This document shows positions 1 through 64,000 of a stretch of 64,000 nucleotides of DNA, one piece after another. The stretch is taken from assembly GCA_003584005.1 (NCBI GenBank), contig QXHL01000010.1, positions 1 to 64,000 of the forward strand, read 5' to 3'. The translations under genes and the position numbers were made by a program. The notes beneath the pieces were generated by a model, which worked only from the letters and a program-made list of their open reading frames with translations, had not been told where the DNA came from and did no database searches. How positions within the stretch are numbered: the stretch's first letter is position 1; the number at the start of each line of letters is the position of its first letter. The DNA is from Alicyclobacillaceae bacterium I2511 (lineage in GTDB: Bacteria; Bacillota; Bacilli; Alicyclobacillales; Alicyclobacillaceae).

Positions 1-2
1 AG

Positions 3-359
3 AAGCACAAGAAAAAGTTATCCGAGCGGGTCCACGCTTGCGACTGTGGTGTGGTGATGCAACGAGACTTGTTCAGTGGCTATCTGGCAAAACATGTACA
101 AGAAGGACGCCTGCAAGTCGCTGATGCGAACGAGCATTGGCAGGGTGCGGAACCGCTCCTGCGGACGGCTTGGCAACAGGCGTACAATCCACCTGCGAGT
201 AGGCGACAAGGGCCTTTCAGGACCTTGCCGTCCTCCTTCGGAACTTTTCGGAGTCAGAGCGGGTCGTCCGAAAAAGAGAGTCTGCCCAAACATGAGGCGC
301 AGGATGTTGTAGCAACGGTGCAAGCCAGCGCGAGAGCCTGCGAGAGTGCAAAGGTATAG
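3..359 (+). CDS. tnpB: C-terminal part of a TnpB-family (IS605/IS607-type) RNA-guided nuclease
   Basis: The frame is open from the window edge to a TAG at 357-359, so the 5' part lies outside. It begins with the end of a zinc-ribbon-like segment: LSERVHACDCGVVMQRD at about residues 6-22 carries the Cys-x-Cys pair and the RD step that close the RuvC/zinc-finger region of TnpB proteins. The tail with AYLAKHV-like and GAEPLLRTAW-like stretches matches my memory of a subgroup of putative transposases with extended C termini. TnpB proteins are RNA-guided DNA nucleases carried by IS200/IS605 and IS607 elements. The element's right-end hairpin follows directly. The family call is from motif recognition; completeness of the N terminus cannot be judged. 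Confidence 0.6.
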   Translation, partial: KHKKKLSERVHACDCGVVMQRDLFSGYLAKHVQEGRLQVADANEHWQGAEPLLRTAWQQAYNPPASRRQGPFRTLPSSFGTFRSQSGSSEKESLPKHEAQDVVATVQASARACESAKV

Positions 360-402
360 GCTTTTAGAACCCCCTGGATTTATCCCCATGGGGAGGTTCA
401 GG
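360..402 (+). mobile_element. Right end of the TnpB insertion sequence (hairpin, likely 3' end of its guide RNA)
   Basis: Just after the tnpB stop, GAACCCCC near 367 and GGGGAGGTTC ending at 399 form a hairpin with a nested CCCCATGGGG. A 'GAACCCC...GGGGAGGTTCA' right end is typical of IS605/IS1341-type elements, where it doubles as the scaffold end of the omega RNA. The sequence after about 402 would then act as guide and is host coding sequence (hydroxyacyl-CoA dehydrogenase). The exact boundary is an inference. Confidence 0.55.
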
Positions 403-403
403 T

Positions 404-561
404 TAGCCAAAGCGCAGACGGGCCATCCAGCGTTTGAACAATTGGCCAAACTATTGAAAACGAAGTACATTGACCAAGGCAAACTCGGACGAGAAACCGG
501 AGCAGGATTTTACACTTATCCCCATCCTCATTATATGAATCCCGATTTCCTAAAAGGTTAA
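404..561 (+). pseudogene. 3' remnant of a 3-hydroxyacyl-CoA dehydrogenase gene, cut by the insertion sequence
   Basis: About 50 codons ending at the TAA at 559-561 encode a C terminus with YIDQGKLGRETGAGFYTYP and then PDFLKG. This is the characteristic end of 3-hydroxyacyl/3-hydroxybutyryl-CoA dehydrogenases (helical C-terminal domain, G-x-G-FY-YP motif). The upstream codons are insertion-sequence DNA, so the Rossmann domain and catalytic His are missing here. The rest of the gene may lie beyond the element outside the window. No ribosome binding site precedes it. It was presumably a beta-oxidation or PHB/butyryl pathway enzyme before the insertion. Confidence 0.6.
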
Positions 562-714
562 TGCACATGTTGGCTTCGCCGACTGTTGAAAGAGTGGCCG
601 CCGCCCGTCGGCACTGACGACCACTTTAAATCTTGCTCGTTCAAAATATCCTATTCGTTCCAAGCCGATGATTAAGTCTAAAAAAACTCGCTTCTTGTGG
701 GGCCAATTATTTGA
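562..714. other. Short intergenic region
   Basis: This lies between the dehydrogenase remnant and the convergent secreted-protein gene. I see no gene and no convincing terminator in it. Confidence 0.5.
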
Positions 715-2415
715 CTATTTCGCTGCTTGCACAATTTGTTCCAGTCTTTGATTGCTTGGATAGTCTGTTGCCGGTTGACTGAGGCCGATTTTGGCAAATT
801 TCAGGGCGAGTGGCTTAATCCCTGCGTCTAGTGCGGATTCAGCCACTCCATAGGCCACCATTTTGGGTGGATTTGCTGGACTTTGACCGGCTAGGAGGTT
901 TTGCTTGTACAGGTGCACATAATATGGCAAAACAAAGTTTTGGAAGTATTTCGGGAAATCTGCGTTCGCTACCGGAACCATTTTGGCCGTACTTTTACTC
1001 CAATGGTACATTGAAATATCATACAGGGGCCCCGTATCCTCTACCCACAGTGCCACTTGTTTGCCAGCACCCGGATTCCCAATAAAATTACCCACATCCG
1101 CAAAACCGTAGGTGTTGAGAATGGGGGTCCACTTCCCATTTTCCACGTGGAGCACGAGGACATGGTTCGCCATGGCACTCACAGACGCTTGTAAAACAAT
1201 GTCATTTTGTCCGTTTCCCGTGACATCTCCCGCGTTCAACTCTTTTAAAGTCATCCCCAGGTTGGGCTGGTTCCAGACTTCTTTCATTGTTCCTGCGAAA
1301 CCGGACGCCACCATTACCCCTACCTGTGAGGGGGTTGTTCCCGTATCGGCGTTACGATACGCCATTACATAGGCCGGTTGCATCAGTCCTGTGCCGCGCA
1401 CGCGTAGAATTGTTTCTTGTCCCCCTGGCAGTGAAACCGGGGTCGATCCAATCGGCAGCAGCCGCAACAGCTCACTTTTCACCGCACTTTGGATGTCGGT
1501 GGATGTGATGGAGCCAGTGTAGCTCACGGCTAACTTCGGCACCAACGTGCCAATTGGCAGGAAGCCCGATGTGTGCATCGCGTTGTCCGCCCAGTGATAG
1601 GTAAGAGTGACCGGCGCGAGGGATGGGTTTGAGAGCGGATCGGCTGGGGTGTAGTTGGCATACGTAATGGCCAAAGTGTTAGCGCCCCGCTTTACCATTT
1701 TTTGAACCTCGGTTACCTCGCCAGGTTTCCCGGTCCATCCCACTAAGTCATTGTTGTGGAAGAAGTAGACTACTTGTCCATACCCGTCTGCCGTCGGATA
1801 TCGTGTTCCGACCACGGCGGTGAAAGTCCCACCCTCCCCATCGCTGACCGTCAAAGGGGAACCGGTCAAAGCAAAGCGCATCTCGGTACCCAATTCGACG
1901 GTGCAGCACATCACATGTTCCATGCGAGCGGTGGACGGTCCCGGAGATGCGGTGGAAAGAAGGGTCCAGCTACGCCCATTCCAGATTGAATTGACACCCA
2001 CCTGTTTAAGCGCCTGCATGACATACCAGATGGGAATATATTGGGGCAATCCGTCCACAATCGGAACATTCGCTATGCGATAAGGTCCTACGAGAATATC
2101 GATAGAACCCTGTGATGGTCTATCCACTATATTGCCCATGTTGAGATTGTCTATCATAAAGTCCTGCTGTTCGAAGCGTGCGGAGATGCCAAGGTTTCGT
2201 AGGCTTTGGAGCACAGTGTTGAGCGGTAAATAGGTTGTGCCTCCGCGAACAAAGCCCTGTGTGTGCAAAAACCCGCGCCCATGATACGAAATTTGAACCG
2301 ACTTCATGGGCAACGTTGGCGTGGTGGCAGCACCCGCTGTACCCATGCCGCCGAGTGCCCACAGGGCCAAAATAGCAGAAGAGAAAAGGGAACCTTGGTA
2401 AGCTTTCATCAGCAA
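715..2415 (-). CDS. Secreted protein with copper-amine-oxidase-N-like stalk domain, function unknown
   Basis: This 566-residue protein starts at TTG 2415 (GGAG 7 bases upstream); ATG 2409 is an alternative. Residues 1-30 form a signal peptide: a Lys, then a hydrophobic stretch, then AGAA. Residues ~37-110 (MKSVQISYHGRGFLHTQGFV...YLPLNTVLQSL...) resemble the copper amine oxidase N-terminal-like domain common in cell-surface proteins of Bacillota. A similar stretch on the theme IPIWYVMQAL follows near 125. The last ~250 residues include a GDVTGNGQNDIVLQ segment like FG-GAP/VCBS repeats, which suggests an extracellular beta-rich protein. I do not recognise a catalytic site. It stands alone and runs divergently from the next small genes. 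Confidence 0.65.
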   Translation of the reverse strand: MLMKAYQGSLFSSAILALWALGGMGTAGAATTPTLPMKSVQISYHGRGFLHTQGFVRGGTTYLPLNTVLQSLRNLGISARFEQQDFMIDNLNMGNIVDRPSQGSIDILVGPYRIANVPIVDGLPQYIPIWYVMQALKQVGVNSIWNGRSWTLLSTASPGPSTARMEHVMCCTVELGTEMRFALTGSPLTVSDGEGGTFTAVVGTRYPTADGYGQVVYFFHNNDLVGWTGKPGEVTEVQKMVKRGANTLAITYANYTPADPLSNPSLAPVTLTYHWADNAMHTSGFLPIGTLVPKLAVSYTGSITSTDIQSAVKSELLRLLPIGSTPVSLPGGQETILRVRGTGLMQPAYVMAYRNADTGTTPSQVGVMVASGFAGTMKEVWNQPNLGMTLKELNAGDVTGNGQNDIVLQASVSAMANHVLVLHVENGKWTPILNTYGFADVGNFIGNPGAGKQVALWVEDTGPLYDISMYHWSKSTAKMVPVANADFPKYFQNFVLPYYVHLYKQNLLAGQSPANPPKMVAYGVAESALDAGIKPLALKFAKIGLSQPATDYPSNQRLEQIVQAAK

Positions 2416-2580
2416 ACATCCACTCCTATTCCCATCATTATAATTCTATCGTTATTAAGACGTTTTCCGAGCTGAATTTGTTTCATCCGTTTTTTTAAAA
2501 GGACTTGATGAAGCGAACTTTTTTTACTGAGCCCCGCGACGAATGCAAGTTAGGTCCATCCGGTAAACGCAGCATAATAA

Positions 2581-2618
2581 AATAGACGCTCGACGTTGGC
2601 AAATGTCGAGTGTCTATT
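2581..2618. promoter_or_regulatory. Perfect-looking 14 bp inverted repeat in a divergent intergenic region
   Basis: Arms at 2581-2594 and 2605-2618 (AATAGACGCTCGAC against GTCGAGTGTCTATT, one G.T pair) enclose a 10 nt loop. It lies between the starts of two divergent genes. There is no T-run, so an operator or an mRNA leader structure of the downstream small gene is more likely than a terminator. Confidence 0.4.
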
Positions 2619-2667
2619 AAAATGGATAGGAGAAGAAAACATTAATTTATAGTGGGAGGAATAAGAA

Positions 2668-2844
2668 TTGCTGCATCCCGAAATTATGGAATGGTATCGC
2701 CCACACGAATGGTTTCATGTGAGAAAATGGAATAAAACATCCTCACTGGACACTGAAGATGTTATAAAAGAACTTAAAACAGTACAATACAAAATTATTG
2801 AAGCTTCTGAACAGCAGTTCTCTATGAAGAGTGGTTACCTATGA
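2668..2844 (+). CDS. Small hypothetical protein (58 aa)
   Basis: TTG at 2668 is preceded by GGGAGG at 8-base spacing, a strong ribosome binding site. The product begins MLHPEIMEWYRPHEWFHV and ends KSGYL; it is rich in Trp, Glu and Lys, with no signal peptide or membrane segment. The gene is noticeably more AT-rich than its surroundings, which hints at recent acquisition. Its TGA at 2842-2844 overlaps an ATG at 2841 (ATGA), as in translationally coupled pairs. I recognise no family. Confidence 0.55.
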   Translation: MLHPEIMEWYRPHEWFHVRKWNKTSSLDTEDVIKELKTVQYKIIEASEQQFSMKSGYL

Positions 2845-2969
2845 AGAAAGAAACGTTGAAATAAAAAAAGTGGGTAGAAATCATTCGTTCCAAGCCTCTC
2901 GATTCCCCATCTTTACGCAATTTAAGTGCAGAAATTGGGCTGGCTGGCGAGGAGTTGAAGCACGTGTGA
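2841..2969 (+). pseudogene. Small gene interrupted by an in-frame TAA at codon 8
   Basis: The ATG at 2841 overlaps the preceding stop. It reads MKKETLK, then TAA, and continues in the same frame as KKWVEIIRSKPLDSPSLRN and on to ELKHV, ending at TGA 2967-2969. The protein-like downstream part has no start codon with a ribosome binding site of its own. So this looks like a 42-codon partner gene with a nonsense mutation, stop readthrough, or a sequencing error. Repeat A copy 1 begins 38 bp further on. Confidence 0.4.
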
Positions 2970-3006
2970 TGGATTTTCATAAGACACTCTCCTCCTATTG
3001 TTGCAT

Positions 3007-3275
3007 GGGGAGGCCTCCCTTAGTGAAAGGAGAACCGATTTTTTCGGTTCTGGAAATAAGGGTCCGCCAGTCGCTAAATCATCAAATATTGGGGGATGAA
3101 CCGCAAATAAGGGCGTGAAAGTCGTCTATTGCACGTTTTTCCGCTGCTTTTCATCGAATTTGCTGAAATAAGGGCCTGGCGAACGCTTATTTATGCGAAA
3201 AGTGGCTTGAAAAGGCCCATAAGCGACCTGGGGTCCCTTATTTGATACCGGCGAATCCGTTCCTAAGAAAATCCT
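3007..3275 (-). repeat. Dispersed repeat family A, copy 1
   Basis: This copy is inverted relative to copies 2-4 (16048, 22764, 38851). Conserved blocks include the CAGTCGCTAAATCATCAAAT segment, AAATAAGGGCGTGAAAGTCG and AAATAAGGGCCTGGCGAACG. Internal inverted repeats pair AAATAAGGG-type arms with CCCTTATTT-type arms. All four copies lie between genes. Confidence 0.85.
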
Positions 3276-3583
3276 TGCAGTTCGAACGACCGTCGATGGA
3301 CAGCCGGAGGATTCGGAGACGAGCGTTTTTCCTAAGTGGGAGGTGAAATTGATTTCTCACCTGTCGCCTGTAAATCTGCACAACTGTCATCTGCAATCCG
3401 CACAACTTACCCCTACCTGAGCTGCCGTGGGATAGCCGCGCGACAGCTTCTTGATACTTAAGGGGGTATATCATGTGGACTTAAATTTCGGTACAATCTT
3501 AAACGTACTACGGTTTGTTTGTCTACGGCAATTACCGTGTATGACAAAGTGACTTCACCACCACAAAAGCGGGAGGGAATCTA
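3276..3583. other. Intergenic leader region of the alcohol dehydrogenase
   Basis: No gene is supported here; a 78-codon minus-strand frame lacks a ribosome binding site. A hairpin AGGTGA/TCACCT lies near 3340-3362. TACAAT at 3492-3497 could be a -10 box but has no good -35. A short dyad ACGG/CCGT sits near 3524. Confidence 0.4.
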
Positions 3584-4624
3584 ATGAAAGCGCTCGTCTA
3601 CAAAGGGCCAGGGAACAAGGTGTGGACGGACAAGCCCAAGCCGGAATTGCAAAAACCCACAGACGCCATCATTCGCATCAGTAAAACCACCATTTGCGGA
3701 ACAGACTTACACATTCTCAAAGGGGATGTACCCGAAGTGGTGGATGGCAGAATTTTGGGCCACGAGGGTGTTGGGATTGTCGAAGCAGTGGGCAATGGTG
3801 TGCAGCAATTTCATGTGGGGGATAGGGTGCTGATTTCTTGCATCACTTCTTGTGGCAAGTGTGAGTCCTGCAAAAAGGGCATGTACTCCCACTGTGAGGA
3901 CGGGGGCTGGATTTTGGGCCATCTCATTGATGGCACCCAGGCAGAATATGTTCGCATTCCCTATGCGGACAACAGCTTGTATCCCTTGCCTGCGGGGGTG
4001 GATGAGGAAGCCCTGGTGATGTTAAGCGACATTCTTCCCACAGGCTTTGAAATTGGGGTACTGAAGGGCAATGTGCAACCGGGTAGCACCGTGGCCATTG
4101 TGGGCGCAGGTCCAGTGGGATTGGCAGCCTTGCTGACGGCGCAATTCTTCTCCCCGGCAGAAATCATCATGATTGATTTAGACGACAATCGTTTGGAAGT
4201 CGCCCGCAAGTTTGGCGCCACACAAACCGTTAATAGCGCCGACGGCAAGGCGGCAGAGCAGGTGCTGGGACTGACGAATCAACAGGGCGTGGATGTAGCC
4301 ATTGAAGCTGTGGGGATTTCACCTACCTTCGCCATTTGTCAGGATATTGTTAAGGCAGGTGGACATATTGCCAATGTGGGTGTGCATGGCAAGAGTGTGG
4401 AACTGCACCTGGAAAAACTGTGGACACACAATATTACCCTGACCACCGGATTGGTGGATACCAATTCTACTCCCATGCTTCTGAAAACGGTGACCTCCGG
4501 GAAGTTGGAGCCTAATAAACTCATCACCCATCGGTTTGATTTAGCCGATGTCCTCAAAGCGTATGAGGTTTTTGGCAATGCAGCCAAAGAAAATGCGTTG
4601 AAAGTCATCCTCAGCCAGGGTTGA
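3584..4624 (+). CDS. Zinc-dependent alcohol dehydrogenase, medium-chain family
   Basis: The 346-residue length is usual for the family. It oxidises alcohols or reduces aldehydes/ketones with NAD(P)H in the cytoplasm. Catalytic zinc ligands are visible as Cys38 (CGTDLH) and His60-Glu61 (GHEGVG). The structural zinc site is Cys90, Cys93, Cys96 and Cys104. The nucleotide-binding motif GAGPVG follows near residue 170, with an acidic residue (MIDLDDNR) at the end of the second strand, which favours NAD over NADP. It resembles the bacterial ADH/isopropanol-dehydrogenase-like branch. ATG 3584 has GGGAGG 7 bases upstream. It appears monocistronic; substrate is not predictable. Confidence 0.9.
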   Translation: MKALVYKGPGNKVWTDKPKPELQKPTDAIIRISKTTICGTDLHILKGDVPEVVDGRILGHEGVGIVEAVGNGVQQFHVGDRVLISCITSCGKCESCKKGMYSHCEDGGWILGHLIDGTQAEYVRIPYADNSLYPLPAGVDEEALVMLSDILPTGFEIGVLKGNVQPGSTVAIVGAGPVGLAALLTAQFFSPAEIIMIDLDDNRLEVARKFGATQTVNSADGKAAEQVLGLTNQQGVDVAIEAVGISPTFAICQDIVKAGGHIANVGVHGKSVELHLEKLWTHNITLTTGLVDTNSTPMLLKTVTSGKLEPNKLITHRFDLADVLKAYEVFGNAAKENALKVILSQG

Positions 4625-5033
4625 TTCCCTGCTTGGCGAAGGAACTCCCCACGCGACACTTGCCGCCGATGGGGGGCTCCTTTGAGTGTATGTATAGATG
4701 GCTAGGGAATGCAAGCCACCACAGCCACCATCCGCCAGCCCAAGCTCCCCAGCCGGGATATCCCCATCCAGGTCTCCCGTAACCGGGCCTAACAGCACCG
4801 CCGCCATATCCAGGATATCCCCATCCTGCCAATGCCAAGTCCAATCGCTGCTCGTCGTTAAGGGCTGGGTTTACCCCTTGATGGGAGGCTAGTCCGGGTG
4901 CATATTGACGGGGCACGCGGACTAATACTGCACGCGGATTGACCGCAGAAATGATACCTTGGTGTACGCCCCAGGGTGTGCGAAACTGCACCCAACTGCC
5001 TACATGCTTTTGACATTCTACATAGGTTGCCAT
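4611..5033 (-). CDS. Gly/Trp/Tyr-rich protein, possibly a spore or surface protein
   Basis: Start ATG 5033 is chosen for its AAGGAGG ribosome binding site; the frame extends further upstream without one. The 140-residue product has an N-terminal half with MATYVECQKHVGSWVQFRT and PRAVLVRVPRQYAPGLA, resembling a small beta-barrel. It is followed by a low-complexity segment of repeated GYPGYGG/GRPGWGYPGWG units ending in a run of Trp. Small proteins of this build are common in spore-forming Bacillota and may be coat-associated. The last codons overlap the convergent alcohol dehydrogenase by 14 bp, so the true C terminus is uncertain. Confidence 0.6.
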   Translation of the reverse strand: MATYVECQKHVGSWVQFRTPWGVHQGIISAVNPRAVLVRVPRQYAPGLASHQGVNPALNDEQRLDLALAGWGYPGYGGGAVRPGYGRPGWGYPGWGAWAGGWWLWWLAFPSHLYIHSKEPPIGGKCRVGSSFAKQGINPG

Positions 5034-5189
5034 ATCTGTCCTCCTTTTCCCTATAAAAAAGTCGACAGGAGCAGCGTGGCTCTGTGGAGGAGGGACCCCG
5101 CTGCTCAAGTGTGGCAGGACTCGGAGATGACTTTCGCGCGGACTGAAAGTTTCCGGTCTGGTGGAACGTAGGCTCCGAGATGCCGTAAT

Positions 5190-5297
5190 TTAGTTGACTG
5201 CTGCTCCAGAGTAACCAGGTACCAACAGGAAGAACAGAACAAAAATAATTAGAAACACGACCGCCCAACGAGTGTATCCTCCAAAGGTTCCATACAT
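5190..5297 (-). CDS. Tiny membrane protein (35 aa), YjcZ-like
   Basis: ATG 5297 follows AAAGGAGG at good spacing. The peptide begins MYGTFGGYTRWAVVFLIIF and ends in a Leu/Phe run and VPGYSGAAVN. A Gly/Tyr head followed by one hydrophobic helix is the design of YjcZ-family sporulation proteins. It lies just upstream of the Gly/Trp-rich gene on the same strand, consistent with co-expression during sporulation. Family membership is inferred from the pattern alone. Confidence 0.55.
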   Translation of the reverse strand: MYGTFGGYTRWAVVFLIIFVLFFLLVPGYSGAAVN

Positions 5298-5399
5298 CAG
5301 CAACTTCCTCCTTTCAAACTCCAGCGATGTTACAGTGTACTCGCGATGAAAAGGGCCTGGCGACGATACATGCCCCAGGGGATTGGCCCTTTAAGAGGC

Positions 5400-5544
5400 T
5401 GTCCAAAAAGGGGTCAGAACTCCCCGACGCATTGCCGCGTCGTCGCCCCAAATGCTCCTTCACGTACCGAAAACGTACGCTCAGTGCGCATTTGGGGCTG
5501 GTTTCCTCGCACCGCTTGGGTCTGACCAGACCCCTTTTTGGACA
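5400..5544 (+). repeat. Hairpin repeat family B, full copy 1 (145 bp)
   Basis: A perfect 16 bp terminal inverted repeat, TGTCCAAAAAGGGGTC at 5400-5415 and its complement at 5529-5544, bounds the element. Inside, CCCCAAATGC and GCATTTGGGG form a second stem around a GTAC/GTAC tip, so the unit can fold into one long hairpin. A copy of the same length in inverse orientation lies at 37273-37417. It has no coding capacity and resembles a MITE. A further stem, AAAGGGCC/GGCCCTTT, lies just outside at about 5350-5390. Confidence 0.85.
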
Positions 5545-5688
5545 CACACTAAGAGCTCGTTTTATACGTACTTTAAAGGTTGGCCGATGGCGTGTGCGAA
5601 TGCAGCGAATGCAAAGCGGATTCAAAAGGGACGCAGAAAACTCAAAGGATTGCATCAAAACTTGGACCGTGATACGTTAATTATAAGC

Positions 5689-5712
5689 GACAATCAGACG
5701 AGTCGGATTGTC
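5689..5712. promoter_or_regulatory. 24 bp near-perfect palindrome, likely operator of the ketosynthase cluster
   Basis: GACAATC-A-GAC at 5689-5699 and GTC-G-GATTGTC at 5702-5712 form an 11 bp dyad with a 2 bp centre and one mismatched pair. It sits 12-39 bp before the possible starts of the ketosynthase, just after a TATAAG-like sequence. Size and position fit a TetR- or GntR-type dimer site. No such regulator is encoded next to it. Confidence 0.5.
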
Positions 5713-5750
5713 CACAAGGATGGGTGTGGTTTAGACAGGGGGCCCTCGGA

Positions 5751-6983
5751 TTGACTCAGAAATTAAATCGCGTGGTTGTGACAGGCGTGGGTGTGGTGAG
5801 TCCTTTTGGCTGTGGAGCTTCTGTGTTGTGGGAAGGGTTGCTATTTCATCCCCCTCGCGTAAAACGAATTTCTTTGTTCAATCCGTCGGAGTCCCCAGTG
5901 CAAGTGGCGGCTGAGGTGCCGGAGTTTCAGCCGCTTGATTACATGGATGCGAAATCAGCCAAACGCAGTCTGCGCTTCACACAGTTTGCGGTGGCTGCAG
6001 CAAGGGAGGCCTTGCAAGACAGTGGCGTTGGAGCCCAGGTGGCGGCAACCACAGGGGTGTTCATCGGGACCACGGGGGGGCTGTTTGCCGGCCAGGAAAA
6101 CTGGCATCGGTTAGAAAATCATGAATGGAACCGGGTGGATCCCCTTTTTGTCGCCAAGGCGGGTGCCCACATGGCGGCCGCCAGAGTGGGCAGTGTGTTG
6201 GGGTTGCGTGGGCCCAACAGTACGGTCAACAGTGCTTGCGCCAGTGGGCTGGATGCCCTTGGCCAGGCGTTTAATCTGTTGCGCTTGGGGCAAGCCCAAG
6301 TGATGCTGGCTGGTGGCACAGATTCTCTCATCACCCCGCTAGCCATTGCCACGCTGGCGAGGATTGGGGCGCTAACGAAAAGCCACAATGCGGACCCCGC
6401 CACTGCCTCGCGACCGTTCGATAGGGGCCGGGACGGCTTCGTCCTCGGGGAGGGGGCAGGCATCCTCACTTTAGAAACCCTTTCCCATGCCCAGGCACGG
6501 GGGGCCCGCATCTATGCGGAAGTGTTAGGAATCGGCGGCTCTTTTGATGCCACAGACGATACGGCCCCAGACGTAGAGGGTCAATACCTGGCCATGCGGC
6601 GGGCGTTGGAGGATGCAGGAGTGGAGGCGGAGGAAATCGATGGGGTCAAGGCCCATGGCACTTCCACTGTCCTCAATGATAAAACGGAGACCGTTGCCCT
6701 CAAACGATTACTGGGAAACCGGGCCTATCAGGTGCCCATCACAGCCCCCAAGTCCAAAATCGGCCATGCCGCCGCTGCCGCTGGTGCCATTGAGGCCGTG
6801 GCCGCAATTGGAATGTTGGTCCATCAAGCGATGGCGCCCACGGCCAATTTGACCCAGGCAGACCCGGAATGTGATCTCGATTATGTCCCCGGCAAAGCCC
6901 GCTTTATGCCCCTCCAAACGATGTTGCTCAATGCCTTCGGCTTAGGGGGGCAGAACTGGTCTTTGGTATTGCGCAAGGGATAG
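5751..6983 (+). CDS. Beta-ketoacyl-ACP synthase (FabF-like)
   Basis: I chose TTG 5751 (GGGGG 8 bases upstream), since the protein then starts MTQKLNRVVVTGVG as in FabF; GTG 5724 is an alternative. The Cys-His-His triad is intact: Cys163 in NSACASG, His302 in KAHGTST, His339 in SKIGHAAAAAG. It condenses malonyl-ACP with an acyl-ACP primer. At 410 residues it has normal length. Its location is unusual: not beside acpP/fabD/fabG, but at the head of a cluster with two acyl-activating enzymes, an enoyl reductase and an exporter. So it is probably a dedicated paralogue for a special acyl chain rather than the housekeeping enzyme. Confidence 0.85.
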   Translation: MTQKLNRVVVTGVGVVSPFGCGASVLWEGLLFHPPRVKRISLFNPSESPVQVAAEVPEFQPLDYMDAKSAKRSLRFTQFAVAAAREALQDSGVGAQVAATTGVFIGTTGGLFAGQENWHRLENHEWNRVDPLFVAKAGAHMAAARVGSVLGLRGPNSTVNSACASGLDALGQAFNLLRLGQAQVMLAGGTDSLITPLAIATLARIGALTKSHNADPATASRPFDRGRDGFVLGEGAGILTLETLSHAQARGARIYAEVLGIGGSFDATDDTAPDVEGQYLAMRRALEDAGVEAEEIDGVKAHGTSTVLNDKTETVALKRLLGNRAYQVPITAPKSKIGHAAAAAGAIEAVAAIGMLVHQAMAPTANLTQADPECDLDYVPGKARFMPLQTMLLNAFGLGGQNWSLVLRKG

Positions 6984-7009
6984 GGAGGGTGTGTCAATCC
7001 CCTGTGGAC

Positions 7010-7042
7010 CCAAAAATGGCCCAAAAATGGCCCAGAAATGGC
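7010..7042 (+). repeat. 11 bp tandem repeat (3 units) before the first ligase
   Basis: The unit CCAAAAATGGC occurs twice exactly and once as CCAGAAATGGC. Immediately downstream, GGTGCATGTCCGTGAT occurs twice with a 25 bp period (7066-7081 and 7091-7106), so the start region of the next gene has been duplicated. Only the second ATG (7096) is in frame. Confidence 0.8.
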
Positions 7043-7095
7043 CCGGCAGGATTGCCGGGAGATTAGGTGCATGTCCGTGATTGAAGAAGGGGTGC

Positions 7096-8775
7096 ATGTC
7101 CGTGATCCATAAAAGCAAGACTCTGCAGCAGGCTCTGTGGAGGCACAGTGAAACCATCCCAGACAAAACCTTTGTAATCTATAAGCATCAGTCCTACAGC
7201 TTTCGGGCCTGGCAAGAATGGGTGGATCGCATTGCGGGTGGGTTTCGGGCCTTGGGGGTGCAGGCGGGGGAACCGGTGTTGCTGGCGATGGAGAACTGTC
7301 CTGAGGTGTATGCCACACTCACAGCACTTTCTCTGTTTGGGGCTTTGCCGGTGGCTGTGAATCCACTGCTCAAAGTGAGCGAACTGCAGTTTATGGTGGA
7401 TGACTTGGCGTGTTCTGTGGCGGTGGCGGACAGGGCCTCTCGCTCCGCATTGACTGAAATTGCCGCGTCCTCGGGCCGCTTGCGCCACTTAGTGGTACAC
7501 GAATCAGCGGACACTTCCGGTGGGGTGCAAGACCCACTGGGCTCTTCGCTCAGTCCATCGGGGTGCCAAACCCTGCCTTTCTCCGACTTAGTAAACCGTA
7601 CCCAAGCTTATGACATTGTAACAGACGAGGCCGGACCAGCCATTGTTCTGTACAATGCCACTGCCTCAGGCAAACCGATGGCCACACTCGTTACACAGGC
7701 TTTGCTCGTACAGAGTTGGAGGGGGCTGCAGGAAAGTCTTGATTTGACGAGCAACGAGGTGTGTATCAGCGCGCTCCCCAATTATCACATTTTCTCTATT
7801 GTTGCTGAATACGGACAAATGCTGTGGCTGGGGGGGACCCTTGTGCTGCATGATCACTTTCAGCCCAACACGGCCTTACAGCACTTGGCACAGTACCGTG
7901 GGAGTTGGATGTGTGGTGTGCCGGCCATGTTTTCCGTGTTTGCCGACATAGCCGAACGCACGGGTGTGGATTTGCGGGCGTTTCGCTATGGCGTCATTGG
8001 CGGAGCGCCGGTTGATGCTGCATTGCTGAAACGTTGGGAGGACTTAACAGGGGGGACGCTATTGCAGGCCTATGGGAGTACAGAGGTGGCTGTGGCCACA
8101 CTGGAACGACCTAACCAGCCGCGTTCTCCGGGATCCGCAGGTACCTGCTTGCCGGGTTGTCAACTGCGGATTGTGGATGAGGATGGGGCTGAAGTGGCTG
8201 CCGGCGTGGTGGGGGAGATTTTAATTCGGCTGGCAGCAGCCCAGGCACACTATTGGCATCGTCCCCAAGCGGAACAGGCAGCATTTCGCGACGGGTGGTT
8301 ACAGATGGGGGACCTTGGACGTCTGGATGCTGACGGGAATCTCTATGTGGTTGGACGCAAAAAGACGATGATTCTTTATGGCGGTGAAAATATCTATCCT
8401 AGCGAAGTAGAACCGGTTTTGCAGGCATACCCAGGTGTGGCGGAAGCGGTCCTGCTTGGCATTCCTACCCCCATCAAAGGTGAGGAGCCAATTGTATGCG
8501 TCCGCGTGGACCCGTCCCAGACGGTGGATGCAGAGGCTTTGTTACATTACGCACACACCCTATTGGCGGATTACAAGGTACCTCGACGAGTCCTTTTCAT
8601 GCCAGAGTTTCCGCGGGCCGCTGGCGGCAGTGTGCGCAGGTATGAACTGCTCTTACAGGTCTTGCAGTCCCCGGAATTCAAAGCTAGAACGAAAAGCACT
8701 AGGCTGTCAGATCCTTCTGTCAGGCCACAGTCGGTCAGCCCACAGGAAAATCACGAATTGGGGGATTGCCCATGA
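7096..8775 (+). CDS. AMP-forming acyl-CoA synthetase homologue with degenerate ATP motifs
   Basis: A full-length ANL-superfamily protein (559 aa). Several core motifs are present: YGSTE near residue 320, GDLGRLDADGNLYVVGRKK and GGENIYPSEVE. The phosphate-binding loop, normally YTSGTTGxPKG, reads LYNATASGKPMATLV at about 185-198. The catalytic lysine of the C-terminal domain (PRTxxGK) is replaced: FPRAAGGSVRR, Ser512. Both residues needed to form acyl-adenylate are therefore altered in an otherwise well-preserved fold. A non-adenylating partner, a thioester-forming half-enzyme or a scaffold for the next gene's product are possible. ATG 7096 has GAAGGGG just upstream. Its stop overlaps the next start (ATGA). 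Confidence 0.8.
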   Translation: MSVIHKSKTLQQALWRHSETIPDKTFVIYKHQSYSFRAWQEWVDRIAGGFRALGVQAGEPVLLAMENCPEVYATLTALSLFGALPVAVNPLLKVSELQFMVDDLACSVAVADRASRSALTEIAASSGRLRHLVVHESADTSGGVQDPLGSSLSPSGCQTLPFSDLVNRTQAYDIVTDEAGPAIVLYNATASGKPMATLVTQALLVQSWRGLQESLDLTSNEVCISALPNYHIFSIVAEYGQMLWLGGTLVLHDHFQPNTALQHLAQYRGSWMCGVPAMFSVFADIAERTGVDLRAFRYGVIGGAPVDAALLKRWEDLTGGTLLQAYGSTEVAVATLERPNQPRSPGSAGTCLPGCQLRIVDEDGAEVAAGVVGEILIRLAAAQAHYWHRPQAEQAAFRDGWLQMGDLGRLDADGNLYVVGRKKTMILYGGENIYPSEVEPVLQAYPGVAEAVLLGIPTPIKGEEPIVCVRVDPSQTVDAEALLHYAHTLLADYKVPRRVLFMPEFPRAAGGSVRRYELLLQVLQSPEFKARTKSTRLSDPSVRPQSVSPQENHELGDCP

Positions 8776-10352
8776 ATTGGTTAGACGCTGGGGAAACCTT
8801 ATTAGATCGCTTTCATCGACAGGTGTCTGCCCATCCAAATCGGCTCTGCGTTCGTTACGAGGGAAAAACGTGGAGTTACCAGGAGTGGGAAGACTATGCT
8901 CGACAATTGGCCATCGGCTTTACGCACCTTGGGGTGCAGCCTGGTGATAAAGTGTTGCTGGCCTTGCCCAACTGTCCCGAAGTGTATGCCAGTATTCTTG
9001 CTGTGAACTATGTGGGTGCTGTGGGAATGCCGCTAAACATCGCCATGTCTGAAGGAGAAATTGCCTTCCAAGTGGAGGATGCGGGTTGCCAAGTGGGGTT
9101 GGTTACGGAGCAGGTGTATCGGCTGCTGCAAAATCGCAGAGAGGGTCTACCTTTTTTGCGCAGGTTGGTGGTGTGGGATGGCAAACCGGATGTCCACAGT
9201 GAGGATGTGGCGCTGAATTTTCTCTTAGAACAGTCTGGGGACCTGTCCCACTCGATGGCTGTGAATCCCATTCATGTGTTGCTGTACACCTCTGGGACGA
9301 CAGGATTTCCGAAGGGGGCGCTGTTGCCCCACACGATGTTTGCTTACGCGCTTGACACGTTGGAGGATATCCTCCATTTTCAGGGGAATGAGGTTTGTGT
9401 CAACATGCTCCCTAACTTTCACCTGTTTTCAATTGGTGTAGAGTATTGGATTATGTTAGATACAGGGGGGACTTTTGTCATCCGGAGTCGCTTTGACTTG
9501 ACCGATTTATTGCAGGATATTGCACAGTTTAAGGGTACCTGGGCGGCGGGAACTCCCAGTTTGTACAACGCATTGCACGATGGAGCGATGCGTTTGGGAA
9601 CAGATATGACCCATCTTAGGCAAGTGCTGGTGGCGGGTGCGGCAGTGAGTGCAGATTTGTCAAAACACTGGGAAGCACTGACGGGTGGGGTTATGTTTCA
9701 GGCCTACGGAATGACTGAAATTTTCATTGCAACCATGGAGGACCCCAGTGGGCTGCGCAAACCTGGTTCTTCCGGAACGGTCCACGGTGGGGCTCAATTG
9801 GTGATTGTGGACGAGGAAGATGGTTTGTTACCTATCCATCAGGTGGGGGAGATTGTGGTGCGCTTACCTGGAGGTGTGGCGGAATACTGGAATCGACCGG
9901 AGCAAAATGCCTGGACACAACGCAACGATTGGTTTCATACCGGTGATTTGGGGTACCTAGATAAGGACAACTTTCTGTATGTAGAAGACCGCAAAAAGGA
10001 CCGCGTGGTTGTAAATGGGCGAGATGTCTATTCCGCCAAAGTGGAAAAGGTATTGATGCAACATCCACTTGTGTCAGAAGTGGCGGTTATTGGGAAACCT
10101 GTGGCGGACACGTCGGATGTCTACCAGGAAGTGCCTGTCGCGATGGTACTGCCCAGGGCTGGGGCCCATTTGGTGGTAGAAGACTTGCTCCAATTTGCGC
10201 GCATACGCCTAGAGGCCATCGAGGTGCCTCGCGAGGTGTGGTTGGTGGAGGCCTTCCCGAGAACCGCAACAGGCAAAATTCGCAAATTTGAACTGCGCGA
10301 TCAAATGCTAATTCGGGAGTTACCTCAGACAGAGAAGGAGAGTCCGCATTGA
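8772..10352 (+). CDS. AMP-forming acyl-CoA synthetase / fatty-acid ligase
   Basis: This 526-residue ligase is a paralogue of the preceding gene, with intact chemistry: YTSGTTGFPKG near 171-181, YGMTE, GDLGYLDKDN, RKKDRVVVNG and Lys502 in PRTATGKIRK. It should activate a carboxylic acid with ATP and load it on CoA or a carrier. ATG 8772 overlaps the previous TGA (ATGA), indicating translational coupling and probable fixed stoichiometry of the two paralogues. Substrate cannot be read from sequence; the cluster suggests a fatty, branched or cyclic acid used as primer or product. No separate acyl carrier protein gene is visible nearby. Confidence 0.88.
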   Translation: MNWLDAGETLLDRFHRQVSAHPNRLCVRYEGKTWSYQEWEDYARQLAIGFTHLGVQPGDKVLLALPNCPEVYASILAVNYVGAVGMPLNIAMSEGEIAFQVEDAGCQVGLVTEQVYRLLQNRREGLPFLRRLVVWDGKPDVHSEDVALNFLLEQSGDLSHSMAVNPIHVLLYTSGTTGFPKGALLPHTMFAYALDTLEDILHFQGNEVCVNMLPNFHLFSIGVEYWIMLDTGGTFVIRSRFDLTDLLQDIAQFKGTWAAGTPSLYNALHDGAMRLGTDMTHLRQVLVAGAAVSADLSKHWEALTGGVMFQAYGMTEIFIATMEDPSGLRKPGSSGTVHGGAQLVIVDEEDGLLPIHQVGEIVVRLPGGVAEYWNRPEQNAWTQRNDWFHTGDLGYLDKDNFLYVEDRKKDRVVVNGRDVYSAKVEKVLMQHPLVSEVAVIGKPVADTSDVYQEVPVAMVLPRAGAHLVVEDLLQFARIRLEAIEVPREVWLVEAFPRTATGKIRKFELRDQMLIRELPQTEKESPH

Positions 10353-10416
10353 ACACAGGTCTGTTTGCTGGCATGGGGAGGCTTTTTGGGAGTTTTCAAA
10401 GTGGGGGGTGGCTTAG

Positions 10417-11196
10417 TTGACCATGCAGCAGGGTTTGCGGAAAGAGCGATATACAAACAAAATTGTGTGTGTCACCGGGAGTTCACGCGGGATTGGCAAA
10501 CAATTGACAAAACGCTTTGCAGCTGAGGGTGCAGATGTGGTGGTGCACTACTTTCGCAACGGCGAGGCGGCCAGAGAAACGGCGGCCGAGGTCGAGGCAT
10601 TGGGGCGCAAGGCCTTGGTGGTCAAAGCCAACCTGGCAGACACGGAGAAGGTAGAGGCTCTGTTTGATGCCATCCAGGAGGCTTACGGTCGATTGGACGT
10701 GTATGTGCACAACGCGGCATCGGGTCGCAATCGTTCAATTATGGAAGTGGATGCCAAGGGATGGGACTGGACGGTGCACGTCAATGCGCGGGCCTATCTA
10801 CTGGGTGGCCAGCGGGCGGCCCAGTTAATGGACCATGGGGGTGCCATCCTGGCCATCTCGTCGTTTGGCAGTGACCGTGTGGTTCCCTACTATGCCAGCG
10901 TGGGCGCCACAAAAGCTGCAATGGAGTCGCTGACGCGGTATTTTGCCACAGAGTTGGCCACCCTACGAATTAATGCCAATACCATTTCTGCAGGCGCAGT
11001 GGTCACCAGAGCACTAGAACATTTTCCTGAAATGGAACAAACGTGGGCAAAACTTGAGGACAAACTTCCTTACTACAGAATGGTGACTGCAGAGGACATT
11101 GCGAATCTGGCACTTTTTTTATGTTCTCCGGAGGCGGAAATGATTCGCGGCCAAACGATTCGGATGGACGGTGGATTGACGTTGCCTGTGGTGTGA
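10417..11196 (+). CDS. Enoyl-ACP reductase, FabL-like short-chain dehydrogenase
   Basis: This 259-residue SDR has the nucleotide motif TGSSRGIGKQL at the N terminus and the NAA motif (HNAASG). The active site Tyr-x6-Lys (YASVGATK) is the spacing of enoyl-ACP reductases such as FabL and FabI, not the Tyr-x3-Lys of ketoreductases. The end with MIRGQTIRMDGG matches Bacillus FabL closely in my reading. It would reduce the trans-2-enoyl chain with NADPH. TTG 10417 has GGGGGG 8 bases upstream; ATG 10423 is the alternative. A ChcA-type cyclohexenylcarbonyl-CoA reductase is a less likely reading. It is convergent with the MerR gene, 1 bp between stops. Confidence 0.75.
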   Translation: MTMQQGLRKERYTNKIVCVTGSSRGIGKQLTKRFAAEGADVVVHYFRNGEAARETAAEVEALGRKALVVKANLADTEKVEALFDAIQEAYGRLDVYVHNAASGRNRSIMEVDAKGWDWTVHVNARAYLLGGQRAAQLMDHGGAILAISSFGSDRVVPYYASVGATKAAMESLTRYFATELATLRINANTISAGAVVTRALEHFPEMEQTWAKLEDKLPYYRMVTAEDIANLALFLCSPEAEMIRGQTIRMDGGLTLPVV

Positions 11197-11197
11197 C

Positions 11198-11665
11198 CTA
11201 GGATTCATCCGCTTGTTTCACAACAGGTTGTTCAATTGGTGTCATCGAAGTCCGCAAGGTGCGGGCTCGCGTCAAACGCTCTACAATAGATTCGCGCAGT
11301 GTGCTTAATCTGGACAGTTTCCTCTCGACGCGCTCCAACATGCCCTCCATCAACCCAATGGATTCATCAAGAACTCTGTCCCTTTGGGTTTCAGACAAGT
11401 CGGACCGATAGAGTGCCCGCAGTTGGTCTAGGGCTTGTTCTGCATCTAGAATCAATTTGATTTCCTGTAAAGAGGACCCCATGTCGTCTTTCAGACGCAA
11501 GACACGCCGAATTCGCTCGAGCGATGCATCGTCATACAAACGATGGCCGCCATTTGTCCGGCAGGCTGGTTCTAGGAGGCCCATTTCTTCGTAATAGTGG
11601 AGCGTTCTTGGCGTGACGCCGAGTAAATGGACCACGTCCTCCACGGTGAACGTAGATTTGTGCAT
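11198..11665 (-). CDS. MerR-family transcriptional regulator
   Basis: The N-terminal winged helix, FTVEDVVHLLGVTPRTLHYY, followed by EEMGLLEPACRTNGGHRLYDD, is the canonical MerR DNA-binding domain. A long dimerisation helix and a C-terminal helical segment follow (about 155 aa in total from ATG 11665). The C terminus is too short for a large ligand domain and has no Cys cluster, so a metal sensor is unlikely. It is divergent from the DHA2 exporter gene, with a palindrome-rich region between, which suggests it controls itself and the exporter. TTG 11677 is an alternative start but lies only 1 base from the GGGAGG. Confidence 0.85.
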   Translation of the reverse strand: MHKSTFTVEDVVHLLGVTPRTLHYYEEMGLLEPACRTNGGHRLYDDASLERIRRVLRLKDDMGSSLQEIKLILDAEQALDQLRALYRSDLSETQRDRVLDESIGLMEGMLERVERKLSRLSTLRESIVERLTRARTLRTSMTPIEQPVVKQADES

Positions 11666-11726
11666 GTGCTTCTGCAAGCCTCCCTGTCTGTATCTTTCTC
11701 CAGCATTATAGCATACTACACACTAA

Positions 11727-11744
11727 AACGTACGTTGACGTCAA
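11727..11744. promoter_or_regulatory. Probable MerR operator with divergent promoters
   Basis: Two perfect 10 bp palindromes overlap: AACGTACGTT (11727-11736) and TTGACGTCAA (11735-11744). On the minus strand TTGACG is followed after 20 bp by TAGTAT, the long spacer typical of MerR-activated promoters. On the plus strand TTGACG at 11735-11740 is followed after 17 bp by TAAGCT. The assignment is inferred from these features and the divergent gene arrangement. Confidence 0.5.
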
Positions 11745-11891
11745 GTATTGTCGGTGCTAAGCTAGACAATGAATTTTGACGAGGGCTTGTGGGCAAGACC
11801 TTGTGGACGAGAGCTCGACAGGTGCACTGTCCCGCGGAGGGGACCCCGTGGACACAGAACAGCAGTTCTTTAGGCAAGGGAGTGGGTACAG

Positions 11892-13646
11892 GTGCAAGGG
11901 ACTGCGACATTGTCACAGCGCAGCACGTTTTATAAGTGGATTGCGTTGTCTAATACAACGCTGGGTGTGCTGATGGCGTCTATTAATGGAACAATTTTAA
12001 TTATTGCGTTGCCGGTCATTTTCAAGGGTATTCAAGTGGATCCCTTAAATGGGGGTCAAACGAGCCTTTTACTCTGGGTAATGCTGGGGTTTAATGTGGC
12101 GACGACGGTGCTTTTGGTGACCTTCGGGCGGCTGTCCGATATGTTTGGCCGAGTGCGATTGTATAATGTCGGGTTTGCCATCTTTACTCTTGGTTCTATT
12201 TTGTTGTCCTTGACATGGAGTAAAGGACTGAATGGCGAAATGGAACTGATTATTTTTCGCGTTGTCCAAGGAATTGGGGCCGCGTTTTTGTTTTCTAACA
12301 GTGCGGCAATTTTGACCGATGCCTTTCCCGGAAACCAACGGGGATTAGCGTTAGGGCTTAATCAGATTGCTGGGATTGGCGGCGGCGTGATTGGTTTGGT
12401 GCTGGGCGGGTTACTGGCTGCCACAGGTCACTGGCGTTGGATTTTTCTGGTGAACGTTCCGATTGGTTTGGTGGGAACCGTTTGGGCCTATGTGGCGTTA
12501 AAAGAAATGGCCACACAGGAGAAAAATTCGAAGCTTGACTTTTGGGGCAATATCACGCTGGCCGTTGGGATTACCGCGTTGATGCTAGGGCTGACCTATG
12601 GAATCATGCCCTATGGTCCACACTCCATGGGCTGGACCAGTCCATGGGTGTTGTCTGGCTTGATTGGCGGAAGTTTGTGTTTGGTCCTCTTTGCTTGGAT
12701 TGAAACTGTTGTAGAAGATCCAATGTTTCACATGCATCTTTTCCGAATTCGGGCGTTTAGTGCGGGGAACATCAGCCTATTTCTGTCTTCTTTAGCACGA
12801 GGTGGGTTGCAGTTCATGCTCATCATTTGGCTGCAGGGGATTTGGTTGCCCATGCACGGGGTTTCTTATGCAGATACGCCGTTGCGTGCAGGCATTGACA
12901 CCTTACCGCAAATGGTTGGTTTTCTGGTGGCTGGCCCGATAAGTGGCTATCTGTCTGATCGCTTTGGTGCGCGGGTGTTTGCGACAGGCGGGATGGTGCT
13001 CAGCGCGATTGGGTTTTTACTTTTGCTGACTTTACCCGTTAATTTTTCGTATTGGCCGTTTGCAATTTACCTATTCATCATTGGGGTGGGGATGGGGCTG
13101 TTTGCGTCACCCAACAGTGCAGCCATCATGAATTCCGTTCCCCCGAAGTACCGGGGGGTGGCCTCGGGCATGCGGGCCACTTTCATGAATGCTGGGCAAA
13201 TGATGAGTATGGGCATTTTCTTTACAATTGTAATTTCAGGACTCGCCGCACATTTGCCTGCTGCACTGACGACGGGTTTGACCCAGCAGGGACTGTCTGG
13301 ACCGATGGTACAAAAGATTGCCTCCCTGCCGCCGACGGCGGCACTGTTTGCGGCACTACTGGGCTATAATCCAATGCAGCACCTGCTTCCAGCAACGGTC
13401 TTGCACACATTACCGCTCCATCAGGCGACAGTGATTGTGGGGGAATCCTTTTTCCCCGGGTTGATTGGACCCCCGTTTATGCACGGTCTAGCAGACGCTT
13501 TTTGGATTTCATTTGGCCTCTCCATTGTGGCGGCCATAGCCTCTCTGTTGCGGGGCAAACAGTTTGTGTATGAAGAAGATGGGGCTGAGTCGACTTCAGA
13601 GGCCCCGGTTGGCCACGTAGAATTACGCAGCGTGCAGAAGCATTGA
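11892..13646 (+). CDS. DHA2-family (EmrB/QacA type, 14-helix) MFS exporter
   Basis: This 584-residue membrane protein starts at GTG 11892 with GGGAGTGGG upstream. Family motifs include GRLSDMFGRVRLYNVGF (motif A, loop 2-3), IIFRVVQGIGAAFLFSNS (motif B) and GLNQIAGIGGGVIGLVLGG (motif C, antiporter). About 14 hydrophobic segments are visible, with a long extracellular loop between residues ~455 and 535. DHA2 proteins export drugs, detergents or lipophilic metabolites with protons. Placement next to the fatty-acid-type cluster and a MerR regulator fits export of that product or of a membrane-active compound. Substrate is unknown. Confidence 0.85.
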   Translation: MQGTATLSQRSTFYKWIALSNTTLGVLMASINGTILIIALPVIFKGIQVDPLNGGQTSLLLWVMLGFNVATTVLLVTFGRLSDMFGRVRLYNVGFAIFTLGSILLSLTWSKGLNGEMELIIFRVVQGIGAAFLFSNSAAILTDAFPGNQRGLALGLNQIAGIGGGVIGLVLGGLLAATGHWRWIFLVNVPIGLVGTVWAYVALKEMATQEKNSKLDFWGNITLAVGITALMLGLTYGIMPYGPHSMGWTSPWVLSGLIGGSLCLVLFAWIETVVEDPMFHMHLFRIRAFSAGNISLFLSSLARGGLQFMLIIWLQGIWLPMHGVSYADTPLRAGIDTLPQMVGFLVAGPISGYLSDRFGARVFATGGMVLSAIGFLLLLTLPVNFSYWPFAIYLFIIGVGMGLFASPNSAAIMNSVPPKYRGVASGMRATFMNAGQMMSMGIFFTIVISGLAAHLPAALTTGLTQQGLSGPMVQKIASLPPTAALFAALLGYNPMQHLLPATVLHTLPLHQATVIVGESFFPGLIGPPFMHGLADAFWISFGLSIVAAIASLLRGKQFVYEEDGAESTSEAPVGHVELRSVQKH

Positions 13647-13653
13647 CACCAGC

Positions 13654-13701
13654 GGAAAACAGGACGGAAAACAGGACGGAAAACAGGACGGAAAACAGGA
13701 C
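13654..13701 (+). repeat. 12 bp tandem repeat, 4 exact units
   Basis: GGAAAACAGGAC repeated four times starts 8 bp after the exporter stop. One frame would read Glu-Asn-Arg-Thr repeats, but it has no ribosome binding site and I do not call it a gene. Confidence 0.9.
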
Positions 13702-13818
13702 GGTGGTGGAGCTGGGCGATTTCGCACAGAGGGCGTTTGAACACATGAAAAGTGCGGGGGTGGGGAAGTCTAGGGCGAGTCTTTTATGTGTGGAGTCATC
13801 AATGAGGGGGACGGGAGT

Positions 13819-14568
13819 ATGCTTAACGCTAAACGGCAAATTTCCAAACCACTCATCAAAATGGTGCTTTTCCTTGTTTTTGGTCTTCTGGCACTGGAAA
13901 TATTCCAGCAACCGACGTCCGCTCTGCAAAAGGGAGTTCAGACGCAAAAAGTAGTTTATCTGACTTTTGACGATGGACCCAGCCCCCGGTACACACCAAA
14001 GGTTTTGGACATCTTGCGTAAAGAACATGTGTCCGCCACTTTTTTTGTGCTAGGTTTTAAAGCGGCGCAATATCCGCAGCTGGTGCGCAGAATTTACCAT
14101 GAGGGACACGAGTTGGGGAATCATGGTTATTACCATACTTTCATTGTAAACAAGTCCAAACAGTGGGTGGAGAGTGACATTCGCAAAACAGATGTCGTGG
14201 TACAGGCGGTCTGTGGTGTGAAACCCAAGTATTTTCGACCTCCCGGTGGAATCTTGAGCAAGGCCGATGTGGGGCTCGTAGTGAAGGCAGGACATTCCAT
14301 CGCCATGTGGACGGTGGACACCAATGATTGGAAAGGGCTTTCTGCTCCTGTGATTGTGGAGGCGGCCACCCAGAGGGTGACAGCCAACTCGGTAATTCTC
14401 ATGCATGATGGCCTTGTCACCAGCCAGAGTACAGCGACAGCCTTACCTGTGATTATTCACAAATTGCGTGCAAAAGGGTATGGGTTTGCAGTGTTACCGA
14501 AGCAATTTCAAGGCCCCTCTTTGGGCGGGGCTCCGGATAGCACGAATTACCGTTTCAAGCGCAGTTAG
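13819..14568 (+). CDS. Polysaccharide deacetylase (CE4 / NodB domain)
   Basis: A 249-residue protein from ATG 13819, with GGGAGT upstream. Residues 10-30 are a membrane anchor or uncleaved signal. The NodB motifs are complete: TFDDGPS (Asp51, Asp52), NHGYYHT (His-x3-His-like metal site), RPPGG, DTNDW and ILMHDG. It should remove N-acetyl groups from peptidoglycan or chitin-like polymers outside the membrane, with metal held by Asp-His-His. Related Bacillus proteins (PdaA/PdaB) act in spore cortex formation or germination. I cannot tell which polymer is used. Confidence 0.9.
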   Translation: MLNAKRQISKPLIKMVLFLVFGLLALEIFQQPTSALQKGVQTQKVVYLTFDDGPSPRYTPKVLDILRKEHVSATFFVLGFKAAQYPQLVRRIYHEGHELGNHGYYHTFIVNKSKQWVESDIRKTDVVVQAVCGVKPKYFRPPGGILSKADVGLVVKAGHSIAMWTVDTNDWKGLSAPVIVEAATQRVTANSVILMHDGLVTSQSTATALPVIIHKLRAKGYGFAVLPKQFQGPSLGGAPDSTNYRFKRS

Positions 14569-14710
14569 GTTTGTACTACTGTCAGGTCCCTCACACACCA
14601 TATACCCTTGCTGGGCATACAGCTGTTTTAACTTCTACACTTCACCTTTGTTCTTCAGGCTGTGTATTCCATCACAATATAGCCACGAATTTATGTCATA
14701 CTTAAAGTGC

Positions 14711-14775
14711 TGTCCGGAAGGGAGTTAGGTCCGACCCAAGCAGTGCGTGCAGGAGTTCTGACCCCTTTCCGGACA
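14711..14775 (-). repeat. Hairpin repeat family B, internally deleted copy 2 (65 bp)
   Basis: TGTCCGGAAGGGAGTTAGG at 14711 and GACCCCTTTCCGGACA ending at 14775 are the two ends of family B. The central stem is missing. The outer flank (CCTCTTAAA after 14775) also matches that of the 37273 copy. Confidence 0.8.
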
Positions 14776-14811
14776 ACCTCTTAAAAATGTAAATTTCAAG
14801 GGAGGTTGGTG

Positions 14812-15072
14812 ATGATTATGTCAGATTTATTGCAGATTCACAAAGAGTCCGCGTACATTACAATTGATGCCCGTGAAGCCATCCGGCAGGGATACCATCC
14901 AATACCGGAAATATTAAAAGTGATTGAAGAGTCGCCTGTTTCCACCTTATGCGAAATTCATATTTCTCATCATCCCCAAGAGTTGGTGGCTGCCTTGGAA
15001 CAGTTGGGCTTAAACGTCGCTGTGGTGGAGGTGCAACCGCGGCATTTTCGTGTTAGAGTCGTCAAACTTTAG
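14812..15072 (+). CDS. Small conserved-type protein (86 aa), possibly DUF2249/SirA-like
   Basis: ATG 14812 follows GGGAGG at 6 bases. The sequence has YITIDAREAIRQGYHPIPEILKVIEE, then a strand, then HHPQELVAALEQLGLNVAVVEV and a basic end. A beta-alpha-beta-alpha-beta pattern with 'P-I-P-E-I-L' after the first strand resembles DUF2249/TusA-like small domains, but the usual Cys-Pro of TusA is absent. Function is unknown. It lies directly after the family B deletion copy, which may provide its leader. Confidence 0.6.
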   Translation: MIMSDLLQIHKESAYITIDAREAIRQGYHPIPEILKVIEESPVSTLCEIHISHHPQELVAALEQLGLNVAVVEVQPRHFRVRVVKL

Positions 15073-15127
15073 TGAGTATCCAGTCTGTTGCAGCCGCTTT
15101 AGCAGAGCGAAAGCTGTGCTACTGACA

Positions 15128-15199
15128 AGACACCCGGCAACCCGTGCTATGCTAAGGTGTGCAGCTGTCCCACCTCATCTTAGCACGGGTTGCCGGGTC
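15128..15199. repeat. Long hairpin: inverted repeat with ~28 bp arms
   Basis: The left arm near 15128-15159 (CACCCGGCAACCCGTGCTA...AAGGTG) pairs with the right arm at 15171-15199 (CACCT...TAGCACGGGTTGCCGGGT), with an 11 nt loop and a small bulge. There is no U-tract. Such a long perfect arm is unusual for a terminator and may be a mobile-element remnant or a structured RNA. Confidence 0.7.
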
Positions 15200-15275
15200 T
15201 GCGTGGGGCGTGGGGCGTGGGCAACTTAGGTGGGGGAGGATGTGCGCGGATTGCAGGCGACAGGAGGGAAATAAA

Positions 15276-15362
15276 TTGCACTCCCACTTAGGACTAACGC
15301 TCGCCCCTGAATCCTTCAAATTTCCCGGTCCTTCAGTCCCTGACATTGAACGTCTTACCTAA
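15276..15362 (+). CDS. Possible 28-aa peptide with strong ribosome binding site
   Basis: TTG 15276 is preceded by AGGAGGG at 7 bases. The frame (MHSHLGLTLAPESFKFPGPS and on to ERLT) ends at TAA 15360-15362. No family is known to me. It could be a leader peptide, but no downstream co-directional gene follows, because the Rieske gene is convergent. It may be chance. Confidence 0.25.
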   Translation: MHSHLGLTLAPESFKFPGPSVPDIERLT

Positions 15363-15462
15363 AAACGAACTATTTAGAATAAAATCACAGCTGATGGTTA
15401 GTTTTTTCATCTCTAGTGGGGACCGTCAGGCTATGAATGCTTCGGATCCAAAATGAAATTGA

Positions 15463-15771
15463 TCAAGTAAAATCCACCTCAATCAATCCATTGACAACGC
15501 GAATGGGGAAGGTTTCCACGGGAGCCACGCAGGGCATGCGTGTGGCCTTGCCTGTGACGATATTGAAGGCACCTCCGTGGCACGGACACACAATCTCCTC
15601 GTTTTCAATTTCGCCCTCCACCAGAGAGCAATCCTGATGGGTACACAGGTCTATACTGGCGTACCATCCCTTGTTTAGGTGATATACGGCGATGTCCGTA
15701 TCTTCCACAGTGAACCGTTTCATTTCCGCAAGCGGGACTTCTGTTTCTTTTCCAATGGGAATCCAAGTCAT
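15463..15771 (-). CDS. Rieske-type [2Fe-2S] ferredoxin
   Basis: This 102-residue protein carries both Rieske ligand motifs: Cys43-x-His45 (CTHQDCS) and Cys62-x-x-His65 (CPCHGGAF). This is the soluble dioxygenase-ferredoxin/NirD size class, with no membrane anchor. It passes electrons to an oxygenase or reductase. No reductase or oxygenase gene is adjacent, so the partner is encoded elsewhere. Start ATG 15771 has only a weak GGAA upstream. Confidence 0.9.
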   Translation of the reverse strand: MTWIPIGKETEVPLAEMKRFTVEDTDIAVYHLNKGWYASIDLCTHQDCSLVEGEIENEEIVCPCHGGAFNIVTGKATRMPCVAPVETFPIRVVNGLIEVDFT

Positions 15772-16047
15772 TTTTTAACCACTTTTCCAGCAGGATTTTT
15801 ATGGATAAACAGGGCGTGGGCAGTAATGCAGGGTCTGAAGCCAGAATAGGACACATTGGGCATCCGTGCAAGCCCGTTTGACGAATGGGACTTTGGGATG
15901 CGGGGCCATAAAATTGGCCATTATCCCCCGTGACTTGGCCCAATAAGCAGTGAAGTGATGTCTGTCAACCTCGTATGCACGTCTTTTTCGACGAATAGGG
16001 CCCAAAGTGAGACTGTCGATACTAGGTTTCGTAGCACATTCACGTTC
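15772..16047. other. Intergenic region without a supported gene
   Basis: A 68-codon minus-strand frame (15799-16005) has a TTG start but no ribosome binding site and no recognisable motif. Nothing else is visible before repeat A. Confidence 0.5.
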
Positions 16048-16355
16048 TATATAGGGATTTCTTCTGAAATTTATACTCCCAGCTAAGATTTTCTTAGGAA
16101 CTGATTCGCCAGTCTCAAATAAGGGACCACAGGTCGCTTATAGGTCTTTTCAAGCCCCTTTCCGCATAAATAAGCGTTCGCCAGGCCCTTATTTCAGCAA
16201 AAACGGTGCAAACATGGGGGAAAAACGTGCAATAGACGACTTTCACACCCTTATTTGCGGTTCATCGCTCGATATTTGATGATTTAGCGACTGGGAGACC
16301 CTTATTTTCAGAACTAAAAAAATCGCTTCTTCTTTCACTAAGAAGGGTCTTTCCA
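16048..16355 (+). repeat. Dispersed repeat family A, copy 2
   Basis: It begins with CTATATAGGGATTTCTTCTG, shared with copy 3, and runs through TTCTTAGGAACTGA, AAATAAGGGACCACAGG and GCGTTCGCCAGGCCC to the GATTTAGCGACTGGG block. At least two hairpins (AAATAAGGGACC/GGTCGCTTAT and AAATAAGCG/CCCTTATTT) can form. Confidence 0.85.
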
Positions 16356-16550
16356 ATCTTTCGGGCAAGTGGGGGTCTGCCTGCAAGGGACCGACAATTC
16401 TATCTTCGCCTCCCATTCATTATGAAGAATGTTGCCCAACATGTCAGTTGGATTCAACTCTTGTCCAAAATGTCGACTTTTGTCACTAAAAATAAATGAA
16501 TCTCGTCAAATTACAGGAAGTGTCTAAATTCACTCAACAAGGTGAACTCG

Positions 16551-17616
16551 ATGTTTCAATACAAACGTTTTAGCATTGGTCTTAGTGTTCTTGTACTTAC
16601 GACAGCGGGGGTAGCTGGCTGCACCGCAAAAGGGAGCCAGCAGCCAGTCGGTGGAACGACGCCATTTGCAAATCAGACGGAGAACCGTGCAACAGCACCG
16701 CAAAACAGCGTGGCAAATGGCATTTCAACGAACGCTACAGGAGTTCAGAACACAACAGCCAACACCACTCAATCGTCTAACACGACCACACACCAAGTGG
16801 GACTTCCACAACCACATCAACGACTGCTGCTCCGATGGAAATTGATGCACATCCCGGAGGTATGCTTTCTAGACTGAGTTGGCCGCTAAAAGGTACAAAC
16901 CCTCACAATATTGGGACAGGCATGTTCGAGGCAAATTACACCACAAGTGGCTGTACAATCGGAGGCGTGCATTGGACATGGCCAGCATCAGATGTCAATC
17001 CGAAGCACTATGTAGTGGTTCCAACAACAATTTTAGGGAAACCGTATCTAGTCTGGTGTCATCTTGCACCACAAAAAATGCTCGGAAAGCCTGAGAACGG
17101 AAGTAATGGATACGGGCCTAATCAGATTGAACCGATTGGACCCTCGCAAATGTGGCGGACACCTTGGAGCATAAAGGGCGGTTCGTTAAGTAACCGTGCA
17201 ACGTTAATTACAGATAATATTCCGCCAGTGTTTAGCACAAGTGGGCAATCAACTTGTACTATCTTGATCTTGCCAATCATAAAATCGTCGGATTGGCAAG
17301 TTTGATGAACGGGGGAGGCTTATTTTACGGAATGCGCGTTGTGTCTGGGATGGTGTTTACAGGCTCTGCAACTGATTTGACTTCGAACGCCCAGATACAA
17401 GCGGTTGCTTATGTTTATAACGAGGTCACAGGGAAACGCACGTCAGTGTCCTCTTCTGCCGTTATGTCTCAAAATAACGGCTTTAACGACTGGTCGATTC
17501 AGGGGGGGAAGATTTATGATGCCAGCAATAAGCTTCAAGCTGAGTTAAAGTTACTCGCGTCGGTGACGTTGGAACCTTCTGCGTTCACTTTTGGCGTATC
17601 CAATCAAAATCAATAA
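16551..17616 (+). pseudogene. Lipoprotein gene broken by two frameshifts
   Basis: ATG 16551 (AAGGTG 6 bases upstream) opens a lipoprotein signal with the lipobox AGVAGC (Cys24) and a Ser/Thr/Asn-rich linker. Near 16790 the sensible frame moves: the alternative frame continues the linker as SGTSTTTSTTAAPMEID, then LSRLSWPLKGTNPHNIG. Near 17250 it moves again to LYYLDLANHKIVGLASL, ending at TAA 17616. Both shifts fit single-base deletions. The intact product would be about 350 aa, extracellular and membrane-anchored, of unknown function. Neither site is a homopolymer run, so sequencing error is less obvious, but it cannot be excluded. Confidence 0.65.
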
Positions 17617-17841
17617 ACAGAGGCAGGGACTCTGCTCAATTACCAAATGGGCCGTGAGGCCCCACGCATAGGGAACTAATTCGCATCGTCCAGGAAACCG
17701 TTGATTAAAAATTAAGGTAAAACAAGGAATCTATGCCACTGCTCTCTGAAATTTAGGAAATCTTAAAGTGAGCGTGGGACCTAATCCATCGAGTTGGTCA
17801 CAGAAAGAGGTGGGGTCCACCGAAAATAAACACTACTTTAG
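17617..17841. other. Intergenic region, no gene seen
   Basis: A small hairpin GGGCCGTGAGGCCC sits near 17648. I see nothing else. Confidence 0.4.
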
Positions 17842-18081
17842 ATTCTATTGGCTTTGGTAGGTACTTTTGGGGTGCAGGCCGTTTATTGGGGCATGGCTGG
17901 TTTCGCGGCGTTTGGCGCAACGGGCATGGGGATAGGGTCGGTGGTGGGTAAAGAAGGTGGAGGGCTATCCTTGGAAGACATGGTGGATCGCCCTAAATTA
18001 TTGCAAACACAATGGGACGCCTGGAGAGTGGGAGCGATGATTGGACTTGGTATCCACCATTCAAGCCGACAGAAAGAGTGA
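17842..18081 (+). pseudogene. Fragment with a hydrophobic N-terminal part, origin unknown
   Basis: The frame opens right after an in-frame TAG (17839-17841). It reads LLALVGTFGVQAVYWGMAG, a Gly-rich helix-like segment, then LSLEDMVDRPKLLQTQWDAW and a short end. There is no ribosome binding site. It looks like the internal or C-terminal piece of a membrane-protein gene rather than a complete gene. No family is assigned. Confidence 0.3.
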
Positions 18082-18219
18082 GTTTTCGTTTGTATTAGGA
18101 AACCATGACACCCTGGGATGGACGAAACGGGAACTGATACGCTGGTCAAGGCAGCCGCGTTACTTCATGCAAGCAGGAAAGGACTAGCTTTTGGATGTGG
18201 ACGTGGCTCTTTGATGAAT

Positions 18220-18303
18220 TCAGCGTTTGAACCACTTTTGTAGCCCAAGTGCAATGGGAAAAAGAATGAATAGGGTTAGGAAAAAAGAGATTAAAAAGGG
18301 CAA
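18220..18303 (-). CDS. Tiny single-helix membrane peptide (27 aa)
   Basis: TTG 18303 is preceded by AAAGGAGGG with 9 bases between. The peptide MPFLISFFLTLFILFPIALG ends in LQKWFKR: one hydrophobic helix with a basic C-terminal anchor. This is the layout of small regulatory or KdpF-like membrane peptides, but I cannot name it. It is isolated, with a bidirectional terminator upstream at 18444. Confidence 0.45.
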   Translation of the reverse strand: MPFLISFFLTLFILFPIALGLQKWFKR

Positions 18304-18443
18304 TGAATATCACCCTCCTTTCAGATTCAGCGTGTGCGTCCTGTTCACAGAGGTGTTCACCGGAGATTATAGACTCGAAAAATGAACGGGGTGTGTAGCA
18401 CGTGTAATTGATTGGTAATGATTTGTGGATGATTCTCTCCAAC

Positions 18444-18479
18444 AAAAAGGGATTTGAACAAGAGTTTGAATCCCTTTTT
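18444..18479. terminator. Bidirectional intrinsic terminator
   Basis: AAAAAGGGATT (18444-18454) and AATCCCTTTTT (18469-18479) form an 11 bp perfect stem with A- and T-runs on either side. It isolates the response regulator transcription unit from upstream. Confidence 0.7.
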
Positions 18480-18588
18480 CAACCGGATTGCTTGTTCCCT
18501 TTTCCACTCCCTTTCCACACTGCTTTTTCTTGCACAATCTTTACACTGTTTTTATACGGCCTTCATAAGGGTGGGTTACCTTAAGATG

Positions 18589-18630
18589 TGCAAAGAAGTT
18601 AGGTCTGCAAAGAAGTCAGGTGTGCAAATC
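18589..18630 (+). repeat. 17 bp direct repeat in the response-regulator leader
   Basis: TGCAAAGAAGTTAGGTC and TGCAAAGAAGTCAGGTG are adjacent, followed by a partial TGCAAATC. Upstream, TTTACA-like and TTCATAA elements (18540-18570) could be Pho-box-like, which would fit autoregulation. Confidence 0.6.
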
Positions 18631-18649
18631 TGAGGGAGGGAGTCAAAGT

Positions 18650-19345
18650 TTGCAGCGAATTCTTGTCGTGGATGACGAACCCAACCTTGTGAAGCTGTTG
18701 CAATACCATTTGCAACAGGCCGGTTTTGAGGTCCTTACAGGGGAAAACGGTGCGGAGGTGGTGGAAATGGTCGAAGCGCAACAACCGGATGCCGTACTTC
18801 TGGATTGGATGCTCCCCGGTTTGGACGGACTGCACGTTTGCCGTGCTCTGCGTGCAAAAGGCATCCATACCCCTGTCTTGATGCTGACTGCCCGAGATGA
18901 TGTGGTGGACCGTATTTTGGGATTGGAGGTGGGTGCGGACGACTATATCACCAAGCCTTTTTCCATGCGCGAAGTGGTGGCCCGAGTTCGTGCAGTCTTA
19001 CGTCGTTATTCCACTGAAATGGGCACCGAGAAATCCGGGGTGTGGCAGGTGGGGCCCATTTTCGTGGATGAAAATCTCTACGAGGTGCAGGTGCACAACA
19101 AACCAGTGACGCTTACAACGCGGGAGTTTGAGTTGCTCCGTTATTTTTGCCAACACGCCGACAGAGTCGTCACGCGTAACCAGTTATTGCTGGATGTTTG
19201 GGGATATGAGTTCAGTGGTGACAATCGCATTGTGGATATTCATGTTTCTCATTTGCGAGACAAAATTGAGCCAGACCCAAAGTCGCCGCAGTACATCAAG
19301 ACCATTCGCAGGATGGGATACAAACTAGTTCGCTTTGACGAATAG
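18650..19345 (+). CDS. OmpR/PhoP-family response regulator without adjacent kinase
   Basis: A 231-residue protein from TTG 18650 (GGGAGGGAG upstream). The receiver domain has Asp8-Asp9, phospho-acceptor Asp52 (LLDWMLPG), Thr in MLTARDD and Lys in YITKPFS. The winged-helix effector has LTTREFELLRYF, DVWGYEF, VDIHVSHLRDKIEPDP and TIRRMGYKL, as in PhoB/PhoP/YycF. No histidine kinase gene follows; the next genes encode a Ugp-like transporter with Pho-box-like repeats in front. So PhoP-type phosphate control is plausible, but the exact orthology is open (YycF/WalR is an alternative). Confidence 0.85.
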   Translation: MQRILVVDDEPNLVKLLQYHLQQAGFEVLTGENGAEVVEMVEAQQPDAVLLDWMLPGLDGLHVCRALRAKGIHTPVLMLTARDDVVDRILGLEVGADDYITKPFSMREVVARVRAVLRRYSTEMGTEKSGVWQVGPIFVDENLYEVQVHNKPVTLTTREFELLRYFCQHADRVVTRNQLLLDVWGYEFSGDNRIVDIHVSHLRDKIEPDPKSPQYIKTIRRMGYKLVRFDE

Positions 19346-19390
19346 GGCCACTTCCTCAAGAGGGAATTAGCACAAAAACAAAACATTGTC

Positions 19391-19442
19391 TTTACCTGAT
19401 TTACAGTGGATTCACATGCCCACAATGTTTTTCTTTTATACT
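19391..19442 (+). promoter_or_regulatory. Pho-box-like repeats and -10 box before the transporter operon
   Basis: TTTACC (19391), TTTACA (19400) and TTCACA (19411) are spaced about 9-11 bp, like the TT(A/T/C)ACA repeats bound by PhoP in Bacillus. TATACT at 19437-19442 is a good -10. AAACATTGT/ACAATGTTT arms (19381-19389, 19422-19430) flank the boxes. No -35 is evident, as in activated promoters. Confidence 0.5.
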
Positions 19443-19508
19443 GACACCCGTAACGTGGTCTAACAGCCAGCGCTTGTCCAGATAGGTTTAAGGGGGTGAA
19501 TCAACGCG

Positions 19509-20456
19509 GTGGGTGACCCAATAGATTCTGTAATCCGTGTGCAGCAGTCACATCGGACGGAAGTTCCACATCGTGTGGCAACCCTTGGTGGCATTGCCGC
19601 CGCAGGTTGGGTGCTGATGGCTCCGGCGTTGTTCTTTTTAACACTGTTTGTTTTCGTTCCCATCATCTATGTTGTGTATTTGAGTTTTTACAAGTCAAAT
19701 CTGTTGTCACCCCATCCTACTTTTGTCTGGTTACAAAACTATGTAGACTTGTTCCACTCGGAAAACTTTTTGCAAGCCTTTCACAACAGTGTGTTTCTCG
19801 GTGTGGGGATGTTGCTTTTGTCCCTGCCCCTGGGTCTCGTGTTTGCCAGTCTGCTCAATATGAAATTGCAGGGATCGCAGGTGTACCGCACTCTTCTTTT
19901 CAGCCCCTATGTGATGCCGCTGGTGGGGTCCGGGTTGGTGTTCACACTGCTGTTCAATACAGACGATGGGCTGGTGAACCACATGCTAACGGCCCTTAGT
20001 CTGCCTGCGGTGAATTGGTTGGGTTCCAGTCACACCGCCCTGTTCTCCATTCTCGTGCTCTCTGTTTGGCAGTACACCGGTTATTACATGCTGATTTTTT
20101 TAGCAGGTTTACAAAATGTTCCCCAACCCTTAGTGGAAGCCAGCCAGGTGGATGGGGCCGGGCGTGGGCAGACGTTTTTGCATGTCACCCTGCCTGCGCT
20201 TTCTCCGAGCCTCTTTTTCGCGATGGTGGTATGTTTGATTCAATCTTTTCAGGTTTTTGACCAGGTCTATGTGATGACCGGGGGTGGACCGGACGGGGCT
20301 TCCACCACGCTCACCTATTACATCTTTGAGAAAGGATTTCAGATGTTTCAAATGGGTCCGGCGGCAGCGGCATCCGTGTTCCTTTTGGTGGTTCTTGCGG
20401 TCCTTTCCCTGCTACAGGTGTACATCAGCCGACGTTGGGTGGTGGATGAATCGTGA
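19509..20456 (+). CDS. ugpA: Sugar/glycerol-3-phosphate ABC transporter permease (UgpA-like)
   Basis: A 315-residue inner-membrane permease with six helices, start GTG 19509 (AAGGGGGTG upstream). The EAA loop is clear near residues 212-232: EASQVDGAGRGQTFLHVTLP. It belongs to the MalF/UgpA branch of carbohydrate-type importers. The next permease gene overlaps by 4 bp. Substrate is inferred from the binding protein and the Pho-like promoter; a sugar cannot be excluded. Confidence 0.8.
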   Translation: MGDPIDSVIRVQQSHRTEVPHRVATLGGIAAAGWVLMAPALFFLTLFVFVPIIYVVYLSFYKSNLLSPHPTFVWLQNYVDLFHSENFLQAFHNSVFLGVGMLLLSLPLGLVFASLLNMKLQGSQVYRTLLFSPYVMPLVGSGLVFTLLFNTDDGLVNHMLTALSLPAVNWLGSSHTALFSILVLSVWQYTGYYMLIFLAGLQNVPQPLVEASQVDGAGRGQTFLHVTLPALSPSLFFAMVVCLIQSFQVFDQVYVMTGGGPDGASTTLTYYIFEKGFQMFQMGPAAAASVFLLVVLAVLSLLQVYISRRWVVDES

Positions 20457-21289
20457 AACGCGCAACCCCCTTGGAACGAATCTTGGCCCATGGAGTACTG
20501 GTATTGGCGGTGATGCTCTGCCTGATTCCCGTGTACTGGATGGTGCGTTCTTCCTTGACGACGAACGCGGGCATCTTCGACATCCACTTTCAGCCCTGGA
20601 TTGTCCAGTTTCACTGGCGCAATTTTGGCGCGGCATGGTCTTCCCAGCCCTTTGCCCTTTTCTTCGTCAACAGCATTGCGTCCAACTTCATTCTTGTCAT
20701 TTGTCAACTGGTCACCTCGGCCCTAGCGGCCTACGCACTGGTTTTTGTGCCCTTTCGCGGCAAACAGGTGCTGTTCTTTCTCGTTCTTTTGGCCATGATG
20801 ATCCCGTTGCAGGCCACGTTCATTCCCATTTACAGTATGCTCAGCGACGTGCACCTCATCAACACCTATGGGGCGCTAATTCTTCCCTTTGCTGGTTCGG
20901 CCTTTGGCATTTTTCTGCTGCGCCAAGGATTTAGTTCCATTCCCAAAGAAATGGTTCGCGCCGCGAGAATCGACGGGGCCAGCGAATATCGCATTTTGTG
21001 GAGCATGGTCTTGCCCAATGCGAAACCCGCATTGATGACCCTGTTTCTCTTGAATTTTGTCTACCATTATAACAGTTTGTTTTGGCCGCTGGTGGCCACA
21101 AACTCCACCAATATGCGTGTCATTCCAGTCGCTCTGGCGTATTTTCTCAGCCAGGATGCGGGCCAGGGATTGCAGTGGAACTTGATGATGGCCGCTGATT
21201 TATTTTCCGTGATTCCTGTGGTGCTACTCTTCTTATTCGGGCAACGCTACTTTGTCCAAGGCATTATGAGCACGTCACTGAAGGGGTGA
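20453..21289 (+). CDS. ugpE: ABC transporter permease (UgpE/MalG-like)
   Basis: A 278-residue permease starting at GTG 20453, overlapping the previous stop (GTGA). Its EAA motif reads ARIDGASEYRILWSMVLPNAKP at about residues 180-200. It pairs with the upstream permease to form the channel. The usual order in Ugp operons puts the binding protein first; here it is third. No ATPase gene (ugpC/msmX type) is present, so a shared ATPase must serve this importer. Confidence 0.82.
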   Translation: MKRATPLERILAHGVLVLAVMLCLIPVYWMVRSSLTTNAGIFDIHFQPWIVQFHWRNFGAAWSSQPFALFFVNSIASNFILVICQLVTSALAAYALVFVPFRGKQVLFFLVLLAMMIPLQATFIPIYSMLSDVHLINTYGALILPFAGSAFGIFLLRQGFSSIPKEMVRAARIDGASEYRILWSMVLPNAKPALMTLFLLNFVYHYNSLFWPLVATNSTNMRVIPVALAYFLSQDAGQGLQWNLMMAADLFSVIPVVLLFLFGQRYFVQGIMSTSLKG

Positions 21290-21398
21290 TGGGACTCGAC
21301 AAAATTTCGCTTAAAAAAGTCACGCGGCTGAAGAAGCCATGCAGCTGAAAAAACGGGCGGCTCGCGATTCGCCACTTTAGAAAGGGGAACAAGTACAC

Positions 21399-22718
21399 AT
21401 GAAAAAGTCGACACAAATCATCGCCACTACGACAGGCATCCTCACCGCCCTCACCGCTGTGACAGGTTGTGGCACCTCGTCTAGCAACACTGCCGGATTG
21501 ACCCAAGCAGCTACCCAAAGTGGAAAACAACCGGTCACAGTGACGTTTTGGTATGGTGTGGGCAGCACCCTGAGCAGCGACATCCAGCAGATGGTTGCCG
21601 AGTTTAATCAGTCCCATCCCGGCATTCACGTGGTTGCGACCTATGAGGGAAGTTACTCAGGGGGTGGCGCAGAACAGCAAAAACTGCTGGCGGCGATTAA
21701 GGCCGGGAGCCCTCCGGACATTGCCCAGATTGAAGTACACGCGATGCCACTGTTTGCCTCGTCCGGGAAACTCGTCAACCTGACACCCTTGATGCAGCAG
21801 AGCCGTGTGGACGCACCTGACAATTTCCTGCAGGGCATGCTGGTGTCGACACAGTATCAGGGAAATTCCTATGGGGTTCCTTTCAACCGCAGCGTCCCTG
21901 TTCTGTACTATAACAAGACCCTGTTTGCCCAGGCTGGAATTGCGCATCCGCCAACCAATTGGACGGAAATGAGCATGGATGCCGCAAAGCTTACACACGG
22001 ATCGGGGAATAGTAAGGTTTACGGATTCGAACCCCTGGTGGACTGGTGGCCCTGGGAGTATGCGGTGGAGTCGAGTGGGGGCACCATTCTCAATGCGAGT
22101 GGCACCAAGGCAACCTTTGGCCAAGCCAATGCCCTCGGAATTTTGAACGCTGAAGACCAACTGGTGAAACAAGGGGATGCTACCGTGGAGACAGGTCCAA
22201 ACTACTGGACCTTGATGACGGAAGACTTCATTCACGGTCGTGTGGCCATGGATATTGACTCTATTGGGAGCGCGGGAACGGTGACACAGGGGGTTGGGAC
22301 AAACTTTCAATGGGGAACCGCACTGCTGCCCAAAGACGCGACATTGGCCGTCCCTCCGGGGGGCGGGGATATGGCCATTTTTAATACTTCCACAGCGCAG
22401 GTTCAGGCGGCCTGGCAGTTCATTCAGTGGTGGACCTCGCCGGCACAGTCGGCCAAGTGGTCCATGGAGACCGGCTATCTGCCAGTGCAAAAGGCGGTGT
22501 TGCAAGACCCCACCTACCAGGATTTTCTCAAGCAACACCCACAGTTTACCACCGCTATTAAGGAATTAAAGGATCAGGTTCCGTCGCCGTCTTCCCCCAA
22601 TTATCTTGCAGTATTGCAGGGGGTGCAACAGGGTTTGCAGGGCATCTTTGATGAAGGGAAACCGGTGGCTACCACCATGCAGCAGGTGGCCTTGCAGGCG
22701 GACAGCAACCTTAACTAA
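21399..22718 (+). CDS. ugpB: Extracellular solute-binding lipoprotein (UgpB-like)
   Basis: 439 residues from ATG 21399 (AAAGGGG upstream). A lipoprotein signal ends in LTAVTGC (Cys24). The mature part follows the family 1 solute-binding fold: VTVTFWYGVGSTLSSDIQQMV, PPDIAQIEVHAMPLF and GVPFNRSVPVLYYNKTLF. The last resembles the FNSSTPVLYYNK segment of E. coli UgpB as I recall it. It would capture glycerol-3-phosphate diesters or a sugar at the cell surface and hand it to the two permeases. It is 110 bp downstream of ugpE. Confidence 0.8.
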   Translation: MKKSTQIIATTTGILTALTAVTGCGTSSSNTAGLTQAATQSGKQPVTVTFWYGVGSTLSSDIQQMVAEFNQSHPGIHVVATYEGSYSGGGAEQQKLLAAIKAGSPPDIAQIEVHAMPLFASSGKLVNLTPLMQQSRVDAPDNFLQGMLVSTQYQGNSYGVPFNRSVPVLYYNKTLFAQAGIAHPPTNWTEMSMDAAKLTHGSGNSKVYGFEPLVDWWPWEYAVESSGGTILNASGTKATFGQANALGILNAEDQLVKQGDATVETGPNYWTLMTEDFIHGRVAMDIDSIGSAGTVTQGVGTNFQWGTALLPKDATLAVPPGGGDMAIFNTSTAQVQAAWQFIQWWTSPAQSAKWSMETGYLPVQKAVLQDPTYQDFLKQHPQFTTAIKELKDQVPSPSSPNYLAVLQGVQQGLQGIFDEGKPVATTMQQVALQADSNLN

Positions 22719-22763
22719 TCTGCATTGCGGCGCATCAGCGGATCGAGTTCATGTGTTACAATC

Positions 22764-23074
22764 CTATAGGGGTTTCTTCTGCAAATCAACCCCTCCAGCG
22801 GGGATTTCCTTGGGAACTGAATCGACGGTCTCAAATAAGGGACCATAGGGCGCTTATGGGTGTTTTTAAGTCACTTTTCTCACAAATAGGCGTTCGCCAG
22901 GCCCTTATTTGAACAAAATCAGGGCAAACACGATGGGAAAACGTGCATTAGACGACTTTCACGCCCTTATTTGTCTTTCATCCCACGAAATTTGATGATT
23001 TAGCGACTGGGGAACGCTTAATTCCAGAACCGTAAAAATTGATCCCCTGCACACTAAAGAGGGCCTCCCCAATC
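22764..23074 (+). repeat. Dispersed repeat family A, copy 3
   Basis: It starts CTATAGGGGTTTCTTCTGC and continues with the same block order as copies 2 and 4. It lies between the transporter operon and its terminator hairpin at 23098. Confidence 0.85.
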
Positions 23075-23097
23075 CTGCGGGCAGGGGGTGGCCCACT

Positions 23098-23169
23098 CTT
23101 CCCTTCGAAAAAGCCGAATAGACATGATTGTAGGGGCTATTGCTGCGGCTTTTTTGAACGGAAGGGAAG
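23098..23169. terminator. Large terminator-like hairpin between convergent genes
   Basis: CTTCCCTTC-AAAAAGCCG (from 23098) pairs with CGGCTTTTTT and GAAGGGAAG (to 23169). T- and A-runs are inside the stem, so it may act in both directions for the transporter operon and the PfpI gene. Confidence 0.55.
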
Positions 23170-23215
23170 GGGGAAGCACCATTCCCCCTGTTCTCCGCTT
23201 TTTTCATGTTCTAGG

Positions 23216-23767
23216 TCAGCGATGGAGCAGTTTGAGGAACTCGCGCATGAAACCAGGCAGGTCAGGCCAAGCGTGACCAGACACCAGGTTGCCGTCCACA
23301 TACAGGTGTTCGGTGATGTAGGTGGCCCCCATTTGGCGCACGGACACGCTGCAGGCGATGTAGGCGGTCATGGCGCGACCCTCCAATAGGTCACTGACCG
23401 TCTCCAACACCTGGGCGGCATGGCAGATGGCACCGACGGGCTTGTTGGCCTCAAAAAAGTGGCGTAAAATCCACGGGACTTCGGGACTGAGTCGAATGTA
23501 CTCGGGTGCGCGTCCGCCGGGAATGATGAGGCCATCGTATTCTTCTGGATGGACCTGCGCAAAAGACAGGTTGGCTTGAATCTGGTAACCCGGCTTCTCG
23601 GTGTACGTATCCCAAGTTTCAAAATCGTGGACCACGGTGTGTAAAACCTTGGCAGAAGGTGCGGCGATGACGGCCTCAATATCCTCTTCCAAAAGGCGGT
23701 AGTAAGGGTAGTAAATTTCCAATGCCTCGACGGCGTCACCACTCAAAATCAGGACCTTTTTTGACAA
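23216..23767 (-). CDS. DJ-1/PfpI-family protein
   Basis: 183 residues, TTG 23767 after AGGAGGG. The class I glutamine-amidotransferase-like fold is shown by DGLIIPGGRAPEYIR and the nucleophile elbow GAICHAAQVL (Cys115, His116). Members are deglycases/glyoxalases or stress proteases of the PfpI/YhbO type. It runs alone and convergent to the transporter operon. The exact reaction is not determined by the sequence. Confidence 0.85.
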   Translation of the reverse strand: MSKKVLILSGDAVEALEIYYPYYRLLEEDIEAVIAAPSAKVLHTVVHDFETWDTYTEKPGYQIQANLSFAQVHPEEYDGLIIPGGRAPEYIRLSPEVPWILRHFFEANKPVGAICHAAQVLETVSDLLEGRAMTAYIACSVSVRQMGATYITEHLYVDGNLVSGHAWPDLPGFMREFLKLLHR

Positions 23768-23797
23768 ATAAATCCCTCCTCAAAAAATTCATTCTAG

Positions 23798-23857
23798 GCA
23801 AACAGGCCCTGTCCATTCGGTGCAAACAGGCCCTGTCCATTCGGTGCAAACAGGCTT
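23798..23857. repeat. 24 bp tandem repeat upstream of the PfpI gene
   Basis: A unit beginning GCAAACAGGCCCTGTCC and ending CATTCGGT occurs at 23798-23821 and 23822-23845; a third, partial, diverged unit follows from 23846. CAGGCCCTG is itself palindromic. Confidence 0.85.
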
Positions 23858-24031
23858 TGTCAAAATGCACGACCAGCCAAAAGCAGTCCCTGTCCAACGG
23901 TCGTCTGGAACATACAGCTAAGGTCAATATATCACAATTTTTCTGTGGTATCTGTTAATATGCAATATTCTACGATGATTATCAGGCTTGCCGATATTTT
24001 GTGCACAGGTCAACCTTTTTCCCACACACGC

Positions 24032-25321
24032 TCAGGTCTCTGAACCCAGCCGATGTCGACGACTACGGTGCAGCAGGTGCAGGGCCAATCCCACCAGGAG
24101 GGCTGCCAGAGCCACTTCTAACTGGAACAAGGATTCCTGCAGAATCAGCCAGAGTGAGAGCACACTGGCCAAGGCGGGCAGGGTCCAGCCCAGCGGCAAA
24201 CGGAAGGGTCGACTCGTTGTCCGGGTTTTAGGCCGAATGCGCAATACGATGACGGACAGGCAGACCATCAGGTATTCGTACATGCGTGCCGCTACATTGA
24301 GTAAAAGCAGGTGCTGAAAAGTTCCTGTGACGGCCAGAAGGATGGCCAAAATACCGGTGATCCAGATTGCGCGGACTGGGGTCAGCCGACGGCGATGGGT
24401 ATAAGCAAAAAACCTCGGCAGGGTGTTGTCCAGCGCGAGGGCGTAGAGGGTTCGCGGTGCGGCTAAGGCTACCCCACTTTGCGTACCCAGAATGGACAGT
24501 GCTGCCCCTAGGGTCATAACCGTTAACCCGCCGGCAAACATCAGTCTACCCACCTCGGCTAAGGGAGCCTGGGCTGTGGCGAGGTGCGGGTCTATGTGCA
24601 TTGCCGCCCCTTGAATAAGCATGTAAAACACGGTAACGGACAGTAGAGTTCCCAAAATGGCCACAGCCACGGTGCGTCGGGGATTGACCATCTCGCCAGC
24701 GGGAATGGCTGCCATTTCAAAACCGCCATAAGCAAAAATCAAAATCAACACGGCCTGACCAAAGTGTAGGTGTGCAGGGTGGATTAGGCTTCCGCCCATT
24801 GCCGGATGGGTTACAAACAGGGCGACGACAATCAACAGCAACAGGGGAACCACTTTGGCCACAGTGAACACTGCAATGGCGACAGAGCCACTTTTCACGC
24901 CCAGTGTGTTGAGTAGGCACAACAGTCCAATGACCAAAATGATGATGGCGGCACGCCAGGGGGCGAGCACGGGAAACAGTGTCGCCAGGTAGCTGACAAA
25001 TCCATTGGCCAAGGCGGCCCAGCCTACTAAGTAAGTCAGCCAGGCCATCCAGCCCACGGTGAAGCCCAAAGTTTCGCCCATGGCGGCGGTGGCATAGGCA
25101 TAGGCTCCACCCGTACGTTGAGTCATGCTGCTCAATTCCGCAAAAGACAAGCCTATCAGGATACAGACTCCGCCGGCCACTAGGTAGGCCCACAGGGCCT
25201 GCGGACCAGCAAGCTTTGCCACCTGCCCGGGTAGCAAGAAGATGCCGCCCCCAATCACCCCGTTAATTCCTATCATCCACACCTCAGGGGCGTGTAGTGC
25301 TTTGCGAAGGTGTTCCTGCAA
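24032..25321 (-). CDS. APC-superfamily amino acid permease
   Basis: TTG 25321 is chosen because GGAGG lies 7 bases upstream; the open frame extends 33 codons further without one. The 429-residue protein has about 12 helices. The first helix motif is GINGVIGGGIFLLPGQ, the unwound substrate-binding segment of APC transporters, followed by LSFAELSSMTQRTGGAYAYA and IFAYGGFEMAAIPAGEMVNP. It should import or exchange amino acids. It is divergent from the nad operon. Confidence 0.87.
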   Translation of the reverse strand: MQEHLRKALHAPEVWMIGINGVIGGGIFLLPGQVAKLAGPQALWAYLVAGGVCILIGLSFAELSSMTQRTGGAYAYATAAMGETLGFTVGWMAWLTYLVGWAALANGFVSYLATLFPVLAPWRAAIIILVIGLLCLLNTLGVKSGSVAIAVFTVAKVVPLLLLIVVALFVTHPAMGGSLIHPAHLHFGQAVLILIFAYGGFEMAAIPAGEMVNPRRTVAVAILGTLLSVTVFYMLIQGAAMHIDPHLATAQAPLAEVGRLMFAGGLTVMTLGAALSILGTQSGVALAAPRTLYALALDNTLPRFFAYTHRRRLTPVRAIWITGILAILLAVTGTFQHLLLLNVAARMYEYLMVCLSVIVLRIRPKTRTTSRPFRLPLGWTLPALASVLSLWLILQESLFQLEVALAALLVGLALHLLHRSRRHRLGSET

Positions 25322-25381
25322 ACTAATTCCTCCTTCTCCTATGTGGTAACAATGATAACATGTTTTGTGACGAAAACCAGC

Positions 25382-25430
25382 TTGCGAAAAGTGAGAAAAG
25401 GAATTATTGTATATACACATGTCTTTACAT
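25382..25430 (+). promoter_or_regulatory. Candidate promoter and operator of the nad operon
   Basis: TTGCGA (25382-25387), 17 bp, TATTGT (25405-25410) form a promoter. Just downstream, ACATGTCTTTACAT (25417-25430) has ATGT/ACAT arms and a TGTC core, the kind of site used by the niacin-responsive repressor NiaR. The NiaR assignment is a guess. Confidence 0.35.
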
Positions 25431-25483
25431 AGAATGCGTGTCCGAATAGAGCGAAATGGATTGGAAGCATGTGAATTCAGGCG

Positions 25484-26446
25484 GTGTCAGACCGCTTTGC
25501 ACAGGAGGAGATGGCTATTTTCATCACGCAAGGGGTGCAGTCGCTGTTGGCGCTTGCCCTCGCCGAGGACATCGGGCGAGGGGATTGGACCAGTGAATGG
25601 ATGATTCCGCAGGACCTCACCGCGACGGCTACGGTTTGGCTGAAGCAGGCCGGTGTGGTGGCTGGCGTGCCGGTGTTGGCCCGAGTGTACCGAGAACTGG
25701 AGCCTGCAATTCAGGTGATACCGCTTGTGGCAGAGGGGGTTGAGGTAAGCGAGTCCACACCCATTTGCCGGGTGCTAGGACCGGCTCGGGCACTGCTGAC
25801 TGGCGAGCGGGTGGGACTAAACTTTGTGGCCCGACTCAGCGGGATTGCCAGCCAGACTCGCCAGGCGGTCCAGCGATTGGCAGGGACTGGAGTGCAGCTT
25901 CTGGATACTCGTAAAACCACCCCCGGATGGCGCGATTTGGAGAAGTACGCGGTGCGCATGGGGGGTGGACGGAATCACCGTTTTGGACTGGATGACATGA
26001 TTTTAATTAAGGACAACCACATTGCCTTAGCGGGGGGCATCCAGGCTGCGGTATCGCAAGTCCGTCGGCAGGCAGCTTTGTCACAACGCATTGAGGTGGA
26101 AGTGGATACCCTGGAGCAATTGGCGGAGGCTTTGGACAGTGGCGTCCATCTCATCCTTTTGGACAATATGGATACGCCCACACTCAAAAAGGCGGTGGAC
26201 CTCACACAGGGTAGAGTTCCCTTGGAAGCCTCAGGCAACATGAACCTAGATAGACTGCTGGAGGTGGCGGCTACGGGCGTGGATTATATTTCCATGGGAG
26301 GACTCACACATGGGGCCGTTAGCCTTGACGTAGGGTTAGAAGTCGTGGTTTGGGACAGCGCGAATTTGGACAGTGTGCACCCCCAGGCTACCCACGTTGG
26401 TGGATGCGAGAGGGGTGTAAACGACGATGCAGCAAGAGGACTTTGA
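25484..26446 (+). CDS. nadC: Nicotinate-nucleotide pyrophosphorylase (quinolinate phosphoribosyltransferase)
   Basis: NadC converts quinolinate and PRPP to nicotinate mononucleotide, CO2 and PPi. Visible signatures are LAEDIGRGDWTS at the N terminus, RVGLNFVARLSGIASQTR, DTRKTTPGWRDLEKYAVRMGG (substrate-binding Arg/Lys) and LIKDNHIA. GTG 25484 gives 320 aa; ATG 25511 lies right behind AGGAGG and is an alternative. The last ~25 residues extend beyond the usual end and overlap nadB by 20 bp. It is the first gene of nadC-nadB-nadA. Confidence 0.92.
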   Translation: MSDRFAQEEMAIFITQGVQSLLALALAEDIGRGDWTSEWMIPQDLTATATVWLKQAGVVAGVPVLARVYRELEPAIQVIPLVAEGVEVSESTPICRVLGPARALLTGERVGLNFVARLSGIASQTRQAVQRLAGTGVQLLDTRKTTPGWRDLEKYAVRMGGGRNHRFGLDDMILIKDNHIALAGGIQAAVSQVRRQAALSQRIEVEVDTLEQLAEALDSGVHLILLDNMDTPTLKKAVDLTQGRVPLEASGNMNLDRLLEVAATGVDYISMGGLTHGAVSLDVGLEVVVWDSANLDSVHPQATHVGGCERGVNDDAARGL

Positions 26447-27977
26447 TTTTGTCATTGTGGGTCAGGGTATTGCTGGGAGTGCTGCGGCCTATTGGCTCAG
26501 TCAGTATGGTGTGGTAGCCCTGGTAGCGAAGGGTGGGCAGACAGACAGCAATTCCTTTCATGCACAGGGCGGTATGGCTGCCGCCGTGGGAGCACAAGAC
26601 CAGTGTGTGTTTCATGCAGAGGATACGATTCGCGCTGGAGCGGGATTGTGTCACATAGAGAAAGTCAATCGGCTGGTGGAGCGAGCACCCCAGGTGGTGG
26701 AGTGGTTGGAGGGGTTGGGTGTTCCCTTTCAGCGGACCCCCCAGGGCTTGTGGGAGTTAGGGCTGGAAGGTGCCCATGGCCGGCCACGCATTTTACATGC
26801 TGGGGGCGATCAAACCGGTCGTAAAATGATGCAAACCCTGTTACAGGTCTTGGAGCAACAGCCGCATCTTCAGTTCTGGAACGACCTGTCTGTCATCGGT
26901 TTGGTAAAAAACCAACAAGAGCGGGTGGTGGGCGTGGTAGGGCAGTCGCTTTCCCAACCCGGGGCAAGCAGGGTGATGCTGCGCGCTCGCAAAGCAGTCA
27001 TTCTTGCCACGGGTGGGGTGGGGCAACTGTTTTTACATACCACCAATCCGTTGGGAGCTACCGGGGATGGATTGGCTTTGGCTTATGCGGCCAACGCGGC
27101 GTTGCGCAATCTGGAGTTTGTGCAGTTTCACCCGACAGCGTTACACGAACGCAACAATCCCCACTTTCTCATCTCCGAGGCGGTGCGGGGCGCCGGGGCT
27201 CGCCTGGTGGACGCACAAGCCAATCCTCTTGTGATTCCCCACCCCCTGCAGTCTCTGGGGCCTCGCGACGTGGTGGCGCGGGCCATTGATGGGCAACTGC
27301 GGGTGGGGCAGCGTGTTTATTTGGATGCTCGTTTGGTGAAGAATTTTGCGGAACACTTTCCTGCAATTTTTGAACACTGCGCAGAGCAAGGCCTCAATCC
27401 CCAGGTAGACCTGCTGCCCGTGGTTCCGACAGCACATTTCATGATGGGGGGCATTGCTGCACAGATGGACGGGCAGACCCATGTCACCGGACTGTACGCC
27501 ATTGGGGAGGTGGCCAACACGGGGGTACATGGGGCCAATCGGTTAGCCAGCAATTCCTTACTGGAGGGGCTGGTGATGGCCTGGGAATTGGCCAACGGGG
27601 CAGCGGACATGGTGTCGGCCCAATCCCTCTGTGTCGCGGACCCCACCGAGGAGTTTTTCACGCCAGATGGACCTGAGGTATTGCAGCGGGTGCGGGAAAT
27701 TTTATGGCAGAGCGCAGGCATTGTGCGCAGTACTGCCACACTGTGCGACGGCGAGGCGAAGCTTCGCCACTTGTCAGCCCAATTCCAAAAGTCTGCGGCT
27801 GTGACGGTAGCGCAGTTGATTGTCACGGCAGCTTTGCACCGGGAGGAAAGCCGGGGCGCCCATTTTCGGAGTGATTTTCCGGAACACAGTGTGCACTGGG
27901 ACGGCCTGGACACATGGCAGGTGCGACAGCAAATAGGGGGGATTGTCCATGAACGGACAGCTTCAGCGGACAGATGA
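26427..27977 (+). CDS. nadB: L-aspartate oxidase
   Basis: A 516-residue flavoprotein of the succinate dehydrogenase/fumarate reductase family. The FAD site FVIVGQGIAGSAAAYWLS is at residues ~8-25; HAQGGMAAAVG and FVQFHPTAL follow; the active-site Arg lies in ISEAVRGAGARL; the C-terminal FAD contact is GVHGANRLASNSLLEGL. It oxidises aspartate to iminoaspartate for NadA. ATG 26427 overlaps nadC and has GAGAGGGG upstream. The order C-B-A differs from the B-C-A of Bacillus subtilis. Confidence 0.93.
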   Translation: MQQEDFDFVIVGQGIAGSAAAYWLSQYGVVALVAKGGQTDSNSFHAQGGMAAAVGAQDQCVFHAEDTIRAGAGLCHIEKVNRLVERAPQVVEWLEGLGVPFQRTPQGLWELGLEGAHGRPRILHAGGDQTGRKMMQTLLQVLEQQPHLQFWNDLSVIGLVKNQQERVVGVVGQSLSQPGASRVMLRARKAVILATGGVGQLFLHTTNPLGATGDGLALAYAANAALRNLEFVQFHPTALHERNNPHFLISEAVRGAGARLVDAQANPLVIPHPLQSLGPRDVVARAIDGQLRVGQRVYLDARLVKNFAEHFPAIFEHCAEQGLNPQVDLLPVVPTAHFMMGGIAAQMDGQTHVTGLYAIGEVANTGVHGANRLASNSLLEGLVMAWELANGAADMVSAQSLCVADPTEEFFTPDGPEVLQRVREILWQSAGIVRSTATLCDGEAKLRHLSAQFQKSAAVTVAQLIVTAALHREESRGAHFRSDFPEHSVHWDGLDTWQVRQQIGGIVHERTASADR

Positions 27978-28917
27978 AGTGCAACTGACGGCGGCCATTC
28001 GGGTGTTGAAACAACAGCGCCAGGCGCTGATACTGGCACACAACTATCAACGCAAAGAGGTGCAGGATGTGGCCGATGTGGTGGGAGACTCGCTGGCTTT
28101 GGCGAGGGCTGCCCTGCATACCGATGCGAAGGTGATTGTTTTTGCTGGAGTACACTTTATGGCTGAGACGGCAGCAATTCTTAACCCAGACAAACAGGTG
28201 TTGCTCCCCGACCTGCAGGCGGGGTGTTCTTTGGCGGACACCATCAATGCGGACCAATTGCGGGCTTGGAAGGCGGAACATCCGGGAGCGGTGGTGGTGT
28301 CCTATGTGAATACCCAAGCCACGGTGAAGGCGGAGAGTGACTATTGCTGCACCTCGGCCAATGCTGTGGCTGTGGTGTCCGCCATCCCTGCGGACAGGGA
28401 GGTGCTGTTTTTGCCAGACATGTTTCTCGGCGCGTATGTACAGCGTGTGACAGGGCGAACGAATATGCACATTTGGCTGGGGGAGTGTCATGTACACGCC
28501 GGGATTGCCCCAACGGATGTTCACACCGTGTTGCAACAACACCCCACCGCAGAGGTGTTGATACACCCGGAGTGTGGTTGCTCCACTTCTGACTTATACT
28601 TGCTGGCAGACGGCACCCTGCCAAAGGAGCGCACCCGGGTATTGTCCACAGGCGGCATGTTGCGTCACGCACAGGAAAGTGATGTCGAGGAGTTCGTTGT
28701 GGCCACAGAAATTGGCATCCTCCACCAACTACAAAAACAAAGCCCAGAGAAAAAATTTATTGCCGCAAATTCGCACGCCATCTGTCCGTTTATGAAAGAA
28801 ATTACGCTGGAAAAAATACTCACTGCGCTGCGCGAAAACCGCTATGTCATCACGGTACCGACAACAATTGCCCAGCAAGCCAGGCAGGCCATTGAGCGGA
28901 TGGTGGCAGTGGGCTGA
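27949..28917 (+). CDS. nadA: Quinolinate synthase A
   Basis: 322 residues from ATG 27949 (GGGGGG upstream, overlapping nadB by 29 bp). NadA condenses iminoaspartate with dihydroxyacetone phosphate to quinolinate on a [4Fe-4S] cluster. Candidate cluster cysteines lie in SDYCCTSANA, HPECGCSTSD and AICPFMKE. The N-terminal ILAHNYQRKEVQDVADVVGDS and GVHFMAETAAILNPDK are family signatures. It completes a three-gene de novo NAD pathway. No nifS-like or nadR gene is attached. Confidence 0.93.
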   Translation: MNGQLQRTDEVQLTAAIRVLKQQRQALILAHNYQRKEVQDVADVVGDSLALARAALHTDAKVIVFAGVHFMAETAAILNPDKQVLLPDLQAGCSLADTINADQLRAWKAEHPGAVVVSYVNTQATVKAESDYCCTSANAVAVVSAIPADREVLFLPDMFLGAYVQRVTGRTNMHIWLGECHVHAGIAPTDVHTVLQQHPTAEVLIHPECGCSTSDLYLLADGTLPKERTRVLSTGGMLRHAQESDVEEFVVATEIGILHQLQKQSPEKKFIAANSHAICPFMKEITLEKILTALRENRYVITVPTTIAQQARQAIERMVAVG

Positions 28918-28975
28918 GCAAACTGAACTTTTCGCGCCCTCGCGGGTCTATACAGACAATAGGGGCGCAAAAAAA

Positions 28976-29040
28976 GCAATATAAAAAGGCAATATAAAAA
29001 GGCAATATAAAAAAGCAATATAAAAAAGCAATATAAAAAA
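28976..29040 (+). repeat. 13 bp tandem repeat, 5 units
   Basis: GCAATATAAAAAG occurs twice, then GCAATATAAAAAA three times. It is an AT-rich array 59 bp after nadA. A GCGCCC/GGGCGC stem (about 28934-28968) precedes it. The array contains many TATAAA-like sequences and lies 93 bp upstream of the transglycosylase start. Confidence 0.9.
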
Positions 29041-29132
29041 GCCATACACTAGGGCACACAATCACCTATACGTCTGTGCGGACTCATTGCGCTCGCGTCT
29101 CCCAACAAAGACGGGACGAGGTGAACTGCGGG

Positions 29133-29849
29133 ATGAAAGTGATGAAGGGACTTTTCAAGGGGTTGCTTGTGACCACTGTATTAGCCGCAATTGGTTGGGT
29201 TTCCATTTGGGTGTATTTCACACGGGTGTCTCCCATTGCCAGCCAAGTGAAGGCTGTGGTCCTACAGCGAGTGGCCAAACGGCACATCCATTTTCTCACT
29301 TATGAGCAATTACCTGTGGGGTATCGACAGGCTGTCGTAGCCACCGAAGACAGAACCTTTTATTCGAACATCGGCGTAGATTTCTTTTCCATTGTACGTG
29401 CGGCCTGGGTGGACCTGCAGCAGGGTAGCTTTGTGCAGGGGGGCTCTACGCTGACACAACAACTGGTGCACAACACGCTACTCAACCACCAGCCGAAGAC
29501 GGTCTACTGGAAAATACGCGAAACCATTGACGCTATAGGCCTTTATGACACCATGAGTAAGCAGGAGACGTTGGCCTTGTACGCCAACGATATCTACTTT
29601 GGCCATGGGGCTTACGGATTGTATGCCGCAACCCAGCAGTATTTTGGCAAGCCCCTGGGGGCGCTGAATCCAGGGGAGTTGGCGATGCTGGCTGGAATTC
29701 CCAATGCCCCCAGCGTTTATGATCCGTTGCGCAACCTTCATCTGGCCAGAGAGCGGCAGCAAATTGTGGTGCAAAGTATGGTGGCCGACGGGGTTATCAG
29801 CGTGACGGAGGCAAAAGGGATTTTGCAAGACCCAATTGAGCTGGCATGA
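29133..29849 (+). CDS. Monofunctional peptidoglycan glycosyltransferase (GT51)
   Basis: A 238-residue protein from ATG 29133 (AGGTG upstream). One N-terminal transmembrane helix (residues ~8-30) anchors it outside the membrane. The GT51 catalytic motif TEDRTFYSNIGVDFFSIVRA (Glu72) and the GGSTLTQQLVHNTLL and YANDIYFGHGAYGLYAATQQ motifs are complete. It polymerises lipid II into glycan strands. There is no transpeptidase domain, so it resembles MtgA or an isolated PBP1 head. Confidence 0.88.
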   Translation: MKVMKGLFKGLLVTTVLAAIGWVSIWVYFTRVSPIASQVKAVVLQRVAKRHIHFLTYEQLPVGYRQAVVATEDRTFYSNIGVDFFSIVRAAWVDLQQGSFVQGGSTLTQQLVHNTLLNHQPKTVYWKIRETIDAIGLYDTMSKQETLALYANDIYFGHGAYGLYAATQQYFGKPLGALNPGELAMLAGIPNAPSVYDPLRNLHLARERQQIVVQSMVADGVISVTEAKGILQDPIELA

Positions 29850-29870
29850 TGGCGGCAGCTTGGCTGCGCT

Positions 29871-31559
29871 TTAGAGGTGTCCGGATTTGATGATGGACCA
29901 GATGAGCAGCACCATCATCAGCAGACCTACCACCAGGCCCACGTCGGTGACAGGAGTTTGAAAAATACGAGCGGGGGATTTGTCTAAGGCGGAGGCCACC
30001 ATCCAGCCGGACATAAAAATGCTAAAGGACAACAGCAGAATGCTGAAAGACAGTCGGTTGCCAATGCGATCCAACTTGAGCAGCAGCTTGGGGAGCTCGG
30101 GGATTTGTATCTGCATCCGGGCTTTGCCATTGCGTAGGTCCTTTACAAGGGTACGCAATTGATGGGGGAAGTCTATTGCGAATTCTGCCATGTCAAGCAA
30201 CAGGTGGAAACCTTGACGGGAGACGTTGGCGGGCCGCAGGCGTTGTTTGATGAGTTCTTTGCCAAACGGTTCTGCCACGTCCATGATGCGAAACTTCGGG
30301 TCTAGTTCTTGCACGACACCCTCGATGGTCAACAGGGTTTTTCCCACCAAGCTCAGTTCAGCGGGAATTTGAATCCGATGCCGAAAGGCTACAGTCAGCA
30401 GTTCCCGTACAGCCTCACCCAAATTTACTTGGCTCATTGCCACATCATAGTATTTTTCCCGCATATCTTCCACATCACGCCGCAGCTTGGACTCGTTCAC
30501 GTCTGCGGGGACCACACCCATGCGGCGCAAGGCACGCAGAATCATGTCTGTGTTGCGACGCATCAGACCAATGATGAGGCCAGACAGGTGTTGCTTCATA
30601 TCTGGGGTTAGACGTCCCACCATGCCAAAGTCCATAAACAAAATGACGTGTCCAGGCAGTGCCGCAAGATTCCCCGGGTGGGGGTCGGCGTGAAACACAC
30701 CCTGTAACAAGAGCTGGCTAAACACCGCTCTAGACGCCCGGGTTGCCAGTTCCTTCGGATCGAACCCGGCTTCCAGTAAGTGCTGGCGGTCACTCAGTTT
30801 AATGCCTTCCACAAATTCCATTACCAGTACGCGCGGTGTCGTGTAGTCCCAAAAAATTCGTGGAATGCGCACTGTTGGGTCCTCAGAAAATTGATGGGCG
30901 ATCCGTTCCGAGTTGCGGGCTTCAATGGTGTAGTCTAACTCATTCATGAGGGTGCGGCGGAACTCTTCCACGACCTCTCCGAGTTGGTAGTGGCGCGCCC
31001 ATTCGATATGTCGTTCGGCCATGTCCATAATGTCTGCCATGACTTCAAAATCGGTTTCAATGCGCACGCGGATATCTGGGCGCTGCACCTTGACAGCCAC
31101 CACTTCGCCGGTGTGCAAAACCGCCCGGTGGACTTGACCGATGGAGGCAGACCCTACTGGGGTGGGGTCAAAGCTTGCGAAGACCTGGGATAGGGGGGTA
31201 CCAAGGTCTGCTTCAATCACCTGTGTCATCTGTGTGACGGGAAAGGGAGGCACCTCGTCCTGCAACTTGGACAACTGCTGTGTTAAGTCGAGCGGAAATA
31301 GGTCTGGACGCAAACTGGCCACCTGGCCAAACTTAATAAAGGTGGGCCCGAGTTGTTCAATGACCACCCGAATGCGTTCATACAGGTTTAGAGTGTCCCG
31401 CAAGGGTGGAGCGCGGTGGGCCCGTAAAGGCAGGGACAGCAACTGGGACAGCCCAATTTCGTCCAGAAACCAGCCAAAACCGTGTTTTATTAAGATTTGC
31501 GCAATTTCTCGGTATCGCTGCAAATGGCGAACGCGTTTGCCAACGAGCAACCACGTCAC
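29871..31559 (-). CDS. ABC1/AarF/UbiB-family atypical kinase
   Basis: 562 residues from GTG 31559. Family features: KFGQVASLRPDLFP with the KxGQ motif near residue 76, the Ala-rich loop VGSASIGQVHRAVL, VAVKVQRPD (the nucleotide-binding Lys), FHADPHPGNL and FMDFGMVGRL (metal-binding Asp). Two hydrophobic segments at the C terminus anchor it to the membrane. UbiB/COQ8-like proteins support isoprenoid quinone synthesis as ATPases. Firmicute members are common but little studied. The gene ends 22 bp from the convergent transglycosylase. Confidence 0.88.
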   Translation of the reverse strand: MTWLLVGKRVRHLQRYREIAQILIKHGFGWFLDEIGLSQLLSLPLRAHRAPPLRDTLNLYERIRVVIEQLGPTFIKFGQVASLRPDLFPLDLTQQLSKLQDEVPPFPVTQMTQVIEADLGTPLSQVFASFDPTPVGSASIGQVHRAVLHTGEVVAVKVQRPDIRVRIETDFEVMADIMDMAERHIEWARHYQLGEVVEEFRRTLMNELDYTIEARNSERIAHQFSEDPTVRIPRIFWDYTTPRVLVMEFVEGIKLSDRQHLLEAGFDPKELATRASRAVFSQLLLQGVFHADPHPGNLAALPGHVILFMDFGMVGRLTPDMKQHLSGLIIGLMRRNTDMILRALRRMGVVPADVNESKLRRDVEDMREKYYDVAMSQVNLGEAVRELLTVAFRHRIQIPAELSLVGKTLLTIEGVVQELDPKFRIMDVAEPFGKELIKQRLRPANVSRQGFHLLLDMAEFAIDFPHQLRTLVKDLRNGKARMQIQIPELPKLLLKLDRIGNRLSFSILLLSFSIFMSGWMVASALDKSPARIFQTPVTDVGLVVGLLMMVLLIWSIIKSGHL

Positions 31560-31615
31560 CCCCCTGTTTTGGCCAGTGGCCCCGGTTACTAAGATTGCAA
31601 CTGGGGCATACAGAC

Positions 31616-32641
31616 TTAGTCTAGCACAGGTGAACGTGGGAATCCTAGGAATTCCACCTTAGGGTGGGTGCAAGACGGGCGCGACACAAAGGTAGCGCAC
31701 TCCACGTTGCTTTCCCGCCAGGCGAGCGTCATGGCGTCGGCCACCTGGGTTGCAATTTGATTGCTGTCACACCAGGCAAGTAAAGTGGGTCCGGCACCGC
31801 TGAGGGTGGTAGTGAGCGCGCCCGCCCGCAGGGCCGCTTTACGCACCGCTACAAACCCAGGGATGAGATTCTGGCGGTACTGTTCATGCAGGTAATCGCG
31901 AAAGCTCCCCCTCAGCCAGTCCAGCTTGTCCTGGCTTAGTGCCAGCACCAAGCGGGCCGCCTGGGCCGAGTTGGCAGCGGCGTCTGTCAAGGGGACGTGG
32001 CTGGGCAGCACCCGCCTGGCATCTTCGGTACGCAAGGGAAAGTTGGGCACGGCGACAGCAAAACACAGCCGCTCCGGCAAGGGCAGGGGGAATGAGCGGG
32101 GGCCGCCTCCCTCGGTCACGGACAACCAGGCTCCGCCAAGCATGGCGGGGGTGACGTTGTCTGGGTGTCCCTCGAGGTCTACAGCCATCGCCAGCAACTT
32201 ATTTTCCCCGTAGGCCCGTGCGGGATCAAAATGTTGTAGTAAGGCATTGCCCAGCATCAGGCCACTGACAATTGCGGTGGCGCTGGAACCTAAACCAGAG
32301 GCGACAGGCACTTGGTTGTCTAGGTGTAAATCCCAGTTGTGGGGAACCTTTGAAGTGCCTGATTGCTCCAAGACAATGTCGATGGTGTGGACAATGACAT
32401 TGCTGCGATCCGTAGGCAGCAATCGCGCCGATTCGCCGTGGATGGTCACGGTGAAGCTGCGATTAAGGTATAATTCCACGGTGTTGAACAAGTCCAGGGC
32501 CAATCCCATGCTGTCAAACCCGGGACCTAGGTTGGCCGTGGTTGCAGGCACTCGCACCCGCATTCGCGGCAGCTCGTCGATAGGGTTTACCGCCTGTGCA
32601 CCCGGGTTTGTTCCCAGCTGGGTGGAGGGTGACTGAATCAT
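31616..32641 (-). CDS. thrB: Homoserine kinase
   Basis: A 341-residue GHMP kinase. [21 protein letters not shown] and the phosphate loop [16 protein letters not shown] are diagnostic, with [12 protein letters not shown] near the C terminus. It phosphorylates homoserine for threonine synthase. An extra ~26 residues precede the conserved start, so translation may begin later. It overlaps thrC by 4 bp (ATGA), thrC being upstream; no hom gene is attached. Confidence 0.92.
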
Positions 32642-33696
32642 AAGGACTGCTCCAATACTTTTGTGACCGCTCCAATCTGTGCGTCTACCACGGTGGGTTC
32701 TTGGGGGCTCACGGCCATCGCGTTGTCCGGGTCTTTCAGACCGTTGCCGGTTAATACGCAGACAATGGTTTCTCCTTTGCCAAGCGTTCCCGCTGCAGCC
32801 AATTTGAGCAGTCCGGCCACAGACGCGGCGGAGGCGGGTTCGGCAAACACGCCCTCCCTGGCAATCAATTGATAGGCCTCACGAATTTCGTCATCGCTGA
32901 CCGCTGCAATGGCTCCCTGGGACTCCTTGGCCGCAGTTAAGGCCAGTGCGCCAGAGGCTGGGTGACCAATGCGGATGGCTGTGGCGAAGGTTTCTGGGTT
33001 GTCAATGCCGACACCGCGCACCAATGCTGCCGCCCCTTCCGCTTCAAAACCGTGCATGTGGGGTCGGCTGGTTATTACGCCCGCTTTATAATAGGCCGAA
33101 AAGCCCATCCAGTAGGCACTGATGTTACCAGCATTGCCCACCGGAATGCACAATCGGTCCGGGGCTCGTCCCAGGGCATCACAGACCTCAAAGGCGGCCG
33201 TCTGTTGGCCCTGTAGGCGAAAAGGATTGATGGAGTTAACAATGGTGAGGGGGAGCGATTTTGCAACTTGTCGGACCAATTCTAGAGCCTGGTCAAAATT
33301 GCCTCGCACGGCCACAATTTCGGCACCGTAAATGCGAGCTTGGGCCAATTTGCCGAGTGCCACATAGCCGTCAGGAATTAAAATAAAAGACCGGATGCCC
33401 GCCCGTGCCGCATAGGCGGCCGCTGCGGCGGAGGTGTTGCCGGTGGAGGCGCAGATGACCGCGTTGCTCCCCGCTTCAATGGCCTTGGCCACAGCCAGTA
33501 CCATGCCACGGTCCTTGAAGGACCCGGTGGGATTGGCTCCGTCATACTTGAAATACACCTCTGCCTGCAAGCGTTGACTCAAACGTTCTGAAAAAATTAA
33601 AGGAGTGTTTCCCTCAGACAAAGATAAGGTTGGAGTTTTATCAGTGACAGGTAACCAGGAACGATAATGTGCGAGTAAGCCAGGCCAGCGTGCCAT
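32638..33696 (-). CDS. thrC: Threonine synthase
   Basis: Start ATG 33696 (GGAG 8 bases upstream) is preferred to ATG 33702. The PLP lysine lies in [27 protein letters not shown] binds the cofactor phosphate region, and [13 protein letters not shown] and LTGNGLKDP complete the fold-type II signature. It makes threonine from O-phosphohomoserine. The protein is 352 aa, the short bacterial form. A good promoter lies upstream at 33738-33766. Confidence 0.93.
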
Positions 33697-33737
33697 GTGC
33701 ATTTCTCCTTTTTACGAGACATCTCTCATTGTTGGCT

Positions 33738-33766
33738 ATTATTGCGACGAGTCTGGCAGTTGTCAA
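33738..33766 (-). promoter_or_regulatory. SigA-type promoter of thrC-thrB
   Basis: On the minus strand TTGACA (33766-33761), 17 bp, AATAAT (33743-33738). It sits about 40 bp before the thrC start. No T-box or other leader structure fits in the short leader. Confidence 0.7.
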
Positions 33767-34225
33767 GGACAGCCCCCGGGCAAGGCGGACGTAGTTTTCT
33801 CCTTGGCGACCGAATGCATATCCTTTAGTGATGACCCCGGCGGCCGTTTCCCTGCGGCCCATGGCAATGCCTGTGCGGACTGGCCTGGAAATATTGGTGC
33901 GTTGCTAAACAGCCATTGTCACAGCCACTGGGGGCAAAACGGGCAGTGGGGCAAAAAATGGCCACTGGGGGCAAAACGGGCAGTGGAACAAAACGGTCCG
34001 TGGAACAAAAAAAGGGGTAGCCGCCATTGCGGTTAGGAGAGATTTCCACAAACCAGTGGTTGCCATCCCCTCTTTAGCACGATAAAGTATAGACACAGTC
34101 TGCGCTACATTCGTGTGGTTAGGCTTCATGGGAGTGGGACACATGGGGATTGCGTATGGATTGAATATGGATTGAATATGGGGATTGCATAAAGAAGGAT
34201 TTTTGATGGGTCAGGAGTGGTGACC
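33767..34225. other. Intergenic region with repeats and a possible gene remnant
   Basis: On the minus strand around 33862-33779 a frame reads AAGVITKGYAFGRQGENYVR, like the C-terminal end of a class I/II aminotransferase. It has no other part and may be a remnant. The rest holds the 37 bp repeat (33924-33997) and a duplicated TATGGATTGAA near 34155-34180. Confidence 0.3.
33924..33997. repeat. 37 bp tandem duplication
   Basis: Two adjacent units (33924-33960, 33961-33997) begin GCCACTGGGGGCAAAACGGG and differ only near their ends. Shorter CAGTGG/CGTGGAACAAAA echoes follow up to 34015. Confidence 0.85.
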
Positions 34226-35617
34226 GTGGGAATACCTGAGGAGGCAAACTCGCTGCGGGAAAGTGTCCAGCCGCCGCTGGCTGGTGTACATGGTACGGCC
34301 CAGGGTCCCAGGCACTTGTGGGGAACGCTGGAAATTGATGCATTGGGTCAACTGAGGCTGGGGGGAATTCCCGCCCAGGTGTTGGCAGAACGTTTTTTGA
34401 CCCCGCTGATGGTGTACGATGAACAACTGTTGCGGGAGAATATGCGGGCTTTTCATCAGGCTTTGCAACAGACTGGCTTAAAGTACGACATTTCCTATGC
34501 GGCGAAGGCTTTTTGTACGTTGGCCATGTGCAAACTGGCGGATGAGGAAGGACTGTCCCTCGATGTCGTGTCGGGGGGTGAGCTGTACACCGCCTTACAG
34601 GCCGGAGTGGCGGGTGAAAAGATTCATTTCCATGGAAACAACAAGACCCCCGAAGAGTTGGCGTTTGCTTTAGAGTCGCAAGTCGGCGTGGTCATTGTGG
34701 ACAATTTCACAGAGTTGACCCTGTTGGAAGGGATGGCTGCGGCTCGGGGTGTGTTTGTAAATGTGTTGCTGCGTATTTCCCCTGGGGTGGAGGCGCACAC
34801 CCACGAGTTTATTGCCACAGGCCAGCAGGACAGCAAGTTTGGGTTTGATTTGGCAAGCGGCCAAGCGCGTCAGGCCTTTCGCCAGGTCCGCCATGCACCC
34901 CATCTGCACTGCATTGGGTTGCATTCACACATTGGGTCACAAATCTTTGACTCCGTCGGTTTTGTGACCGCCGTGGAGCGGTTGAGCGAGTTATATGCCC
35001 AGGGTGTGATTCTCGGGTTGCCTTTGCGAATTCTCAATGTGGGCGGTGGATTTGGTATTCGCTATACGGAGGATGACACCCCCATGCCGATGGAACGTCA
35101 GATTCTGGCGATTTCCGCCGCTGTGCGCCGCAGTTTTGACGCCTTAAACCTGGACCTGCCAGAGCTGTGGGTGGAACCGGGTCGCAGCATTGTGGGGCTG
35201 GCGGGGACTACCCTGTACCGGGTGGGGACGCAAAAAGTGATGCCTGGGGTGCGCAACTATGTGGCGGTGGACGGGGGCATGACAGATAATCCACGCTTGG
35301 CCCTGTACGGATCAAAATATGAGGCGGTGTTGGCCAACCGGGCTTTGGACGATGCCTGCGGCGACTGGACGGTGGCAGGCAAGTGCTGTGAAAGCGGGGA
35401 CGTTTTGATTTGGGACACTCCCTTGCCAAAACCCCAACCGGGGGATGTGGTGGCGGTATTCGCTACGGGAGCGTACAACTATTCCATGGCCAGTCACTAC
35501 AACCGCAACCCGAATCCGGGCGTGGTCTTTGTGCGCGATGGCCGGGTGGCCGTGGTGGTGCAACGAGAAACTTGGGCCGACGTGGCTCGGCTAGATTTGC
35601 CCCTGGTTTATGACTAA
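34226..35617 (+). CDS. lysA: Diaminopimelate decarboxylase
   Basis: GTG 34226 has AGGAG 8 bases upstream; upstream GTGs exist at 34217 and 34220. It is a fold-type III PLP enzyme: the Schiff-base lysine is in YAAKAF, the PLP phosphate loop in NVGGGFG, HSHIGSQIF, EPGRSIVG and the catalytic CCESGDVL. It decarboxylates meso-diaminopimelate to lysine. At 463 aa it has a ~25-residue N-terminal extension. It stands alone between thrCB and fumarase; no lysine riboswitch is visible in the leader. Confidence 0.93.
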   Translation: MGIPEEANSLRESVQPPLAGVHGTAQGPRHLWGTLEIDALGQLRLGGIPAQVLAERFLTPLMVYDEQLLRENMRAFHQALQQTGLKYDISYAAKAFCTLAMCKLADEEGLSLDVVSGGELYTALQAGVAGEKIHFHGNNKTPEELAFALESQVGVVIVDNFTELTLLEGMAAARGVFVNVLLRISPGVEAHTHEFIATGQQDSKFGFDLASGQARQAFRQVRHAPHLHCIGLHSHIGSQIFDSVGFVTAVERLSELYAQGVILGLPLRILNVGGGFGIRYTEDDTPMPMERQILAISAAVRRSFDALNLDLPELWVEPGRSIVGLAGTTLYRVGTQKVMPGVRNYVAVDGGMTDNPRLALYGSKYEAVLANRALDDACGDWTVAGKCCESGDVLIWDTPLPKPQPGDVVAVFATGAYNYSMASHYNRNPNPGVVFVRDGRVAVVVQRETWADVARLDLPLVYD

Positions 35618-35723
35618 ACAGCTTCGTCTGTCCGGATGGGGACACTTTTCGCAAGCGCTGTCACGCGAAATTTCTCTACCTTTGTTATAATAAAAGGTGG
35701 TAGCGCGAGAGGAGAGACGAAGC

Positions 35724-37247
35724 GTGAACAAAATGCAGGAAAGCTTGTTGGAACTGATTGTTGAAACATCCACCAATCTGCCCCCGGATGTGCGACGGGC
35801 CATCAAACGGGCGGAATTGGAGGAGCAGTTTGGTTCCCAGGCGGCGTTGGCCCTCGAGACCATTGTCGACAACATTGTATCGGCAGAGGAGGACCGGCAG
35901 CCCATCTGTCAGGACACAGGCATGCCCACTTTTATGGTAAAGTGCCCAGTGGGGTTCAATCAACTGCACTTGGTGGAGGACATCAGGGCCGCTGTGGCAG
36001 AGGCTACCAAACAGGGAAAATTGCGGCCTAATTCAGTGGATTCGCTGACGGGCAAGAATTCTGGGGATAATTTGGGACCGGGCACACCGGTGATACACTT
36101 TGAACAGTGGGAACAAGACGGGTTGGATATTCGCCTGATTTTAAAAGGTGGCGGCTGTGAAAACAAGAATATCCAATATTCCCTTCCAATGGAGTTGCCA
36201 GGATTGGGGAAGGCTGGTCGTGACTTGGATGGGGTGCGCAAGTGCATTTTGCACGCGGTCTACCAGGCACAGGGTTTTGGGTGTGGAGCTGGATTTTTAG
36301 GGGTGGGTATTGGCGGGGACCGCACCACCAGCTATGAGTTGGCAAAACAGCAGCTGTTTCGGGAATTGGAAGAAACCAACCCAAATCCAATTTTGGCGGA
36401 TTTGGAAAAGTACGTCATGGAAAATGTCAATCACTTGGACATTGGAACCATGGGTTTTGGCGGCAAAGTGACTTTGCTAGGCTGCAAGGTGGGGGCTATA
36501 AACCGCATTCCCGCCAGCTTCTTTGTGTCGGTTGCGTATAATTGTTGGGCTTTCCGCCGTTTGGGCATCCAGGTTGACCCAACAACGGGTGTGGTGAAGG
36601 GCTGGTTGTACCGGGAGAAGCCAGAACTGATGGAGCGGCCTGTGGGTGGATTTGATTTAGACAAGGCCGTTGTGCTGCAGGCGCCCGTATCAGAGGCCCA
36701 GATTCAGGCTCTGAAAGTGGGAGACATTGTTTTGGTGAGGGGCACAATTCACACCGGCCGGGATGAATTGCACAAGTACTTGCTCAATCACGAGGCTCCG
36801 GTGGACCTGCAGGGAGGCATTCTTTACCACTGCGGCCCGGTGATGTTACAGGATGAACAAGGACAGTGGCACGTCAAGGCAGCTGGCCCCACCACAAGTT
36901 CTCGCGAGGAACCGTATCAGGCGGACATTATTAAGAAATTTGGACTGCGTGTGGTGATTGGTAAAGGTGGGATGGGACAGCAGACCCTAGAGGGATTGCA
37001 AAACTATGGGGCGGTCTACCTGAACGCCATTGGCGGTGCTGCCCAGTACTACGCCCGCACGGTGAAGAGGGTCACGGGCGTAGATCTGATGGACAAGTTT
37101 GGCGTGCCAGAGGCGATGTGGCACCTGGAAGTAGAAGGGTTCCCGGCCATTGTAACCATGGATGCACATGGGAACAGTTTGCACAAGGACGTGGAACAGC
37201 ACTCCATGCTGAAACTGGCAGACCTGAAAGACCCCATATTCGTTTAA
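35724..37247 (+). CDS. Class I fumarate hydratase (iron-sulfur, fused form)
   Basis: GTG 35724 with GGAGAG upstream gives 507 aa. Class I hydro-lyase signatures: PICQDTGMPTFMVK, SLTGKNSGDNLGPGTP, LKGGGCENKN, FGCGAGFLGVGIGGDRT and HLDIGTMGFGG. The C-terminal beta domain has GDIVLVRGTIHTGRDELHKYL, GPTTSSREEPYQADII and KGGMGQQTLEGL. The cluster is [4Fe-4S], making the enzyme oxygen-sensitive. Fumarase is the best call; tartrate dehydratase belongs to the same family. TATAAT at 35686-35691 may be its -10. Confidence 0.88.
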   Translation: MNKMQESLLELIVETSTNLPPDVRRAIKRAELEEQFGSQAALALETIVDNIVSAEEDRQPICQDTGMPTFMVKCPVGFNQLHLVEDIRAAVAEATKQGKLRPNSVDSLTGKNSGDNLGPGTPVIHFEQWEQDGLDIRLILKGGGCENKNIQYSLPMELPGLGKAGRDLDGVRKCILHAVYQAQGFGCGAGFLGVGIGGDRTTSYELAKQQLFRELEETNPNPILADLEKYVMENVNHLDIGTMGFGGKVTLLGCKVGAINRIPASFFVSVAYNCWAFRRLGIQVDPTTGVVKGWLYREKPELMERPVGGFDLDKAVVLQAPVSEAQIQALKVGDIVLVRGTIHTGRDELHKYLLNHEAPVDLQGGILYHCGPVMLQDEQGQWHVKAAGPTTSSREEPYQADIIKKFGLRVVIGKGGMGQQTLEGLQNYGAVYLNAIGGAAQYYARTVKRVTGVDLMDKFGVPEAMWHLEVEGFPAIVTMDAHGNSLHKDVEQHSMLKLADLKDPIFV

Positions 37248-37272
37248 GCGGTCTTGGCTGTCTTTAAATGCG

Positions 37273-37417
37273 TGTCCGGAAAGGGGTCTGGTCAGACCCA
37301 AGCAGTGCCAGGAGGCCAGCCCAAAATGCGCACCAAGCGTACGTTTCTGGTACGTGAGGGAGCATTTTGGGGGACGACGCAGCAATGCGCCGGGGAGTTC
37401 TGACTCCTTTCCGGACA
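37273..37417 (-). repeat. Hairpin repeat family B, full copy 3 (145 bp)
   Basis: TGTCCGGAAAGGGGTC at 37273-37288 and GACTCCTTTCCGGACA at 37402-37417 are the terminal repeats (one mismatch). Length equals that of the 5400 copy, orientation is inverted. Compensating changes in the outer stem (AAAAA/TTTTT there, GGAAA/TTTCC here) keep pairing. It separates fumarase from the convergent flippase gene and may end transcription. Confidence 0.85.
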
Positions 37418-37423
37418 ACCTCT

Positions 37424-38740
37424 TTAACCCAGCCGTTGCCACACGGATTGGAATACGCGTAGGTAGGGAACAAAGTCCTCCTTGCGCAGCCGCCACAGGT
37501 TGCCAAGGGGGCTTTTGTTGTAATGGGCAAACCATAGGTTATAAACCACGTAAGACACCCCGTAAGATACGGTGGAGGCTATGGCTCCACCCATCAAACT
37601 GAATCCGGGCAGCAGAGCGATGCAGATGAGGTAATTGATGGCGGCAGACATTCCATTCATTAGAATGGTACCCTTCGGGTGTCCCAGGGTATTGGTGACA
37701 TACTGCAAAATCAGATTGCTGGGGGCTTTGACCACCAGTCCGGGCAGAAGAATCAAAAAAGGCCAGATGGCATGAATGTACCGGTGTCCGTAAGCGGCCA
37801 CAATCAACCAGGGGAAAAACGCGGCCATTCCAATGGCCACCGCCCCGGAGGACAACAGGGCATGGCGGGAAGACAATTCGGTGATGGCAATGGCATCTTC
37901 GCGTTTGGCACCGGTCATGCGAGTGAACACCACCTGGGTAAGGGAACCGGAAATGTTCAGCAACACCTCGGACGCCGTGACGGCGATGCCATAGTCGGAA
38001 GCGGTATTGGCGGGCACCATGGCGCGTACCATCCAAAAATCCATGCGGTAATTGGCGATGTTCACCAAATTGGCGAGGGACAGCCAGCCGCCGTAGCGAA
38101 AGGTCCCCAGCCACTCCTCCCGCGTATAGTGCCACGGGTAGACCCGGCGTTTGTCCAATAGCCTGTAACTGATGAGCATGGCCCCACCCGCCGCCACCGC
38201 AGTGGTGACCGCCCAATTCATAAAGGTGAACATCAGTCGCCAAGCTTCGGGCATCTGTCGACCCATCAGAAAGACGGGCAAATAGAGCAAGAGAAACAAC
38301 ACGGGTTGGGCCGCGTTGATACGGTTCAGCCAGCTCATTTGGTTACTTCCCTGAAGAATTCTTGTGCCATAGCCGAAAATAAAGTTCAGGGGCATGGCAT
38401 ACAAGGCCCACACCCACACCATGGGCAAAGACAGGCCTAAAAGCAACGCGAGCGAGGTCCCCAGCCATAAGAGAAAGCTTATTCCAAACACAAACAGATT
38501 GCCCATCTGTAAAACCTGTTCCGCTCGCTCTGGATTTTTAGATAAAGCATAGGCGTAATACCCTGTAAATCCTCCCACATAGGTGGTGCCCGTGTTTGTG
38601 ACGGTGCCCGCAAATTGAAAATTCAAGCGGTCCCCCTTGTCCACTAGGTAACGGGCGGTAAGGGCACCGTTGGCAAAGGTTACAAGGGATAAAAAGATCT
38701 TGTAAAAGAATGTATAGAGTGTGGCCCTGCGCATGTTCAC
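37424..38740 (-). CDS. Polysaccharide/lipid flippase, MOP superfamily (Wzx-like)
   Basis: A 438-residue membrane protein with about 12 hydrophobic helices, starting GTG 38740 (AAAGGCGG upstream); ATG 38734 is possible. The N terminus LYTFFYKIFLSLVTFANGALTARYL and the central GGWLSLANLVNIANYRMDFWM are typical of oligosaccharide flippases (polysaccharide biosynthesis proteins). It likely moves a lipid-linked glycan across the membrane. No glycosyltransferase genes are adjacent, so its pathway is unknown. Confidence 0.78.
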   Translation of the reverse strand: MNMRRATLYTFFYKIFLSLVTFANGALTARYLVDKGDRLNFQFAGTVTNTGTTYVGGFTGYYAYALSKNPERAEQVLQMGNLFVFGISFLLWLGTSLALLLGLSLPMVWVWALYAMPLNFIFGYGTRILQGSNQMSWLNRINAAQPVLFLLLYLPVFLMGRQMPEAWRLMFTFMNWAVTTAVAAGGAMLISYRLLDKRRVYPWHYTREEWLGTFRYGGWLSLANLVNIANYRMDFWMVRAMVPANTASDYGIAVTASEVLLNISGSLTQVVFTRMTGAKREDAIAITELSSRHALLSSGAVAIGMAAFFPWLIVAAYGHRYIHAIWPFLILLPGLVVKAPSNLILQYVTNTLGHPKGTILMNGMSAAINYLICIALLPGFSLMGGAIASTVSYGVSYVVYNLWFAHYNKSPLGNLWRLRKEDFVPYLRVFQSVWQRLG

Positions 38741-38850
38741 GGGACTGTTGCCGCCTTTCTTGAATGAATCCCTAAATCTGAAAACCAGGCCTAATCGGGA
38801 GGACTCGGCACTGTTCCTAACCCCTGTTTGCCCATCGCTCGCTCCATCTA

Positions 38851-39124
38851 GGATGCTCTCGGGAACTGAATCGGAAATCTTAAATAAGGGACCACAGGTC
38901 GCTTATGGGCCTTTTCAAGCCATTTTTCGCATAAATAGGCGTCCGCCAGGCCCTTATTTCAGCAAATTCGCTGCAAACACAGTGGGAAATCGTGCAATAG
39001 GCGACTTTCGCACCCTTATTTGCGTTTCATCGCTTGATATTTGATGATTTAGCGACTGGGGGACGCTTAATTCCAGAATCGTAAAAATCGGTCCCCCTCT
39101 ACTTAAAGAGGACCTCCTCAATAT
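38851..39124 (+). repeat. Dispersed repeat family A, copy 4
   Basis: From CTCGGGAACTGAATCG through AAATAAGGGACCACAGG, GCGTCCGCCAGGCCC and the GATTTAGCGACTGGG block to AAAGAGGACCTCC. It sits between the flippase and the phosphorylase gene, in the same orientation as copies 2 and 3. Confidence 0.85.
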
Positions 39125-39471
39125 CCCCCGCGGAAGGACCAAACTGAAGTCCCGCCAAGAAAACTCGATCTATCACCCGCATGTTTCCCGCATGGAGGTC
39201 CCTGCATGGAGGGGCCTGACGTAGAATGGAGCAGGCACATTTTCATCCTTGGTGGGGACCGTCAGGCCATGAGTGTGATAGACAACCCTAAACAGGGTGT
39301 CCTTCCATGTAACGAAAGTTCATCAAAGGATCCAACCTTCATTCAAGGTACCCTGCTGCGAACTCGGATGCAAGCGCCCGTGACGGAGCGTTTTAATGGC
39401 TGTCTCAGAACTGTGGATGGTTAAATTTCCTTTTCCTGTGGTAACATTCAGATGTAAAGGGGGAGTGTCAG
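39125..39471. other. Leader region of the phosphorylase-deaminase gene
   Basis: No gene is supported. GGCCTGACG near 39213 and CGTCAGGCC near 39261 can pair. The block from about 39240 to 39275 (TTTTCATC...GTGGGGACCGTCAGGC) is also found at about 15402-15439. Confidence 0.45.
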
Positions 39472-41247
39472 GTGCGGGGCGTCGACCTTATCCGGAAAAA
39501 ACGTTTAGGGCAGTCTCTGACTGTTTCTGAAATTGAACAACTCGTCTCCCAGTATGTGGAGGGCACCCTACCGGACTATCAAATGAGTGCTTTTGCGATG
39601 GCCGTTTGTTTGCAGGGCATGACCCCTGAGGAAACTGCGGAGTTGACCCTGGCCATGGCACGCAGTGGCGAGCAGTTGGACTTGTCTGTCCTCTCAGGCA
39701 TCAAGGTGGATAAGCATAGCACCGGGGGGGTGGGGGATACCACCACTCTTGTGCTGGCACCTCTGGTGGCGGCGGTAGGGGTAAAGGTGGCCAAGATGTC
39801 TGGCAGGGGCTTGGGACACACTGGCGGAACGCTCGACAAGCTGGAGTCCATCCCGGGTTTCTCCACAGACCTCAGTCTAGAGCAGTTTCTCGCCCAGGTA
39901 CAGGAGATTGGGGTGGCGGTGGCGGGGCAAACGGCAGACTTGGCGCCAGCGGACAAGAAGCTATACGCCTTGCGAGATGTGACCGACACGGTGGAGTCCA
40001 TTCCGCTCATTGCCAGTTCCATCATGAGCAAGAAACTGGCCAGTGGAGCGGATGCGCTTGTACTGGATGTCAAGGTGGGTGCGGGGGCGTTCATGAAAGA
40101 CCTGGCGTCTGCACAGGAGTTGGCGCGGCAGATGGTGGCCATCGGTAGGGCCGCCAATTGTCAGGTGAGTGCTGTGCTGACACACATGGACGAACCCCTG
40201 GGACACGCGGTGGGAAATGCTTTGGAGGTAGCGGAAGCCATTGCCACACTACAAGGGAAAGGCCCCGCAGACTTGCGCGAGCTGTGCCTTGTATTGGGAT
40301 CGGAAATGCTAATTTTGGGGGGGCGTGCCAAGGATGCCGCACAGGCCCGCATTCTTTTGGAAGATGCGCTGAGCGATGGGCGAGCCTTGGCTAAATTTCG
40401 CGAGTTTGTGGCGGCACAAGGGGGCAATCCAGCGGTGGTGGACCATCCGGACCTGCTGCCCACGGCGCCCTTTGTGACCTGTTTTAACGCCACCACAAGT
40501 GGGTATATGATGCGCCTGGACGCGGAACGGGTGGGCCGGATTGCGATGGGCCTGGGGGCCGGTAGGGAGCACACAGAAGACCAGATTAATCCGGCAGTGG
40601 GGCTTAGGGTGTTGCGTAAACTGGGGGATTTAGTGCAATTTGGGGAACCCCTGGTGGAGGTGCATGCGGCCACTTCTCAGGCTGCAGCCGCTGCGCTGGC
40701 CGATTTGGCCGGGTGTGTCGAGGTGGGAGAAGAGAAGGTGGACACGCGCCCCCTGGTGTTGGACCTCATTCGCGCCATCCATTTGGTGGCGCGGGACGTG
40801 CATCGAAATTGGGAATGTGTAGACGGGGAGGTGCTCAGCGAGGCCGATTGCAATCTTCTGGAACGGGCCCGGGCGGCCCGCAGTGCGGCCTACGTTCCTT
40901 ATTCACACTTTCCGGTGGGGGCTGCCCTGGTGTTGCACGGGGGTGAGGTGTTTACAGGCGCAAATGTAGAGAATGCCTCTTTTGGGCTAACCAATTGCGC
41001 CGAGCGCACCGCTCTGTTTACGGCGGTCACATCGCCAGAATACCGGCGCGGGGATAAAATTGCACACTTGGCCGTGGTGGCCGACAGCCCAGGTCCGGTG
41101 TCGCCCTGTGGGGCCTGTCGACAGGTGATGGCAGAGTTCTGTGACCCTGCAACGCCAGTGTTATTAGCGAATACGGCTGGACATGTGCGCCGGGTGACAG
41201 TGGCGGAATTGCTGCCCTTGGCTTTTGCTGCCCAGCAAATGGAGTAG
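39472..41247 (+). CDS. Fused pyrimidine-nucleoside phosphorylase and cytidine deaminase
   Basis: 591 residues in one frame from GTG 39472 (GGGGGAG upstream). Residues 1-~435 are a complete Pdp/DeoA: VDKHSTGGVGDTTTLVLAPL, KMSGRGLGHTGGTLDKLESI, SIMSKKLASGADALVLDVKVG and the C-terminal barrel-sandwich domain. Residues ~455-591 are a complete cytidine deaminase: YVPYSHFPVGAALV, NVENASFGLTNCAERTA (Cys509, Glu511) and PCGACRQ (Cys546, Cys549). The protein could deaminate cytidine to uridine and cleave it to uracil and ribose-1-phosphate. In most Bacillota pdp and cdd are separate genes. No frameshift or stop lies at the junction. Confidence 0.9.
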   Translation: MRGVDLIRKKRLGQSLTVSEIEQLVSQYVEGTLPDYQMSAFAMAVCLQGMTPEETAELTLAMARSGEQLDLSVLSGIKVDKHSTGGVGDTTTLVLAPLVAAVGVKVAKMSGRGLGHTGGTLDKLESIPGFSTDLSLEQFLAQVQEIGVAVAGQTADLAPADKKLYALRDVTDTVESIPLIASSIMSKKLASGADALVLDVKVGAGAFMKDLASAQELARQMVAIGRAANCQVSAVLTHMDEPLGHAVGNALEVAEAIATLQGKGPADLRELCLVLGSEMLILGGRAKDAAQARILLEDALSDGRALAKFREFVAAQGGNPAVVDHPDLLPTAPFVTCFNATTSGYMMRLDAERVGRIAMGLGAGREHTEDQINPAVGLRVLRKLGDLVQFGEPLVEVHAATSQAAAAALADLAGCVEVGEEKVDTRPLVLDLIRAIHLVARDVHRNWECVDGEVLSEADCNLLERARAARSAAYVPYSHFPVGAALVLHGGEVFTGANVENASFGLTNCAERTALFTAVTSPEYRRGDKIAHLAVVADSPGPVSPCGACRQVMAEFCDPATPVLLANTAGHVRRVTVAELLPLAFAAQQME

Positions 41248-41304
41248 ACGGTTTGTTGAAGGGCTTGCCTGGAAAGGGCCCTGTTGAGGGAGGATGAGGT
41301 GTCG

Positions 41305-43230
41305 ATGAGAGAACGTGTGCAAACCTGGAATGCAGAAGGGTTTCTGGCTTCACCAGAGAATGGGGGCAATGGGGGACTTGGTTTTACGGCTGTGCCGCTG
41401 TGCAACACAGCTGCAGAACAAGGTGGAAGTAGTGGAGAGGTCTTGACACGGGGGGACATTGCGGAGGAGTACAAGTGGCGTCTGGAAGATATGTATGGAA
41501 GCCTGGAGCAATGGGAACAAGAGGCCCAAGCCGTTCGTGAGTTCACCGCCCAGTTGAGTGATTTGCAGGGTCACTTAGGGGATTCCGCAGACACCCTGTT
41601 GCAGACTTTTCGCTTGCAGGATGAAATTGGTCAACGGGTAGCAAAACTTTACGCCTTTGCGAAGATGCGCCGAGATGAGGACAACACCCATTCTACTTAT
41701 CAGGCTTTGACAGACAAAGCTATGGTGTTGGCTGTGCAGGTGGACAGCGCCCGCTCTTTTTTTGTGCCAGAACTGCTGGGCCTGCCGGAGCAAGTTTTGC
41801 AACAGTACCTGAACGAAAACGAGGGTCTGTCCCTGTATCGGTTTGCAGTCGAGGAGTTGCTGCGGCAAAAACCGCACGTACTCTCCGCGCCGGAGGAACA
41901 ATTGTTGGCGGAGTTTGGCGAAGTAGCCAACGCCCCTAGTCAAATTTTCACCATGTTTAACGATGCGGATTTGCGATTTCCAAAGATTCGCAACGAGGAT
42001 GGACAGCAGGTGGAGTTGACGCACGGCCGTTATATCCAGTTCATGGAGAGTCGCAATCGGGAGGTGCGCAAAAGCGCATTTGACGCGATGTACCAAACCT
42101 ATGGGAAAAACCGTAATACCTTGGCGGCTATTCATGGGGCCAGCGTGAAAAAGGACGTTTTCTACGCCAAGGCCAGACGTTATCCTTCAGCTCGCGAGGC
42201 GGCTTTAAGCGAGGACAACGTGCCTGTGACCGTGTATGACAACTTGATTGACACAGTACATGATGCCCTGCCCGCACTGCACAAGTATCTGGCTTTGCGC
42301 AAACGCGTGTTGGGGTTAGACAGTTTGCACGTGTATGACCTGTATACACCGATGGTAGCCGAAGTGGACTGGAAAATTCCATATGCCCAAGCGGTGGACA
42401 CCGTCATTGCGGCCCTACATCCCATGGGTTCTGAGTACCAGCAAATTGCCCAGGAGGGTCTGCATTCTGGCTGGGTGGATGTGTATGAAACACAGGGCAA
42501 AACCAGTGGCGCCTATTCGTGGGGAGCCTATGGGGTGCATCCATACATGTTACTGAACTATCATGAGTCCCTGGACAACATGTTCACACTGGCACACGAG
42601 TTGGGGCATTCTATGCACACCCACTACTCGCAGGAAGCTCAACCGTACGTGTATTCTTCCTACACCATCTTTGTGGCCGAGGTGGCCTCCACTTGCAATG
42701 AAGCCTTGCTGACAGACCACCTGCTGAAGAACACGGATGACGCTAAAATGAAGGCTTACCTGCTCAACCACCAATTGGAGACCCTGCGCGGGACCCTGTA
42801 TAGGCAGACCCTGTTTGCAGAATTTGAAAAATGGACCCATGCCTATGTAGAAGAGGGTGGGGCGCTGACACCCGAGTGGCTGTGTGCTACTTATTATGAC
42901 TTGAATCACACCTACTATGGGGCACAGTGTGTGGTGGATAAGGATGTGGAATTAGAGTGGGCCCGGATTCCTCACTTCTATAGCCCGTTTTATGTGTATA
43001 AGTACGCCACTGGAATTTCCGCTTCCACTGCATTGGCGGAAAAGATTCTGCATGGGGGTGCGGCAGCGGTTGAGGCCTATACCCGCTTTCTCAAGGGGGG
43101 TGGCTCAGACTATCCAATTCAGTTGTTGCGTGGTGCCGGGGTTGACATGGAGTCACCAGAACCGGTGCGTGCGGCGCTTTCCACGTTTAGCCAGAGGGTG
43201 GACCAATTGGCTGCACTGCTGGAAAGCTAA
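41305..43230 (+). CDS. pepF: Oligoendopeptidase F (M3B metallopeptidase)
   Basis: ATG 41305 is chosen; TTG 41284 is upstream in frame. The zinc site is TLAHELGHSMHTHYS (His-Glu-x2-His), with the downstream Glu in VAEVASTCNEALL. The conserved GAYSWGAYGVHPYMLLNYHESLDNMF precedes it. At 641 aa it is slightly long because of a ~40-residue N-terminal extension (Gly/Asn-rich) before LEDMYGSLEQWEQE. It cleaves short peptides in the cytoplasm. A strong terminator follows. Confidence 0.92.
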   Translation: MRERVQTWNAEGFLASPENGGNGGLGFTAVPLCNTAAEQGGSSGEVLTRGDIAEEYKWRLEDMYGSLEQWEQEAQAVREFTAQLSDLQGHLGDSADTLLQTFRLQDEIGQRVAKLYAFAKMRRDEDNTHSTYQALTDKAMVLAVQVDSARSFFVPELLGLPEQVLQQYLNENEGLSLYRFAVEELLRQKPHVLSAPEEQLLAEFGEVANAPSQIFTMFNDADLRFPKIRNEDGQQVELTHGRYIQFMESRNREVRKSAFDAMYQTYGKNRNTLAAIHGASVKKDVFYAKARRYPSAREAALSEDNVPVTVYDNLIDTVHDALPALHKYLALRKRVLGLDSLHVYDLYTPMVAEVDWKIPYAQAVDTVIAALHPMGSEYQQIAQEGLHSGWVDVYETQGKTSGAYSWGAYGVHPYMLLNYHESLDNMFTLAHELGHSMHTHYSQEAQPYVYSSYTIFVAEVASTCNEALLTDHLLKNTDDAKMKAYLLNHQLETLRGTLYRQTLFAEFEKWTHAYVEEGGALTPEWLCATYYDLNHTYYGAQCVVDKDVELEWARIPHFYSPFYVYKYATGISASTALAEKILHGGAAAVEAYTRFLKGGGSDYPIQLLRGAGVDMESPEPVRAALSTFSQRVDQLAALLES

Positions 43231-43250
43231 AATAAGGGGGGGCCGGGACA

Positions 43251-43289
43251 ACAAGAAACTCCACCGATTGGTTGGGTGGAGTTTCTTGT
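43251..43289. terminator. Bidirectional intrinsic terminator between pepF and the sensor kinase
   Basis: A 15 bp perfect stem, ACAAGAAACTCCACC (43251-43265) with its complement at 43275-43289, and a 9 nt loop. A weak T-rich tail follows. Confidence 0.8.
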
Positions 43290-43290
43290 T

Positions 43291-44538
43291 TTACAGTGGG
43301 AACCAGAGGCGAACGCTTGTCCCTTGGCCAAGTTTGCTGGAGAGGGTGAGCGTGCCATGGTGGTCTTCCACAATTTTTTTGCTGACCACCAGCCCGAGAC
43401 CGGTTCCTGTCAATTTAGTGGTGAAAAAGGGCTGGTACAGACAACTTAAAACGCTGTCCGGGATGCCGCAACCGGTGTCGCGGACTTGCACCTCCACCCC
43501 CTGGCCGACAATCATTGCTTGCAGGGATACCTGGTCTTTCGGCGTACAGGCTTGAACCGCATTTTGTAGAATGTTGAGCAACACCTGTTTCATTCCCTGG
43601 GGGTCTCCCTGCAGCCACAGGGGCGTTGCAGAAATCTGTGTCTGCAATTCGACACCGTGTAGGTTGGCTTCGGGACGGACAAATTCGGCGACAGCCTGGA
43701 GGAGTAAGGACAGGTCAAAGGATTCTCGACAGGCCTTGTGGGGTTTGGCTAAGGACATGAAGTTTTGGACCAAGCTTTCCACACGACCTAATTCGGCCAA
43801 TGTTAAAGATAAAAATCGCTGATCCCCAGGATTGTCCAGTCGTTCATAAAACAACTGCAAAAAACCTTTGGCTGTGGTTAAGGGGTTGCGGATTTCGTGG
43901 GCGATGCCCGCAGTCAGCGAAGTGAGCAGGGAAAGGCGTTCCGTTTCCTGCAACCGGGTCTCTAATTTTTTCGTGACTTCTTGAAGGTGGCTCAATTCCT
44001 GCGCTTGCTGTTGCTTGACGTCAAAGGCCTGTGCAATTGCCACCGCAGCGGTCTGGGCGAGCGGCAACAGGACGGCCTGGAGAGAAATATCTGTGGTCAG
44101 GAGGATTAGCAGACCTACTCTGGCGTCCCCCCATTGCACGGGTTCTGCAGCCCAGATCCATTGTAGGCCGCGAGAGCAAACGAGGGTCATGGCGGACCAT
44201 TGGGGATTTTTCGTCAAAGGGAATAAAAATTTCTGGGTGAGACGAGCGATTGGGGAATGGGCAGGGATTTGCCGTCCCGGCGCCAACCCGGACTGGCGCA
44301 GCTCTGCCACCTGAAAGGAATCCCCATAAATATCCATAATAGTGTCCTGTCCATTCACTAACGCGGCGGCCAAATCGTACTGGCTGTAGTGTCTCAAAAG
44401 CCTGTCCACAAAATTGTGGACAGCCTGCACCAGGCCAAACTGTCCCGAAAAATCGTCGGATAAAGTGTCGACGGCAGATAGGTGGGAACCGTTCTCTGTT
44501 CGTTTTAGTGTAGAATTTTCGTGGGACATCACGGACAT
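43291..44538 (-). CDS. Cytoplasmic histidine kinase, GAF-like sensor, sporulation-kinase type
   Basis: 415 residues from ATG 44538 (GAGGGTG 8 bases upstream). No transmembrane helix is visible; residues ~30-190 resemble a GAF-like sensor, followed by a coiled coil (QQQAQELSHLQEVTKKLETR). The dimerisation box is SLTAGIAHEIRNPLTTAKGF (phospho-His). The ATP domain has ILQNAVQAC (N box), VRDTGCGIP (G1) and FFTTKLTGTGLGLVVS (G2). The HEIRNPLTT type with a one-helix HATPase is like KinA-E or NtrB. No response regulator is adjacent. SigL nearby makes an NtrB-like role worth considering. Confidence 0.85.
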   Translation of the reverse strand: MSVMSHENSTLKRTENGSHLSAVDTLSDDFSGQFGLVQAVHNFVDRLLRHYSQYDLAAALVNGQDTIMDIYGDSFQVAELRQSGLAPGRQIPAHSPIARLTQKFLFPLTKNPQWSAMTLVCSRGLQWIWAAEPVQWGDARVGLLILLTTDISLQAVLLPLAQTAAVAIAQAFDVKQQQAQELSHLQEVTKKLETRLQETERLSLLTSLTAGIAHEIRNPLTTAKGFLQLFYERLDNPGDQRFLSLTLAELGRVESLVQNFMSLAKPHKACRESFDLSLLLQAVAEFVRPEANLHGVELQTQISATPLWLQGDPQGMKQVLLNILQNAVQACTPKDQVSLQAMIVGQGVEVQVRDTGCGIPDSVLSCLYQPFFTTKLTGTGLGLVVSKKIVEDHHGTLTLSSKLGQGTSVRLWFPL

Positions 44539-44729
44539 CAATGAATCACCCTCTAGGGAGTCATCAGAAAACTAAACTGTTAAAATATCCTACTTGTAGC
44601 GAACCCTCCAGTTTTTCTGCATGCTATTCCTTATAATAGCTACAGAATTTTGCAATAGACAAGTGATTTGTAACCGTGTGTCAGTGTTCGACAAACAAAG
44701 TCACAATTTTTCTCATCGGAACAAACGGA

Positions 44730-45542
44730 CTATGGTGTAGGGGTGTCGGGTGGATTGCTTTGACGATCACGGAGGTGTGCTGCTGTGGCTTGGTGCATGG
44801 CCGCAAACAGGGGGCCACTGGATTGTCTGAGTACCTGCAATCCGGCCTCTGTGACGCCCCCTGGGACGGAAATTTGGGCCACGATATCTTGGAGGGTGGA
44901 CCCTTGTTCCAGCAAGCGGGCTGTGCCAAGCAGTGTCTGGGTCAACAGGTGTTCTGCCTGTGCCTGGGATAAGGCTTGCGTTGTGGCCGCAGACTGTGCC
45001 CAAGACTGCAGTAGGCTGGCTATAAATGCGGGACCGCAACTGGTTAAATCACTGCTTACCCGCAACTGCTGGGCCGCCACAGGCACAGGGGTGGCAATTG
45101 TGGCCAGTAAGGAGAGTATTGCCGCCTGTCGCTTTGCGACGATGCCCATAGGCAGTTCCAACAGCACAACGCCAGCGCGTACAGACTGCGTTAAGCTGGG
45201 AATGACTTTTGTGATTGTGGCCGCTGTGTGCCGGGACCAGGCGTTTAGGTCTATGCTGCTACAGGTACATAGCAATGTGTGCTGGGATGTTAAGGAATCT
45301 GCCAGTGTGTCCCACAGTGCTTGCCCGTCTGTCGCTTTGGTGCACAAAAACACCCACGGGGATTGATTCACCACTGCTTGTGCGCTCTCGCAGGCCCGAA
45401 TGTTGGGCGCAGAGGCACACACCTGCAGCGCCTTTTCAGGGGTTCGATTGTATACCCAGATGTGATTACGGGCGTCCGCCTGTGCAAAGGCGCGCGCCAA
45501 CATGCCGCCAATGGTGCCGGTTCCGATGATACCAATATGCAT
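44730..45542 (-). CDS. comER: Pyrroline-5-carboxylate reductase homologue, ComER-like
   Basis: A 270-residue NAD(P)-binding protein: GIIGTGTIGGMLARAF at the N terminus and the family C-terminal signature ISVPGGVTEAGLQVL. Between them, LCTKATDGQALWDTL and SCGPAFIASLLQSW match the ProC fold. ComER-type proteins keep this fold but are usually not needed for proline synthesis; their genes lie near competence and replication genes in Bacillus and affect sporulation. Proline biosynthesis proper is the alternative. Confidence 0.7.
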   Translation of the reverse strand: MHIGIIGTGTIGGMLARAFAQADARNHIWVYNRTPEKALQVCASAPNIRACESAQAVVNQSPWVFLCTKATDGQALWDTLADSLTSQHTLLCTCSSIDLNAWSRHTAATITKVIPSLTQSVRAGVVLLELPMGIVAKRQAAILSLLATIATPVPVAAQQLRVSSDLTSCGPAFIASLLQSWAQSAATTQALSQAQAEHLLTQTLLGTARLLEQGSTLQDIVAQISVPGGVTEAGLQVLRQSSGPLFAAMHQATAAHLRDRQSNPPDTPTP

Positions 45543-45781
45543 GTTTTTCCCTCCCTGCGTGAACGTGTCTATGTGTATGTGTATTCACGTCCATGGGCAT
45601 TTGCTGACACTGCGAAAAAGATTGGGTCCTCCACTAGGATGCACCTGTTGCGCCAGGGTGGCTACAGGCAGGTTGAAAAATAAAATTAGCATCAAGCGTG
45701 CCAACGGCAGGGATTTTACGTGTGTTTGTAGAATAATTATTTATATGTGGATTTATTTCAATATTAAATAGACACAGTGGG
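45543..45781. other. Divergent promoter region between comER and sigL
   Basis: An inverted CGTGAA/TTCACG pair lies near 45559-45591. The last 60 bp are AT-rich (45730-45772) and likely contain the sigL promoter, but no clear -35/-10 pair stands out. Confidence 0.4.
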
Positions 45782-47149
45782 ATGGGATGCGCTATGAACT
45801 TAGGGATGGGCTTATACCAAGAACAAACGCAAAAGCTCATTTTGACGGCTCAGATGCAGCAGGCCATTGAAGTGTTGCAGTGTTCTGCAATGGAGCTGGA
45901 TGCGTACTTGGCAGCGGCTTGTGACGGGAACCCGTTGACCGAAGTGGAACCCATTAGGGCCAATGCATCCGTTTGGGAGGCTGGGTCTAAACCTCGCCCG
46001 GCGCCGGGCCGCAAGTCTGATGGCCGGGGCAGTGTGGACTACAGACTTCTGTTAGAGCAAATTCCTAATTCCTTGCCCAGTTTAGCGGAAGAGTTGGCGA
46101 CACAACTGCGTATTGCCAGGGCACCAGAGGCTGTGTTACGGGTTTCTTTGGTGTTGGCGCGGTCTTTGAATGAAAGCGGATACCTGAAGCAAAATTTGGA
46201 TGATTTGCAGCAGTGGCTGGGCGTGTCGGCGGAAATTCTACAGCAGGGGCTTGAACTTCTACAGTCCTGCGAGCCCAGAGGGATTGGCGCGCGTAACCTG
46301 CAGGAGTGCCTTTTGCTTCAGGCGGACCAGTTGCCCATTGAGGTACGAGGGGTTGCGGTGCAAGTGATTGGGAGCCAATTGGAGAATCTGGCGGCCGGGC
46401 GTCTGCCCCGCGTGGCACAGGAGTTAAAGGTGTCTGTGACAGACGTGCAGCAGGCGTTAGATGCCATCCGTACTCTGAATCCGCGACCGGGTGCGGCTTA
46501 CTCTGGGCTGCCCGCCCCCTATGTGGTGCCAGATGTGATTGTCCGTAAGATGGGGGACGAGTACGTAGTTTTGACTAATGATATGGCGGAACCGCAATTG
46601 CATATTTTGCCGGGCTATCGCAAAACGCTACTGCGGGCAGCAGACGATGCGACGCGTCAGTACGTGTTTCAACAGGTGCGCTCTGCACACTGGTTGCACC
46701 GTTCACTGGAACAACGGCGGGTGACAGTGTATCGTGTGGCAGTAGCGATTGTTGCGGCGCAGGAAGCATTCTTTAACAAGGGAATTAGCGCCCTTATGCC
46801 GCTCACGATGCGGCAACTGGCCACAGAGTTAAATCTACATGAGTCCACCATTAGCCGGGCGGTACGGGGGAAGTACATGTTAACCCCACAGGGGCTGTAT
46901 GAAATGAAGTTTTTCTTTTGTGGGGAGCTCAGCGGGGATCAGGGCAATCTGTCTGCGCAGTCTGTGAAACACGCCCTGCAACAACTTGTGGAGACAGAGG
47001 ACAAAGGTCTACCCCTGTCTGATGAAGCACTGGCACAAAAGCTTGCTGCCCAGGGCATGCACCTGTCTCGACGTACAGTGGCCAAGTACCGGGATGAGTT
47101 GGGAATTCCTGCATCTTCCCGCAGAAAACGTTACGGTCTGCCGCTCTGA
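45782..47149 (+). CDS. rpoN: RNA polymerase sigma-54 factor
   Basis: 455 residues from ATG 45782; ATG 45794 (MNLGMGLYQEQTQKL) is equally likely. Region I is the Gln/Leu-rich activator-interacting segment (QEQTQKLILTAQMQQAIEVLQ). The core-binding domain and helix-turn-helix follow (LHESTISRAVRGKYMLTPQGLY). The RpoN box LSRRTVAKYRDELGI near the C terminus recognises the -24 element. It needs a bacterial enhancer-binding ATPase for open-complex formation. None is encoded in this window. Bacillus calls it SigL. Confidence 0.95.
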   Translation: MGCAMNLGMGLYQEQTQKLILTAQMQQAIEVLQCSAMELDAYLAAACDGNPLTEVEPIRANASVWEAGSKPRPAPGRKSDGRGSVDYRLLLEQIPNSLPSLAEELATQLRIARAPEAVLRVSLVLARSLNESGYLKQNLDDLQQWLGVSAEILQQGLELLQSCEPRGIGARNLQECLLLQADQLPIEVRGVAVQVIGSQLENLAAGRLPRVAQELKVSVTDVQQALDAIRTLNPRPGAAYSGLPAPYVVPDVIVRKMGDEYVVLTNDMAEPQLHILPGYRKTLLRAADDATRQYVFQQVRSAHWLHRSLEQRRVTVYRVAVAIVAAQEAFFNKGISALMPLTMRQLATELNLHESTISRAVRGKYMLTPQGLYEMKFFFCGELSGDQGNLSAQSVKHALQQLVETEDKGLPLSDEALAQKLAAQGMHLSRRTVAKYRDELGIPASSRRKRYGLPL

Positions 47150-47200
47150 ATTTGTCGTCCTGTTGCGCTAAATTTGTCGTTTTGTGCTGGTCACGCTGAA

Positions 47201-47229
47201 TTGCATAACCGTAACTGCGGGATTATAAT
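47201..47229 (+). promoter_or_regulatory. Promoter of the cggR-gapA operon
   Basis: TTGCAT (47201-47206), 17 bp, TATAAT (47224-47229). The -10 box lies inside a CGGGA...TCCCG dyad (47217-47235), which may be a further regulator contact. Confidence 0.7.
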
Positions 47230-47254
47230 AGTCCCGTAAGTTGCTTAGCGTGTT

Positions 47255-47290
47255 CGGGACATATTTTGTTCAGTGGGGACGAAAGTGGTC
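47255..47290 (+). promoter_or_regulatory. CggR operator
   Basis: CGGGAC (47255-47260), 6 bp, TGTT, 4 bp, GGGGAC (47275-47280), 6 bp, GGTC (47287-47290). This reproduces the CGGGAC-N6-TGTC-N4-CGGGAC-N6-TGTC direct-repeat layout of the Bacillus subtilis CggR site, with two changed bases. It lies 26 bp after the -10 box, where a roadblock repressor would bind. It argues that cggR translation begins downstream, at 47309. Confidence 0.8.
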
Positions 47291-47308
47291 CCGAGAGGGT
47301 GGGGGAAA

Positions 47309-48385
47309 GTGGAGTCGGTCCATCTCGGCGTTGCCCGGCGAATTGTTCCCGAGTTGCTGGATAGTCTGCGTGCTCGGGCCAGGGTTTTGCAGCGCATTCG
47401 CTTGTTACAGCCCATTGGGCGCCGCGCCTTAGCGGTGGAAATGGGCTTGACCGAACGGGTACTCAGGGCAGAAGTAGACTTTTTGCGGGAACAGGGACTG
47501 GTGATGGCTGCTGCGGCAGGCATGTCCCTGTCTGACGAGGGGAATGCTTTGCTCGAGGAAATTGAGCCCCTTTTGGCGTCCATTGAAGGCCGCGCCGAAC
47601 TGGCTAATGCTCTGGCACGGGTGCTTGCCATTTCCACTGTGATTGTGGTTTCCGGAGACAGTGACCGTGAGGAGTGGGTCAAGGACACACTGGGATTGGC
47701 AGCGGCACGGTATCTGCGCTCCAATTTGCAGGATACGGATATCCTTGCTGTGACGGGTGGAAGTACGATGGCCGCGGTGGCACGGATGATGACAGACAAG
47801 GGAATGCCTTTACCGATTGAGGTGGTGCCCGCCCGTGGCGGTCTGGGGGAAGAGGTAGCCCTCCAGGCCAACACCATCGCAGAGCACCTGGCCCTACAGT
47901 TGGGCGGCCGGTCCATCATGTTGCACGTACCGGATCGACTGACTGAGGGGACTTTACAACAATTGATGCATGAACCCTTGGTGGAACAGAGTTTGGCTGA
48001 GGTGAGGCGGGCCACAGTGGTGGTCCACGGGCTGGGGGATGCCATTCAAATGGCTTTCCGGCGTCGACTTTCTAACTCCGAAGTGGAAATGCTCAATCAA
48101 CGCCGGGCGATTGCGGAGGCATTCGGGTACTACTTTAATCCCGAAGGCGAGACTGTTTACAACATGACCGTTTTGGGGTTGAGTTTGGCAGACCTGGCTG
48201 GATTGCGGCTGGTGGTGGCCGTGGCTGGGGGGGCTAGCAAGGCCCCCGCCATTGCCGCTTGCTCGCGCGCCTACCGGGTGGATGTTTTAGTGACAGACGA
48301 GGGGGCGGCAAAGGCTCTGTTGTCTGGCACCGAGGCACAGCTGGAGACTTCCGCCACACAGGCGCTTTTTCCAGCACAGGTTTGA
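47309..48385 (+). CDS. cggR: Central glycolytic genes regulator
   Basis: GTG 47309 (GGGTGGGGG upstream) gives MESVHLGVARRIVPELLDSL and then LLQPIGRRALAVEMGLTERV, the exact position of the N-terminal helix-turn-helix in CggR. GTG 47273 upstream lies inside the operator and is disfavoured. The C-terminal sugar-binding domain (SorC/DeoR effector type) has TGGSTMAAVARMM and VAVAGGASKAPAIAA. Fructose-1,6-bisphosphate is the known inducer. It represses its own operon through the site at 47255-47290. Confidence 0.93.
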   Translation: MESVHLGVARRIVPELLDSLRARARVLQRIRLLQPIGRRALAVEMGLTERVLRAEVDFLREQGLVMAAAAGMSLSDEGNALLEEIEPLLASIEGRAELANALARVLAISTVIVVSGDSDREEWVKDTLGLAAARYLRSNLQDTDILAVTGGSTMAAVARMMTDKGMPLPIEVVPARGGLGEEVALQANTIAEHLALQLGGRSIMLHVPDRLTEGTLQQLMHEPLVEQSLAEVRRATVVVHGLGDAIQMAFRRRLSNSEVEMLNQRRAIAEAFGYYFNPEGETVYNMTVLGLSLADLAGLRLVVAVAGGASKAPAIAACSRAYRVDVLVTDEGAAKALLSGTEAQLETSATQALFPAQV

Positions 48386-48503
48386 AGGAATACGGAATTT
48401 GCAGGAACGCAGAATTTGAAGGGAACACAGATTTTAAACAGCACAGGCTTGTAGCGGTAGGCAAATGCATGGATAACTGGGGCAGTTTAGCTATGTGGCG
48501 TAA

Positions 48504-49586
<1,083 letters not shown>

Positions 49587-49618
49587 TAGACGAAATGTGG
49601 TAAACTGGACGGGATGAC

Positions 49619-49646
49619 AGGGGAGAACTCGGCTTCTCCCCTTTTT
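49619..49646 (+). terminator. Intrinsic terminator between gapA and pgk
   Basis: AGGGGAGAA, 6 nt loop, TTCTCCCCT, then a T-run. It splits the glycolytic cluster into cggR-gapA and pgk-tpiA-gpmI-eno, with read-through possible. Confidence 0.85.
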
Positions 49647-49717
49647 CCTGAGCGGTAACCCTGTGCGGTGACAAGAAGCTATCTCAGGCCGAAATTTTCG
49701 GTAAGGAGGTTGTAAGA

Positions 49718-50917
49718 ATGAACAAACTGACGGTACGGGACGTGAATTGGGGCGGTCGGCGGGCGCTGGTGCGGGTGGATTTCAACGTGCCTTTGCAAGA
49801 CGGTAAAATTACGGATGATACCAGGGTACAAGCAGCCCTGCCCACTGTCCAATACTTACTAGAACACGGGGCCTCGGTGGTGCTGATGAGTCATTTGGGT
49901 CGGCCCAAAGGGCAGGTGAAACCCGAGTTTTCTTTGCGCCCAGTGGCGGCACACCTGCAGGAGTTGCTACCTGGACAAAAGGTGCACTTTGTCGCCGACT
50001 GTGTGGGTCCAGAAGCGGAAAAGGCAGCCCAGTCGCTGCCAACTGGCGAAGTGCTGTTGTTGGAAAATTTGCGCTTTCATCCGGAAGAAGAAAAAAATGA
50101 CCCCGCGTTTGCTCGCTTATTGGCTACGCTCGGGGACGTTTATGTGAACGACGCTTTTGGTAGCGCACACCGGGCCCATGCCTCCACAGCGGGGGTGGCC
50201 GATTCGCTGCAGGCGGTGGCAGGCATGCTGATGGAAAAGGAAATTGATGTGATGGGTCAAGCCCTGGAAAATCCACAGCGGCCGTTTGTGGCAATTGTGG
50301 GCGGTGCCAAGGTTTCAGATAAAATTAAGGTGCTGGAAAATCTGTTGGGTAAGGTGGACGTGTTGTTGATTGGCGGCGGCATGGCCAATACCTTCTTGGC
50401 GGCGGAAGGGTTCCCCATGGGTCAGTCGCTGGTGGAGCAGGGGGCCTTGGAGATGGCGCAAAAGCTTGTGCAAGAGGCCAAAGCGGGCGGCTACGATTTG
50501 CGTCTGCCTGCTGATTTGGTGGTGGCGGAACGGTTTGCGGCAGATTCCCCACACCAGGTGTATCCCATTTCAGAGCTACCGCAAACTGGCATGGCCCTCG
50601 ATATTGGTCCAAAAACTGTGCTGGATTACCAGAACGTGCTTATCAAAGCCCACACAGTGATTTGGAATGGCCCCATGGGCGTGTTTGAAATGCCAAATTT
50701 TGCGCAGGGCACGTTGGCGGTCGCACAGGCCATGGCGAAAGTGGATGGGACCACCATCGTCGGCGGGGGAGATTCTGTGGCGGCTGTGGAACAGGCTGGA
50801 TTGGCTACGGCCATGTCCCACGTCTCAACAGGCGGTGGAGCCTCTTTGGAGTTTCTTGAGGGACGCATGCTACCAGGTGTCGCCGCCCTGACCGACAAAG
50901 GGGGCCCCACTCGGTGA
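49718..50917 (+). CDS. pgk: Phosphoglycerate kinase
   Basis: 399 residues from ATG 49718 behind AAGGAGG. Signatures: [57 protein letters not shown] and the ATP-site [13 protein letters not shown]. It transfers phosphate from 1,3-bisphosphoglycerate to ADP. It overlaps tpiA by 4 bp. Confidence 0.96.
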
Positions 50918-51687
50918 CCCGACGAAAGCTTCTCGCAGGCAATTGGAAGATGTATAAAACTGTGGCGGAGGCGCGCCAGTTTGCTGAACAACTGGGGCGC
51001 CGTTCGACAGACTTGGCGGCCGTTTCGGACTATGCCGTGTGCCCCCCCTTTACCGCACTGCAAACGTTGCGGGTCATTTTGCCGACCGCAGTGGCACTGG
51101 GTGCGCAAAACGTGCATCCTGAAGCCAATGGAGCATATACGGGCGAAATTTCTGTAGCTATGCTCGCCGAGCTGGGCGTTTCCTATGTGATTGTTGGACA
51201 CTCTGAGCGGCGTGCGCTGTTTGACGAGGGAGACGAGTTTGTCGCTCAAAAGGTGGCGTCGGTGTTGCAGGCTGGTCTAATCCCAATTCTCTGTGTGGGG
51301 GAAAATCAGGCCCAACGGGAGCGTGGGCAGGCTTTTGAAGTGGTGGCCAGACAGACACAGGCCGCTTTGGCGGACGTGGCAGGCGACGCTTTGGCGGGGC
51401 TAGTGATTGCCTATGAGCCTGTGTGGGCCATTGGCAGCGGTCACACCCCCACCCCTGTGGATGCCCAACAGGTGATTTCCCATATTCGCAGTGTGGTGGC
51501 GGACAGCAAAGGCGCAGCAGGGGCGGTATCTGTGCGAATTCTTTATGGGGGCAGTGTGAAGCCTACTAATATTGACGATTTCACCCATCAACCGGACATC
51601 GACGGGGCGCTGGTGGGTGGGGCCAGTTTGGCAGCAGACAGTTTTGCAGACATGGCGCTGGCCATGAACGGGAGGGTGAGAGGATGA
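50914..51687 (+). CDS. tpiA: Triosephosphate isomerase
   Basis: 257 residues; GTG 50914 overlaps the pgk stop (GTGA). Catalytic residues: Lys in GNWKMYK, His in VGHSERR, Glu in [11 protein letters not shown]; phosphate loop [10 protein letters not shown] and GALVGGASL. It overlaps gpmI by 4 bp (ATGA), so pgk-tpiA-gpmI are translationally coupled. Confidence 0.96.
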
Positions 51688-53357
51688 CAAATATGTCCAT
51701 AGGCGCGGTACAGGCGGCTGACACTGGGGGAACCGGTGCAAAAACAGGTGCGGGTGCGGGCGACTGGCCAGAACCGATTCGCTCCGCGAGTCCCGCACCT
51801 TTTATTCGCAAACGCTCCCCTTCTGGGGTGGGACCCTTGGCACTGATTATTCTGGATGGCTTTGGATGGCGCCAGGAGACTCGGGGCAATGCCGTGACGG
51901 CGGCAAAAAAACCGGTGTTTGACGACTTGTGGTCGCGCTTTCCCCATACCACCCTGCAGGCCAGTGAGGAAGCTGTGGGACTGCCGAAGGGGCAGTTTGG
52001 CAATTCTGAGGTGGGACACTCCAATATTGGCGCAGGCCGCGTGCTTTATCAAGACCTGACGCGGATTACCCGTGATATTAAAAGTGGATACTTCTTTAAA
52101 AATCCCGTCTTGATGCAGGCCATGCAGTATGCTGTAAATCACCATAGCCGCCTGCACTTGGCTGGTTTGGTGTCCCAAGGCGGTGTACACAGCCACTTGG
52201 ACCACCTGTTGGCACTGTTGCAAATGGCCTCGCAAATGAAAGTGCAGGAAGTGTGTGTACACGCCTTCACCGATGGTAGAGATGTGGCCCCAGACAGTGC
52301 CCGCAAGGACCTGGCATACCTGCAACAGCAAATGGAACAAACAGGGGTTGGCAGAATTGCCACCGTGTCTGGCCGCTACTATGCCATGGACCGGGACAAC
52401 CGTTGGCAGCGCACCGAACTGGCTTACCGGGCCATGGTCTACGGGGAAGGGAAGCGCGCCACGGGCGCCCTGCAAGCCATTGAGGACAGTTATGCAAAAG
52501 ACGTTACCGATGAATTCATTCTCCCCACGGTGCTGGTAGACCAGTCCAACAGGCCAGTGGGTCGGGTGCGGGAAAACGACGCGGTTATCCTGTTTAACTT
52601 CCGCCCAGACCGGGCCATTCAAATCTCAAAGGCGTTTAGCAATGAGGAATTCACGGAGTTTAATCGCGGACCCCAATTTCCCCATGTTTTCTATGTCTGT
52701 ATGACCAAGTACAGTGATGCGGTGGAAGGTCTGATTGCTTATCCCCCTGATTACCCCACACATACTGCGGGTGAGGTGTTTAGTGACCACGGTTTAGCAC
52801 AGTTGCGGATTGCGGAAACGGAGAAATACCCGCATGTCACCTTCTTTTTCTCTGGGGGCAGGGAGGACTTGTTTCCAGGGGAGCAGCGTGTGATGTTGCC
52901 TTCGCCAAAGGTGGCCACGTATGATTTGCAACCGGAGATGAGCGCCTACCCTTTGGCGGCTGCCGCAGTGGAGCGGATTCGCTCGGGGGAAGTGGATGTG
53001 GTGATATTAAACTTTGCCAACCCTGATATGGTGGGCCACACTGGCGTATTTGAAGCGGCCGTTAAAGCCGTCGAAACGGTGGATGCCTGTTTGGGTCAGG
53101 TCTATCAGGCCTTGGCAGAGATGGGTGGCATGGCCTTGATTACGGCAGACCACGGCAATGCGGACACCATGTTTAATGCGGACACGGGTGAGGTGTGTAC
53201 CACGCACACGCTGAGCTTGGTGCCCTTGATTGTGACAAAACCAGGGGCTAGGCTAAGGGAAGATGGCGTCCTGGCAGACCTAACGCCCACCCTGTTGGAC
53301 CTGTTAGGCATTGGTCAACCGACAGAGATGACCGGCCAAACCCTGCTAGTCCGTTGA
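51684..53357 (+). CDS. gpmI: 2,3-bisphosphoglycerate-independent phosphoglycerate mutase with N-terminal extension
   Basis: 557 residues from ATG 51684 (GGGAGGGTGAGAGG upstream). The alkaline-phosphatase-like core begins only at residue ~52: LALIILDGFGWRQETRGNAV (metal Asp). The phosphoserine site is FGNSEVGHSNIG. Metal ligands are in ADHGNAD and TTHTLSLVPLIV. The first ~50 residues (Gly/Ala/Thr-rich, then APFIRKRSPSGVG) are not part of the usual ~510-residue enzyme. Translation could start internally, but I see no better start before the core. Confidence 0.94.
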   Translation: MTNMSIGAVQAADTGGTGAKTGAGAGDWPEPIRSASPAPFIRKRSPSGVGPLALIILDGFGWRQETRGNAVTAAKKPVFDDLWSRFPHTTLQASEEAVGLPKGQFGNSEVGHSNIGAGRVLYQDLTRITRDIKSGYFFKNPVLMQAMQYAVNHHSRLHLAGLVSQGGVHSHLDHLLALLQMASQMKVQEVCVHAFTDGRDVAPDSARKDLAYLQQQMEQTGVGRIATVSGRYYAMDRDNRWQRTELAYRAMVYGEGKRATGALQAIEDSYAKDVTDEFILPTVLVDQSNRPVGRVRENDAVILFNFRPDRAIQISKAFSNEEFTEFNRGPQFPHVFYVCMTKYSDAVEGLIAYPPDYPTHTAGEVFSDHGLAQLRIAETEKYPHVTFFFSGGREDLFPGEQRVMLPSPKVATYDLQPEMSAYPLAAAAVERIRSGEVDVVILNFANPDMVGHTGVFEAAVKAVETVDACLGQVYQALAEMGGMALITADHGNADTMFNADTGEVCTTHTLSLVPLIVTKPGARLREDGVLADLTPTLLDLLGIGQPTEMTGQTLLVR

Positions 53358-53392
53358 CCGAAAAGGATGCTGGGCAGCACAGATGTTGGACA

Positions 53393-54768
<1,376 letters not shown>

Positions 54769-54769
54769 A

Positions 54770-54857
54770 AATATACGGTTTCAGTACGGGAAGGAGTAAT
54801 TTGGGCGCCTATACCACGGTGCGCCGGGGAGTTCTCGGCTGCTTTCGAATAATCTAT
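54770..54857 (-). repeat. Hairpin repeat family B, half copy 4
   Basis: It matches the right half of the 37273 copy: the tip region, GGAG-AATTTGGG, and GTGCGCCGGGGAGTTCTC followed by a decayed CTTTC...AAT end. The other arm is missing, so the hairpin cannot form. It starts 2 bp after the eno stop. Confidence 0.65.
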
Positions 54858-54966
54858 ACAAAGCTCCTTTTGGATGTCGTTAAAAATACGATTGTCGAAG
54901 CAAAGACATTCGTGATAGACTACCGTCATAGTGTTTGAGTGATGGATGCGAGTGGGGGTGAAGGAA

Positions 54967-55206
54967 ATGCTCGCAGCCGCGAAGATTGGATTGGTTGTCC
55001 TGTCCCTACTCTTAATCGTGGTGATTTTATTCCAGTCCGGGCGTAGCGCGGGACTGTCGGGGGTCATCACAGGCGGGTCGGACCAAGTGAGTAACCGGCG
55101 GCCGAAGGGCTGGGACTCCTTACTAGCAAAAGTCACGGTTGTTATTGCCACGCTGTTTTTGCTGATTACCCTGTTTATTGCGTACCTGGGGGTACACCAG
55201 GGATAG
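54967..55206 (+). CDS. secG: Preprotein translocase subunit SecG
   Basis: ATG 54967 has GGGGGTG upstream; ATG 54946 is an alternative. The 79-residue protein has two hydrophobic helices around a polar loop (LFQSGRSAGLSGVITGGSDQ...RPKGWDSLLAK), the SecG plan. It assists the SecYE channel. The order eno-secG-est-rnr-smpB-ssrA is the standard one in Bacillales. Confidence 0.92.
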   Translation: MLAAAKIGLVVLSLLLIVVILFQSGRSAGLSGVITGGSDQVSNRRPKGWDSLLAKVTVVIATLFLLITLFIAYLGVHQG

Positions 55207-55213
55207 GCGGTTG

Positions 55214-55247
55214 GGTGCCGTGTCTGCGGCACCTCTTTTCTTTTTTC
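55214..55247 (+). terminator. Terminator after secG
   Basis: GGTGCCG, 6 nt loop, CGGCACC and a T-rich stretch. Confidence 0.7.
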
Positions 55248-55294
55248 TGGCTGTTAATCCTGACAGGACAGGCTCATAGGTTGGGGGTTCCAGG

Positions 55295-56032
55295 ATGGAA
55301 GCTGACTTGTGCGTGTTGGTGCATGGCTTCACAGGCACTCCAGAAGAACTTGCACCCCTGACCGCCGCACTTGTGCAGGAAGGGTACCGTGTTTTAACCC
55401 CTTTGCTGCCGGGACATGGTCAGGGTAAACGAGAATTGGCGCAGGCCACTGCAACACAGTGGTTGCAAGCAGTGGAATCATTAGTCCAAACAGAAAATTC
55501 ACCGGGGTCGGTGCATCTGATTGGTTTTTCAATGGGGGCCATGCTGGCGGGAGTAGTGGCCAGCCGTCATCCTGTGGCCAGCTTGACGCTGCTAGCCCCT
55601 GCGGTGTACTACGTGGGAACGCGACAAATTTTTCGTCAAATTGCCGGTGTCATCAAAGATACCTGGCACTCCACAGGGTCTCGACGGGGGGATTTCCTGC
55701 AGCGGCGGATTGAGGACCTGTCGGAAGCTCCCTTGTCTGGATTGAAGCAGTTTCGCCGCATGGTTAATCTAGGGAAAAGTTCCTTGCCCACCGTGACGGC
55801 GCCGGTGTGCATTGTGCAAGGCAGTCAGGACGCCACAGTGGAACCTCGTGGAGCCGAATATGTGCGGGCAAACCTCGGATCGACAGAGATTAAACTTCAC
55901 TTTTTGCCAGAGTCAGACCACCTGATGCTGTATGGACCTAATGCCCAGGAGGCGATAGACCTGGTGGTGTCGTTTGTGCAACAACACTCTCCCCATGCAC
56001 CCAAGTCCCTGGGGGACTCTGTGCAAGGTTGA
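55295..56032 (+). CDS. Carboxylesterase, alpha/beta hydrolase (Est30-like)
   Basis: 245 residues from ATG 55295. Oxyanion region LVHGFTGTPEEL, nucleophile elbow LIGFSMGAML (Ser), acid near GSQDATVEP and the His in PESDHLMLYG complete the triad. It matches the thermostable carboxylesterase family that lies between secG and rnr in Geobacillus and Bacillus. It hydrolyses short-chain esters; the natural substrate is unknown. Confidence 0.88.
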   Translation: MEADLCVLVHGFTGTPEELAPLTAALVQEGYRVLTPLLPGHGQGKRELAQATATQWLQAVESLVQTENSPGSVHLIGFSMGAMLAGVVASRHPVASLTLLAPAVYYVGTRQIFRQIAGVIKDTWHSTGSRRGDFLQRRIEDLSEAPLSGLKQFRRMVNLGKSSLPTVTAPVCIVQGSQDATVEPRGAEYVRANLGSTEIKLHFLPESDHLMLYGPNAQEAIDLVVSFVQQHSPHAPKSLGDSVQG

Positions 56033-56173
56033 ATGAAGTAAACCACCCTTATGAAATCGGGGGTTCATCGTCCATACTAGGACTGAGGGAGCAGACCTGT
56101 CCGCACAGGGGGTTTCCTGAAAGGTCGGCCGCATCCTGGACGGGTGCCGCAGTGACCGCGAGAGAATGGGTGA

Positions 56174-59100
56174 ATGAGTTTGGTACAACGAGAAGAAATA
56201 ATTGCCTTTATGGAACATGACGTTTATCGCCCCTTGACCGTACACGAGCTGGAGGACGTCTTTGAGGTAACGGATGTGGCGGCCATTCAGGCGTTTGCAA
56301 ACTTGCTCCAGGGGATGGAGGACCGGGGCGACGTGGTGCGCACCCGGGCTAACCGCTATGGGATACCGGAGCGAATGAACCTCGTGGTGGGTAGTCTGCA
56401 GATGAAAGCCCGCGGCTTTGGTTTTGTCATCCCTGAGGACAGCGGGGAGACCGATGTGTACGTGTCTGCTGGGGACCTCAACGGTGCCATGAGTGGGGAC
56501 CGCGTGATGGTGCGGGTAGAAAAGTCCACCTCGGGTCCTCGGCGTGAGGGCAAGATTATTCGCGTCTTGGAGAGGTCTAACAACCGGGCCGTCGGCAAAG
56601 TGACGCTACATGGCGGGTATGCCTTTGTTAGCCCGTTGGATAAACGTCTCAACCAGGACATCTTCATTCCCGCAGAGCTCTGGCTGGACGCACACGACGG
56701 CGATGTCGTGGTGGTGGAAATTACGGAATTCCCCACATCCACCCGTGGGCCTGAGGGCAGGGTGGTGGAAGTCTTAGGAAATCCGGATGCCCCTGGGGTG
56801 GATATTCTGGCCATTGTGCGCAAATTCGACCTGCCTGAGGTTTTTCCGCCAGAGGTGCTGGCCGCCGCTGAAGCCATTCCCAGTGAATTGGCAGAGCAGG
56901 ATTACTTGAATCGGCGGGATCTGCGCGGTCTGCAGGTGGTGACCATTGACGGGGACGATGCCAAAGACCTGGATGATGCCGTCCACGTACACCTGCTGGA
57001 CAATGGCAATTACCTGCTGGGGGTGCACATTGCCGATGTCGGGTATTATGTCCCCTACGGCGGAGAACTGGACCAGGAGGCCTTTCGCCGAGGCACCAGC
57101 GTGTACCTGGTGGATAGGGTTATTCCCATGCTGCCCCAGCGGCTGTCCAATGGGATTTGCTCCTTGAATCCCCGTGTCGACCGGCTTACCCTGTCCTGTG
57201 AAATGGAGATTACCCGGACTGGAGAAATCGTCAATCACGACATTTTTCCCAGTGTTATTTGTACCGCAGAGCGCATGACCTACACGGCCGTGCGCAAGAT
57301 TCTGGTGGACAAGGACGCACAACTCCTACAGCGCTACCAGGAGCTGGTTCCCATGTTTCAAACCATGCAGGAACTGGCGTCCGTTTTACGGGAGGCAAGG
57401 ATGCGCCGGGGAGCCATTGACTTTGATTTTGACGAAGTCAAGGTGCAGGTGGATGACCTGGGCCGCCCCCTGGAGTTGTCGCCCATTCACCGCTCCGTGG
57501 CCGAGCGGTTGATTGAGGAGTTTATGTTGGCTGCCAATGAAACCGTAGCACAACACTTTCACTGGCTGAATGTGCCCTTCGTTTACCGGGTGCACGAGTC
57601 CCCAGACCTCGTGAAAATGCAGGAGTTCAATGAGTTCATCAGCAACTTCGGTTACCACGTGCGGGGCGTGGGCAACCAAATTCATCCACGGGCCCTGCAG
57701 TTTGTGCTACATCAAATTGCTGGGACTCGTGAGGAACCGGTGATTTCACATCTAATGTTGCGTTCTATGCGGCAAGCCCGCTATGCTCCGGAGAGCTTGG
57801 GCCACTTCGGTTTGGCCGCCGAGTTTTACAGCCACTTCACTTCGCCCATCCGTCGCTACCCGGATTTGACGATACACCGGATTATGCGGGAGGCCTTGGC
57901 AGGGACATTGAGTCCACATCGCCAGGAGCAATTGACCGCCTTTGTAGCAGAGGCCGCAAAACAGTCCAGCCTGCGGGAGCGCGTCGCCCAAGACGCGGAA
58001 CGAGAGACCAGTCAACTGAAGATGGTGGAGTATATGCTGGACCATCTGGGAGAAACATTTGATGGAATCATTAGCGGCGTGACCCAGTTTGGCCTGTTTG
58101 TCCACTTGGCCAACGGTGTGGAAGGCCTGATACACGTCAGTTACCTGACGGACGATTACTACGTCCTCAACGAGAAGCAGATGGCGTTGGTGGGGGAGCG
58201 CACACGCCGGGTATTTCGTTTGGGCGATCCGGTGCAAGTCGAGGTTACCAACGCCAATAGGGAGGCCCTCACCATAGATTTTGCCCTATTGGCCCATCAC
58301 CGGGAAGGAACCCTGGTGAAGCATGGAGGAGTGGAAACAGTGGAGTATGATGAAGATTTGTCGCCTAAAGAACGGCAGCGCCGCGAGCAAGATAGGACAC
58401 ACACGCCAATAAAAGGACGGGCAGTCGGTTGGCAGCGTGGCGGCAGCAACCGGGATGGCAACCCGCAGCGGGACCCATCTGGCGATGCTCGGCGCGAGCA
58501 GCGCCCACAGAGGGCTAAACTTGCCGGACCGCCCGCATTGGCCAGAGAACTAGGCCGGGCTGGACGCACCGGATCAGGCCGATTTACTAGAGACGTACGG
58601 CCCGCCGCAGCAGATGGGGGCCGTCGCCCTGGGGTAGGGGAGTCTGCGAGGGCCAACGAAGGCCGCGGAAGTTATGAAGGCCGCCGTCCCAGCAGTCAAC
58701 TCGGCAGCGCCCGACCCAGCGATGGCAGTGCCAGACGCGGGCCTGCCACAGGTCGCGGCACATACGGCGGCAGGGGCCGTGCAGGACAAAACCGAGGCTT
58801 GGAACGGGATGGCGAATACGGCCATCGCCAATACGCGAATCAGAGCCAGGTGAATGGGGATGGACAGGCCCATAGCACCGAAGCGCAGGTGCAGCAGCCA
58901 GCGAGCCCACAGCGCAACGTCGAACGAGGGCCATGGAGCGGGCGCGCCGAGAGACAAGCGAACGGCCACCGCAGCTTTGCGCGTTCAGGACAGGCTCGGG
59001 GAAGCTGGGAAGAACGGCGGCCAGAGGGACGGCGGGAGCAAGCGGCACCCGGGCAGGGCCGAGGCAGCTGGGAAGACCGCCGACCAGAGGGACGGCGGGA

Positions 59101-59701
59101 GCAGGCGGCACCCGGGCAGGGCCGGGGCAGCTGGGAAGAGCGGCGACCGGGATCGCGCCCAGCAGGCGGACCGGCAGGTGCAGGTAGGCGGCCATCGGCT
59201 GGTAGGCCGGAGCCCGGAGCAGGCCGCAGGGAATATGGCGACCACCGGTCAGAGGGACGGCGGGAGCAGGCGGCACCTGGACAGGGCCGAGGAAGCTGGG
59301 AAGAGCGGCGACCGGGATCGCGCCCAGCAGGCGGGCCGGCAGGTGCCAGCAGGCGGCCATCGGTCAGTAGGCCGGGAAGAAGTGCGGACACTCGAAGCTT
59401 TTCTGGTGCTGCAGAACAGGCAGTGTCCCGTGAGGGATTTGAACTTGTCTCGAATCGCGAGCCAGCCGGACGCAACAGACGGGAATTCAGTCACGGCCAG
59501 GGGAAACCGGCGTGGGGTCCAGCCCATCAACCGCGGAGTAAAAGTCCAACCACAGGGGCTGGTGGACGGGGAGGCCGCAGTTCTGAGGCCCGCTCTGGAC
59601 CGTCTCGCGGCACGCATCCAGGCCAGGAACGAGGCTTTGTCCCAAGCGGCAGACCCAGTGGAAAGAACAAGGGCAAACATATAGATAGACGGGCGCACTG
59701 A
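56174..59701 (+). CDS. rnr: Ribonuclease R with a ~450-residue disordered Arg/Gly-rich tail
   Basis: 1175 residues against the usual 720-800. Residues 1-~70: winged helix. ~70-215: two cold-shock domains (ARGFGFVIPEDSGETDVYVS; GYAFVSPLDKRLNQDIF). ~240-580: RNB nuclease with the acidic site IDGDDAKDLDDAVHV and SPIRRYPDLTIHR. ~620-705: S1 domain (FDGIISGVTQFGLFVHL). From ~720 on the sequence is low complexity, rich in Arg, Gly, Gln, Glu, Pro and Ser, with repeated GRREQAAPGQGRGSWEERR units. Normal RNase R ends with a short basic tail that binds RNA and SmpB/tmRNA; this one is greatly enlarged. smpB and ssrA follow. Confidence 0.93.
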   Translation: MSLVQREEIIAFMEHDVYRPLTVHELEDVFEVTDVAAIQAFANLLQGMEDRGDVVRTRANRYGIPERMNLVVGSLQMKARGFGFVIPEDSGETDVYVSAGDLNGAMSGDRVMVRVEKSTSGPRREGKIIRVLERSNNRAVGKVTLHGGYAFVSPLDKRLNQDIFIPAELWLDAHDGDVVVVEITEFPTSTRGPEGRVVEVLGNPDAPGVDILAIVRKFDLPEVFPPEVLAAAEAIPSELAEQDYLNRRDLRGLQVVTIDGDDAKDLDDAVHVHLLDNGNYLLGVHIADVGYYVPYGGELDQEAFRRGTSVYLVDRVIPMLPQRLSNGICSLNPRVDRLTLSCEMEITRTGEIVNHDIFPSVICTAERMTYTAVRKILVDKDAQLLQRYQELVPMFQTMQELASVLREARMRRGAIDFDFDEVKVQVDDLGRPLELSPIHRSVAERLIEEFMLAANETVAQHFHWLNVPFVYRVHESPDLVKMQEFNEFISNFGYHVRGVGNQIHPRALQFVLHQIAGTREEPVISHLMLRSMRQARYAPESLGHFGLAAEFYSHFTSPIRRYPDLTIHRIMREALAGTLSPHRQEQLTAFVAEAAKQSSLRERVAQDAERETSQLKMVEYMLDHLGETFDGIISGVTQFGLFVHLANGVEGLIHVSYLTDDYYVLNEKQMALVGERTRRVFRLGDPVQVEVTNANREALTIDFALLAHHREGTLVKHGGVETVEYDEDLSPKERQRREQDRTHTPIKGRAVGWQRGGSNRDGNPQRDPSGDARREQRPQRAKLAGPPALARELGRAGRTGSGRFTRDVRPAAADGGRRPGVGESARANEGRGSYEGRRPSSQLGSARPSDGSARRGPATGRGTYGGRGRAGQNRGLERDGEYGHRQYANQSQVNGDGQAHSTEAQVQQPASPQRNVERGPWSGRAERQANGHRSFARSGQARGSWEERRPEGRREQAAPGQGRGSWEDRRPEGRREQAAPGQGRGSWEERRPGSRPAGGPAGAGRRPSAGRPEPGAGRREYGDHRSEGRREQAAPGQGRGSWEERRPGSRPAGGPAGASRRPSVSRPGRSADTRSFSGAAEQAVSREGFELVSNREPAGRNRREFSHGQGKPAWGPAHQPRSKSPTTGAGGRGGRSSEARSGPSRGTHPGQERGFVPSGRPSGKNKGKHIDRRAH
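59003..59400 (+). repeat. 63 bp in-frame repeats in the rnr tail
   Basis: AGCTGGGAAGA motifs start at 59003, 59066 and 59129 (63 bp period) and again at 59294 (165 bp later). The longer segment, encoding RRPGSRPAGGPAGA, is also duplicated. Because units are multiples of 3 the frame is kept. Other frames stay open here too; these are composition artefacts. Confidence 0.9.
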
Positions 59702-59708
59702 CACGGGC

Positions 59709-59746
59709 CCTGGCAGTTGCCAAACATTGCGTTGGCAACTGCCAGG
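59709..59746. terminator. 15 bp perfect hairpin after rnr
   Basis: CCTGGCAGTTGCCAA (59709-59723) and its complement (59732-59746). No T-run follows, so it may be a pause, processing or mRNA 3'-protection site rather than a true terminator. Confidence 0.55.
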
Positions 59747-59850
59747 CGGGCATAATAAGACAACAGAAAGAGTGTACCTTTCCAACCAGTGGCCGACGGA
59801 CGCAGCAAGACGCGCCACAACCGTCGGCAACGGCCTAGGGGGTGTCCGAG

Positions 59851-60318
59851 GTGGCCAAACAAGACGACAAGGTGCTGGCGCAAAACCGCAAGGCTTATCA
59901 CGACTACTTCATTGAGGAAACCCTTGAGGCCGGCATTGTGCTCAAGGGCACCGAAATTAAGTCCATCCGCCACAGTTCCGCCAACCTGCGGGACGCCTAT
60001 GCCCGGATGGAAAATGGTGAGGTCTGGCTGGTCAACATGCACATCAGCCCCTATGAACAGGGCAATCAGTTCAACCATGAGCCCTTGCGATCCCGCAAGT
60101 TGTTGCTGCATCGCAATGAAATTCGCAAACTTATTGGCGCCGTGAAGGAAGAGGGATTCACCCTGGTGCCCACCAAACTGTATTTGCGCAACGGCTTTTG
60201 CAAGGTGGAGTTAGGGCTGGCCAAAGGCAAAAAGAACTACGACAAACGAGAAGCCACAAAAAAGCGGGATGCTCAGCGGGATATCGCTCGCGCCTTGCGG
60301 GACAGACAGCGGGTGTGA
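59851..60318 (+). CDS. smpB: SsrA-binding protein SmpB
   Basis: GTG 59851 has GGGGG 8 bases upstream; GTG 59842 is too close to it. About 155 residues: [38 protein letters not shown] and the basic tail [20 protein letters not shown] are the SmpB signatures. It binds tmRNA and places it in the stalled ribosome. The tmRNA gene lies 166 bp downstream. Confidence 0.95.
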
Positions 60319-60405
60319 TGCAGGAAAGTCCGGGTTGGTTGAACCGCGTTCCCATTTGTAACACGGCCACATTGTGGTGTGGCAGCCGATGGAACCTATT
60401 TCCGA

Positions 60406-60434
60406 TTGTCGAATGGCTTCATTCGCGGTATGAT
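60406..60434 (+). promoter_or_regulatory. Promoter of ssrA
   Basis: TTGTCG (60406-60411), 17 bp, TATGAT (60429-60434). Transcription would start about 45 bp before the mature tmRNA 5' end, leaving a leader with a CCAGGA/TCCTGG hairpin for RNase P to remove. Confidence 0.65.
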
Positions 60435-60484
60435 AGAGACACGAACCAGGAACCTGCCAGTGGGTATCCTGGCCTCACTTTCAT

Positions 60485-60866
60485 GGGGGCGTTTTGGATT
60501 CGACGGGGATTGTTTGAGCATGCACGGCGGGTCGTGGGGCTGCGAGGCCACGTTAAAAACGCGGACCTAAATCTAACTGGCAAAGCTAAAAAAAGCTTCA
60601 CCTCATACGACAGCAACCTCGCCCTGGCTGCCTAATCGCATCCAGGCCTTCACCGGGCGTGTCGCTCGTGCACACCGTGTGATGTCAACTTAGCGGGCTA
60701 GCCCTCGGTCAGTGTTCGCGGACCCCTGGCGAAACATAGCGAACTCACCCGTTTGTGAGCGCGTGCGCCCGCGCGCAGCGGGAACATCTCAGTAGACGCA
60801 CTACACCCGTAGATGTTCATGTTACGAGGTCTTCGGACGCGGGTTCGACTCCCGTCGCCTCCACCA
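60485..60866 (+). ncRNA. ssrA: Transfer-messenger RNA (tmRNA)
   Basis: About 382 nt. The 5' end GGGGGCGTTTTGGATTCGAC and the 3' end GGGTTCGACTCCCGTCGCCTCCACCA region (T arm, acceptor, encoded CCA) form the tRNA-like domain, with one G.U pair in the acceptor stem. The mRNA-like part near 60571-60635 encodes a tag ending NLALAA and a TAA; reading from GGC gives GKAKKSFTSYDSNLALAA. It rescues stalled ribosomes with SmpB. The resume codon is my inference. Confidence 0.95.
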
Positions 60867-60895
60867 ATCAAAACCACGACCAACCCGTCGTGGAG

Positions 60896-60928
60896 AAACC
60901 CAGTCCCCTTGCGGGGGCTGGTTTTTTT
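60896..60928 (+). terminator. Terminator of ssrA
   Basis: ACCCAGTCCCC, TTGC loop, GGGGGCTGGTTTTTTT. A smaller stem CCACGAC/GTCGTGG (60874-60892) precedes it. Confidence 0.85.
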
Positions 60929-60947
60929 AGTTCAGTCAGTTGCCTAG

Positions 60948-61586
60948 TTAACATGCTTGGAACGTCGAAACAGGCGGCCGTTTTCTACAACCACGAACGA
61001 CAACCTTGGTGCTGCAGGTGGGACCGACTTGGAGGTGAGGCGGCGACTCTACGAAGTAGTCTTTAAATATACAGAGAAAGTCCTCAAGGTCGAGTTCGGA
61101 AAGGCATTGCAACTCTGATGGCAAGTCTGTTTTCAGGATAGTTGCACCCAGCTTTTTCACCCCGAGCAGTCGTCTGGTTCCAACTTTCGTACCGCAGTGT
61201 AAATCAATGTGGAGTGGAGCGAGTCTACGGTGAGCGCAGATGGCACGAGTCATGTCATAGATCGCTAAGTCGCCGATACCGGGTACCTTACACTTCGTCA
61301 CAATTCGATGTACGGCGTCCCAGGTATCAGCCTGTTGGATCAAAGGAATCTTCAGAGAAACTTCGACCTTAAATGCTGCAATAGCCTCTGCCTTAATTCG
61401 ACGAGCATGTCCGTGTCGTTTTTTCTTGACTTGGGCATGAGTTGAAAGGTCAGTACCAAACGTATCGACCACTGCTTGCAGGTCTTGGAGCCCCCGATAA
61501 AACTTTTCTTCGCTTTGACGCTTAGGTTTAATCCCGGTGTTATACGTGTCAACCAATAGTACAAGCCAATCATGTTTAACGGACAT
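60948..61586 (-). CDS. Hypothetical protein with helix-hairpin-helix-like motif
   Basis: 212 residues from ATG 61586 (AAAGGAGGG upstream). The middle reads KCKVPGIGDLAIYDMTRAIC and then LAPLHIDLHCGTKVGTRRLL. A Gly-x-Gly-(D/E)-Leu hairpin followed by 'YLH-GT--G' resembles hypothetical HhH proteins I recall from prophages and accessory regions. DNA binding is plausible; no catalytic site is recognised. It is the first gene after ssrA, on the opposite strand, and probably accessory. Confidence 0.6.
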   Translation of the reverse strand: MSVKHDWLVLLVDTYNTGIKPKRQSEEKFYRGLQDLQAVVDTFGTDLSTHAQVKKKRHGHARRIKAEAIAAFKVEVSLKIPLIQQADTWDAVHRIVTKCKVPGIGDLAIYDMTRAICAHRRLAPLHIDLHCGTKVGTRRLLGVKKLGATILKTDLPSELQCLSELDLEDFLCIFKDYFVESPPHLQVGPTCSTKVVVRGCRKRPPVSTFQAC

Positions 61587-61660
61587 TCGGTCTCCCTCCT
61601 TTTACCCTGGCTATGCTGTTGAAAGCGTTGAAAGGCGCATTTCCCATTATATGCAGTCGG

Positions 61661-62317
61661 TTACGAGTACAGGTCTTCAACATACTTTGCATTCCGAACA
61701 CGAGCTAACGTACTTTCTTTGTTCTGGGAAAATTTCGACTGACGCCAGTCTCTGAGTGGAATGGGTTCGTCAAATGAGCCGATTTCGTCAAAGAGTACTA
61801 CGTGGTTTGGCCCATCCCACTTTCCAAGTTCATCCCAAAACCTTTTGTCTTGGGTCAATGGAACGAGTTCCGGAACCATATGATAATCTTGAGGACAAAG
61901 GTCATAGAGGATTTCTTTGACCCGGCCGTACTGTTTCACATGACGTGGAAAAGCGTTTGTTGTCCCATCATCCTCGGTCTTGGTTGTCTCGTAAAATAGC
62001 AGATATCGTGCAGGAGTGACGCGACCTAATTTTGTGTTGAACAGGTAAACCTTATGCGCGTTGGCGAGCTGCATGTACCAAGGGTGTTGGGTTACTACAA
62101 CGGCCTCTCGGACCTCTTTCACCGGCAAATCACCAACTATTTTCCGTTCAAACTTCGGCGTCACGATGCCCATCATTTTTTCAACCCTTTCTTCTAATGA
62201 CTCGGAAATAAAAGCATTCACACTCTTTGAGGACGCCTGAGCACATTCTGCAACTTGTTTGTGCAATTCAGGAGAAATTCGAAGAAGTATACGCCCACTG
62301 TAGTCCTCAACCGACAT
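61661..62317 (-). CDS. Ribbon-helix-helix (HicB-like) domain fused to an unknown C-terminal domain
   Basis: 218 residues from ATG 62317 (AAGGAGG upstream). Residues ~5-50, YSGRILLRISPELHKQVAEC and then SSKSVNAFISESLEERV, are a typical HicB-type arc/ribbon-helix-helix DNA-binding end. The remaining ~165 residues (VVTQHPWYMQLANAHKVYLF, ARYLLFYETTKTEDDG, RHVKQYGRVKEILYDL, DGPNHVVLFDEIGSFDEPIP) form an alpha/beta domain I cannot name; it has some flavour of PUA/ASCH-like folds. HicB antitoxins are normally ~110-150 aa with the DNA-binding part at one end. No HicA-like toxin is adjacent. Confidence 0.65.
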   Translation of the reverse strand: MSVEDYSGRILLRISPELHKQVAECAQASSKSVNAFISESLEERVEKMMGIVTPKFERKIVGDLPVKEVREAVVVTQHPWYMQLANAHKVYLFNTKLGRVTPARYLLFYETTKTEDDGTTNAFPRHVKQYGRVKEILYDLCPQDYHMVPELVPLTQDKRFWDELGKWDGPNHVVLFDEIGSFDEPIPLRDWRQSKFSQNKESTLARVRNAKYVEDLYS

Positions 62318-62501
62318 CTTGAACCTCCTTCAACAAGAGACATGAGGTGATATCGGTATTGTGGCACAGAGTTTAGAACGAATCAAGAGGCAAGGAATGA
62401 TATCGTGTGGAAGTGCCGTAAAGAGGGGGGAGGTAGACCTTCATGTAGTTCAGGTGATCGTGACTGACTGGGTACTCCAGATGTCCTCCGCCACCAAGTT
62501 G

Positions 62502-62684
62502 TTACCAGTAAACCTCTGTTCCATTTTGCTCGCTGTAACAGGCCACGCAGAGCACGACACTAACCTTTGAAAGGAAAATATCCTCGTTCTTGTGCTGAGC
62601 CAGCCGCTTTCCGCACCTGTCGCAAACCTCAGTATCCTCCTCGTCAGGAGGCGGTGAAAACTGTGTTTTAGTATGGCAAATCAT
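62502..62684 (-). CDS. Small zinc-ribbon protein
   Basis: From ATG 62684, 60 residues: an N-terminal MICHTKTQFSPPPDEEDTEV, then Cys-x2-Cys (CDRCGKRL) and a second Cys-x2-Cys (LCVACYSE), a simple zinc ribbon. It overlaps the 3' end of the upstream gene by 17 bp, suggesting an operon. Function is unknown. Confidence 0.55.
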   Translation of the reverse strand: MICHTKTQFSPPPDEEDTEVCDRCGKRLAQHKNEDIFLSKVSVVLCVACYSEQNGTEVYW

Positions 62685-63228
62685 CGTCGTCGATCTCCGT
62701 AACGGGCATGCCATAGCCCGCTTCATGCTTACGTCGATAGAAACGGTAGGTGAACGCGCCAGCTTTCGTTTCCGTCGGATCGATCCAATCCGTCAACTCA
62801 ACGGCGTCAAAGTACCGTCCCATTTCCATGCCAAGCCGCGCCTCCGTTAACCACGGGTAAGGCGGGTAATTCAGGTGAACGGCAACAGTGCGCGTAGCCT
62901 CAGGCCCGTCTTGGTAGTCGTCGTACTTAGTGGGGGAGGGCACCGACAGGCTGCAGGGGCCATCCTGCAGGCGTTTTTCCGCCCAGGCAAAGGCTTCGGC
63001 CCCCTCCGGTGTCTTGCCACGGTAGAACAGCAACAGCGGCCTCGTTGGCCGCCTGTCAGCCGTCTGTTCTGTGCCATACCAATCCGTGTCACCGGGTTCG
63101 CCGTCCGGTAGCAGCAACAGCATTACTCCGTCGAAGTCGCGGTGGCGCATCCCAGTGTAAACTGCATCGCCTGGTTCATCGGCGTCGGATATTTCGTGGA
63201 GTACCCATTTCGGTAGTTGATTACTCAT
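62668..63228 (-). CDS. Hypothetical acidic protein (186 aa)
   Basis: ATG 63228 has GAAGGGAG upstream. The sequence is acidic with many Tyr/Trp/Pro (MRHRDFDGVMLLLLPDGEPG, LNYPPYPWLTEARLGMEMG, DDDDLPY at the end). No membrane segment or catalytic motif is recognised. It is the first gene of a two-gene minus-strand unit with the zinc-ribbon protein. Accessory origin is likely from its surroundings. Confidence 0.55.
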   Translation of the reverse strand: MSNQLPKWVLHEISDADEPGDAVYTGMRHRDFDGVMLLLLPDGEPGDTDWYGTEQTADRRPTRPLLLFYRGKTPEGAEAFAWAEKRLQDGPCSLSVPSPTKYDDYQDGPEATRTVAVHLNYPPYPWLTEARLGMEMGRYFDAVELTDWIDPTETKAGAFTYRFYRRKHEAGYGMPVTEIDDDDLPY

Positions 63229-63249
63229 TCTGTAATGCTCCCTTCGTTA

Positions 63250-63284
63250 TAAAAAAGAAAAAGCTCAGGCGACACTGCCTGAGC
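63250..63284 (-). terminator. Terminator of the interrupted recombinase-like gene
   Basis: GCTCAGGC (63263-63270) and GCCTGAGC (63277-63284); on the minus strand the stem is followed by TTTTTCTTTTTT. The stop codon of the fragment lies within the stem. Confidence 0.8.
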
Positions 63285-63407
63285 CATCCATCAGTTTTCT
63301 CCTTGCCTGTTCGGACCGCAGTTCGAGCGGCTTGTCGTCCGGACCCGAGTCCGGTACTCCAACACGGAAAGTTACCTCGACCCGGTCGCGGTACACGACA
63401 ACTATAG
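63265..63407 (-). pseudogene. C-terminal remnant of a serine-recombinase-like gene, cut by an IS3-family end
   Basis: Reading leftward from the insertion border the frame gives TIVVVYRDRVEVTFRVGVPD and ends MDGSGSVA. A closing beta-hairpin of the type 'IV-V-x-DRVEV-F' is common at the C terminus of large serine recombinases and integrases. The remainder is missing. The family call is weak because the piece is only about 47 codons. Confidence 0.35.
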
Positions 63408-63615
63408 TGGACCCAGGGATTCGGACAGCAGAAAGGGGTTCGCGTAAGCTACAATTATGAGTATGAGAAAACATTACACAGCAGCGTTCAAAGCCCAAGT
63501 CGTTCAGGAGATTTTGAAGGAGGATCGAACTATCGCGCAGATATCAGCGGAGTTCGGGGTTCATCCAACTATGCTTCATAAATGGAAGAACACGGTCATC
63601 GAGAATATGACGGAC
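63408..63615 (+). mobile_element. Left end of an IS3-family element, truncated
   Basis: TGGACCCAGGGATTCGGACA at 63408 has the TG...GGACA pattern of IS3-group left ends, followed 49 bp later by orfA. Similarity to orfA stops near 63610, so the element is truncated or fused to other DNA. Confidence 0.5.
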
Positions 63616-63891
63616 CCTCATGTTAACGTGATATTGAGGGATGCGTTGCGGTATCGTTGGGCCAGCGGTCAGCCTCCGGTGCTAATTGTCTGTGACAAAC
63701 GACAGAAAGCTTCGATGGACTCGTTGATACGAAATATCTGGGGAATTCCAAGCCTAGGGGATGCGCCTTTGGTTGATGCCGCCTGGCGTAAAATTTTCCT
63801 TGGACTAACATACGTAGGGTGGATGTGGACTGATGGTTTAGAAACATTTCCAATGGATACAGTCCTCGAACGTCTTTGCAGTATCCGTTGA
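63457..63891 (+). CDS. Chimeric ORF: IS3 OrfA N terminus joined to an unrelated C-terminal segment
   Basis: Residues 1-~50 (KHYTAAFKAQVVQEILKEDR, AEFGVHPTMLHKWKN) are the helix-turn-helix of IS3-family OrfA. From ~52 on the sequence (DPHVNVILRDALRYRWASGQ, PPVLIVCDKRQKASMDSLIR, FLGLTYVGWMWTDGL) is not transposase-like and lacks the usual leucine zipper. This suggests a recombination junction or deletion fusing two genes in frame. No function can be assigned to the second part. Whether it is expressed is unknown. Confidence 0.5.
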   Translation: MSMRKHYTAAFKAQVVQEILKEDRTIAQISAEFGVHPTMLHKWKNTVIENMTDPHVNVILRDALRYRWASGQPPVLIVCDKRQKASMDSLIRNIWGIPSLGDAPLVDAAWRKIFLGLTYVGWMWTDGLETFPMDTVLERLCSIR

Positions 63892-64000
63892 TGTCTTAGC
63901 AAAATATCTACGGAACTGGAAATATTGGATCGTATGTAACTGAGCGGGGGTTGCTTGTTGGGACGATGAAGCGGCAGTACAACTACCGACAACGATGAAT
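63892..64000. other. Window end, no gene seen
   Basis: About 110 bp with no ribosome binding site or recognisable reading frame. Confidence 0.4.

Follow-up and report, generated by a model that had tools for sequence, protein, structure and literature searches.

A long, basic arginine- and glycine-rich tail on the RNase R of Alicyclobacillaceae bacterium I2511

The window analysed here is a stretch of 64,000 nucleotides from Alicyclobacillaceae bacterium I2511, an uncultured relative of Alicyclobacillus that is placed with the Alicyclobacillaceae. An open reading frame at 56174-59701 encodes a complete RNase R of 1175 residues, in which all domains of the enzyme are present, and smpB and the tmRNA gene lie directly downstream. 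The substrates of RNase R are structured RNA, ribosomes and non-stop mRNA. The features of the locus are as follows.

56174..58288, + strand: RNase R core, residues 1-705 (HTH-like N-terminus, CSD1, CSD2, RNB, S1), from Pfam, TIGR02063 (849 bits) and alignment to 8cdu over 7-707
58289..58405, + strand: extension after S1 predicted to be folded, residues 706-744, with beta-hairpin 712-725 and helix 731-743 (AlphaFold2 pLDDT about 72-86; YDEDL invariance)
58406..59698, + strand: R/G/E/Q/P-rich tail proper, predicted disordered, residues 745-1175 (431 aa), with pLDDT about 27-36 and no secondary structure; also from composition
58664..58996, + strand: older diverged R-G-[STP]-[YW] units (residues 831, 861, 918); 3 found, 0.03 expected in shuffles
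58997..59122, + strand: two full tandem 63-bp (21-aa) units, RGSWE[ED]RRPEGRREQAAPGQG, with 6 differences, all at third codon positions
59123..59377, + strand: longer duplication, in which the 90-bp unit 59123-59212 is repeated at 59288-59377 (165 bp apart and in frame, with 87.8% identity across the 90 bp)
59842..60318, + strand: smpB (Pfam PF01668, E 2.7e-65)
60485..60866, + strand: ssrA, tmRNA (ARAGORN; Rfam RF00023, 182.8 bits)

The protein matches TIGR02063 over residues 5-706 with a score above the curated cut-off of 598, and its Pfam domains (OB_RNB 73-131, CSD2 151-225, RNB 247-576, S1 626-701) stand in the OB/CSD-RNB-S1 order of RNase R. The normal catalytic core described in the initial annotation was thus borne out, and residues 7-707 could be aligned to B. 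subtilis RNase R (8cdu). Core identity amounts to 62-73% with named Alicyclobacillus and kin, and to 85% with the one available genome of the same genus, whose contig ends at residue 496 of RNase R.

The observation of an RNase R with a long R/G-rich tail is confirmed: 470 residues (58289-59698; net charge +41) follow S1 in one open frame with 0 stops in 470 codons, compared with 4-16 stops in the five other frames. Arginine and glycine account for 18% each, followed by A (10%), P and S (9% each), E (8%) and Q (6%). In an AlphaFold2 model, which was built from a shallow alignment of 18 sequences and has a modest mean confidence of 57.9, the first 39 post-S1 residues are predicted to fold, while residues 745-1175 are very probably disordered, their low pLDDT being consistent with disorder and not proof of it. 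The protein therefore carries the basic, predicted disordered stretch directly after S1 that marks K/R-rich RNase R tails, with a composition (K 2%, R 18%) that is not of the lysine-rich E. coli type. At the three codon positions, the tail has a GC content of 75/68/57, compared with 66/37/67 for the core. Since the excess lies at the positions that set the amino acid and not at the free third position, the composition reflects the protein, and amino-acid choice rather than mutation pressure drives the GC content of the tail. Base composition alone was rejected as an explanation. Random sequence with the base frequencies of the tail would yield R 16.7% and G 15.0%, but the calculation is circular, and such an origin is opposed by the pattern across codon positions, the low GC3 and the dN/dS values.

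The hairpin-helix beside S1 is the best-conserved part of the Alicyclobacillaceae tail. It consists of a hairpin plus basic helix, YDEDLSPKERRR, and is predicted to fold onto S1. In I2511, YDEDL(SP) occupies residues 725-731 and is followed by the basic helix; YDEDL is invariant in 18/18 aligned Alicyclobacillaceae sequences and was found in 36/36 distinct tails of the family, +19 to +21 after residue 705. Residues E740, K741, K749 and K750 of E. coli RNase R are required for engagement of tmRNA-rescued ribosomes, and residues 750-813 are dispensable for trans-translation (PMC3949413). YDEDL follows the end of S1 by about 20 residues, close to the distance of E740/K741 and K749/K750, which is a distance from S1 and not residue homology. 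It may accordingly be compared, together with the basic helix, with E. coli 735-750 by analogy of position only.

Tandem repeats occupy part of the tail. At 59003-59148, TRF reported 2.3 copies of a 63-bp unit; read by codon, there are full copies beginning at 58997 and 59060, and truncated ones at 59123 and 59288, the latter two belonging to the longer unit, in front of whose second copy stands a copy of EGRREQAAPGQG (59252-59287). Five of the 6 differences between the full copies are silent. When the 63-bp copies and the longer duplication are pooled, 15/19 differences fall at third codon positions (P 6e-5), a count that includes two differences read from 36-nt stretches. All duplications are in frame and multiples of 3. 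The recent expansion by 63-bp units that had been proposed is real, although smaller than implied, for the recent repeats span about 58997-59377, or ~127 aa, and most of the tail is older sequence. The motif R-G-[STP]-[YW] occurs 7 times in the tail against 0.08 expected, and its presence upstream of the recent array indicates that growth by such units predates the visible duplications. Elsewhere in the window, a 16-bp tandem repeat of about 6.4 copies fills the gpmI-eno gap (53363-53469).

Lack of conservation in relatives had been named as a finding that would refute the proposed scaffold role. It is not what the relatives show: a basic R/G-rich tail was found in 36/36 distinct Alicyclobacillaceae tails, a set without a same-genus member. 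Their length is 108-470 aa (median about 196), with most at 108-270 aa, and the I2511 tail is both the longest and the most highly charged. Long tails also occur in a sister family (428 aa in L029, 617 aa in L056), in which the sister species L026 and L027 carry repeats of their own and differ by whole repeat units at a core dS of 0.13. Genomes of group f5 have glycine-rich tails of about 220-280 aa, and the other sampled Bacilli mostly have lysine-rich tails of 39-131 aa. The RNase R of an Oscillospiraceae genome (L050) ends about 2 residues past the core, with smpB 5 nt downstream, and provides a tail-less natural control. The term 'lineage-specific' used previously fits only the length and composition of the tail, since basic tails as such are general in RNase R.

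Several further observations were made on these proteins. Sister-family C-termini (L026, L027, L028, L029, L030, L056) are tails of variable length with a terminal motif of roughly KKRERQ-LQDIE-T-GV-VKDK, possibly a partner-binding site held on a tether. In other Bacilli (L095, L098, L100, L101, L106) a distal motif like KAFWEDLVRSKK precedes a K/R cluster. A common distal motif F-x-x-G-G-V was considered for the Alicyclobacillaceae tails and discarded, being seen in few genera and unconvincing in I2511. Genome G037 has two RNase R matches of equal score, separated by 31 kb (C1:119336-121453 and C1:150056-152173), reflecting either a large duplication or an assembly duplication. When the tail was used as query in the I2511 genome and in that of the same-genus relative, nothing relevant was returned, a weak match (L055) having no R/G-rich tail gene. 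None of 12 host DEAD-domain proteins read, several at loci stopping short of the C-terminus, had an R/G-rich end, nor did the DEAD-box helicase L076, which was read to its C-terminus; such tails are thus not apparently general to host RNA helicases.

The smpB-ssrA adjacency stressed in the initial annotation does exist, and what fails is its use as functional evidence. A same-strand smpB neighbour was present in 65 of the loci read, whether tails were long, short or absent, and smpB was not seen in the examined flank of several long-tailed relatives; adjacency is uncoupled from the tail across Bacilli and was set aside as an indication of function. Co-transcription of rnr and smpB is described as common in Gram-positives (PMC3534368). 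Between the rnr stop and smpB, at 59709-59746, lies a perfect inverted repeat of about 14-15 bp (CCTGGCAGTTGCCAA / TTGGCAACTGCCAGG). It is single-copy in the genome and has no T-run, and the region folds better than shuffles (z -2.4); it is possibly an mRNA-processing or attenuation hairpin. Downstream of ssrA, an HicB-family protein (61661-62317, - strand) and a transposase-HTH ORF (63457-63891, + strand) may represent mobile-element or toxin-antitoxin material.

In 17 related pairs, none including I2511, dN/dS of the distal tail is 0.10-0.49, compared with 0.01-0.06 in the core. Together with the open frame and the third-position differences between repeats, this establishes that the I2511 tail is constrained at the protein level. 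In a set of 74 tails that includes E. coli and spans 39-617 aa, net charge ranges from +12 to +48 (median +21); its log-log slope against length is 0.21, compared with 1 for tails growing at constant composition. Tails of 39 to about 350 aa are nearly equal in net charge; acidic residues rise faster with length than basic ones (log-log slopes 1.20 vs 0.62), and length is gained mainly through near-neutral sequence. Within the 36 family tails, the standard deviation of net charge is 5.0 vs 9.4 under a null in which the tail middle was drawn from the pooled composition (3.8 vs 8.8 without I2511), a tightness that none of the null draws reached; because the statistics make no correction for shared ancestry among the tails, they overstate independence. 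Tails of genes with a higher core GC3 contain proportionally more arginine (rho 0.61), and the replacement of lysine by arginine is therefore probably a GC effect; longer tails contain proportionally less lysine. Conserved bulk properties of disordered regions, charge included, are a known theme (PMC6634968 and others). I2511 is an outlier to the charge rule, its tail middle carrying +35 in 390 residues, which is proportional charge.

This outlier bears on the possibility that a short functional basic tail is followed by hundreds of harmless residues, added by slippage in a GC-rich repeat tract and merely tolerated. Proportional charge is what uncompensated duplication predicts; moreover, length varies from 108 to 470 aa inside one family, whole repeat units separate L026 from L027, and tail dN/dS reaches about 10 times the core value. 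Such drift is nevertheless unlikely, as dN/dS is clearly below 1 in 17/17 pairs, repeat copies differ mainly at third positions, tail GC3 is below GC1 and GC2, composition is alike in 36/36 relatives, and the buffering of net charge is tighter than chance would give.

It had also been suggested that the tail could be an RNA-decay scaffold. In the form considered here, a multivalent arginine/aromatic polymer would phase-separate with RNA and recruit SmpB-tmRNA and decay enzymes, as a counterpart of RNase E bodies. The tail is long, predicted disordered and arginine-rich, its 19 aromatics are fairly evenly spaced, the R-G-[STP]-[YW] units, far above chance, form a plausible sticker pattern, and length and net charge are the highest of the family. 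However, the tail does not qualify as RG-rich in the manner of an RGG box: with 14 RG dipeptides (shuffles give 15.2) and 6 RGG/GGR (shuffles give 5.3) there is no enrichment, GR dipeptides numbering 25 vs 15.2. No charge blocks were detected either (delta 0.57 of that in shuffles; 25-aa block spread 1.82 vs 2.65), the charges being mixed more evenly than in shuffles, unlike RNase E bodies, which are attributed to arginine-rich charge blocks (PMC10412687). With smpB adjacency uncoupled from the tail and most family tails at 108-270 aa, nothing tested supports a special scaffold or condensate, and this reading is improbable, though condensation through arginine-aromatic and RNA contacts is possible and would, if true, give a decay body built on an exonuclease. 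Equally doubtful is a broader version, by which Alicyclobacillaceae RNase R would be a long multivalent RNA-capturing hub whose R-G-aromatic stickers and charge-mixed polymer, with conserved and selected net charge, concentrate structured RNA or stalled ribosomes round the exonuclease in the role of the RNase E tail. Repeat misassembly or frameshifted read-through, with a mature protein lacking such a tail, is highly improbable despite the draft assembly of 232 contigs, the repeats and the absence of a same-genus tail to set beside it (that genome breaking at residue 496), because 470 codons run without a stop, the duplications are all multiples of 3 and the same kind of tail occurs in the single-contig genomes G007 and G393.

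The favoured reading, which is reasonably probable, is that the I2511 tail is an inflated, arginine-for-lysine form of the general basic tail of RNase R, serving as a flexible tether for RNA or ribosomes. The existence, constraint, predicted disorder and charge of the tail come from the present data, to which a binding role would be added from work on E. coli and B. subtilis (PMC3949413, PMC10901742). The Alicyclobacillaceae tail would then have two parts, a short folded extension on S1 and a long flexible polymer. The basic helix beside S1 may engage the ribosome or structured RNA, as E. coli 735-750 does on tmRNA-rescued ribosomes, and the long cationic polymer, dotted with arginine and aromatic residues, may act as a non-specific tether that keeps RNA or ribosomes near the exonuclease channel. 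Selection would mainly fix total positive charge rather than sequence or length, so that length is free to drift by repeat duplication, and in I2511 duplication would have outrun charge buffering. The departure of the I2511 tail from the charge rule (+41) counts against this charge-tether reading, and the dispensability of E. coli 750-813 for trans-translation (PMC3949413) implies that most of the tail may do something else or little.

The tail is the part of RNase R least seen in structures. In nature a single conserved enzyme is found with anything from 40 to 600 tail residues at a nearly constant net charge, and this series lends itself to asking how the length and charge of disordered tails are determined. 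Neither long RNase R tails, nor RNase R condensates, nor the RNase R of Alicyclobacillus turned up as the subject of a paper in full-text searches of open-licence literature, which, given that limit, is weak evidence of novelty.

Eukaryotic RGG/RG-box proteins are high in Arg and Gly, with aromatics nearby. The I2511 tail resembles them in these respects and differs in that its RG/RGG content is at shuffle expectation and its repeated motif is R-G-[STP]-[YW]. With the C-terminal domain of Caulobacter RNase E, the basis of BR-bodies, it shares a long disordered arginine-containing extension on a ribonuclease (PMC10412687); RNase E, however, is a different enzyme with alternating charge blocks and partner sites, whereas the I2511 tail lacks such alternation, its charge being unusually well mixed, and has no known partner site. 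B. subtilis RNase R is the same enzyme, and its K/R-rich tail, which was not resolved by cryo-EM on 30S subunits (8cdu; PMC10901742), has the same position but comprises about 70 post-S1 residues versus 470. In E. coli RNase R, the lysine-rich C-terminal domain covers residues 723-813 (PMC3949413), with a net charge of about +25 in 89 aa. Both enzymes have a basic disordered tail directly after S1, and the functional E. coli segment 735-750 lies near the position of YDEDL and the basic helix in I2511. The E. coli tail is lysine-rich, about 90 aa long and without R-G-aromatic repeats, whereas that of I2511 is arginine-rich and about five times as long; in position it matches the K/R-rich tails found in E. 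coli and in other Bacilli.
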